Part shown: positions 1-37,005 of the stretch, in pieces
How positions within the stretch are numbered: the stretch's first letter is position 1
Layout of the letters: each line of letters begins with the position of its first letter
Assembly (NCBI GenBank): GCA_018653365.1
Contig: JABIAG010000001.1
Location: 698,586-735,590, forward strand
Reading direction: 5' to 3'
DNA length: 37,005 nucleotides
Source of the DNA: Candidatus Woesearchaeota archaeon
Lineage (GTDB): Archaea > Nanobdellota > Nanobdellia > Woesearchaeales > JABIAG01
The notes under the pieces: generated by a model
Seen by the model: only the letters and a program-made list of their open reading frames with translations
The model's database searches: none
What the model was told of the DNA's origin: nothing
Position numbers and translations under genes: made by a program

Positions 1-1361
1 TAGGGAAATTATCTTTTTTTGGTATTGCTCAAGAAATCGAAGTCCAGACAATAAAAGATGGAAAAAAGAATTCTTTTTTAATGCGCTGGACGGACATTAC
101 TAAAAAAGGTGATAAAACCAAACAAAGAGATTACGCCCCCACCATTTTAGAATTTGATGTTAAAAACAACAAACCAAGTGGAACATCAATAATTTTGAGG
201 TCAATCAACAGAGTTAGTGATTTTGATGCGAATACACTTGCTAACAGTTTATCCAAAATATTCATAACTGAACCCGACTTTAAAATATATGTAAAACATA
301 ATGAAAATCCAGACATATTAATTGATAATAAACGAAAGTATTCCCAACTAGAACCACAGGTCAAATGGAACATTCCAAAAGACATCGATCTTGAATCGCA
401 GCATAATAACATTAAACTAATAAAAGGACAGTTACTTGCTACTAAAAAACCAATATCCCCCAACACTCATCTTCGCGGCATAACCTTGTTTTCAAGAAAA
501 AAGCTTGTAAATGCCCCAGAATACTTCTCCGACAGTACTTCAAGTCACTTTTTTTCATATTTGACAGGTTGGCTCGAGGTCGATTTTATAGATGACCTTG
601 AAGAAGACGTAATTGGAACTAACCGCCAATCCCTAAATTGGGGAAATAAAGACATGATTGAGTTAAGAAAACAATTACAAGACTTGTTAAGATGGCTTGA
701 AAAAGATTGGAGAAAAAAACGTTCAGAAATCCGAGAAGAAAACATTGAAAAAACTACAGGAGTAAAAATCAGTGAATGGTTTGACAAGTTACCAAAAAAA
801 CTTCGGCAAAAAGTAAAACCCATCGTAGAATCAATTGTTAGAGAGTCTGAATTGCCAGATGAAGTGGGAACTCAAGCTGTAAAAAACTTTCATGAAATTG
901 TTCCAGAATACCCCTTTTACCACTGGCGTAACTTACATCCTGAAGTAAGATTCAAATCTGAGAAGTATTATAAGACTAAGGACTATTATACCGCGTTATC
1001 TGAATGTGCAAAAAGATATCTAAATGCTGTAAAGGTTAAAACTTCATCCCCCCTTATTGAGAGAAACCTACTGGAAAGTGTTTTTTCAATTAAAGATCCA
1101 ATTTTGTCAGTAACTAATAAATTCAAAAAACCCGATGGAAAAGAGTTCGAATCAAAAACTATAGTTAACATTAATGAGGGTCATCGTATGCTGGCTATTG
1201 CTTTGTGGACCGCATTTAGGTGTCCTATCGCACACGAAGAAGTTGTTGATCTACGAAAATCAGGGTTGTTTACTGAAAAGGATTGTTTAGATGCTTTAAG
1301 CTTACTTTCTCATCTGTTTCATAGATTAGATGGATCTGAAGTTATTACTAATTCTGAATAA
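1..1361 (+). CDS. GHKL-type ATPase with C-terminal Ymh/HEPN-like domain (5' partial)
   Basis: The reading frame is open from the first complete codon at base 3, so the ATG at 81 is internal and the gene begins outside the window. The visible start, GKLSFFGIAQEIEVQT, resembles the stretch after the ATP-lid glycines in GHKL (Hsp90/MutL-like) ATPases; the ATP-binding motifs would lie upstream. The middle is charged and helical. The last ~60 residues (EGHRMLAIALWTAFRCPIAH then DCLDALSLLSHLFHRLD) match my memory of the Ymh family (TIGR02391). RCPIAH reads as R-x4-H, the catalytic pattern of HEPN ribonucleases. Known GHKL-plus-effector proteins are often anti-phage or abortive-infection genes; that role is inference here. 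The GHKL assignment is less certain than the C-terminal one. Confidence 0.7.
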   Translation, partial: GKLSFFGIAQEIEVQTIKDGKKNSFLMRWTDITKKGDKTKQRDYAPTILEFDVKNNKPSGTSIILRSINRVSDFDANTLANSLSKIFITEPDFKIYVKHNENPDILIDNKRKYSQLEPQVKWNIPKDIDLESQHNNIKLIKGQLLATKKPISPNTHLRGITLFSRKKLVNAPEYFSDSTSSHFFSYLTGWLEVDFIDDLEEDVIGTNRQSLNWGNKDMIELRKQLQDLLRWLEKDWRKKRSEIREENIEKTTGVKISEWFDKLPKKLRQKVKPIVESIVRESELPDEVGTQAVKNFHEIVPEYPFYHWRNLHPEVRFKSEKYYKTKDYYTALSECAKRYLNAVKVKTSSPLIERNLLESVFSIKDPILSVTNKFKKPDGKEFESKTIVNINEGHRMLAIALWTAFRCPIAHEEVVDLRKSGLFTEKDCLDALSLLSHLFHRLDGSEVITNSE

Positions 1362-1402
1362 GTTTTTGTTTAAACCTTTTGTAAAAATAACCAAAACCTT
1401 TA
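1335..1402 (+). repeat. Imperfect direct repeat, copy 1
   Basis: Three blocks shared, in the same order, with 1839-1933: TCTGAAGTTAT (1335), AGTTTTTGT (1361) and AAATAACCAAAACCTTTA (1385-1402). This copy spans the 3' end of the GHKL gene. The two copies flank the small cysteine-rich gene at 1609-1833. The longest identical block is 18 bp. Spacing between blocks differs between the copies. Confidence 0.55.
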
Positions 1403-1608
1403 CACAACATCACTACGCTTCGCTTTGTTCTGAGCATAAAGCTTTCTTTAAACAGGGTTTGCATAAGAAGTGTGAATTGCACATTAAGTGGTTAGGAAGA
1501 TTGATAATGGAGAATTTTTGTAGTGATGACGGGTTTTTGTGCAATCTTGTAGTGGAAGTTGCATAAAAAAACAAAAAGATTAAATAAACTAAATAAATAT
1601 GTATTAAA

Positions 1609-1833
1609 ATGAAAAAAGCAATAATAACAATAATCCTGATTCTTATTTTATTAATTAGCGCATACATTTACATTCAAACAACAAACCTTCAAGACTACCC
1701 CCCTGTTCGAGATTGCAAATCAAGAGGAGGAGAATGTGTTAGTGAAAACATAGGATGTGATGAAGGAATAGAAGAATATCCAAAAACTGTTTGTGAAAAA
1801 GAAGATAAAATATGTTGTCTTGTTAATGTTTAA
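1609..1833 (+). CDS. Small secreted or membrane-anchored cysteine-rich protein, defensin-like spacing
   Basis: 74 residues. Residues 2-24 are a lysine start plus a strongly hydrophobic isoleucine/leucine segment, fitting a signal peptide or single membrane anchor. The outside part carries six cysteines spaced C-x6-C-x6-C-x11-C-x6-CC, close to the beta-defensin pattern and suggesting three disulfides outside the cell. A TTAAATAA box at 1580 lies 29 bp before the ATG, matching the leaderless promoters seen across the window, so the gene is probably expressed alone. No family was recognised by sequence. Convergent evolution of cysteine spacing is quite possible, so a toxin or adhesin role is only a guess. 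Confidence 0.7.
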   Translation: MKKAIITIILILILLISAYIYIQTTNLQDYPPVRDCKSRGGECVSENIGCDEGIEEYPKTVCEKEDKICCLVNV

Positions 1834-1838
1834 TTATT

Positions 1839-1936
1839 TCTGAAGTTATAATACTCCCACTCTTCGCTTCAAACTTGACATCCAATTCTCCTGGTAGAGT
1901 TTTTGTGCAAAGCCCAAATAACCAAAACCTTTATAT
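1839..1936 (+). repeat. Imperfect direct repeat, copy 2, carrying the grpE TATA box
   Basis: Second copy of the three blocks listed for 1335-1402; its last block (1916-1933) runs into the TATA box of the heat-shock operon. On the minus strand the same stretch is open for about 34 codons and ends ITSEIIKH-stop, without a visible start. It could be a decayed gene end or chance. Confidence 0.5.
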
Positions 1937-1992
1937 ACTAGCTTGGTTTAGTGTAGTTGTTGTTGAGTTAAAGTCAACGCGTAAAAGGTGGG
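1916..1992 (+). promoter_or_regulatory. Promoter and structured leader of the grpE-dnaK-dnaJ operon
   Basis: A BRE-like CCAAAACC precedes TTTATAT at 1930-1936, predicting a transcript start near 1960 and a leader of about 36 nt. This operon is therefore not leaderless, unlike most first genes here. The leader holds an inverted repeat GTTGA(7 nt)TCAAC at 1962-1978, followed by a purine-rich GGTGGG ribosome-binding site at 1987-1992. The dyad could be an operator or a weak RNA hairpin next to the ribosome-binding site. Confidence 0.7.
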
Positions 1993-1995
1993 AAT

Positions 1996-2505
1996 ATGGA
2001 TAAAAAAGCAGAAATCAAAGAAGCAGTAAAGAAATGCAAAACAGAAAAAAAAGAACTAAAGAAAGAAGTAAAGAGTGAAAAAGTACAAATCTCTGAACTA
2101 ACAATACTACTCCAAAGAACACAAGCAGACTTTGAAAACTTCAGAAAGCGAGCAGAAGTAGCAAAAAAAGAACTAACATACTATTTTAAAAAAGAAATAA
2201 TCACAAGTTTACTACCAACTCTAGACATGTTCAACCTAGCCCTAAAACACACAGAAAACAAAGACGAATTCATAAAAGGAATGGAGATGATATACGCCCA
2301 ATTCCTAGCAACCCTAGAAAACGAAGGATTAGAGCCGATCAAGGACATTAAGGTTTTTGATGCTGAACTACACGAAGCCATAATGGCAGAAGAATCAGAC
2401 CAAAAAGACGGAACCATACTAGAAGAATTACAAAAAGGATACAAAATCAATGGAAAAGTAGTAAGATGTTCACGAGTAAAGGTATCACAAAAGAATGCAA
2501 AATAA
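1996..2505 (+). CDS. grpE: Nucleotide exchange factor GrpE
   Basis: 169 residues, a usual GrpE length. Residues 1-45 are a lysine/glutamate-rich coiled coil. The diagnostic RTQADFENFRKRAE follows at about 41-54, then the helical LLPTLDMFNLAL core, and the C-terminal beta-wing GTILEELQKGYKINGKVVR with the conserved GYK...LRPA-like end degenerated to RCSRVKVSQ. GrpE dimers release ADP from DnaK in the cytoplasm. It is the first gene of the heat-shock operon and overlaps the next gene by 11 nt, pointing to translational coupling. Archaeal grpE/dnaK/dnaJ sets are generally regarded as acquired from bacteria. Confidence 0.95.
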   Translation: MDKKAEIKEAVKKCKTEKKELKKEVKSEKVQISELTILLQRTQADFENFRKRAEVAKKELTYYFKKEIITSLLPTLDMFNLALKHTENKDEFIKGMEMIYAQFLATLENEGLEPIKDIKVFDAELHEAIMAEESDQKDGTILEELQKGYKINGKVVRCSRVKVSQKNAK

Positions 2506-2860
2506 ATTCATATGCGAAGATTGTGGAAAATGTTGCTTAATGGGAAGTGGATTCCTAGCAGGTAATGACAAAAAATTAATCGCAAAGTTCCTCAAGATAA
2601 GCGAGGAACAATTAGAAAAATCACATTTAGAAAAAGTGGATATGAACGGTGTGGAAGCATGGAGACCAAAATTCAAAAAACCATTTGGACCATGCACATT
2701 TTACAAAGAAGAGGTTCACTGCATCATACACCCCGTAAAGCCTGAGTTATGCCGACTTGCAAACTGCAAACATGACGCAACTCAGGAATTTTACAAAAAA
2801 TATTATCAAAAAGAACAAAAAGAGCTATGGAAGATAGCAGAAGAAATCGGAGGAAAATAA
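2495..2860 (+). CDS. YkgJ-type cysteine-cluster protein inside the chaperone operon
   Basis: 121 residues. CEDCGKCC at residues 7-14 gives the CxxCxxCC signature of the YkgJ/zinc- or iron-chelating cysteine-cluster family; further cysteines follow in [22 protein letters not shown]. The family probably binds Zn or an Fe-S cluster; no reaction is established that I can name. It overlaps grpE by 11 nt and ends 1 nt before the dnaK ATG, so it is certainly co-transcribed with the chaperones. A second, different YkgJ-like gene sits at 35553. The link to protein folding or redox control of the chaperones is inference from position only. Confidence 0.85.
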
Positions 2861-2861
2861 A

Positions 2862-4724
2862 ATGACAGATAAAAAAGAAGAAGTTAAAGGAAGAACAATC
2901 GGAATAGATTTAGGTACAACATTCTCAGCAGTAGCAGTAATGGAAGGTGGAAAAGCAACCATAATCCCAAATGCAGAAGGAGAAAGAACAACCCCCTCAG
3001 TAGTACTAATTAAAGGCGGAGAAAGAATAGTTGGAAAGTTAGCAAAAAACCAAGCAGTAACCAACCCACAACACACAATCAGATCCATCAAAAGAAAAAT
3101 GGGAACTGACGAAAAAGTAACTGTTGATGGAAAAGACTACTCCTCACAAGAAATCTCAGCAATAATTTTACAAAAACTAAAAACAGACGCTGAAGCCTAC
3201 TTGGGAGGACAAGTAGACAATGCAGTAATCACAGTACCCGCATACTTTAACGACGCACAAAGACAAGCAACAAAAGACGCAGGAAAAGTAGCAGGACTAA
3301 ACGTTTTAAGAATAGTAAACGAACCAACCGCAGCATCACTAGCATACGGAATGGACAAAAGCAACGACCACACCGTACTAGTATTTGATTTCGGAGGCGG
3401 AACATTTGATGTAAGTGTAATGGAATTGGGGGATGGAGTATTCGAAGTTAAATCCACTAGTGGAAATAACAAACTAGGAGGAGATGACATTGACGAAATA
3501 ATTATAGACTTTTTAGCAGACAAATTCAAAACCGAACAAGGAATTGATCTAAAAAGCGATGCACAAGCATTACAAAGACTAAAAGAAGCAGCAGAAAACG
3601 CAAAAAGAGAACTAAGTACTTCTCAACAAACAACAATAAACATACCCTTTGTAACATCTGACGCAAACGGACCAAAACACTTAAACGTTGATCTAACAAG
3701 AGCTAAGTTCGAAGAATTAATATCAGACATCTTAGACAAACTAAAAGGACCAACAGAACAAGCACTAAAAGACTCCGGAGTAAAAGAAGTAGACAAAGTA
3801 TTACTAGTTGGAGGATCAACAAGAATTCCATCCGTACAAGCACTAGTAAAAGATCTAACCAACAAAGAGGGAGATAAAAGTGTTAATCCAGATGAGGCAG
3901 TAGCATTAGGTGCTGCAATACAAGCAGGAATTTTAGGTGGAGATGTAAAAGATGTTTTATTACTCGATGTAACACCACTATCACTGGGAATAGAAACCCT
4001 GGGTGGAGTAGCTACTAAGTTAATAGAAAGAAACACTACCATACCTACTAAGAAAAGCCAGGTGTTCTCAACCGCAGCAGACAATCAACCAGAAGTAACC
4101 ATAAATGTACTTCAGGGTGAAAGAGCAATGGCAACTGACAACAAAACACTAGGAACATTCAACCTAGATGGAATACCGCCAGCTCCAAGAGGAGTACCAC
4201 AAATTGAGGTAACCTTCGACATTGATGCAAACGGCATTGTAAACGTATCTGCAAAAGATTTAGGAACCAAAAAAGAACAAAAAATAACCGTAACCGGAAG
4301 TTCTAACCTAAAAGACGAAGATATTGAAAAAATGCAGAAAGACGCAGAAGCACACGCAGAAGAAGATAAGAAAAATCTAGAAAAGATCAACACTCTAAAC
4401 GAAGCTGAAAGCCTAGTTGCACAATACGAAAAAACCATAAAAGATATGGGAGACAAAGTTGACAAGAAACAACTAGAACCTATTAAGAAAGATATTGAAT
4501 CCTTAAAAGAATTGCTGAAAGACAAAGAAAAAAATTATGAAGCAATCAAAAAGAAAAAGGAAGAAGTAACTGAAAAGTTCAATAAGGTTGCGCAAGAAAT
4601 GTACTCCAAAGTCAACGAAGAACAAGCAGCAAAAAGCAAAGAAGACAAAAAAGACGAAAAAGTTGTTGATGCTGAAGTTGTTGACGAGAAAGACAAAAGC
4701 GAAAAGGATAAAAAGAAAGAGTGA
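2862..4724 (+). CDS. dnaK: Molecular chaperone DnaK (Hsp70)
   Basis: 620 residues. GIDLGTT at 14-20 (phosphate 1), the [17 protein letters not shown] segment, [23 protein letters not shown] (phosphate 2) and [13 protein letters not shown] (adenosine motif) make a complete nucleotide-binding domain. The substrate-binding domain follows ([15 protein letters not shown], then [12 protein letters not shown]) and a lysine/glutamate-rich helical lid. The tail [12 protein letters not shown] is a bacterial-style acidic end. The domain between the two phosphate motifs lacks the extra ~24-residue loop typical of proteobacterial DnaK, as in Gram-positive and archaeal forms. A GGAGG at about 2849 gives a strong ribosome-binding site. 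It folds client proteins in the cytoplasm with DnaJ and GrpE. Confidence 0.98.
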
Positions 4725-4736
4725 GTCTAGCTTAGA

Positions 4737-4904
4737 ATGGAGTTCGACATAAGCTGGATATTTTTTTTACTTATTTTAATATATTTCCTAAGTAAACTCT
4801 GGAAAGATACAAAAGTAAGCAGAAAAATGAAAAAACACTTCCAGTGGGAACTTAACGAAGTACTCACTAATGAAAAACACAAAGTAAAAGGCAAACATGA
4901 CTAA
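4737..4904 (+). CDS. 55-residue single-span membrane peptide between dnaK and dnaJ
   Basis: An ATG at 4737 opens a 55-codon frame ending TAA at 4902-4904, overlapping the dnaJ start by 8 nt. Residues 5-19 ([14 protein letters not shown]) form one membrane span, followed by a basic cytoplasmic tail rich in lysine and histidine. It starts 12 nt after the dnaK stop, so the whole interval is filled by this ORF. The reading frame ending precisely over the dnaJ start, as expected for coupled translation, supports it being real. No family recognised. A role in bringing chaperones to the membrane is speculation. The ORF is short enough that automatic callers may skip it. Confidence 0.6.
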
Positions 4905-5958
4905 CGATTACTACGAAACACTAGGAATAGAAAAAGGTGCAAGTAAAGAAGAGATCAAAAAAGCATATAAGACACTAGCTAAAAAATATCATCCAGACAT
5001 AAACAAAGAATCAGGTTCTGAAGAAAAATTTAAAGAAATAAACGAAGCAGCTGCCGTACTAGGTGATGATGCAAAAAGAGAACAATATGATCGCTTCGGA
5101 ACAGCAGACAATACTGGCCAAGGATTTGGAGGAGGATTTGACTTCGGAGGAATGGATTTCGGAGATATCTTCGACCAAGTATTCAGCGGATTCGGAGGCG
5201 GATTTGGCGGAAGAAAAAAACAACCCCGAAGAGGATCAGACTTACGATACGATATTGAAATCAGTTTAGAAGAAGCAGCCGAAGGAATGGAAAAAGAAGT
5301 TACAATACCAAAACTAGACACCTGCGACCAATGTAGCGGAACAGGCGCAGATGAAGACAGCCAAGTAAAAACTTGTTCAGAATGTGGTGGAAGTGGAGTA
5401 ACAAACAAACAGCAAAGAACACCCTTTGGAATAGTAAACATGCAAACAAGTTGTAGAAAATGTCACGGTGAAGGCGAAACCATAGAAAAACCATGCATAG
5501 AATGCCACGGAACTGGAAGAAGAGAAGTAAACAAAAAAGTAACCATAAAAATACCTCCTGGCGTAGACAATGGAAACAGACTAAGAGTACACGGTGAAGG
5601 AGAAGCCGGAGAAAAAGGAGCAGAAACCGGAGACCTATACATATTCATTACAGTTAAAGAACACAAACAATTCAACAGAGAGGGATATGATATTAACATA
5701 GAAATACCAATAAGATTTGGGCTAGCAACATTAGGAGGGGAAGTAGAAGTACCAACCCTAACTGGAGAAGCAACCCTAAAAATACCTGCAGGAACACAAT
5801 CAGAAACAGTATTCAAAATGAAAGGAAAAGGAATACCTCATCTAAACGGATACGGAACAGGAAGCGAAAACGTAAAAGTAACCGTACAAGTACCCAAAAA
5901 ACTAAACAAAAAACAAAAGAAATTATTAGAAGATTTTGAAAAGAGTATAAAGAAGTAA
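4897..5958 (+). CDS. dnaJ: Co-chaperone DnaJ (Hsp40, type I)
   Basis: 353 residues with the full type I order: J domain 1-70 with the HPD triad in KKYHPDINK, a Gly/Phe-rich linker (about 75-110), four zinc-binding repeats ([32 protein letters not shown]), then the C-terminal substrate-binding barrels ([21 protein letters not shown] is the conserved start). It stimulates DnaK ATPase and delivers unfolded clients. It is the last gene of the operon; the next gene has its own TATA box. Its start overlaps the 55-residue peptide by 8 nt. Confidence 0.97.
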
Positions 5959-5991
5959 TCTTTAAATAAACTAATATGTTCTAAACAAATT

Positions 5992-6411
5992 ATGAAAGAA
6001 AAACAACCTCCAATCTTAAGAAGAATCTTAACAATACTAGCAACAGCAGTAGCAAATGCAAACAAGTGTTATTCGGAAGCAATAAGTCGTACTTCAGATG
6101 GAGCAGGCAATCCAATTCTACCCGATGGCCCAATGTCACAAGATCCATACCCTGCAGACCCAATGGAAAGAGTATGCGGATACATACGCCCACTTGCAAG
6201 AAGTATGCCCACACTAGAAGGCCCAATAAGAGTAAGTGTATACGGACACAGAACACCCTCAACCAATACTGGAAACACAGAACAAAGCATAGCAAGATTT
6301 CAAAAACAGGTAACTCGAGACCGACTCCCAAATAGTTTTGGCGGCGATGTGGTGCGAGCTTTTCATGGTGCAAACGAAGATATATGTGCAGAAGAAGAAT
6401 CGCAAGAGTAA
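5992..6411 (+). CDS. Unknown protein, 139 residues
   Basis: A TTTAAAT box at 5961 lies 31 bp before the ATG, the same geometry as other leaderless genes here, so this frame is the expressed one among several overlapping frames. Residues 10-25 are mildly hydrophobic (RRILTILATAVANA) and could be a weak signal or helix. The rest is proline/glycine-rich with little predicted structure (e.g. GNPILPDGPMSQDPYPADP), with three cysteines. No family recognised. Leu-rich frames on the opposite strand here are shadows of the A-rich codons. Confidence 0.6.
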   Translation: MKEKQPPILRRILTILATAVANANKCYSEAISRTSDGAGNPILPDGPMSQDPYPADPMERVCGYIRPLARSMPTLEGPIRVSVYGHRTPSTNTGNTEQSIARFQKQVTRDRLPNSFGGDVVRAFHGANEDICAEEESQE

Positions 6412-6527
6412 TTCTCCATTGATTATATAAATAAATTTCTAAATAAAAGACCAACCCAAGTAATGTAACTACTTAACAGTAGTTAATAAACACAACATTT
6501 ATATATTAGAACTTGCTTCTCGTGCAT

Positions 6528-7595
6528 ATGGCAAGAAGATCTGTTATGAGAAGCGCATATAACATAGGTAAAATTCTAGGCCTATCTTCAATATTAGCAG
6601 TCTTATTAGACGCATACAGAATAAGAAACCGACCAAATATAGACTTCTCACTAGAAACACACAACAAACACGCACTTGAACCCACCAATCCTGTAACCCA
6701 AAAAGAAAGAGGAACAAAATATGCAATACTAATAACCGGAGACAGAGATATTGGACCAGGAAAAATACAAACTGCTCAAGATGCACAAGAACTAGTATTC
6801 TTTATCAACACAGCATTTGCATATCAAGCACTAGAACGAAGAGGAGTTGAAAGAAAAAACATGCATTTATTCTCATCCTCAGGTACCACCAGCCCAATGA
6901 TCGAGGGCCCAACCAGAGTGGAAAACATCCTAAAAAGCTTAAGACACATGGCAAAAAAATCAAAACCAGGAGACACACTACTCATCCAATACTCCGGACA
7001 TGGTGATTTAGAAAAAGAAACTAAAAGACCATACATGCACCTCCCCACACCTTCAAGCCCTTTATCACAAAGACTCTACGTCGAGGACCTAACAGACATA
7101 ATAAAAGATTCGCAATTTGATTACGTTGTTGCAATGTTTGGGTGCTGCTATGGTGGAAACATGGCAAAAAGGGCAGGAAGAAACAACATAATCGGCATCT
7201 CCCCCTCCGCAGAGGGAAAACTCGGTTATTCCAGACTGACCCTTGAACAAATTAATACAACCTTCATAACCAACTTCTTAAACGCGCTAGGTGGAGAGAC
7301 CATGGATGGACAACCAGTAAACGCAGATAGAAACCAGGATGGCAGAGTAACACTAGAGGAAATGTTTGATCATGGAGTTGAACAAAGCCCATTCACAGCA
7401 AAAGAAAGGATAAAAAGAGATTTTAAAAAACGAAACATAATGGGAAAATTTTTCTTACACCACTACTTCCAGGAAGGAGAAAGACCTCAACTCATATACC
7501 AAAACGCAAACCCCTCAGAATTATCCTTGCCTGAAGAAAGAAGAAAAGGAATGCTAAAAAAAGCATATGGTTGGGTTAGAAACAAATTTAGATAA
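6528..7595 (+). CDS. Membrane-anchored caspase/legumain-like (clan CD) cysteine protease with EF-hand loop
   Basis: 355 residues from the ATG at 6528; a TTTATAT box at 6498 is exactly 30 bp upstream, which favours this start over an upstream in-frame TTG. Residues 12-28 form an N-terminal hydrophobic segment (signal anchor). The clan CD fold is indicated by YAILITGD at 65-72, the catalytic-His motif LIQYSGHGD (His158) and the catalytic-Cys strand VVAMFGCCYGG (Cys206 or 207). Residues 267-278 read D-x-N-x-D-G-x-V-x-x-x-E, a canonical EF-hand calcium loop. Family knowledge: clan CD enzymes include caspases, metacaspases and legumains; several metacaspases are calcium dependent. It is single-gene. 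Substrate unknown; processing of surface proteins or a death-type switch are possibilities. Confidence 0.78.
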   Translation: MARRSVMRSAYNIGKILGLSSILAVLLDAYRIRNRPNIDFSLETHNKHALEPTNPVTQKERGTKYAILITGDRDIGPGKIQTAQDAQELVFFINTAFAYQALERRGVERKNMHLFSSSGTTSPMIEGPTRVENILKSLRHMAKKSKPGDTLLIQYSGHGDLEKETKRPYMHLPTPSSPLSQRLYVEDLTDIIKDSQFDYVVAMFGCCYGGNMAKRAGRNNIIGISPSAEGKLGYSRLTLEQINTTFITNFLNALGGETMDGQPVNADRNQDGRVTLEEMFDHGVEQSPFTAKERIKRDFKKRNIMGKFFLHHYFQEGERPQLIYQNANPSELSLPEERRKGMLKKAYGWVRNKFR

Positions 7596-7633
7596 GGGAA
7601 GAATTAATAAAGACCCAAGTTATTTCTTAAGTT

Positions 7634-7966
7634 ATGGTACAATATAAACAAAAATGCACAAGATGCAGAAAAAATTATGTTCTAGTAAAATCATGGAAAG
7701 ATCGTTACCCAGTATGTTATGATTGTGATAAAAAAGAAATGGATACAGAAATCACAGATCCAAAAATGAAAAGGATGTTCAACATACCAGAAGAACTATA
7801 CAAAAAGAGTAAATTCCTAAGAAGCATAAAGATTAATCACATTAGATACGGTGAATTAACTCCCAATCAAATAAAAACATTCAAGAAAACAGTTAAGGAC
7901 CTAAAAAACCCACAACCTGAAGAAAAAGAAGAAAAGAAGAAACCAAAACCCAAAAAGAAAAAATGA
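7634..7966 (+). CDS. Small zinc-ribbon protein
   Basis: 110 residues. CTRC at 8-11 and CYDC at 28-31 form a four-cysteine zinc ribbon near the N terminus. The middle is a charged helical region, and the end is a highly basic lysine/proline/glutamate tail (KEEKKKPKPKKKK), typical of nucleic-acid-binding proteins. A weak TTAATAAA box at 7604 is 30 bp before the ATG. Its stop overlaps the next gene's start by 4 nt (ATGA). Function not recognised; RNA or DNA binding is inferred from composition. Confidence 0.75.
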   Translation: MVQYKQKCTRCRKNYVLVKSWKDRYPVCYDCDKKEMDTEITDPKMKRMFNIPEELYKKSKFLRSIKINHIRYGELTPNQIKTFKKTVKDLKNPQPEEKEEKKKPKPKKKK

Positions 7967-8466
7967 ACAAAACAATAGCAACAGTGCTGTTTATTCTAAT
8001 ATTTTTAATAACTTTTGAACTCATAGCAATATCAATGTCAGGCATAAGTGACTTCTTCAAAACTGGAGAAACCGAAATAGAAATGAGTGAAGACGAACTA
8101 CGCCACATGCAATCTGTAAAGAATGTCAATGACGGCGTAAAAATAACAATCTACGCATTAATAATTGTACTAGGAATATTACTTTATCGTACAAACTTTG
8201 AATTTTACAAAATATTTTACAATATGTGGATACCTTTAGCAGTATTTTTAGCTATTTGTGCCTTTGCATCCATATTCCCAAACTTTTCCTTTGAATTACT
8301 ACATAAAATCTTTTTTCCACAAGGAAATTATACATTTCCAACAGGAACTACACTTGTAACAATGTACCCATTTAGCTTTTTCAAAAGTTTATTCCTTCGC
8401 GTCTTTACAACAACAACTATCCTCTCGGGAATATTGGTGTTGATTGGCTATTATAGAAAACAATAG
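7963..8466 (+). CDS. Integral membrane protein, DUF1461/TIGR01906-like
   Basis: 167 residues with four membrane spans: about 5-27, 62-80, 88-108 and 143-163. Between spans 3 and 4, the segment FELLHKIFFPQGNYTFPTGT followed by TMYPFSFF matches my memory of the DUF1461 extracellular loop, and EDELRHMQSVKNV before span 2 fits that family's conserved HM.DV-like motif. No biochemical role is established for the family. Translationally coupled to the zinc-ribbon gene by a 4-nt overlap. Confidence 0.75.
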   Translation: MNKTIATVLFILIFLITFELIAISMSGISDFFKTGETEIEMSEDELRHMQSVKNVNDGVKITIYALIIVLGILLYRTNFEFYKIFYNMWIPLAVFLAICAFASIFPNFSFELLHKIFFPQGNYTFPTGTTLVTMYPFSFFKSLFLRVFTTTTILSGILVLIGYYRKQ

Positions 8467-8512
8467 TTCACGCACAATAATGTTTAAATATGTTTTTTCT
8501 GAAGAATAGTTA

Positions 8513-9343
8513 ATGGAGGCAAAAATGAAACAACTAATATTTATCGTGTTTATAACCAGCTTATTATTCTTAGTAGCGTGTGGAACAGAAACCATACAAG
8601 AAACCTGCAACATAGTAACCGGAGAGTGTAGCGGAGAAGAAGTAGAACTAACAGACGCAGAACAAAACTGCAAAGATAATCAAGGATTCCTAGATAAAAG
8701 AGAGAGTGAAACATATTGCATATTTAATGACGGAACTGAGTGCAAAGTAGAAGAATGCGACTTTGAAAAAGAAGAAGAAACTACTGAGGTTGAAGAAGAA
8801 GTTGAAACAACTCCAACAGAATACACAACCCAAATAAGAGTAAAAGAGGGTGAAAAAGTTAAAGTTAACGTTGAAGCAACAGATGCAGACGGTGACAAAC
8901 TAACATACAAATTTGATGCACCACTAAATAATAACGGAGAATGGCAAACAAAAGAGGGAGATGAAGGAAATTATGAAGTTGAAGTAATCGTAAGTGATGG
9001 AGAAGCAGAAGCAAAAAGTGTAATACTAGTAATGGTAGAAGCACTAAATAAAGCTCCAACACTAGAGGTGAAAGGAAATCTAGAAGTTAACGAAGGAGAA
9101 GAAGTAATTCTAGAAATAATTACCTCAGACAATGAAGATGATGAAGTAATAATAACTGTATTCAACCCAAAATTCATACAAGAGGGGAAGGTATTTACCT
9201 GGAAAACAGGATTTAATGATGCAGGAGAGTATGATATTAAAGTTGAAGCAAGCGATGGGAAAAGTGGAGTATCAGAAACAATAACAGTAATTGTTAAAGA
9301 TAAAAACAGAGCTCCAGTAATAACCCAAATAACACAAGAATAA
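8513..9343 (+). CDS. Predicted lipoprotein with DUF333-like cysteine region and two Ig/cadherin-like repeats
   Basis: 276 residues. The signal peptide ends in LFLVACG, a lipobox, so Cys is probably lipidated or the cleavage site. Then comes a cysteine-rich part (NCKDNQGF...YCIFNDGTEC) resembling DUF333, an acidic linker, and two beta-sandwich repeats, each with a DADGD/DNEDD and an EVEVIVSDGEA / IKVEASDGKSG strand pattern. Start choice is ambiguous: TTTAAAT at 8483 is 30 bp before the ATG at 8513 (leaderless), but a GGAGG at 8515-8519 sits properly before the ATG at 8525. Both lead into the same signal peptide. Likely a cell-surface protein; ligand unknown. Confidence 0.75.
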   Translation: MEAKMKQLIFIVFITSLLFLVACGTETIQETCNIVTGECSGEEVELTDAEQNCKDNQGFLDKRESETYCIFNDGTECKVEECDFEKEEETTEVEEEVETTPTEYTTQIRVKEGEKVKVNVEATDADGDKLTYKFDAPLNNNGEWQTKEGDEGNYEVEVIVSDGEAEAKSVILVMVEALNKAPTLEVKGNLEVNEGEEVILEIITSDNEDDEVIITVFNPKFIQEGKVFTWKTGFNDAGEYDIKVEASDGKSGVSETITVIVKDKNRAPVITQITQE

Positions 9344-9346
9344 TTT

Positions 9347-9360
9347 ATTTTTTTCTTTTT
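9347..9360 (+). terminator. T-rich transcription terminator
   Basis: A run of T broken by one A and one C directly after the lipoprotein stop fits archaeal oligo-T termination. It overlaps the end of the convergent gene by 2 nt. Confidence 0.55.
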
Positions 9361-9997
9361 ACATTCTATCTTTGTAAGGAACTTCAAAACCTAAAAGAAA
9401 CTGTTTAGCAGCATCCTTACCTGCAACAAAACCCGAATACACACATAAAGCTCTATAAGCATGCTTTAACTCTCCACCCAAAGATTCCGGGGAAAGAGAA
9501 TCCAGATCTCTAAATGTTCTTATTCTTTCAACAAAATCATCAACGGGTTCAACAATATCAGTACGCTCAAGAGTGCCCATCCGCTCAATAAAATGCGCAA
9601 CGTCTGAAGGATCATTCACAACCAAAAGAGCATCCAGAACAGCAAGATGATTACGCGTACTAAAATAAGGTTTAACCTGCCCACAAGAATATGTTTCATC
9701 ATGAAGTAAACGTGGAGCATTAAGATAAACAGCAAGAATAATAATTTCAGCCTCTGCAATACGCGGATCTGCACGACTACCAATTTGAGCATCGACCCAT
9801 GCAAGCTCTTTAGCCACAACAGCAGCATTTACTTTAATCTCATCAGCAGAAACCGGGAAACGTCTAGGAATATACCACTCATCCGAAGGATCATGAAGCC
9901 AATCTTGTACTGTTTCTTGATCTTCATCAGAAGGAACAACACATCTTACTCCAAACTCATCATGAACAATTTCCAAACCATCTCTAGTTAGCGTCAT
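9359..9997 (-). CDS. Unknown protein, 212 residues
   Basis: The ATG at 9997 lies 29 bp after a minus-strand TTTAAAT box (10020-10026), supporting a leaderless start. The protein is soluble, acidic, mostly helical, with one isolated cysteine near residue 104 and no obvious metal or nucleotide motif. The stretch EIIILAVYLNAPRLLHDETYSCG is hydrophobic but contains prolines and charges, so it is more likely a core helix than a membrane span. No family recognised. It is convergent with the lipoprotein gene and lies 33 nt downstream of porB on the same strand, but has its own promoter. Confidence 0.65.
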   Translation of the reverse strand: MTLTRDGLEIVHDEFGVRCVVPSDEDQETVQDWLHDPSDEWYIPRRFPVSADEIKVNAAVVAKELAWVDAQIGSRADPRIAEAEIIILAVYLNAPRLLHDETYSCGQVKPYFSTRNHLAVLDALLVVNDPSDVAHFIERMGTLERTDIVEPVDDFVERIRTFRDLDSLSPESLGGELKHAYRALCVYSGFVAGKDAAKQFLLGFEVPYKDRM

Positions 9998-10030
9998 TAA
10001 TAGAAAGTAATATTAAATTATTTAAAAGTA

Positions 10031-10882
10031 TTATTGTTCTTTATTTAACCAGGCCCAATCAGCATCAATCTTATCCTGAAGCATCTGGATTTGTTCTTTA
10101 GAAATATTCTTAAACCTACCTTGAATTTTAACAAACTCTTCAACAGGAACTTTAGTTTCAGGAACGTAATTAATCTTGGTCTTACCATTCTCAATCTCAA
10201 AAGAGGACCAAAAACATGTATCTGCAGCAAGTTGAACAACCTTTCTTAAATTAATAGGCTCAACTCTCCAAAAACGTGGACAGGCAGTAAGAACGTTAAC
10301 CAAAGCAGGTCCTTTAACCTCTAAAGCCTTTTTCAATTTCATCTTTAAATCTTCTAAATCAAAAGTAGAGGCCTGAGCAACATAAGGAATATTATGAGCA
10401 GCAGCAATCTTAGTAAGATCTTTTCTAAATCTTGTTTTACCTGCAGGAGTAGTAGAAGTTGAAGAACCTAAAGGAGAGGCAGAACTTCGCTGACCACCAG
10501 TATTCATATATCCCCCATTATCCAAAACAACATAAACAAAATTATGACCTCGTTCTAGAGCACCAGAAAGAGCCTGTAACCCAATATCATACGTTCCACC
10601 ATCACCAGCAAAAACAACAAACTTGACATCTTCCTTCATACCCTTCTTTTTCAAAACATTATAAGCAATTTCCATACCAGAAATTGTAGCAGCAGAATTA
10701 CCAAAAGCAGAATGAATTGTAGGAATTGGCCACGCAGTATTTGGATATTTTGTAGAAGCAACCTCTAAACAACCAGTAGCAATCGATGCAACAACGTGTT
10801 CAGCAGAATCAATTACTAACTTCGCAACCAAAGGTGCAACACACCCAGTACAAGTATTCAAATTTTCATGCTTTAACGTCAT
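10031..10882 (-). CDS. porB: 2-oxoacid (pyruvate):ferredoxin oxidoreductase, beta subunit
   Basis: 283 residues. Cysteines of NTCTGCVAPL near the N terminus and CPRFWRVEP (about 199) are conserved [4Fe-4S] ligands of PorB. The thiamine diphosphate site is the GDGGTYDIGLQALSGALERG segment with downstream NGGYMNTGGQRSSASPLG. It decarboxylates pyruvate or a related 2-oxoacid with TPP and reduces ferredoxin, in the cytoplasm, with PorA and PorG. Start overlaps porA's stop by 4 nt (ATGA). Substrate could be another 2-oxoacid; pyruvate is the default because of the NTGGQRS motif. Confidence 0.93.
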   Translation of the reverse strand: MTLKHENLNTCTGCVAPLVAKLVIDSAEHVVASIATGCLEVASTKYPNTAWPIPTIHSAFGNSAATISGMEIAYNVLKKKGMKEDVKFVVFAGDGGTYDIGLQALSGALERGHNFVYVVLDNGGYMNTGGQRSSASPLGSSTSTTPAGKTRFRKDLTKIAAAHNIPYVAQASTFDLEDLKMKLKKALEVKGPALVNVLTACPRFWRVEPINLRKVVQLAADTCFWSSFEIENGKTKINYVPETKVPVEEFVKIQGRFKNISKEQIQMLQDKIDADWAWLNKEQ

Positions 10883-12015
10883 TTTATATAACGGATCTTT
10901 TCACTATAATCCTTTTTCTCCATCTTTCTAAAAACATCTTTAATATCCTCTTCAAAAATATCTCTTCCACCAAGTCCAAAAACATAAGACTGAATATTAC
11001 CAAAAAAGCAATTCTTAATTTCAGAAAACATAGGAGGCATACTTCCAAAAGACATTGACCTATCTAAAACAGCAACACCCTTAGCATTCTTTAAAGCATC
11101 AACAACATCTTTATGAGGGAAGGGCCTAAACATTCTGATCTTTAAACAACCAACCTTAAATCCATCCTCTCTTAATTTGTTAACAACATCCTTAACCAAT
11201 CCAGCAGTAGAACTATTAGTAACAATAACATAATCTGCCTGACTAACCTTATAACGTGCAACCGCAGGATATTCTTTATCTCGAATTTTAGAAAATTTCT
11301 TCTGAAGTACTTCGTACCTTTTCAAAGCAAGTTCCATTGCTTTCTCTTGACCCTCCTTAAACTCAAAATAAGAATCAGGCATAGCAAAATGTCCCAAAGT
11401 AATTGGTTTTTTGAAATCAAAAAGGTTTACCTTAGAATTATAACTACCCACAAAATGTTTAATCTTCTTATCATCTAACACTTCAACAGGCTCGTAAGTA
11501 TGAGTTGTAATAAAACCATCCATACAAACCATAACCGGAAGTTTAACCTCTTCAGCAAGCCTTAAAGCAATAAAAGATAGATCATAAACTTCTTGAGCAT
11601 TCTCACAATAAAATTGTAACCAACCCTGATCTCTTGCAGCCATACTATCAGAATGATCACAGTGAATATTAATCGGAGCAGACAGTGCCCTATTCCCAAT
11701 ATACATCAACATAGGAAGTCTTAAACCAGAAGCCACACCAAGCACCTCAAACATGTAAGCAAGCCCTTGAGAAGCAGTAGCAGTAGCAGTACGAACACCA
11801 CAAGCAGCAGCACCAACACAAGCAGATAATGCAGAATGTTCAGATTCAACAGTAATCAACTCGCCAGTAACCTTGCCTTCAGCAAGAATTTTAGAATAAC
11901 CCTCCGGAATTCCAGTAGCAGGAGTAATTGGATAGGCAGCAATAACTTCTGGGTCAATCTGTCTTAACGCCTCAACAGCTGCAGACATCCCATTCATAGC
12001 CTTTCTATTTTGCAT
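10879..12015 (-). CDS. porA: 2-oxoacid (pyruvate):ferredoxin oxidoreductase, alpha subunit
   Basis: Start taken at the ATG at 12015 (378 residues), because GAGGG lies about 8 nt upstream; an ATG at 12033 is possible. AAYPITPATGIPEGYSK and TVESEHSALSACVGAAACG are signatures of the alpha subunit's TPP pyrimidine domain; ATATASQGLAYMFEVLGVASG follows, then a transketolase C-like domain with YVIVTNSSTAGLVKD and RMFRPFPHKDV. The middle gene of porG-porA-porB; overlaps porG by 11 nt and porB by 4 nt, so the three are made as one translationally coupled set. Confidence 0.94.
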   Translation of the reverse strand: MQNRKAMNGMSAAVEALRQIDPEVIAAYPITPATGIPEGYSKILAEGKVTGELITVESEHSALSACVGAAACGVRTATATASQGLAYMFEVLGVASGLRLPMLMYIGNRALSAPINIHCDHSDSMAARDQGWLQFYCENAQEVYDLSFIALRLAEEVKLPVMVCMDGFITTHTYEPVEVLDDKKIKHFVGSYNSKVNLFDFKKPITLGHFAMPDSYFEFKEGQEKAMELALKRYEVLQKKFSKIRDKEYPAVARYKVSQADYVIVTNSSTAGLVKDVVNKLREDGFKVGCLKIRMFRPFPHKDVVDALKNAKGVAVLDRSMSFGSMPPMFSEIKNCFFGNIQSYVFGLGGRDIFEEDIKDVFRKMEKKDYSEKIRYIK

Positions 12016-12505
12016 TTTTAAAACCCTCATCAAAACATTTCAGATTCATATCTGCAATTTTTCCCTTAAACGAATCCTTAATCGCCTTCTCAACAGATTC
12101 TTTCTTTAAAATTTTAGTAATCTTAACCAACGCGCCAAGCATGATAATATTTGGAAGAGACCTACCAACAATTTCTTTGGCAATCTTCTCAGCATCAACA
12201 AAATGATACTTCTTCTCATCAACAGAATTAACAATAATCATCCCTTTCTTCTTTATTCCAGAAGCAAACTTGTCCAAAGATGTATCTAATACTAAGATGA
12301 TATCTGGGCTCTTAATAGGCGAACGACTCCTTACAAGAGTATCATTTAACTTAAAATACGCATTAATTGGGGTACCTGAACGTTCAGGACCAAACTCAGG
12401 ATAGGCTAAAAAGAACTTATCTTCATGGTTAGCAGCTCTTGCTAAAACCTCAACAGCGGTCTTTGCACCCTGACCTCCACGTCCCTTCACAACAACCTCA
12501 ATCAT
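12005..12505 (-). CDS. porG: 2-oxoacid:ferredoxin oxidoreductase, gamma subunit
   Basis: Start placed at 12505 (166 residues), giving the usual N terminus MIEVVVKGRGGQGAKTA; a minus-strand TTTAAAG box (12527-12533) is 28 bp upstream, so the mRNA is leaderless and the 24 extra in-frame codons upstream are not used. Family signatures: GRGGQGAKTAVEVLARA, YPEFGPERSGTPINAYFK and the end NIIMLGALVKITKIL. Gamma is the linking subunit of archaeal POR. No ferredoxin-like delta subunit (porD) is present in this cluster; cells may use a separately encoded one or none. Confidence 0.93.
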   Translation of the reverse strand: MIEVVVKGRGGQGAKTAVEVLARAANHEDKFFLAYPEFGPERSGTPINAYFKLNDTLVRSRSPIKSPDIILVLDTSLDKFASGIKKKGMIIVNSVDEKKYHFVDAEKIAKEIVGRSLPNIIMLGALVKITKILKKESVEKAIKDSFKGKIADMNLKCFDEGFKNAK

Positions 12506-12604
12506 CCAGCTGAGATATAGAGAGTCCTTTAAATAGTTTTTGTTGAATAACACAATAAATTCTGAAAAGTTATCCAATCCATAAAAGAACGCTAATTTCT
12601 AACA

Positions 12605-13698
12605 TCAAGGATGATAATTTTTTTCATAATACTCAGTATTTTGTTTCAATGCCTTTCCCAGTTTATTCCTAATCCCCTGATCAAAAAAATCAAAATCAAC
12701 CGCTTTACGCTTAAACCATTTCGTATTATGACCCCCATCCCACTTACAAAGACTAGCTGAAACCGCACGTGAAAACGATTTTAGCGCCCCACTTAATCTT
12801 TTTAAATTTTCAAATATTTTTTTAACTTGTTTAGGAGACCTTTTAGAAGGATTAAACCTCAAATCATTACCTGCTTTTGAAACCAAACGTCGTTGTCTAT
12901 CCAATCTATCAAATAAATTATTAAAACCATTAACGAACACACTACTGGACCAAGACTTCCCGTCCTCATTACGGTCTGATCTAAAAAAGACTTCCCGTCC
13001 TCATTACGGTCTGATCTAAAAAATTCATCAAACCAAACAACACCATGTGGATTTTTATCAAAATTAATTAACTCATCCTGACTTAAACTACAAACATATT
13101 CCATCCAAGAATAAGTCACAAGAAACCTATACGAGTTGATTAACTTAGCTATATCTTCTTTAATTTCGGACTCAGAATCGGGACTAGACTCTTCAAATTC
13201 AATCAACATTTTCTTAAGGTCTCCCAATATTAGTTCTCCTTTAACAACCAAATCCGACCACGCTTTCATGGGGAATCCACTATCACGATTAGAACTTCTA
13301 AAATCCCCATCACTCACATCAAGTGGATCTTCAAAATAAGTTGTTTTAATCACATGAGCCTTAGCAATATCGCGAATTGGCTCTATTACATCTCTAAGCG
13401 ACTTTATCTTTTCATCCAAACTCTTAGCAAGATCCTTTGAAATTTCTTTTTTTAACTTAGATTTTCTCTTCTTTTCTTTAGAAGTTAATGCTGTTTCATC
13501 CGCTTTCACCAACCCTTTAAACTCCTGGACAACTTGAGCTTTTGGTAAATCATTACCTGCTTTAGAATCAATACTTTTATCATTTTTAAGAGAAACCAAT
13601 GAAGCAACCAGTGCAGCAGCAGAAAGACCTAGAACAAGAGCCTTAACACTCCTTCTAGCCTGCTTAAAGCGCTTAAAAACCTTCCTTAGTTCACCCAT
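12605..13698 (-). pseudogene. Unknown secreted or anchored protein broken by a 35-bp tandem duplication
   Basis: Two overlapping frames (12859-13698 and 12605-12940) join perfectly if one copy of the 35-bp repeat at 12954-13023 is removed: 1059 nt, 352 residues, with no internal stop. The intact product begins with a basic stretch and a hydrophobic segment (about 19-38), then a long helical, charged region. The join reads FRSDRNEDGKSWSSSVF and carries DxNxDGxS, an EF-hand-like half-loop. SKAGNDL occurs twice, at about 45 and again beyond the join. Start at 13698 is 29 bp after TTTAAAT (13721-13727). No family recognised. As written, the protein ends 28 residues or so after the duplication with a changed, hydrophobic tail. 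Assembly error, real mutation or reversible switch cannot be told apart here. Confidence 0.8.
12954..13023. repeat. Exact 35-bp tandem duplication (two copies)
   Basis: Units at 12954-12988 and 12989-13023 are identical (GACTTCCCGTCCTCATTACG...), with two further matching bases before the first copy. 35 is not a multiple of three, so it shifts the reading frame of the surrounding gene. Confidence 0.97.
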
Positions 13699-13756
13699 AA
13701 ATATTTTTTATCATAAACTTATTTAAAGTTTTCTTTGTTGAAACATTAACTAGTTC

Positions 13757-14191
13757 TTAAATAACATCAAAAACCGGCTCTTGAGTGGAATATCTTCGAT
13801 CAAACTCGCTTGTTTCTGCAGTTATCTCATCAGGAGACATTAAATCAAGTCGTTCTCTTGCACGATCCAACCTTGAAGCTACCTCTCCCATCCTGATTCT
13901 CCAACTAGCACGAGAATGAGCCTGATGAAATGTAATTCCTGGCATAAACTCATGTCTTCTAAACGAATAAAAAGATTTTAACCGCCCATTATAGAACGCA
14001 ACTCCTAACCTGCCCACCTCTAAAGAAGACAGGTCTGGAACATTTAAATCGTTTAGTATAGTTCGGGCTTCTTCCAAAGGCACATATCTTGTTAATTGTT
14101 CTAAAATCCTGCGATCAGTTAAATTAGGTCCACGAACCCGAGTCATCTGAAGAAGCGAATATATGACTGCAGAGTTTTCTTTATCGTTCAT
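13757..14191 (-). CDS. Unknown protein, 144 residues
   Basis: A small basic, arginine-rich protein with no cysteine cluster or membrane span. The N-terminal half is helical with a possible HTH-like arrangement (LTDRRILEQLTRYVPLEEARTILNDL), followed by a strand-rich part (RLGVAFYNGRLKSFYSFRRHEF) and a helix. ATG at 14191 is preceded by TATA-like sequence at 14219-14225. It is divergent from the TrmB gene, and the upstream operator copy (14232-14251) lies right beside its own TATA, so co-regulation by TrmB is plausible. No family recognised. Confidence 0.6.
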   Translation of the reverse strand: MNDKENSAVIYSLLQMTRVRGPNLTDRRILEQLTRYVPLEEARTILNDLNVPDLSSLEVGRLGVAFYNGRLKSFYSFRRHEFMPGITFHQAHSRASWRIRMGEVASRLDRARERLDLMSPDEITAETSEFDRRYSTQEPVFDVI

Positions 14192-14231
14192 CCCAGAACT
14201 AATTAATAAACTTTGAAATATATAATGCGTC

Positions 14232-14251
14232 GTTGTAGAAGTAACTACAAC
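14232..14251. promoter_or_regulatory. Predicted TrmB operator, distal copy
   Basis: A 20-bp dyad with GTTGTAG and CTACAAC arms separated by 6 bp. It sits just upstream of the TATA box of the TrmB gene and next to the TATA of the divergent gene. It shares the pattern GTTGTnGAA...CTACAAC with the copy 32 bp away (three helical turns). Confidence 0.75.
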
Positions 14252-14263
14252 AAACCTTAAATA

Positions 14264-14283
14264 GTTGTTGAATATTCTACAAC
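14264..14283. promoter_or_regulatory. Predicted TrmB operator, proximal copy
   Basis: A 20-bp dyad with GTTGT/ACAAC arms around the palindrome GAATATTC, ending 3 bp before the TrmB ATG. It covers the predicted transcript start, so binding would block initiation. The TATA (TTAAATA, 14257-14263) lies between the two operator copies. Confidence 0.75.
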
Positions 14284-14286
14284 AAC

Positions 14287-14982
14287 ATGCAAGTAGAAAA
14301 AGTATTAGAAAATTTAGGATTTAGTCCAAACGAAATCAAAGTATATCTCACTCTCACAGACCATGGTTCAAACAAAGCAGGCAAAATATCTAAACTTGCC
14401 AAAATAGATAGAAGCAGCTGCTATAACTCACTAAAAACACTAACTGAAAAAGGGCTGATCAGTTACGTTATAATAGGCAAAGTAAAATGGTTCCAGGCAA
14501 CAGGCCCAAGAAGATTACTAGACTATGTAAAAGAACAAGAACAAGAAGTAAAAGACATACTTCCTGAACTACAGGGAAGACACAAAGCCAATAAAGCCGA
14601 AGGACAGGTAAGTTTATTCAAAGGAATAAAAGGAATAAAAACAATATTCTTAGACATAATACGAACAGGAGAAGACAATTACGTATTTGGATCAGAAGGA
14701 CAACTATCAGAAAGAATGCCTGAATTCGTACAACAATTCAATCGAATGAAAAAAGAAAAAGGCATTAAAACAAAAATGATCATAAGAAAAGGAAGAGAGG
14801 AACTAGATGAAAGCAATGCCCAACATCATTTCTTAGATGTTAAAGGAAGCCCAGCAGTAACAAACATATATGGAGACAAAATAGCAATAATCATCTGGAC
14901 CGACGAACCAGAAGGAATACTAATAGAAAATGCTTCTGCAGCAAAAGCATATAAAAGCTATTTTGAAATAATGTGGAGTTAG
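14287..14982 (+). CDS. TrmB-family transcriptional regulator
   Basis: 231 residues. An N-terminal winged helix (LENLGFSPNEIKVYLTLTDHG through CYNSLKTLTEKGLISYVIIGKV) is the TrmB DNA-binding domain; a short helical linker (LLDYVKEQEQEVKDILPEL) and a sensor domain of PLD-like type follow (VSLFKGIKGIKTIFLDII, MIIRKGREELD). The protein is shorter than sugar-binding TrmB proteins, so the ligand may not be a sugar. TATA at 14257 gives a leaderless start. Two identical-pattern operators flank the promoter, so the gene is probably autoregulated. Its stop overlaps the convergent AbrB-PhoU gene by 4 nt. Confidence 0.9.
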   Translation: MQVEKVLENLGFSPNEIKVYLTLTDHGSNKAGKISKLAKIDRSSCYNSLKTLTEKGLISYVIIGKVKWFQATGPRRLLDYVKEQEQEVKDILPELQGRHKANKAEGQVSLFKGIKGIKTIFLDIIRTGEDNYVFGSEGQLSERMPEFVQQFNRMKKEKGIKTKMIIRKGREELDESNAQHHFLDVKGSPAVTNIYGDKIAIIIWTDEPEGILIENASAAKAYKSYFEIMWS

Positions 14983-15977
14983 TACTCTTTCTCAATTCTT
15001 AACTCAACCAAAGATAAAGTAAACTTACTAATCATCATAAAGTGGCCAGACATGCTCTTACTCTGCTCATTTAATTTTTGTTTAATCTTAAAGTGTTCCT
15101 GATAAATATTATAATCATTATTACCAAACTTAATTGCTGCGTCCCTATTAAACTTGTAGAAAAGATGATAATACATCTCAAAATGAGCCTTTGCCATTTT
15201 AGCTAGGGGTAAAACTCCTTTCAATGATTCTTTTGAAAGTGCAATGTGTTTACCTGCATATTTGAATTCATCTCCAACAAGTTCCAATAAGAAAAGAGTA
15301 GAAAATAACAACATTTTTTCGTGATCTGAAAAAGATGCATGCTTCTTATTTAAAATCCTACAACAGTAATCAACAAATCTATCAATATTAAGATCAATAG
15401 TGTGGATTTCTTTACAAAAATCTGAATCACCAAATTCATCATTACTCAACGCCTCAATCAAACGATCAAACATTTGTAGAATAACCAAAAAAATTCTTCT
15501 TAGTGAATTATCGAATTCTTTAATAGTTGATTCCCCCATTTCACGAACAATACAATAACTTTTTCCCGTCTCAATAATTCCCATCCCAATAAACCGATCA
15601 ACAACTCCCTGAATCATAACAATTGGGGGCTTAGAAGGAACCTTTTCACCCAACTTAGAATAATCAAATTGTGAAGTGTAAAAATGATATGCGTCTTCAC
15701 ATACTTTACGATTAGTATCGAACAATACCTTAATCTCATTACAACCAGACCTATACGCTGATTGAAAGAATCTCCAAAGTAAAGGAATAGTAAAGTTAGT
15801 AATATCAATTATGGCTGGTTTGTCCTCAAAATGACCCTCCGAAGAAACTAACAGATTTCCATTTTTTTCTGCAACTTCCAACTCATCACCGGGCTTAACA
15901 TTAAGCGCCTTTACCCACTCAGAGGGCAACGTCAGAGTCAAAGTATTGTGTCCTTGCTTTATAACTTTCCGCATCAT
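14979..15977 (-). CDS. AbrB-like domain plus PhoU-like domain regulator
   Basis: 332 residues (331 or 332 by choice of adjacent ATGs at 15977/15974). Residues 1-45 form an AbrB/MazE-type beta-barrel: KVIKQGHNTLTLTLPSEWVKALNVKPGDELEV. The remainder has two PhoU-like three-helix bundles (e.g. FDNSLRRIFLVILQMFDRLIEAL; EMYYHLFYKFNRDAA). This architecture is common in archaea and usually annotated as a phosphate-uptake regulator. A TTTATAT box lies at 16003-16009. There is no phosphate transporter in the window, so the target is unknown. Confidence 0.85.
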   Translation of the reverse strand: MMRKVIKQGHNTLTLTLPSEWVKALNVKPGDELEVAEKNGNLLVSSEGHFEDKPAIIDITNFTIPLLWRFFQSAYRSGCNEIKVLFDTNRKVCEDAYHFYTSQFDYSKLGEKVPSKPPIVMIQGVVDRFIGMGIIETGKSYCIVREMGESTIKEFDNSLRRIFLVILQMFDRLIEALSNDEFGDSDFCKEIHTIDLNIDRFVDYCCRILNKKHASFSDHEKMLLFSTLFLLELVGDEFKYAGKHIALSKESLKGVLPLAKMAKAHFEMYYHLFYKFNRDAAIKFGNNDYNIYQEHFKIKQKLNEQSKSMSGHFMMISKFTLSLVELRIEKEY

Positions 15978-16018
15978 TACTTTAAGAAGAGGGGAAGAAT
16001 ATATATAAAGGTTTTGTG

Positions 16019-16146
16019 AATATTGACAATATACTCTCTATTGAAAAATATATTGCCCATATCTGAATTGGGTAGAATTGGGGAAAGTATTCTTTTCTGG
16101 AAAAATATTGACAAATAATAAGCTAAAACACCAATAACCAATTGGC
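16019..16146. promoter_or_regulatory. Divergent control region rich in ATTG/CAAT motifs
   Basis: Between the divergent AbrB-PhoU and radical SAM genes. AATATTGACAA occurs twice (16019 and 16104), GAATTGGG twice (16065 and 16076), and a palindrome CCAATTGG lies at 16138-16145 directly before the ATG at 16147. Eight ATTG or CAAT cores in about 125 bp look like clustered binding sites, although AT-rich DNA makes some hits expected. Confidence 0.4.
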
Positions 16147-17300
16147 ATGCAATCAAATGAGACCATCGAAAGATTTCTAGATAGAGAGCGACCCCCGTTT
16201 AATTATGAACGACAGTTATTCAACGACCACTTCTGCTGGGTTTTACCTGCACTACGTGAAGACACGCCAACACCCTACGAACTTGAAATACAACCCAGTT
16301 CCAAGTGTAATTTAAGATGCGAATGGTGTTTTGGCACAGCATTAACATGCGGCAAACTACCAGATAAGTTAGGTTCAGAAGAAATGCGAACCATTGCAGG
16401 CAGAGTAGCCGACCTATCTGATGAAGAATTTGGAATAGAAACAGTAAAGTTTTGTGGAACAACAGGCGAACCACTAATGAACCCACACACAGCACACACA
16501 ATAAGTATGTTCAAAAATTTAGGAAAACGAGTGATACTATTTACAAATGGAGTGCTATTAGATGTAGAAGATAGCGCAGGAATCCCAAACCTGGATTATG
16601 TTGCGCTAGGCGATAGATTAAATGTTAGTCTGGATTGTGGATCAGAAGAAACCTTTCAAGCAATAAAAAAAGCAAAAGGATTTGGACGAATAGTGAAAAA
16701 CCTTGAAAGAATAGTGAGACGAAAAACTGAACTTGGAACAGACCTAGACATCAGATTAAGTTATGTAATTAGTACAAAAAATCAAGCAGAAATATATCAA
16801 ACTGCGAAACTAGCACAAAGATTGGGGTTAACGAAATAATATACCGTGTTGATTTTGTAGCCCACGACCAAGTTCATGAATCTGCAGCATACATTGAAGA
16901 CCAACTACAAAGAGCAACAGAATTAGAACATGAAGATTTCACTGTAACCTGCGCCAACACAAAATCAGAAATTGAAGAAGGCGGTGATGCATTTACTGCA
17001 CAAGGAAGAAAATGTTACAACCACAACTTCTGGGCATGCATAGGACCTGATGGGGAATTATACCCTTGTGGACATCGAACATACAAAGGCGTCCCATCAT
17101 ATGGAAGCGTTCTTGAGAACGATTTGGGCGACTTACTAAGATCTGCAAAACGAACTCAAAGCTTAAGTTGCTTACCTGATGAGCATTGTAAGTTTTGCTC
17201 CCCCTCATCACTTAGAAGGAATCAGTTTATGAACTATCTTGCCACATTAAGTGAACCAGAAATTGTTGAGGCACATGAAAAATTAGTACTGCAGAGTTAG
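16147..17300 (+). pseudogene. Radical SAM protein with SPASM-like C terminus, one-base frameshift
   Basis: Frame 1 (16147-16839) carries the radical SAM signature CNLRCEWC (C-x3-C-x2-C) in a standard N-terminal barrel with GTTGEPLMNP and LFTNGVLLD. It stops at 16837-16839, but the protein continues in another frame, from GVNEIIYRVDF at about 16824 to the TAG at 17298-17300. That part has the cysteines of an auxiliary SPASM/twitch cluster: CYNHNFWACIGPDGELYPCG and later CLPDEHCKFC. A single G missing in the GGGG run at 16824-16827 explains it; with five G the protein is 384 residues. SPASM enzymes often modify peptides. The 8-residue overlap makes two separate genes unlikely. Function unknown; could be sequencing error. 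Confidence 0.85.
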
Positions 17301-17331
17301 CTTTATATACTAAAAACCATATGTTATTCTT

Positions 17332-19368
17332 ATGTGCGGAATAATTGGAATCTTTAATTCAAACAAGATTAGAACTCAACTCAAACAAGGAATGCAAGAG
17401 ATGAAGCACCGCGGAAGAGATGGTTCAGGCACGTTTATTAAAGAAAATAATGGAATAGGACATGTACTACATGCAATAGTGAGCAAAGTAAAACAACCAC
17501 TAAATTCCAAACTAGTTGCCAACTGCGAAATATACAACTGGCAATCACATGGAATAAAAGCACGCAATGATGCAGAAATGATTCTAAGATTATTAGAAAA
17601 AGAAGGCATAACTGGAATTGAAAAACTCGATGGAGTGTTTGCTTTAGCATACTGGAATGAAAACAAAATCTACTTGGCTCGAGACATAATCGGAATAAAA
17701 CCCATCTGGTACAGTCACTCAGACACATTTGCCTTCGCATCAGAAAAAAAAGTACTAGAAAAGTTAGGATTCGTAGATGTAATAGAATTAAATCCAAGAA
17801 AAATACTTGTTTATGACATTAAAACAAATGAAATAGACTTCATTGAAAGAGAATTCTTCAAACTAAAAGAAATCAAAAAACGAAAACAAGAAATCAAAAA
17901 AGAACTAAAGAAAAAACTACTTAGCGCACTAGAAAAACGAATTCCAACAAAAAAAGTGGGGGTGTTGTTTTCTGGCGGAATTGACTCAACAATAATTGCA
18001 TATCTACTGAAAAAATGGAAAGTTGATTTCACTTGCTACACCGCTGTACTAGACGAAAAAGGAATGACAAAAGCAGAAGACCTAGACTGGGCAGAAAAAA
18101 TAGCAAAAAAATACAAATTTAAATTAAAAACACGAAAAATTGGAATAAAAGAAGTAGAAAAATACATCAAAAAAATTGTTCCACTAATAGAAGACTCAAA
18201 CGTAGTAAAAGTGGGTGTTGCTTTACCATTTTATTTAGCATGTGAACAAGCCAAAAAAGACGGTGTTAAAGTAATATTCTCTGGACTTGGAAGTGAAGAA
18301 ATATTTGCCGGATATGAAAGACACGAAAAAAGTTCCAACATCAATGAAGAATGCATTTATGGATTGAAACAAATGTACCAACGAGACTTATATCGAGACG
18401 ATGTTGTAACAATGTACCACTCAATAGAACTACGCGTACCTTTTCTAGATAAAGAACTAGTAAATTATGCAACAAGCATTCCAGAAAAATACAAAATCGT
18501 TAAAGGAATAAAAAAACACATATTACGTGAAGTAGCACTAGAGTTAGGACTGGAAAAAGAATTTGCAATGCGAAAGAAAAAAGCAGCACAATACGGATCA
18601 AAATTTGATAAAGCAATAGGAAAACTAGCAAAAAAAGAAGGGAAAAAAAAATCAGAATACTTACGAAAATTCTACCCCTCACACAACCTACGAATTGGAG
18701 CATTATTCTCCTCAGGAAAAGACTCAACATATGCTGTTCATATAATGCAAAAAATGAATTACGAAATCAGTTGCCTAATTACAATCAAATCTGAAAATAA
18801 AGACAGTTACATGTTCCACACCCCGAACATAGAGATGGTGAACTTACAAGCTGAAGCAATGAACATTCCACTAGTAAGTGTTAACACAAAAGGAGAAAAA
18901 GAAAAAGAATTAGAAGATTTAGAGAATGCAATCAAAATAGCAAAAGGAAAATACAACCTAGACGGAATCGTAACCGGGGCATTGTTTTCAACATACCAAA
19001 GAAACAGGATTGAAAAAATATGCGACAAACTCGGACTAAAATGTTTTGCACCCCTCTGGCACAAAAACCAAGAAGAATACATGAAAGAACTAGTAAAATC
19101 CGGCTTTAAGATCCTGATTGTCAAAATTGCTGCCGACGGATTAAGCCAACAGTGGGTTGGAAAAGAATTAGATAACGAAGACATAAAAAAACTTGTTGCA
19201 CTTAATAAAAAAAATAAAATAAACGTGGCATTTGAAGGCGGTGAAGCTGAAACATTAGTTATTGATGGGCCTTGCTTCAATAAACAAATTCTCATTAAGA
19301 AAAGCAAGATAATAACGGAATCTGACTGTATTAGTGAACTAGTAATACAGAACGCAGAGCTAAACTAA
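17332..19368 (+). CDS. Asparagine synthetase fused to diphthine-ammonia ligase (Dph6-like) domain
   Basis: 678 residues in three parts. (1) Residues 1-180: class II glutamine amidotransferase, Cys2 after Met removal, HRGRDGSG and ANCEIYNW (usual G of NGEIYN is C, usual P of RGPDG is R). (2) 205-445: AsnB synthetase with P-loop SGGIDS (214-219), FSGLGSEEIFAGY and LRVPFLDKELVNYA. (3) 453-678: a second PP-loop ATPase, SSGKDS (460-465), with GALFSTYQRNRIE, APLWH and FEGGEAETLVIDGP, signatures of archaeal Dph6. TTTATAT at 17302 gives a leaderless ATG. The fusion could supply glutamine-derived ammonia to diphthamide synthesis on EF-2, or simply be two coupled amidations; which one is unknown. Confidence 0.88.
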   Translation: MCGIIGIFNSNKIRTQLKQGMQEMKHRGRDGSGTFIKENNGIGHVLHAIVSKVKQPLNSKLVANCEIYNWQSHGIKARNDAEMILRLLEKEGITGIEKLDGVFALAYWNENKIYLARDIIGIKPIWYSHSDTFAFASEKKVLEKLGFVDVIELNPRKILVYDIKTNEIDFIEREFFKLKEIKKRKQEIKKELKKKLLSALEKRIPTKKVGVLFSGGIDSTIIAYLLKKWKVDFTCYTAVLDEKGMTKAEDLDWAEKIAKKYKFKLKTRKIGIKEVEKYIKKIVPLIEDSNVVKVGVALPFYLACEQAKKDGVKVIFSGLGSEEIFAGYERHEKSSNINEECIYGLKQMYQRDLYRDDVVTMYHSIELRVPFLDKELVNYATSIPEKYKIVKGIKKHILREVALELGLEKEFAMRKKKAAQYGSKFDKAIGKLAKKEGKKKSEYLRKFYPSHNLRIGALFSSGKDSTYAVHIMQKMNYEISCLITIKSENKDSYMFHTPNIEMVNLQAEAMNIPLVSVNTKGEKEKELEDLENAIKIAKGKYNLDGIVTGALFSTYQRNRIEKICDKLGLKCFAPLWHKNQEEYMKELVKSGFKILIVKIAADGLSQQWVGKELDNEDIKKLVALNKKNKINVAFEGGEAETLVIDGPCFNKQILIKKSKIITESDCISELVIQNAELN

Positions 19369-20472
19369 TTCATACCGCCCTTTACCAACACGATTGATCA
19401 AACCTTTCTTACAATAACGCCAAAGATAAACTGAAGGACTTTGATAACCCAATGAGTTCAAACGCGTTTTGAACTGCTTTCTTGTAAATACGCCTTCCTT
19501 GTCAGCAATAATTTTCATAATCCGCAAACAGAAATACTGAGGATTGCGTGCTTTGATCTTCTTCATTGCGTTCAGAATAGTATTCTTCCTCTTTGATAAA
19601 AAGCCCACTTCTGAAATAAATCGATTTATGTTTGTAGCATAAATAATTAAAACCCAGCGGGCAGTTATTTTTCCTGCTCTAAATCCAGTATGGTTATTAC
19701 GAACCGCCTCGAAGTAAAGTTTTGACTCAATATTAAAATGCTTTTGCAACATTTTCTGCTCATCCAAAAGTAGCACAGGAGGTTTGGATTCAATTGCAAC
19801 ACAGACTTCAGGATTAAACTGCTTAAGTTTGCCCTTAAAAACCCGTTTTGCCAAAGGTAATAAATCTACTTTTACGCAATCATCCACACTTGTATAACGT
19901 GTCAATTTTATGTAACGCTTATGTGATGCAATATCCAGTATTGGACTGCCCTCCGCTTCAAATGCTACACGCAAATAACTTTTAGCTAAACTCTTATTGT
20001 TTTTTATTAAAGCTGGAACAGAAACAGGGAGCGGAATCATATACCGCACCTGTGCTGGAGCTCTTGAACGCTTAAAACCACTATTGTAATCATACATGAT
20101 CTTATTCGCAACATCAACAGAAAGTAAACCCTTAATGCATTCAAAAAACATCTTGTGAAAAAAATCTTCGGGCAAGTTTAAACTGAATTCTGTATTAAAT
20201 GATCCTTCTGAAAGCATTAATGCATATAGTTTAGCATACAATTCCGAATTAAAAACTAAAGGAAATTTTAGTTTAAGATGTTTGGACGATCTTATGTGAT
20301 GTTTAATCCCCATTACCAAGTTTGTTATTTCGCCATAATCAGCATAACGCTTGCACTTTCGTACAGTAACTAACGTTCTATCCTTACTTAACTCAGGAAG
20401 GGGGTTTTTCAATTTTAACTGTAAAGAATCGGGCAAATCCCACCAATTAACTATTAATTCTTCTTCATTCAT
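19360..20472 (-). CDS. Free-standing LAGLIDADG-type protein with C-terminal winged-helix-like domain
   Basis: 370 residues. Two LAGLIDADG-like helices, AKLYALMLSEGS (80-91) and KSYLRVAFEAEGSP (164-177), both end in the acidic-glycine pair used for metal-dependent DNA cleavage; the acids are Glu rather than Asp. INRFISEVGFLSKRKNTIL near 280 is the typical later motif. The last ~60 residues (FCLRIMKIIADKEGVFTRKQF...KGLINRVGKGRYELV) look like a winged helix. It could be an active homing endonuclease, or a domesticated WhiA-like regulator. It does not interrupt an intron or intein here. GGAGG at 20482-20486 is the ribosome-binding site; TATA near 20523-20530. It overlaps the AsnB-Dph6 gene end by 9 nt. 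Confidence 0.8.
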   Translation of the reverse strand: MNEEELIVNWWDLPDSLQLKLKNPLPELSKDRTLVTVRKCKRYADYGEITNLVMGIKHHIRSSKHLKLKFPLVFNSELYAKLYALMLSEGSFNTEFSLNLPEDFFHKMFFECIKGLLSVDVANKIMYDYNSGFKRSRAPAQVRYMIPLPVSVPALIKNNKSLAKSYLRVAFEAEGSPILDIASHKRYIKLTRYTSVDDCVKVDLLPLAKRVFKGKLKQFNPEVCVAIESKPPVLLLDEQKMLQKHFNIESKLYFEAVRNNHTGFRAGKITARWVLIIYATNINRFISEVGFLSKRKNTILNAMKKIKARNPQYFCLRIMKIIADKEGVFTRKQFKTRLNSLGYQSPSVYLWRYCKKGLINRVGKGRYELV

Positions 20473-20483
20473 TTTTCGATTCC

Positions 20484-20515
20484 TCCAAAGTTTTTCAACT
20501 ACTGAGAACTTTGGA
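20484..20515. promoter_or_regulatory. Inverted repeat in the LAGLIDADG gene promoter
   Basis: TCCAAAGTT (20484-20492) and AACTTTGGA (20507-20515) form a 9-bp perfect inverted repeat with a 14-bp loop. It lies between the TATA (20523-20530) and the ribosome-binding site and touches the latter. It could be an operator across the transcript start; if transcription began upstream of 20515 it could instead hide the ribosome-binding site in a hairpin. Confidence 0.55.
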
Positions 20516-20673
20516 ATGGCAGTATAAAAAGAGACTCAACTAGCGAAACTGCTCTTAAACTTTTAACTTAAGTGACCACAGAGTGGGAAGAGTTTAAGTT
20601 GGGAGTTTTGCGCGAGGATCTTTTTCCAAAAGAATCAAAATTTATTTATAAACCTGGCGTCAGGACCTGTCCA

Positions 20674-20847
20674 GTGACCAATGGTTTAAGTATGAAAAAT
20701 TTCCGGTTTGGCCAGTGGTTTTTTCCACAATTTAAGCAAAAAATTAAAATAGTTAAGAAAAAAACAGAGATGGAAAATGAAAATACTGGAAAACTTAGGA
20801 TTGAAAAAGCAGAATCTAAACTCAAAAGAGTATGCCGCTGCTGTTAA
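20674..20847 (+). CDS. Doubtful small ORF upstream of coiled-coil gene
   Basis: A TTTATAA box at 20645 is 29 bp before a GTG at 20674 that opens a 57-residue frame (the same frame is open from a GTG at 20572). The product is basic, with QWFFPQFKQKIK and a CRCC end, and resembles no family. It overlaps the next ORF by 71 nt, which is unusual. It may be the leader of the coiled-coil gene, or the two may once have formed one frame. Low confidence. Confidence 0.25.
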   Translation: MTNGLSMKNFRFGQWFFPQFKQKIKIVKKKTEMENENTGKLRIEKAESKLKRVCRCC

Positions 20848-20974
20848 AAGAAAAGACATGCAAATAAAGCAGTTAGAAAGAGATAAAGAAGTGCTAAGAA
20901 CCACATTATTAAAAAAAGAAAGAGAAATTCTAGAAATGAAAGACATCCTCAAAAAAGCTCAAAAATCACTATAA
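20777..20974 (+). CDS. Small coiled-coil protein, 65 residues
   Basis: A charged heptad-like pattern (KQLERDKEVLRTTLLKKEREILEMKDILKKA) over the last 45 residues predicts a coiled coil. No family recognised. Its ATG sits in a purine-rich context with a weak GAGATGG before it. The nearest good TATA (20645) would give a leader of about 100 nt. It may be a regulator or adaptor for the repeat-protein gene that begins 67 bp later. Confidence 0.5.
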   Translation: MKILENLGLKKQNLNSKEYAAAVKRKDMQIKQLERDKEVLRTTLLKKEREILEMKDILKKAQKSL

Positions 20975-21041
20975 GCACAGTATCTACTAGCAAGGGACAA
21001 ATACCAATAATGCTTATAAATAGTTCTTTGTTCTTAACAAT

Positions 21042-23534
21042 ATGCCTAGAAGAAAAACCAATACAGTTGAAGAAATCATAGAATTTGTACTAGAACATGA
21101 AGGCCCAGATCTGGATGGATGTGCCCACCCAACTAAGAGAAGAGTTATGTTTGCTGAGTTAGATGAGGCAATAACCCACATTCACGAGATGGCACTTCTG
21201 CCGAACTTAAGAACGTATCATTTTAATAGCGTTATGTCGATTTGGAAAACGGATAAAGAATCAGGCAAACCTTTAGCAAGAGAACTTACAGGATTGTTAA
21301 TGGATAGAATGCTACAAAGACACCGCACACTACTAGACGTAATAAAAAATATCAAACAGGAAGATTTCAAAAACGAACAATTCAAATTTGAAACCAAAGA
21401 CGGAACAATACAATATAACTTAAGGGCAATGCTGGGAACTGCGTATGCATCTTCACTAAACGCAGCAGTAATGGACTGGATAACACACAATCCTAATGCA
21501 GAAATAAGAACAGAATACGCAGGAATAAAACCATGGCACTTCGGAAGAGTTCCAAATGGTACGTGGGAAGGGGAAAAAGGAAAACAAAACGCAAGAGAAG
21601 CAACAGGACAACTAATAGCAAAACTACAACAAAGACACGGAACATTACTAGAGGTAATACAACATATTACCTCAGACCACTTCAAAAATGAGCAACTTGA
21701 ATTCACCAACAAAGATGGAACACTACAATACAATTTAGCATCAATGGCACACCACGTTTATCAAGGTTCACCAAGTGCAGCAGTAATAGACTGGATAACA
21801 CACAATCCTAATGCAGAAATAAGAACAGAATACGCAGGAATAAAACCATGGCACTTCGGAATGGCCCCCCTAGGAACATGGAAAGGAAAACAAGGAAAAC
21901 AAAACGCAAGAGAAGCAACAGAATTGTTAATGGCTAGAATGCTACAAAGACACAGCACACTACTAGATGTAATAAAAAACATAAGCCAAGAAGACTTTCA
22001 CAAACCTCTCGAATTCACAAACAAAGACGGAACACTACAACATAACTTAAGGGCAATGCTCCGAATGGCTTATCTGAGTTCACCAAGTGCAGCAGTAATA
22101 GACTGGATAACACACAATCCTAATGCAGAACTAAAAACAGAATACGCAGGAATAAAACCATGGCACTTCGGAATGGCCCCCCTAGGAACATGGAAAGGAA
22201 AACAAGGAAAACAAAACGCAAGACAACTAACCGGACAACTAATAGCAAAACTACAACAAAGACACGGAACACTAATAGAAGTAATAAAAAACATAAGCCA
22301 AGAAGACTTTCGCAAACCGCTCGAATTCACAAACAAAGACGGAACACTAAGGCACAATGCCCAAGCAATGTTTGAAGTCGCCTATAACAGCTCACCAAGT
22401 GCAGCAGTAATAGACTGGATAACACACAATCCTAATGCAGAAATAAGAACAGAATACGCAGGAATAAAACCATGGCACTTTAAAAAATCCCCCCTAAGAA
22501 CATGGAAAGGAAAACAAGGAAAACAAAACGCAAGACAACTAACCGGACAACTAATACAAAAACTACACAAAATATATGGAACATTAACAGATATCATAAC
22601 ACACGTAACGGCGGAGGACTTTCACAAAGAACGACTTGCATTCCAAAATAGAGATGGAGTAATAACCCACACCATTGAATCAGCTTTCTGTGAAGTTTAC
22701 CGAAGTTCACCAAGTGCAGCAATACTGGACTGGATAAAACAGCAACCAGAACGAGTAAGAGCCCAATATTCTTTTGTAAAACCGATACATTTTGTTGGAA
22801 CAGCCCGAACTAGGGCAAGAAGACTGGCAGGAAAACTAAGCCCATATGATTTAAGATCGGTAAAAAAACAAAATACATATGATACTTCAGTATTTGGATT
22901 TAAACAATATCATTCTAGTGATAAAGATGTAATGCGCTGGATCATGGCTGAAGAAGCAATAAAAGTGTTGGGAGATAGAGACGTTAGATATCTGGGCTTG
23001 GAAACCGAACAATTTAGAGGCATATCTGCAGTTTATGACCAACTAAATCTTAATAGTTTTAGATCAACTGTTATTGAAAGAGATCCCAGAGTTTATAATG
23101 CCATGCTAGCGGTGAAACAGAGAGTCCGAAGCAAACCAGGCAAAGCGGTAAGAGGAACCCAGATCATTAACGGCCAATTAGCGGAAGAGGTAAGCAAAAT
23201 ACGAGGGCGAAGATACAATTATGTCAACTATGATTTCCAAGGATTCCTAAGCAAGGGTAATGTGCAGGCAATAGAAACCTTATTTCGAAAGGAATTACTT
23301 ACAAAAAAAGCCATAATTTATGTTACTTTACAAGAAACTCAACTCGCCAAAAGCCGAGCTAAAAAAGCTGGATTTGAAGACCAAGTAAGTGCATTAAATC
23401 AATTAATGCAAGACCAGAGTTCAACACACACCTGTAAACAAATGTTCACCCTAGATTATCAAGGTGGAACTACAGATAGACATAAGACCCCCATGATTGT
23501 TGTAGGTTATGAAGTTACAAGACTTGCAGCATAA
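21042..23534 (+). CDS. Large protein with about five near-identical ~104-residue repeats and a methyltransferase-like C terminus
   Basis: 830 residues. After an N-terminal ~90 residues that contain a diverged half-repeat (TYHFNSVMSIW), units of 104-105 residues repeat; each has an EDFxxxxLxFxNKDGTLQxN helix region, SSPSAAVIDWITHNPNAEI, EYAGIKPWHF and GTWKGKQGKQNAR. The conserved motif starts near residues 147, 252, 356, 460 and 565. Periodic W/F and basic residues suggest a nucleic-acid-binding solenoid; some phage/plant-like Trp repeat families look similar, a guess from memory. Residues ~610-830 differ: YLGLETEQFRG, VIERDPRVYNAM, YVNYDFQGFLSKGN and IIYVTLQET recall a Rossmann methyltransferase, weakly. 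TTATAAA at 21014 gives the start. Acts with the next gene, probably. Confidence 0.7.
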   Translation: MPRRKTNTVEEIIEFVLEHEGPDLDGCAHPTKRRVMFAELDEAITHIHEMALLPNLRTYHFNSVMSIWKTDKESGKPLARELTGLLMDRMLQRHRTLLDVIKNIKQEDFKNEQFKFETKDGTIQYNLRAMLGTAYASSLNAAVMDWITHNPNAEIRTEYAGIKPWHFGRVPNGTWEGEKGKQNAREATGQLIAKLQQRHGTLLEVIQHITSDHFKNEQLEFTNKDGTLQYNLASMAHHVYQGSPSAAVIDWITHNPNAEIRTEYAGIKPWHFGMAPLGTWKGKQGKQNAREATELLMARMLQRHSTLLDVIKNISQEDFHKPLEFTNKDGTLQHNLRAMLRMAYLSSPSAAVIDWITHNPNAELKTEYAGIKPWHFGMAPLGTWKGKQGKQNARQLTGQLIAKLQQRHGTLIEVIKNISQEDFRKPLEFTNKDGTLRHNAQAMFEVAYNSSPSAAVIDWITHNPNAEIRTEYAGIKPWHFKKSPLRTWKGKQGKQNARQLTGQLIQKLHKIYGTLTDIITHVTAEDFHKERLAFQNRDGVITHTIESAFCEVYRSSPSAAILDWIKQQPERVRAQYSFVKPIHFVGTARTRARRLAGKLSPYDLRSVKKQNTYDTSVFGFKQYHSSDKDVMRWIMAEEAIKVLGDRDVRYLGLETEQFRGISAVYDQLNLNSFRSTVIERDPRVYNAMLAVKQRVRSKPGKAVRGTQIINGQLAEEVSKIRGRRYNYVNYDFQGFLSKGNVQAIETLFRKELLTKKAIIYVTLQETQLAKSRAKKAGFEDQVSALNQLMQDQSSTHTCKQMFTLDYQGGTTDRHKTPMIVVGYEVTRLAA
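21315..22800 (+). repeat. Protein-coding tandem repeat array, period 312-315 bp, about five copies
   Basis: The marker TAACACACAATCC recurs at 21481, 21796, 22108 and 22420 (spacings 315, 312, 312) and in altered form at 22735 (315). All spacings are multiples of three. Internal copies share long runs of identical DNA including synonymous sites, so the expansion or gene conversion is recent; the first and last copies have drifted more. Confidence 0.95.
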
Positions 23535-23593
23535 GATTTAATAGTCGAGAAATGCCAAAAAGCTTTATAAGTGGACTGAAAGTTCTAAGAGTT

Positions 23594-24289
23594 ATGACAG
23601 ACGATTACCGACAGGAACTCCTTGAAAGAGGACTGGACTTAACAGGATTTGGAGCAGTGATAGAAGTAACAAATGGTTTACGTGATAAAAGAGGAACATT
23701 TAATCATACAAGAGATCATAAATTAGAACAAGCTGTTTTGTGTCGTGACTACCTAAGACAAACCCTTCAACCCGAAACAAGACTTGATGTGGGAATTGCC
23801 TACTGTACAGATAAAGAAAGATCCCAACGACAACTAACCCCTGACTTTACAATAAAAGCAATTGAATTTGATCTACCCACATTACGATCTGCGCTTGAAA
23901 GCATAACTCTAAACAGAACTTCACGTCAAGAGGTAAGGGTATTGGCAAGAGCAATGCTATTAAATGCTGGTCGAAACTTTCCATTACAAAAATTCTTTGA
24001 ACCAAATGAAGGCCAAACAAAACAGGCAGCAAGAAAAATCGGCATGCCCTTTCGCCAATACATGATAAACCGTACCAAACTTAGAGGAGTTGCAGCAGAA
24101 AGATACTTGTATAATGCCCTAATGCAAAGATTAGATTTTTGTTTGCCTGTTCATGGATTCAAATTTAAAGAGGGGAAAGTTCCAAGAGAGGCAGACCTGG
24201 TAATTGCATGTCACCAGCAAAACTTTTACGATACATTAAGAAATCTAAATCAACAAGGATGCTTTGGCGTAAAAGTTAATGCAGAATAA
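23594..24289 (+). CDS. Unknown partner protein of the repeat gene, 231 residues
   Basis: Start set at the ATG at 23594: TTTATAA at 23564-23570 is exactly 30 bp upstream, while the ATG at 23552 has no promoter at that distance. The repeat gene ends 59 bp earlier on the same strand. No family recognised. It is basic, with several conserved-looking patches: GAVIEVTNGLRDKRGTF, RLDVGIAYCTDKERSQ, and RGVAAERYLYNALMQRLDF...READLVIAC. The last resembles the GxxxE...D/E layout of some nucleases, but no E-x-K follows, so I do not call it one. Cysteines are scattered. Probable function with the repeat protein is unknown. Confidence 0.65.
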   Translation: MTDDYRQELLERGLDLTGFGAVIEVTNGLRDKRGTFNHTRDHKLEQAVLCRDYLRQTLQPETRLDVGIAYCTDKERSQRQLTPDFTIKAIEFDLPTLRSALESITLNRTSRQEVRVLARAMLLNAGRNFPLQKFFEPNEGQTKQAARKIGMPFRQYMINRTKLRGVAAERYLYNALMQRLDFCLPVHGFKFKEGKVPREADLVIACHQQNFYDTLRNLNQQGCFGVKVNAE

Positions 24290-24290
24290 A

Positions 24291-24809
24291 CTACTTCTTT
24301 AATTTAGACTTAATAGCTTTATCAGAAATAATAGCACTATTACCACTTGGATCTTCAATAGTTATCTTAACCTTATCACGACCCCAAAGAACTCTTTGAA
24401 TCTTCTTCAACATATTCTTACACTTTTTCTGAACTGTTGGATCCTCATCAGAATCACGCATGGTTTGAACAGCATCCTTCGCACGCTCCAAAAGCCCCTC
24501 AACATTAGTTATGTACCCATTAGAAGCAGGGCCAGGCTCCATGGTAATGATATGAGGAATTTTAACAGTAGCTTCAGAAGACTTAACAACTCTTATCTTC
24601 AAATCTTCTTCAGAATCTATCTCAATAGAAAACTTAGCAGGTTCTTGCTGTGCTAAAGCCTCAATATCAGATTTTTTGAAACCACAATCAGAACAGATCA
24701 TAGAAAATATAGCTAGCTTACCAAAAAAAGGCACTTCTTGTTCATCTTCCATTAAAGTCAAAGTATTCTTCTGACAAATCGGGCAAGGTTGTTTTGTTAA
24801 TTGTTCCAT
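24291..24809 (-). CDS. ZPR1-type zinc finger protein
   Basis: 172 residues with one ZPR1 domain. CPIC (9-12) and CSDCGFKKSDIE (39 on) form the four-cysteine zinc finger. GYITNVEGLLERAKDAVQTM is a strong ZPR1 signature, following EPGPASNG. Archaeal ZPR1 proteins have one such module, while eukaryotic ones have two and bind elongation factor 1A; the archaeal role is less clear. TATA TTTAAAC at 24831-24837 is 28 bp upstream of the ATG, so leaderless. Confidence 0.9.
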   Translation of the reverse strand: MEQLTKQPCPICQKNTLTLMEDEQEVPFFGKLAIFSMICSDCGFKKSDIEALAQQEPAKFSIEIDSEEDLKIRVVKSSEATVKIPHIITMEPGPASNGYITNVEGLLERAKDAVQTMRDSDEDPTVQKKCKNMLKKIQRVLWGRDKVKITIEDPSGNSAIISDKAIKSKLKK

Positions 24810-24844
24810 TTTTATCAGTAGATTTAATAGGTTTAAAAAGATTA

Positions 24845-25222
24845 TTATTTCAAATTCCTAGTTTGACTCCTACCCCTGTCTAATTCATCCGTTTGTTGCT
24901 TATATTTCTCAGTAACATGATTAATTTGAACAAACAACATGTAAATAAATAAAGCAACCATGATTAATTCGAAGACCGCATTAAACCATCTTGGAATTGC
25001 ACTCTCAGAAATGATATTAAAAAATTTTAGGGCAGTAATCAATTCTTCTAAGATAAAAACAGATAATGCAGAAAGTAAATAATACCAGGGTTTGATGAAA
25101 ACCTTATTGTGATTCATCTTAATAGAAATTAGTGCAATTAGAAGACCAAATGCAATAACACTAAACGCTAAATTATAAAGAGGAGCAATCTTACCCACAC
25201 AAGCAATAGCACCACATACCAT
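24845..25222 (-). CDS. Four-helix membrane protein, partner of upstream gene
   Basis: 125 residues if it starts at the ATG at 25222, which overlaps the upstream stop as TGATG; an ATG at 25231 is possible. Four membrane spans (about 10-32, 44-62, and two more in FELIMVALFIYMLFV region), then a charged cytoplasmic tail (EKYKQQTDELDRGRSQTR). Size and topology resemble the preceding gene product. The architecture resembles the sensor region of some archaeal histidine kinases without the kinase. No family recognised. Confidence 0.6.
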   Translation of the reverse strand: MVCGAIACVGKIAPLYNLAFSVIAFGLLIALISIKMNHNKVFIKPWYYLLSALSVFILEELITALKFFNIISESAIPRWFNAVFELIMVALFIYMLFVQINHVTEKYKQQTDELDRGRSQTRNLK

Positions 25223-25530
25223 CAGGAACACGCCCTCGCTTTAGTTACCCAAATCTGTTGAATAATTGCAATAATCATAAAAATTAAAACGAAGGAAGGA
25301 ATAATATGACGCATATAATTTATTTCTCTCCAAATATTAAAGGCATCCAGAACTCCCACTATCTCAACGATAGCAAATAAAACAAGAACCACCATTAAAC
25401 TTTTCCAAGCAACCAATTCAGGATTTTTTCTAGAAACTCTAAATAGTGTTAAAGAAATAAGACCCGCAGCAATAGCAAGAAATACAACGGTAAGCTGTAA
25501 CACCCCAATATAAAACAGTACCTCAACCAT
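25222..25530 (-). CDS. Small multi-span membrane protein
   Basis: 102 residues with three membrane spans (residues 3-29, 43-63, 75-93). Minus-strand TTTATAT at 25554-25560 is 30 bp before the ATG. First gene of a two-gene unit with 24845-25222, the pair coupled by a TGATG overlap. Likely forms a complex with its neighbour; function unknown. Confidence 0.65.
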   Translation of the reverse strand: MVEVLFYIGVLQLTVVFLAIAAGLISLTLFRVSRKNPELVAWKSLMVVLVLFAIVEIVGVLDAFNIWREINYMRHIIPSFVLIFMIIAIIQQIWVTKARACS

Positions 25531-25536
25531 GGAAGA

Positions 25537-25553
25537 ACTAGTGAAAAACTAGT
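25537..25553. promoter_or_regulatory. Palindrome pair at membrane-pair promoter
   Basis: ACTAGT-GAAAA-ACTAGT sits between the TATA (25554-25560) and the ATG at 25530. Two identical palindromes there could be an operator site. It is short, so chance is possible. Confidence 0.35.
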
Positions 25554-25603
25554 ATATAAATGTTGTGAAATAACTTTATATATGATTTCCACCACAATAA
25601 AAC

Positions 25604-26059
25604 ATGGAATACGCAGATGCAAGAAAATATAATCGGCTAAGAAAAGATGAACAACTCAAAAAAGCCAGAATCATATTTAACGAATTAGGAAATGAAAAAA
25701 CACTAGATGTCGGGTGTGGAACAGGCATAAGCAGTAAACTATTTTCTAACGTAATGGGAATAGACCCAAGTAAAGAACTAATTGCAATGAATCCCGGCCA
25801 GTGCACTTTAGGAAGGGCGGAAGAACTTCCATTCAAAGACAACTCATTTGAAAACGTAATCTGTGTTACAAGCATCCACAACTTTGAAGACATACAAAAA
25901 GGATTAGAAGAAATAAAAAGAGTTGGAAAAAGATTTGGATTTAGTATACTAAAAAAAAGTTCTAAATTCGAAATGATTGTTTCTAAAGTAAAAGAATTAT
26001 TCAAAATAGAAAAAGAGATAGATGAAGGAATAGATTTAGTGATTATTTGTGAAAAATAA
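25604..26059 (+). CDS. SAM-dependent methyltransferase, class I (small)
   Basis: 151 residues. TLDVGCGTGISSKLF at about 33-47 is motif I; MGIDPSKELI is motif II; AEELPFKDNSFENVICVTSIHNF has the motif III/IV acidic loop. It is of the Methyltransf_11 type, short at the C terminus, so it may depend on a partner. TTTATAT at 25575 gives a leaderless start. Substrate unknown; ubiquinone/menaquinone-type enzymes are longer. Confidence 0.85.
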   Translation: MEYADARKYNRLRKDEQLKKARIIFNELGNEKTLDVGCGTGISSKLFSNVMGIDPSKELIAMNPGQCTLGRAEELPFKDNSFENVICVTSIHNFEDIQKGLEEIKRVGKRFGFSILKKSSKFEMIVSKVKELFKIEKEIDEGIDLVIICEK

Positions 26060-26117
26060 CTGCTCCCCCCATAGCTAATAGCATAATCTTTATAATGTGA
26101 CTTTTGATCCCATTCTT

Positions 26118-26918
26118 ATGAATATTGAAAAAGCATTATTTACATACCTCCAAGAACATCACAAGACAAGCCTAACTACATTCTCAACCACAGAAGATGC
26201 AAGATTTGAACGTGAACACGTATACGAACGCGTAGAAGAACTAACAAAAGGATTTGAAACTGCAACACGCAGAAGAAAAAGGTTTTTAGGACAAGCATTC
26301 AATACAGCATATAGGGTGGCAACATCAGCAACAATGGGCTGTTGGGCAGGAATGGTGCGAAGTCTCATAACTAACGAACCCATGCAAAATGCGGTATTTG
26401 AAGGAGCAATTTATACTGGCGCAACTGCAGCCTTGTTAAGTTGTGCCCATCAACTCAGCTCTAGTTTACTTAAAGAGGTGCACAGTGTGGGCGTAACTCT
26501 TTCTAAAGAAGCTACAAACGAACAAAGAGCTGTTGTTGAAAGACTACAAAACGCATTAACACTAGTAGTCAATACTAACACCGATCCTGAATTGGCATCG
26601 CGACTCAAAACCCTGGATTATCTTCAAAACCCACCCCCACAAGATTCCAAAGTAGCACATTTTATACAAGGCTCATTTGCATATGCCATCATTGCGATTC
26701 CCGCAGAGATCATTGGAAGATCCCTGTTTCCCGCTCTTTCAGTAATTGTTGGGGGCGGACTTGAAAATTCATTCACAAAGAGCATGTCTGCAATAATAGA
26801 AACAAAAAGAAGGAGAACATTTAATCAAGAAATAGGACCACTCACACAATTAGAACGAAAACAACTTGCTGCCGGACTAATTCACCGATGGTATGATGAA
26901 ATATTAAGAACTGCTTAA
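26118..26918 (+). CDS. Unknown protein with hydrophobic segments, 266 residues
   Basis: Start at the ATG at 26118, 29 bp after TTTATAA (26089-26095); an earlier in-frame GTG at 26097 falls too close to the box. The N-terminal half is charged and helical (RVEELTKGFETATRRRKRF). Hydrophobic stretches near residues 90-113 and 185-210 (YAIIAIPAEIIGRSLFPALSVIVGGG) may be membrane spans. It resembles no family I know. Its stop overlaps the convergent MetRS gene by 4 nt. Confidence 0.6.
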   Translation: MNIEKALFTYLQEHHKTSLTTFSTTEDARFEREHVYERVEELTKGFETATRRRKRFLGQAFNTAYRVATSATMGCWAGMVRSLITNEPMQNAVFEGAIYTGATAALLSCAHQLSSSLLKEVHSVGVTLSKEATNEQRAVVERLQNALTLVVNTNTDPELASRLKTLDYLQNPPPQDSKVAHFIQGSFAYAIIAIPAEIIGRSLFPALSVIVGGGLENSFTKSMSAIIETKRRRTFNQEIGPLTQLERKQLAAGLIHRWYDEILRTA

Positions 26919-28843
26919 CGTACTTCAGAACCATCTGCAGCATCAACACTAACATCTTCTTTATCTGTTTTTAATTGTTTATTCTCAAACCAAACTTGTT
27001 TGTACTTCACATCCAAATTAACCTTTTGAAAATCATCATAAGAAATCTGATTAACATTATTCTGAAAACCCTCCACAACAACCTCTGCTCCTGGTGAAGA
27101 AGCAGGACATTCTAAAAGTCTAACCCTCTCATCCTTTGATGCTGCTAACAACATTCCCTTACTTTCAAACCCTCTCAATTTTACTTTCTTAAGGTTTGCA
27201 ACAACAACAATGTGTTTACCAACAATCTCTTCTTCAGAATAATGAGGTACCATGCCAGCAACGATTTGACGCTTTTCCTTACCCAGATTAATTTGCAAAA
27301 CATATAGCTTATCTGCATCAGGAATGCGTTTAGCCTCTAACACTTCTGCAACCTTCAAATTTAGGGGGAAAACAGGGGTTTCTTCAACCTCAATTTTGGG
27401 AAATAATATTTTCTGTTCTGTTAAAACATATTTATTAGAACCAAATTCTAACTTTTCAAAATCAACAAACTTAAAATCCAACTGTTCAGCAATACGTTGA
27501 GCACTCTCAGGAATAAATGAACGTAACAAGTGAACAACAATTCTTGCATTTTCTAAAGTATTGTAAATAACTTGATCTCTCTTAGCTTCATTCTTCCAGG
27601 GCTCTTTCTCATTCAAATAAGCATTTATTTTTTTAAGATTCGTCCAGATCAACTCTAATGCTTTATGATATTCTAAATCAGACATTAACTTATCAACTTG
27701 TGGGAATGAATCCAAAATCTTAATTTCATCCTTAAAGCTTTTATTTTCTAAAATACCATCAAAGAATTTTAAGGAAAGTACCTGAACTCGCTTAACCAAA
27801 TTACCAAGATCATTACCCAACTCACCATTATACTTAGCAATTAGATCCTTCTCTGAAAAGTTACCATCCTCACCAGAAGGTACAGTTCTTAAAAGATAAA
27901 ACCTCAAAGCATCCACTCCATAAAGATCAACAAGTTCTACCGGGTCAATAACATTCCCCTTTGATTTACTCATTGCCTCTCCACTAGCATCATTAATAAA
28001 ACCATGTGCATACACAGTTTTAGGCAAAGGAATATCTAGCGCCATCAACATAGCAGGCCAAATAACTGCATGAAACCACAAAATGTCCTTACCAATAACC
28101 TGAACATCAGCAGGCCACAACTCAGAAGGATAATTAATAATTGAAAGATAATTCAATAAAGCATCAAACCAAACATAAATTATGTGTTCAGAATCATTAG
28201 GCAAAGGAATTCCCCAAGAAAAAGAGGAACGTGAAACACATAAATCCCTTAACTCATCCCCTTTTAATCTAGATAATATCTCGTTCTTTCGTGATTCAGG
28301 TTTTATAAAATCAGGATTTGCCTCAATATGTTTTACTAATTGATCTTGATATTTGTTAAGTTTGAAAAAGTAAGCTTCTTCAGAAACAATCTTTGTTGGA
28401 CGACCACACTCAGGACAGTTGCCATCATCTAACTGAAAATCAGTATAAAATGTTTCTTCATAAATACAATAATTACCCTTATACTCCCCTTTGTAAATTT
28501 CTTTTTTATCCAAAACTTTCTGAAATGCCTCTTGACAAAACTTTTCGTGCTTAGCATCAGTGGTTCTTACCAAAGCATCGTTAGAAACATTAATTGATTT
28601 CATAAACTTCTTAAAAATCGCGTGTTGTTGATCAACAAACTTTTTAGGAGATAAATCCTTAGATTCTGCTACGGCATTGATTTTCTGCCCATGTTCATCC
28701 AGGCCATATGAATAAAACACTTTTTCATTTTTTAACCTATGCCACCTAGCAAAAACATCCGCTACAATCTTTTCATAAGCATGCCCCAGGTGCGGATTAG
28801 CATTAGGGTAATCTATAGCCGTAGTTATGTAAAACTTATTCAT
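26915..28843 (-). CDS. metG: Methionyl-tRNA synthetase with C-terminal tRNA-binding domain
   Basis: 642 residues. Start at 28843 (MNKFYITTAIDYPNANPHLGH), because minus-strand TTTAAAT (28867-28873) is 30 bp upstream; an in-frame extension of 48 leucine-rich codons overlaps the next gene and is not used. HLGH is the HIGH motif (18-21), AMSKSKGN the KMSKS motif. The zinc region has CPEC but its first knuckle is CIYE instead of CxxC, so one ligand is missing. The last ~110 residues form an OB-fold tRNA-binding domain (LKVAEVLEAKRIPDADKLYVLQI), followed by an acidic tail. It charges tRNA-Met in the cytoplasm. Confidence 0.96.
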   Translation of the reverse strand: MNKFYITTAIDYPNANPHLGHAYEKIVADVFARWHRLKNEKVFYSYGLDEHGQKINAVAESKDLSPKKFVDQQHAIFKKFMKSINVSNDALVRTTDAKHEKFCQEAFQKVLDKKEIYKGEYKGNYCIYEETFYTDFQLDDGNCPECGRPTKIVSEEAYFFKLNKYQDQLVKHIEANPDFIKPESRKNEILSRLKGDELRDLCVSRSSFSWGIPLPNDSEHIIYVWFDALLNYLSIINYPSELWPADVQVIGKDILWFHAVIWPAMLMALDIPLPKTVYAHGFINDASGEAMSKSKGNVIDPVELVDLYGVDALRFYLLRTVPSGEDGNFSEKDLIAKYNGELGNDLGNLVKRVQVLSLKFFDGILENKSFKDEIKILDSFPQVDKLMSDLEYHKALELIWTNLKKINAYLNEKEPWKNEAKRDQVIYNTLENARIVVHLLRSFIPESAQRIAEQLDFKFVDFEKLEFGSNKYVLTEQKILFPKIEVEETPVFPLNLKVAEVLEAKRIPDADKLYVLQINLGKEKRQIVAGMVPHYSEEEIVGKHIVVVANLKKVKLRGFESKGMLLAASKDERVRLLECPASSPGAEVVVEGFQNNVNQISYDDFQKVNLDVKYKQVWFENKQLKTDKEDVSVDAADGSEVR

Positions 28844-28883
28844 AAACTTAAATAAACAGAAGTGGTATTTAAAAGTTATTGCT

Positions 28884-30344
28884 TCAAAGATCTTTTTCCT
28901 TAATAAAATCCTTAAGATCGCGAACAACAGGTTCATTAAATAAGTAAATAAGAACAAAATAAACAATTGCTCCCACAAGCATAACAAAGATTAAAGTTAG
29001 AATATTCATTACAAAAAGATTCTTAACATGATACACTGCATATGCCATTATTCCTGAAAAAACAACGTACTTCAACAAGACAAAAAGAAAGTTTCGTAAG
29101 AATTCTTTAATATAAACAAATAAGTGAGCAAAGTAGTACACAAATGTAACAATAGAGGTAATAGTTGCAACCCATGCCGCACCCTTAATTCCCAACCAGA
29201 TAACAAAAGGATATATTAAAACCACAAAAATAATAAAATTGATCAAACTTAAGTTTTTAACAATTTTAGGTTTGCCCTTAGCCAAGAAAAATGAACCCGC
29301 AGGGAAAACCAGGGTTCGCAACAAAGCACCAATCGCTAAAACATAAATGATTGGAACGATAGGTAACCATTTTTCACCGATCAAAACCAGGGTCAAATCT
29401 TCAGCTAAAATAACCAACCCAATAATTGCAGGAATAACAACTAGAGTGCCAAACTCTGTAACTCTAAAATAAAGTTTCCGCAATTTATTCTTCTGTGAAT
29501 TAATTTGACAAAAAATTGGAAATAAAACATTTGAAATCGCAACCTCTATTCCCTCAATAACCACATTCATTATTACTGCACCCAAGTGATATATACCCAA
29601 CATTGAAGCACCCAAAACTCTACCAACCACTGCCTGGTTCCCCTCCTTTCTAACAATGAACACTAAAGAACTAACAAACAAGTTCTTACCAAACTTCACA
29701 TACTTCTTTGCAAGCTTTAAACTAAAAGAGAAAGAAGGTACGAATGGTACGAACATGAAAACCATCACTGTTGAAACCACTGAAGTAACCATCTGACCAT
29801 AAATCATACTCCACGCACCAAAACCAGAAAATGCCAAAACAATAGCAACAACAACATACGACAACGTTCCAATAAACTGAGCGAGTTTTAACTGCTTAAA
29901 CTTAACCTGTTTGTTTAAAACAGCGGAAGGAACAATTGCAAAAATGTAAATTAGTCTTTCAAAAACCAAAATTCTAATCATCAAAGTTAAAGTCAGAATT
30001 AACTGAGGGGATTCCTTCATAAAAAAGGAAGCAATTTGAGGAGCAAAGAAAAACGCAACACCAAACGCAACAACATTAATCAAAGCATCAATATAAAATA
30101 AAGTGTTTTTAGCCTTTCGCGAATTGTTCTTAATCTTAATAAAAGCCTGAGATGCCCCAATATTCTGGAATATAGCCAAAAAGGAAATAAACAAAACCGC
30201 AACAGAAACTATACCAAAATCTTTTGGAATTAATAACCCTGCTAAAACAAACTTTAAAACAATTCTAATAGCCTCAGAACCAAAGAAACCAGAAAGATTC
30301 CACAAAACTCCAAACTCTAACTTTTGTTTTAGTTCCTCATGCAT
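28884..30344 (-). CDS. Polysaccharide/lipid-linked oligosaccharide flippase (MOP superfamily)
   Basis: 486 residues with about 12-14 membrane spans. The start LEFGVLWNLSGFFGSEAIRIVLKFVLAGLL and FGIVSVAVLFISFLAIFQNIGASQAFI match the polysaccharide-biosynthesis Wzx/RfbX type; VVIPAIIGLVILAEDLTLVLIGEKW is the later conserved segment. It likely moves lipid-linked sugar units across the membrane for surface glycan or S-layer glycosylation. TTTATAT at 30367-30373 gives the start at 30344. No glycosyltransferases are near, unusual for this family. Confidence 0.88.
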   Translation of the reverse strand: MHEELKQKLEFGVLWNLSGFFGSEAIRIVLKFVLAGLLIPKDFGIVSVAVLFISFLAIFQNIGASQAFIKIKNNSRKAKNTLFYIDALINVVAFGVAFFFAPQIASFFMKESPQLILTLTLMIRILVFERLIYIFAIVPSAVLNKQVKFKQLKLAQFIGTLSYVVVAIVLAFSGFGAWSMIYGQMVTSVVSTVMVFMFVPFVPSFSFSLKLAKKYVKFGKNLFVSSLVFIVRKEGNQAVVGRVLGASMLGIYHLGAVIMNVVIEGIEVAISNVLFPIFCQINSQKNKLRKLYFRVTEFGTLVVIPAIIGLVILAEDLTLVLIGEKWLPIVPIIYVLAIGALLRTLVFPAGSFFLAKGKPKIVKNLSLINFIIFVVLIYPFVIWLGIKGAAWVATITSIVTFVYYFAHLFVYIKEFLRNFLFVLLKYVVFSGIMAYAVYHVKNLFVMNILTLIFVMLVGAIVYFVLIYLFNEPVVRDLKDFIKEKDL

Positions 30345-30378
30345 GATATAACTTTAGAAAAATGGAATATAAATGTTT

Positions 30379-30795
30379 CTATTTAAGCTTTTTAGTAATA
30401 GGAATTCTTTCACCACAATGTTCACAATCAAAAACAACTGCCTTAACAGAAACATCCTTTTGCTTTTCTTCATTAAATATTTTAACATTCTTTCTCTTAA
30501 AAGGCATCTCAGCCTCTCCGGCCTTGTTACATTTAGGACAAACATATTTTGCTTCACAAATAAGAGTTTCCTCAAAAGAATCTTTTTCTTCAGAATGACC
30601 ACATTCACTGCAAATATATTCTTTAGCTCGAATTTTAACTTTGCCAGTTTTTTCATCACGAGGCTTGCCCATGATTCCTTTTTTACATTTAGGGCAGGGT
30701 CCCTTATAAACCCAGGCAGTAACTTTACCCTCTGCAATAGTTCTATTAGTAAAGTATATCAGATCATCCATTGACTCAGGTTCTTTTATTGCCAT
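30379..30795 (-). CDS. Zinc-ribbon protein with three to four cysteine pairs
   Basis: 138 residues. Cysteine pairs: CPKCKKG (about 34), CSECGH (62), CPKCNKA (86), and CEHCGER (123), so at least two zinc ribbons. Charged, soluble and basic. Resembles archaeal multi-zinc-ribbon proteins that bind nucleic acid or ribosomes, but no named family recognised. A minus-strand TTTAAAT (30816-30822) is 27 bp upstream. Overlapping frames on both strands here are shadows. Confidence 0.8.
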   Translation of the reverse strand: MAIKEPESMDDLIYFTNRTIAEGKVTAWVYKGPCPKCKKGIMGKPRDEKTGKVKIRAKEYICSECGHSEEKDSFEETLICEAKYVCPKCNKAGEAEMPFKRKNVKIFNEEKQKDVSVKAVVFDCEHCGERIPITKKLK

Positions 30796-30815
30796 ACAAT
30801 TATTAAGAAGAGGTT

Positions 30816-30851
30816 ATTTAAATAGTTTTCTAAAGACAATAATCTTTAAAT
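30816..30851. promoter_or_regulatory. Divergent TATA pair
   Basis: TATA boxes at 30816-30822 (minus strand, zinc-ribbon gene) and 30845-30851 (plus strand, gene at 30875), 22 bp apart, each about 27-30 bp from its ATG. Confidence 0.65.
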
Positions 30852-30874
30852 AGTTCACAATATTACTTAATACC

Positions 30875-31282
30875 ATGCCAACTGAAAGCGATGCTAACGA
30901 TACTTCTACTAAAGAACCAGATAAAGAGCTGGCACGAGCAATTGAACTTCTACCACAACATATTCCAGATTTGGACCCTAGCTCTACCGCATTTGATGTT
31001 ATGGATTTAGGAGCATTCTGTCTTGAACACGGAATAGCTTGTAAAAAAAATTATGCTGGAACACCCGTATTAGTACCTGTTGATCCCAAAGGAGAAAAAA
31101 TTTATGATCTTGAAATCGAGGGAGCTACACACCTAAGAAGACTCCCTCAAACCAACGCATGGGTGGACAAAGACGTTCTTCATGATGCAGGAATTGAATA
31201 CGAAGCAGGCTTTTTAGCAAAAAAAGAACCTAAAGTGAGAAAATTTCCTGACGCATATCTTGTTGAAAGATGTCAAGAATGA
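30875..31282 (+). CDS. Unknown protein, 135 residues
   Basis: Leaderless: TTTAAAT at 30845 is 30 bp before ATG. An acidic, threonine/serine-rich N terminus precedes a small soluble domain (FDVMDLGAFCLEHGIACKKNYAGTPVLVPV, then RRLPQTNAWVDKDVLHDAGIEYEAGFL). Three cysteines, no recognisable motif. The end overlaps the small minus-strand membrane gene by 10 nt. No family recognised. Confidence 0.6.
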   Translation: MPTESDANDTSTKEPDKELARAIELLPQHIPDLDPSSTAFDVMDLGAFCLEHGIACKKNYAGTPVLVPVDPKGEKIYDLEIEGATHLRRLPQTNAWVDKDVLHDAGIEYEAGFLAKKEPKVRKFPDAYLVERCQE

Positions 31283-31506
31283 TTAGTTTGATTTATTATT
31301 TCTGAGCCTTCTGGAAGCCACTCTTGATCAATAATATGGCCTGTAATATCTTTTATATTCTTACCTAAATGAAACACCCAACGTGCAAACTTAAAAACAA
31401 ACTCTGTACGACCCTCTCCTTCTTTTAAATCAAGATCATCAGTTTTAACAATAACATAACCTCCGATAATAAGAAAAAGAATCACTGCAACAGGCCAAAG
31501 TTTCAT
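31273..31506 (-). CDS. Small single-span membrane protein
   Basis: 77 residues from the ATG at 31506 (84 if the ATG at 31527 is used). The N-terminal MKLWPVAVILFLIIGGYVIV is one membrane span or a signal anchor; the outer or cytoplasmic part (KFARWVFHLGKNIKDITGHI...EWLPEG) is amphipathic. The gene starts next to or over the end of the RNase HIII-like gene and is probably co-transcribed with it. Function unknown. Confidence 0.6.
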   Translation of the reverse strand: MKLWPVAVILFLIIGGYVIVKTDDLDLKEGEGRTEFVFKFARWVFHLGKNIKDITGHIIDQEWLPEGSEIINQTNHS

Positions 31507-31510
31507 AAGA

Positions 31511-32131
31511 TTATATTCCCCCGCCATTATTTAAGTTTTCTTGTTTTGTAGTGTTCATAACTGCCTGAACATTACGAAAAGAGGTTTTAGTAAACTTAGT
31601 AAAATCTAATTTTTTATCCCTTAACCTAACTAAAGCATCAAGAACATGTGTTGAACCCAGGGGAAGTTTGAAACCTGCCCTAATAGACAATTCTTGCATT
31701 TGTTTAAGTGCTTCTGCCCTAGCTACAATTGAGGCTGCAGCAACCTCAACAAACTGATCTTCAGCCTTAGTTAAACAATTAGCACCATCAACCTTACAAC
31801 CAGGGTACTGATCAACAATAACCTCTTCTGAAGCAGACTTAAGGGTGTTAGTACACTTTGTGTGTAACTTGTTTAAAACCCCCGTAAGACTATATAACGC
31901 AACCTCTTTATTAAATTCTTCAGGAAAGAAATTAACAAAAAAAACTTGAGAGACTTCTTTAATTCTATCCGCCATAAGCGAGATACGATGATCAGTTAAT
32001 TTTTTAGAATCCTTAACGCCCATATCTTCTAGCAAAGCTCGAGTTGCATCATCTGCTTTAACAGCAGCAACAACCATTCCACCAAAAGTATCCCCTTTCA
32101 AAGATTCATCTGAACCAATTCTTAAAACCAT
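31511..32131 (-). CDS. RNase HIII-like ribonuclease H
   Basis: 206 residues from the ATG at 32131, 30 bp after a TTTAAAT TATA; the longer upstream in-frame extension is rejected. GSDESLKGDTFGGMVV is the metal-binding DE start (the common form is DEVGKGDYFGP, so the glycine after DE is changed). VKDSKKLTD, VDQYPG (acidic) and KAEDQFVEVAAASIVAR (Glu in the last acidic position, as in RNase HIII) complete the active site. It would remove RNA from DNA hybrids. It is smaller than bacterial RNase HIII and lacks the usual N-terminal TBP-like substrate domain. A second, typical RNase HII sits at 34835-35479. Confidence 0.82.
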   Translation of the reverse strand: MVLRIGSDESLKGDTFGGMVVAAVKADDATRALLEDMGVKDSKKLTDHRISLMADRIKEVSQVFFVNFFPEEFNKEVALYSLTGVLNKLHTKCTNTLKSASEEVIVDQYPGCKVDGANCLTKAEDQFVEVAAASIVARAEALKQMQELSIRAGFKLPLGSTHVLDALVRLRDKKLDFTKFTKTSFRNVQAVMNTTKQENLNNGGGI

Positions 32132-32144
32132 ACAAACCAGATAA

Positions 32145-32162
32145 TTTAATAAGTATTTAAAT
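32145..32162. promoter_or_regulatory. Interleaved divergent TATA boxes
   Basis: The minus-strand gene (RNase HIII-like, ATG 32131) uses TTTAAAT near 32156-32162 and the plus-strand gene (ATG 32176) uses TTTAATA at 32145-32151. The boxes lie within 18 bp on opposite strands, so TBP could not easily serve both at once. Confidence 0.55.
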
Positions 32163-32175
32163 TTATCTGCACTAC

Positions 32176-32862
32176 ATGAACTTAAAAGACTTGAAGAATG
32201 AGTTGGAAACGTTAAAAAGTGAAGATAACGTAGATCACAGATTTCATAAAACAGAAAAGGGGAGTTATGCAGAGGATAGAATTTCAATAGGAATAACCAC
32301 AAAAGATCAAATCAGGATCTCAAAAAAATATTGGACACTAAACTTAAACGAATTAGAAGAACTACTTAATTCAAAAATAAGTGATTACAAATCAATTGCA
32401 CTAAGAACACTAGTTGAAAAATATAAACGAACAAATCTGAAAAAAGAAATTTATGAATTGTATATAAGAAATACAAAACAAATAAATGGATGGGACCTCG
32501 TTGACATCTCTGCATGGAAAATAGTCGGAAACTGGCTAATAGATAAAGATAAATCAAGATTGTATAAACTAGCAGTTTCTTCTGATTTGTGGGAAAGAAG
32601 AATTGCAATAGTATCAACATATGCGTTTATTCGAGAAGGGAGGATTGAAGACACACTAAAGATTGCGGCAATATTACTTAATGACAAACACGACCTAATA
32701 CACAAAGCCGTCGGATGGATGTTACGTGAAGTGGGAAAGAAAAATCAAGAAATGTTAGACGAATTCTTAATGAAACATGTAAAACAAATGCCTCGAACTA
32801 TGTTGCGATACGCAATAGAGAAGTTTGAAGAAACAAAAAGACAGCATTATTTAAAGAAATAG
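32176..32862 (+). CDS. AlkD-like DNA alkylation repair protein
   Basis: 228 residues, entirely helical, matching the HEAT-like repeat fold of the AlkD family. SSDLWERRIAIVSTYAFIREG and LNDKHDLIHKAVGWMLREVGKK are family-typical. AlkD glycosylases remove alkylated bases from DNA; catalytic Asp would lie in the KHDLIHKAVGW helix. TTTAATA at 32145 is 31 bp before ATG. Divergent from the RNase H gene, so DNA maintenance genes are paired here. Similar proteins may have non-enzymatic roles. Confidence 0.88.
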   Translation: MNLKDLKNELETLKSEDNVDHRFHKTEKGSYAEDRISIGITTKDQIRISKKYWTLNLNELEELLNSKISDYKSIALRTLVEKYKRTNLKKEIYELYIRNTKQINGWDLVDISAWKIVGNWLIDKDKSRLYKLAVSSDLWERRIAIVSTYAFIREGRIEDTLKIAAILLNDKHDLIHKAVGWMLREVGKKNQEMLDEFLMKHVKQMPRTMLRYAIEKFEETKRQHYLKK

Positions 32863-32906
32863 ATCATCATAAAGTTTTTATATTAAGAGATAAATAATAC
32901 TAAAAA

Positions 32907-33777
32907 ATGACATGGGTATTTGGTTATGGTTCATTAATGTGGGATTCTGTAGTAGATAGTTATAAAAAAAAAGAGTAATGGCCCCCTAAAATTTGGAGGG
33001 TATAAAGCAACATTAAAAAAATGGCATAGAACATTAGATCTTGTTTCCACTGGCGGAAGTTGGGGAGACAGAGGAAAACGAGTGCCAGTATTTGGAATGC
33101 AAAAAAGAGGAAAGTGTTTAGGTGTTGCATTTAACATGGAAGATTCTGAAATTAGAACTCTAGAAAGAAGAGAGGGTTCAGGTTATGAAAAAAAAGACGT
33201 TAAAATAGACGTTGAAGGTGTTGGAAGAGTAGACGGAGTTGTTTTTGTAACTGACAATGACAGCGAAAAGTTTATTGGAGATTTAGATCAAGGTGAGGTT
33301 GCACTCTTAACACTTCACTCCGGAAAAGGCAGAAAAGGAACCGGTGAAGAATACCTAGAAAATACACAAAACTACTTAGAAGATCAACTAGGTGAAGGAG
33401 ATACATTAATAGATGACATTCTTGAAACTACCGAAGAAACTGAAGACGATAGCATCTCAATGCAACTTCCAGTTTATGATAATGCAGGAAACATGAAACC
33501 CGATCAGATTGGAATGCCAAAAGTAGTAAGAGACGAACTAGAGGTTAGTCCAAATGATCACGTTATCGTAAAAGCAGGAGATAATACAAAGATATTACGA
33601 GTCAGAAGAGCTCCTTCAGACTTAGTATCTGGAGACTCACAAGCACACACCCCTAAATTTATAACAATAAGTAGGGCAGTACGAAACGAACTTGGAACTA
33701 ACACTGTTGCAAACAGAAGATCCACCCCAAAGTTCAAAACAATTTTCCAATCAGTTGAAATAAGAAGTGCTGGTTAA
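32907..33777 (+). pseudogene. Gamma-glutamylcyclotransferase/ChaC-like fused to beta-barrel domain, frameshifted
   Basis: The ATG at 32907 (TTTATAT at 32877, 30 bp upstream) begins MTWVFGYGSLMWDSVV, the start of the GGCT/ChaC fold, and then stops at 32976-32978 after 23 residues. Removing one A from the nine-A run (32964-32972) gives one 289-residue frame to 33777, running through GGYKATLKKWHRTLDL and VPVFGM. Family role: hydrolysis of gamma-glutamyl peptides. After an acidic linker, the last ~100 residues (IGMPKVVRDELEVSPNDHVIV, then FITISRAVRNELG) look like an AbrB or Cdc48-N-type double-psi barrel. The sequence between 32974 and 33777 remains open without a good separate start. Confidence 0.8.
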
Positions 33778-33819
33778 AAATTAAAGATTTTTATTCATTC
33801 TATGCCCGTTTATTTGAAA

Positions 33820-34092
33820 CTATAACCTTCTAGCTTCATTAAGAACTTGTTCAGATTTTGGGGAGTTAAGCAGCTTAAAACCGACCGCTTGCAAACAAAG
33901 AAGTTCAATTTTAGCAAAACGTTCTGCCCCTGCAACCTTCGCAGCAACACCCTCTTCAAGACCTTCAGAATGTCGTTGATATGCTTCAACACCCCGATTT
34001 TTTAACACAATTGTATCAAATAACTCATCAAACCTACTCACACCATACGTTTTACTAAAAAAATTAAACAATGCATCAGCATAATCATTCAT
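33820..34092 (-). CDS. Unknown protein, 90 residues
   Basis: Soluble, mostly helical, with alanine/leucine-rich helices (GVAAKVAGAERFAKIELLCLQAVGFKLL) and a final SPKSEQVLNEARRL. One cysteine, no motif. TTTATAA (34115-34121) is 29 bp before the ATG. It may be a helical-bundle regulator. No family recognised. Confidence 0.6.
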   Translation of the reverse strand: MNDYADALFNFFSKTYGVSRFDELFDTIVLKNRGVEAYQRHSEGLEEGVAAKVAGAERFAKIELLCLQAVGFKLLNSPKSEQVLNEARRL

Positions 34093-34172
34093 TAACAGAG
34101 GTAAAGAAGGGTTTTTATAAAGATAACTCGAAAAGAAGTTAGTTTTTTAAAGACAGAACAGTTAACATTCTC

Positions 34173-34475
34173 ATGACAGAACCAAAAACTAAAACAAGAC
34201 GACAAGAACTAGCAAAAGGAATTACACTAGGTCTCCCTTTACTACATATTGCACCAATAGCAGTTCCACTTATAAGGACTGCTAAAAATAAACCCTCCAG
34301 AAGACAACTCATTTATGCAGGATTAACTGCTGCTGCAATAACCGCAACATACGCAGTATTAGCACGGAACGGCATTAACGCCTACCAAATCCCTTTATGG
34401 ACAAATGGACTTAGTGCAGCAATATACTTAATTGCTGGACGAATGGGGAGTGCCCAGTCATTAGACACACATTAG
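34173..34475 (+). CDS. Small membrane protein, paralogue 1
   Basis: 100 residues with three membrane spans (about 20-35, 47-66, 72-88), and an N-terminal basic/acid head. Clearly homologous to 34551-34838: QELAKGITLGL vs EEILGGIKLGL, AATYAVLARNGINAYQIPLWTNGL vs AATYAVLAYKGLPAYHIPLFTNGL. T-rich TATA near 34144 precedes the ATG. Function unknown. Confidence 0.65.
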   Translation: MTEPKTKTRRQELAKGITLGLPLLHIAPIAVPLIRTAKNKPSRRQLIYAGLTAAAITATYAVLARNGINAYQIPLWTNGLSAAIYLIAGRMGSAQSLDTH

Positions 34476-34485
34476 ACAAATTTTC

Positions 34486-34518
34486 TCACTTGCAACCTTT
34501 TTTCTTTGAAAAGTAGAC
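34486..34518 (+). repeat. 33-bp exact copy of the rnhB 3' end, with T-run terminator
   Basis: Identical to 34860-34892, which is inside the rnhB 3' coding end. Contains CCTTTTTTCTTTG, a T-run that would end the 34173 transcript, and lies 4 bp before the TATA of 34551. Confidence 0.85.
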
Positions 34519-34550
34519 AGTTTTATAAGTTAATCTACGTTAACAACCAC

Positions 34551-34838
34551 ATGCCTGAAACAAGAAGAGAAGAAATATTGGGAGGAATAAAACTAGGATT
34601 ACTAGTTGCACACTTCATACCAACAACAATATCAAATTGCAATGAATTTAAACCCGAACTTTCAAAAAGAAAATTAATTAGCACAGCATTAACCATCACT
34701 GCAACCGCTGCAACATACGCAGTTTTAGCATACAAAGGACTACCTGCTTACCATATTCCACTATTCACAAATGGACTAACGGCATTCATCTCAGGCATGA
34801 ATTGGTGGGCAGAATGGGATGCAACAAGATATAGTTAA
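34551..34838 (+). CDS. Small membrane protein, paralogue 2
   Basis: 95 residues; start at 34551 because TTTATAA (34522-34528) is 29 bp upstream (the longer in-frame start at 34506 lies before the TATA box). Three membrane spans as in the paralogue: an N-terminal GIKLGLLVAHFIPTTI, then ALTITATAATYAVLA, then FTNGLTAFISGMN. Overlaps the rnhB end by 4 nt. Arose by duplication of 34173-34475 plus the rnhB tail (see findings). Confidence 0.65.
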   Translation: MPETRREEILGGIKLGLLVAHFIPTTISNCNEFKPELSKRKLISTALTITATAATYAVLAYKGLPAYHIPLFTNGLTAFISGMNWWAEWDATRYS

Positions 34839-35479
34839 AAACTACCTAAAGACTTTTGTTCACTTGCAACCTTTTTTCTTTGAAAAGTAGACCAAGACTT
34901 TCTAATCAAATGAGAATATAACTTATTGTTCCAGTGCTCATCCATAAATACCTTTGTTTTAGGATCAGAACAATAACCACTTCCAAAATCCATTTTATGA
35001 ATATTTCTTAACTCTGCCATTTTTCTATCACGAATAACCTTAGCAATAATAGAAGCAGCAGCCACAATAGCATACTTTTCTGCTTTGTGTTCAACAACTA
35101 ATTCACAATCAAGATTTAAACGTGCTTTATGACGTTCAGTATTAATATCAGGACAATCAACATATGCTTTATCTGGATTCAACTGCTTAAGAATTTCTGA
35201 AGTTTTAACTGCCTCAAGTTTGTTAAGATTAGAATTGGGGTTGCGTAAAATATTATCATCAATCTCTTCAGGATCAATTATGGATAGTTTGTAATCTTTA
35301 ACTATCTTAATAATATCTTCATATAATGCTTCACGTTCTTCTTTTTTTAACAATTTAGAATCCTTGACATTAATATGCTCTAACTTAAGAAGGTCTTTTT
35401 TATCTATTGACGCTGCACAAATAACCAAACTACCAAGAACTGGACCCTTACCTGCCTCATCAACCCCTGCAATAATCAT
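34835..35479 (-). CDS. rnhB: Ribonuclease HII
   Basis: 214 residues starting at 35479: TTTATAT (35503-35509) is 30 bp upstream, so the upstream in-frame ATG at 35485 is unlikely. MIIAGVDEAGKGPVLGSLV has the DE active-site pair; VKDSKLLKKEER, KAYVDCPD (acidic) and HKAEKYAIVAAASIIAKVIRDR complete it (usual D of HKAD is E). GSGYCSDPKTKVFM and IRKSWSTFQRKK are the C-terminal signature. It cleaves ribonucleotides in DNA and RNA of hybrids. The last 33 bases of the coding end are duplicated upstream of it. Confidence 0.95.
   Translation of the reverse strand: MIIAGVDEAGKGPVLGSLVICAASIDKKDLLKLEHINVKDSKLLKKEEREALYEDIIKIVKDYKLSIIDPEEIDDNILRNPNSNLNKLEAVKTSEILKQLNPDKAYVDCPDINTERHKARLNLDCELVVEHKAEKYAIVAAASIIAKVIRDRKMAELRNIHKMDFGSGYCSDPKTKVFMDEHWNNKLYSHLIRKSWSTFQRKKVASEQKSLGSF
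34860..34892 (+). repeat. 33-bp repeat, original copy within rnhB
   Basis: Encodes STFQRKKVASE near the end of RNase HII on the minus strand. On the plus strand the same T-run (34870-34875) follows the 34838 stop, so it may act as a terminator for the convergent paralogue 2. Confidence 0.85.
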
Positions 35480-35552
35480 AAACAAAAGTAATTTTGTTAG
35501 TTATATAAATATTTATGAAAAACTTATTAAAAACAACAAAGAATACACCAAC

Positions 35553-35831
35553 ATGACTGGAATACATAACAACACTGAATGCGTAAGATGTGGAGCGTGC
35601 TGTGTGTACTTCATGGTATGTGATGAAGCGGATAAACTTGTTACAGAACCAGAAAAGAAATGTGAGTTCTTAGAATTTAATGAGGGAATTGCAAGCTGTA
35701 AAAAATACAATTCACGACCAAAAATGTGCAAAGACTTCTTCTGTTCAAGAGACCGACCAATATTCCAAAAAGAGGAAGGGAAAAAAATCTGGAATGAACT
35801 AAAAGAAGTAGCTGACAAACTTAAGAACTAA
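35553..35831 (+). CDS. YkgJ-type cysteine-cluster protein
   Basis: 92 residues from the ATG at 35553 (TTATTAA at 35524, 29 bp upstream; the long upstream extension overlaps rnhB and is rejected). CVRCGACC at 10-17 gives the CxxCxxCC signature, followed by CEFLEF, SCKKYNSRPKMCKDFFC. Probably binds zinc or an Fe-S cluster; no reaction known. It resembles, but is not closely similar to, the operonic copy at 2495. Its stop overlaps the convergent gene by 4 nt. Confidence 0.82.
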   Translation: MTGIHNNTECVRCGACCVYFMVCDEADKLVTEPEKKCEFLEFNEGIASCKKYNSRPKMCKDFFCSRDRPIFQKEEGKKIWNELKEVADKLKN

Positions 35832-36670
35832 CTTTTTAACAACTTCATAACAGCACCCATGTCTTTCCCCAATAATTTAGCAAGTTCTTTTGCACCTTTG
35901 TCAGGGTCAGTTAAAATAGTTTTAATTTCTTTTGCTTGCGCTCGGAAATCAGCGCTCTTAAACAATGCACCCCAATTATACTCTACTTCTTTGGGCTTAT
36001 CTGCATTAATTGCGTCCGTCAACACCTTTTTAAATTTGTCAGACGGCTTACCATCACATTCTCTTCCGAAAGAAGCAACAACCTTGCTATGTTTACCATA
36101 AAAATTAGTGGTTTCGAAATCAAAATCAATACTACGCTCATCCAAAAAACCATGTAATGGTAACTTCAAGGGTTTACCTATATCATGAACATCCCCCTTT
36201 CCAGATTTCATCAACAAAGTAATGTGCGGATTAGTAAATATAAAACTTGAATCTTCAATGCCGGCCAATCCCAAGATTTCATGAACTTTAACACGTATTG
36301 CATGAACCTCACTAGACTCAACTGCCGCCCAGACAACATCTGAACTTTTGACATCGTGCTTATCAAATCCAATGCCCTTGATAGTGCATTTTCCATTAAA
36401 TAACTTTTTTAATTCCGCATAAGCACCAGGATGCGTCCTAAGAAAATTTAAAAGATGTTTAAACAACCCTTTATTAGATTGAAAAACCCCTGGATGAAAC
36501 ACACCAAGCGTAACATGAAACTCAGGTTTAACAACAATTTTCTTTGTTAAATCCTTGGCAACACCAAGAGAAGGTTCCTGTCTTGCAATAGAAATTATAA
36601 GTTCATTTAATTTATCCGCAGTTTTCTGATCAACCGGGACTCCCAATACATACGCATCTGCACCAAACAT
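35828..36670 (-). CDS. 2H phosphoesterase / 2'-5' RNA ligase-like protein
   Basis: 280 residues. Two H-x-T-L motifs, FHVTLGVF (about 51-58) and PHITLLM (about 147-153), are the paired catalytic histidines of the 2H superfamily (AKAP7/LigT-like). Other members hydrolyse 2',3'-cyclic phosphates or process tRNA ends. The C-terminal ~80 residues add a helical charged domain (KFKKVLTDAINAD... DPDKGAKELAKLLG). TTTATAT at 36694-36700 is 30 bp before the ATG. Substrate is not deducible here. Confidence 0.82.
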   Translation of the reverse strand: MFGADAYVLGVPVDQKTADKLNELIISIARQEPSLGVAKDLTKKIVVKPEFHVTLGVFHPGVFQSNKGLFKHLLNFLRTHPGAYAELKKLFNGKCTIKGIGFDKHDVKSSDVVWAAVESSEVHAIRVKVHEILGLAGIEDSSFIFTNPHITLLMKSGKGDVHDIGKPLKLPLHGFLDERSIDFDFETTNFYGKHSKVVASFGRECDGKPSDKFKKVLTDAINADKPKEVEYNWGALFKSADFRAQAKEIKTILTDPDKGAKELAKLLGKDMGAVMKLLKS

Positions 36671-36742
36671 AATTTCATTAACAAATTTGAAATATATAAA
36701 TTTTATGAAAACACTTAAATACCTTACTCAATCAGTTCTAAT

Positions 36743-37005
36743 ATGGAATTTGCATACTACGATAAACATATCAATAAGAAAACGAAGTTACGTTATGATG
36801 TTACTCCGCTTTTCCATGATCCAAAAGTATTTGCTAATCTCATAACTGATCTAATCAAACCGTTTAAGAATAAAAAAATAGATGTGGTTGCAGGACTTGA
36901 CGCATTCGGATTCATACTTGGAGCGCCAATAGCACTCAAACTCAAAAAAAGTTTTGTGCCAATAAGAAAAGGCGGGAAACTTCCAGGAATTAAAGGAACA
37001 ATAAT
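36743..37005 (+). CDS. apt: Phosphoribosyltransferase, adenine PRTase-like (3' partial)
   Basis: A CTTAAAT box at 36714 is 29 bp before the ATG, so leaderless. The first 87 residues include YDVTPLFHDPKVFANLITDL, VVAGLDAFGFILGAPIALKL and FVPIRKGGKLPG, which are the early conserved segments of adenine phosphoribosyltransferase. The usual LDARGF reads LDAFGF. The PRPP-binding loop lies beyond the window edge. It makes AMP from adenine and PRPP; a xanthine or hypoxanthine specificity is not excluded. Confidence 0.8.
   Translation, partial: MEFAYYDKHINKKTKLRYDVTPLFHDPKVFANLITDLIKPFKNKKIDVVAGLDAFGFILGAPIALKLKKSFVPIRKGGKLPGIKGTI

Follow-up and report, generated by a model that had tools for sequence, protein, structure and literature searches.

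The window analyzed here, a stretch of 37,005 nucleotides from a Candidatus Woesearchaeota archaeon (contig JABIAG010000001.1), carries a gene in which a tandem array of units of about 105 residues is joined to a distinct C-terminal tail, with a second gene close behind it. What such an array might recognize, what the tail might do there, and whether the following gene belongs with it are the questions that this locus raises.

Architecture of the repeat gene

The array gene is present in a single copy and is the sole array in the window's own 1.09-Mb genome (G000; genomes are numbered G and loci L throughout). Its parts, together with the gene that follows, are listed below in window coordinates.

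21042-23534, plus strand: repeat-methyltransferase gene, 830 aa (open reading frame and translation; relatives found)
21042-21263, plus strand: N-terminal cap, residues 1-74, with EEII..HEGPDL..RAH, which precedes the array in relatives too
21264-21578, plus strand: unit 1, 105 aa (unit alignment)
21579-21893, plus strand: unit 2, 105 aa (unit alignment)
21894-22205, plus strand: unit 3, 104 aa (unit alignment)
22206-22517, plus strand: unit 4, 104 aa (unit alignment)
22518-22829, plus strand: unit 5, the divergent terminal unit, whose end overlaps the modeled tail (unit alignment and unit tree)
22794-23531, plus strand: C-terminal domain with a predicted class I SAM-methyltransferase fold, residues 585-830 (AlphaFold, Foldseek, and invariant residues)
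within 22794-23531, plus strand: tail motifs YLGLE (motif I position), E after β2, and NYDFQG (motif IV position)
23552-24289, plus strand: downstream gene, 245 aa, same strand as the array gene after a gap of 17 bp (open reading frame)

The five units span residues 75 to ≈596 of the protein at spacings of 105, 105, 104, and 104 residues, and the motif KPWHF recurs at residues 163, 268, 372, and 476, with KPIHF at 580 and RTYHF at 57. At the DNA level, Tandem Repeats Finder places 4.0 copies of a 312-nt period at 21314-22571 (score 1477), and direct-repeat families recur at a spacing of 312 to 315 nt, the best pair being 91% identical over 280 nt; this signal is far above chance. DNA identity between units is 71 to 83% for units 1 to 4 and 53 to 64% for unit 5, and the longest identical runs reach 89 nt, in agreement with a preliminary description of about five units of 104 to 105 residues with long identical DNA stretches. 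The same description had singled out KPWHF and basic residues as marks of the units. The motif is indeed found in four places and as KPIHF once, but the net charge of +1 to +7 per unit is a property of the window array, and in several relatives it is about zero or negative. Reading of the translations identified the same N-terminal cap in G233, G051, L076, L083, and L123.

The tail has a methyltransferase fold

The tail was modeled from an alignment of eight rows, comprising the window and loci of related sequences; loci that came from the genome searches did not enter the structure predictions. The resulting AlphaFold model (pLDDT 90.1, pTM 0.88) has alternating helices and strands in the full β1 to β7 order, with a long C-terminal β6/β7 pair as assigned by DSSP. 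A Foldseek search of the PDB returned 702 matches at E ≤ 0.001, of which the best 50 are overwhelmingly SAM methyltransferases at 6 to 14% identity, and the neighbors include several that act on tRNA or rRNA (TYW2, CmoM, MnmM, TrmR, and putative rRNA methylases). Against viral models, the best matches are giant-virus chromodomain proteins and other methyltransferases. The chromodomain-containing proteins in question, from Tetraselmis virus 1 and Hyperionvirus, may themselves hold an unrecognized methyltransferase-like domain. At the sequence level, a search of the PDB gave a weak match to a putative methylase (E 0.035), and PF20553 (Methyltransf_35, putative O-methyltransferase) weakly matched 5 of 11 tail-family members (best E 9e-4), with no scanned member reaching the curated cut-off; neither the 145 genomes searched in the order nor the control genomes contained a match to PF20553.

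Two acidic residues, Glu95 at the end of β2, where class I enzymes contact the ribose, and Asp147 after β4 (tail numbering), are invariant in the eight-row alignment, and the family conserves Y(L/F)GL at the place of motif I, N..D..G at that of motif IV, and a threonine in β5. The glycine-rich motif I (GxGxG), which is frequent but not universal, is absent from the tail alignment and is replaced by Y(L/F)GLE(T/G)xxF, and N(Y/L)D(F/Y/W)xG stands in place of the (D/N/S)PP(Y/F/W) motif IV of the DNA N6/N4 amino-methyltransferases. With neither the canonical motif I nor a (D/N/S)PP(Y/F/W) motif IV, the tail gives no sign of DNA methylation at the level of motifs. On the strength of the model, the tail is confidently assigned a class I SAM-methyltransferase fold with a diverged SAM motif I; SAM binding and catalysis we infer. 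The preliminary reading of this region as weakly methyltransferase-like was correct at the level of the fold, given the AlphaFold model and the Foldseek matches.

Unit number and unit sequence turn over

The number of units varies among relatives, with seven in G233 and L076, six in G255, five in the window and in G010, four in G001, and three in G221. Most units resemble others of the same array more than they resemble units of other species. In the unit tree, the terminal units of the window, G233, and G051 form one clade with support of 100/100, whereas the internal units do not pair one-to-one. The comparison of G233 with G051, which belong to one genus, illustrates the difference in pace, as the tails are 90% identical and the neighboring DUF488 proteins 93%, whereas the best matches between internal units reach 72 to 81%. 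Unit number thus changes and internal units evolve in concert, as the early characterization of the repeats as fast evolving had anticipated. It had further supposed that copy number changed recently; unit number does vary, from three to seven, but synonymous differences of ≈0.3 to 0.4 per site between the window units indicate that most of the duplications there are not very recent. Contig ends interrupt the arrays of G051 and G563, as is typical of repeats in short-read assemblies.

Hypervariable positions are shared between lineages

We aligned 35 units, 98 to 107 residues in length, across arrays. Within arrays, variability is concentrated at alignment columns 57, 61, 62, 65, 66, 69, and 70 and again at columns 115, 116, 122, 124, and 125. 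The 12 most variable columns of G233 were taken as a fixed set and evaluated by permutation on the other arrays, where they were also more variable in the window (p = 0.002), G051 (p = 5e-5), G010 (p = 5e-4), and the bacterial L076 (p = 0.04). A conserved framework with the same hypervariable positions is therefore found in several arrays of independent lineages, both archaeal and bacterial. The variable residues are for the most part small or polar. Ratios of pN/pS are about 0.65 to 1.5 at the variable columns versus 0.2 to 0.5 elsewhere, and values near 1 fit relaxed constraint and diversifying selection equally well.

The AlphaFold model of the repeats is poor (pLDDT 54) and was used for secondary structure only. 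In all three modeled units, this low-confidence model predicts a long helix, a short helix, a β-hairpin, a helix, a tight SP turn, a further helix, and a short helix. It places the first variable cluster on the helix that follows the hairpin, and the second cluster in the loop between HF and TW. Six variable positions of the helix cluster are spaced at i, i+1, i+4, i+5, i+8, and i+9, a pattern that suits one face of the predicted helix, although a helical periodicity test of the variability alone was not significant (p = 0.06-0.48).

No relative of the repeat was found in the PDB or Pfam by profile search, nor in NCBIfam, PHROGs, or PADLOC, and searches of open-access papers yielded no description of the family. 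The C2H2 zinc-finger pattern (CxxC...HxxxH) is absent from the units. Several Pfam entries that matched the repeats (DIP2-like, DinB_2, PsiB, UFC1, Enterotoxin_ST, and others) were rejected, as the matches gave no domain-level stretch or were not common to the units and arose by summation over repeats. By eye, the units also look like homing-endonuclease-associated repeats (PF18780), a likeness that was likewise set aside, as it is unsupported by any Pfam match.

Distribution of arrays and tails

Of 353 genomes in the order, 16 matched a profile of the tail, and widening gave 22 matches among 371 genomes sampled in the phylum; among these, an array stands ahead of the tail only in G000, G051, G233, G001, and G221. 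A profile of the repeat matched eight of the 353 genomes and missed the array of G001. Arrays without the tail occur in G010 and G255. Conversely, G254, G083, and G072 have ordinary HTH domains ahead of the tail, with HTH_23 above cut-off in one of them, and further members of the tail family have other N termini. Scanning genome contigs with the tail profile yielded L070 to L076. Unexpectedly, the last of these (OMIG01000117.1, on a contig labeled Proteobacteria) encodes a protein of 1035 residues made up of the same cap, seven 99-residue units, and the same tail, which is 37% identical to that of the window. The genome that holds it measures 3 Mb and belongs to a group of 46 in which further members occur. 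In another member of the bacterial group, G569, the cap, units, and tail share one 2163-aa open reading frame with SNF2 (66 bits) and Helicase_C domains. Overall, arrays are scattered among DPANN archaea and one bacterial group, with or without the tail. Scanning of viral contigs confirmed no close relative, and none was found in phages and plasmids.

The genes around array loci show no overall conservation. Two sister genes with an HTH domain and the tail lie in operons with a GHKL ATPase, identified by HATPase_c_3 (32.7 bits) in one operon and as a 37% identical protein in the other. At L071 (6765-9681) and L072 (3967-5987), an HTH-methyltransferase gene of the tail family comes first and is followed by a small protein and a GHKL ATPase.

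Several other loci merit separate mention. Three tandem paralogs of a minimal methyltransferase-like family lie on contig C11 of G117 at ≈44781-47994 (L065, L068, and L055), with a fourth on C14. L051, on contig C15 of G195, encodes a methyltransferase-like protein in which HTH segments and an HNH-nuclease-like domain at the end can be recognized by eye. A bacterial protein at L086 (857-3085, minus strand) carries units like those of the arrays, preceded by a hydrophobic N-terminal region rich in Gly and Ala.

The downstream gene and other neighbors

The preliminary description had treated the gene after the array as a possible partner. The open reading frame exists, although it starts at 23552 rather than at 23594 as then given, but its distribution does not support a partnership. 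The gene is absent from every other array locus inspected, including G051. Relatives of it occur in 16 of 353 genomes in the order, and of these only G000 is also among the eight with array matches. The downstream gene is a member of an unlinked, scattered DPANN family, and it does not form a conserved system with the array. Its alignment includes KG...E.Y...L......D, which raised the idea of a PD-(D/E)xK nuclease; there is no conserved ExK motif, and the assignment was dropped.

In G233 and G051, the place of the downstream gene is taken by a DUF488 gene and a spore-photoproduct-lyase-like radical SAM gene. Their reading frames overlap one another and that of the array gene (L026, 6439-7958; L002, 3-1504), which suggests that the operon is conserved and includes a radical SAM protein of the DNA-repair type. 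PADLOC has no family for the array gene or the downstream gene, no nuclease was found linked to array genes, and the neighbors in the window look like ordinary chromosomal genes. Among features elsewhere in the window, a 678-aa frame at 17332-19368 (plus strand) carries a region resembling asparagine synthase (PF00733), together with a glutamine amidotransferase domain, and a diphthamide synthase domain (PF01902), an unusual-looking fusion. At 19360-20472 (minus strand), a 370-aa protein gives sub-threshold matches to LAGLIDADG_3 and an AbiEi-type HTH and is perhaps a degenerate homing-endonuclease relative. A perfect 35-nt tandem repeat of 2.1 copies lies at 12952-13023.

Comparison with known modular systems

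TALE proteins are transcription activators built from two-helix units of 33 to 35 residues that vary at residues 12 and 13. The arrays described here share with them a modular layout, a conserved framework with hypervariable residues at fixed positions, an N-terminal cap, and a divergent terminal unit. They differ in having units of 98 to 107 residues with about ten variable residues instead of two, in showing no sequence relation that we could find, and in carrying a methyltransferase rather than an activator. Multispecific phage C5-methyltransferases and type I HsdS proteins have tandem target-recognition domains, and the attachment of exchangeable recognition modules to a methyltransferase is common to those enzymes and the present proteins. 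Unlike them, the window protein has no C5 or N6/N4 catalytic motifs, and it carries one long homogeneous array instead of one or a few unrelated recognition domains.

The array of PRDM9 varies in unit number, evolves in concert, and is under selection at its contact residues (PMC6116924). It joins a tandem recognition array and a methyltransferase domain in one chain, as the window protein does, and the variable unit number, concerted units, and variable positions also agree. Unlike PRDM9, however, with its 28-residue C2H2 zinc fingers and PR/SET domain, the window protein has units of ≈105 residues that lack zinc ligands and a class I Rossmann fold, and its DNA binding is a proposal. PRDM9 and the TALE proteins are the closest in working logic; by membership, the window protein is neither, as unit length, fold, and enzyme all differ. 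A further likeness concerns the GHKL ATPase (prokaryotic MORC) genes associated with restriction-modification systems (PMC2292703). The two sister tail-family genes beside a GHKL ATPase and the SNF2-type helicase fused in a bacterial array protein recall MORC and paraMORC operons, but no GHKL gene lies beside the array gene of the window and no nuclease was found. The repeats and their combination with the tail match no described family that we searched, although the logic of a modular reader joined to a methyltransferase is itself known.

What the array may recognize

The pattern is that expected of a modular reader joined to a methyltransferase, because the hypervariable positions are shared between arrays and the internal units diverge faster than the tail. 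A modular reader had been suggested at the outset, and the hypervariable pattern fits it; the reader role itself we infer. The SNF2 fusion and the HTH-fused sister proteins point, at the level of sequence, to double-stranded DNA as the preferred candidate ligand. We tentatively favor, as a plausible reading, a gene product that is a methyltransferase guided by sequence to act at DNA, with ligand, SAM binding, catalysis, and role all part of the proposal. In such a protein, the units of ≈105 residues would form a modular DNA-reading array, each contributing the hypervariable residues of one helix face and of the HF-TW loop as contacts, and the tail would work either at that site or on some protein that occupies it. 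As units turn over and the presumed contacts change, the enzyme would be re-aimed, probably in an arms race against mobile DNA or else as a device for self-marking or silencing. Against DNA reading stand the near-neutral units of several relatives, together with a repeat model at pLDDT 54 and empty profile searches that establish no nucleic-acid-binding fold.

The same evidence bears on three other explanations. A restriction-modification-like or silencing defense, in which the array aims a modifying or blocking enzyme at mobile-element DNA and diversification reflects an arms race, would account for the tail-family genes beside GHKL ATPases in two genomes, in the manner of the prokaryotic MORCs, as well as for the SNF2 fusion and the patchy distribution; the lack of an array-linked nuclease, of a PADLOC match, and of anything but ordinary chromosomal neighbors in the window makes it unlikely. 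Proteins with tandem helical repeats are familiar as RNA readers, and several structural neighbors of the tail are tRNA or rRNA methyltransferases, so that the array might instead pick a transcript, a tRNA, or an rRNA for the tail to methylate. The SNF2 fusion and HTH-fused sisters suggest double-stranded DNA, however, and fast turnover within a genus would be unusual for a housekeeping RNA modifier, as would a gene as patchy as this one (eight of 353 genomes by the repeat profile, with G001 missed); we regard an RNA modifier as rather improbable. An array that binds proteins or peptides, for example in cell contact or as a receptor or effector, might suit episymbiotic DPANN archaea, with the variable residues as a protein interface and the tail as an enzyme that methylates proteins or small molecules, or as an inactive scaffold. 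Units that are often near-neutral, the units of L086 behind a Gly/Ala-rich hydrophobic stretch, the tailless arrays of G010 and G255, and the many kinds of substrate methylated by the nearest solved folds speak for such binding. It is at odds with the SNF2 and HTH contexts and with the window protein, in which no secretion or transmembrane segment is apparent by eye, and we consider it about as improbable.

The repeats may possibly, and with more doubt than attaches to the proposed role of the gene, represent a new class of programmable DNA-reading repeat, with units of 98 to 107 residues and about ten variable positions, found in DPANN archaea and a bacterial group and fused to a methyltransferase and once to an SNF2 remodeler. 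It would be a prokaryotic counterpart in logic to PRDM9, with a code that could be derived by comparing arrays; as the variable positions are shared, sequences already available allow a direct test of the recognition hypothesis. An array that reads DNA would add to TALE, zinc-finger, and PPR/PUF repeats a new and independent scaffold for modular recognition, one that nature has joined to a modifying enzyme. For uncultured DPANN archaea, it would provide a rapidly re-aimable epigenetic or defense tool.
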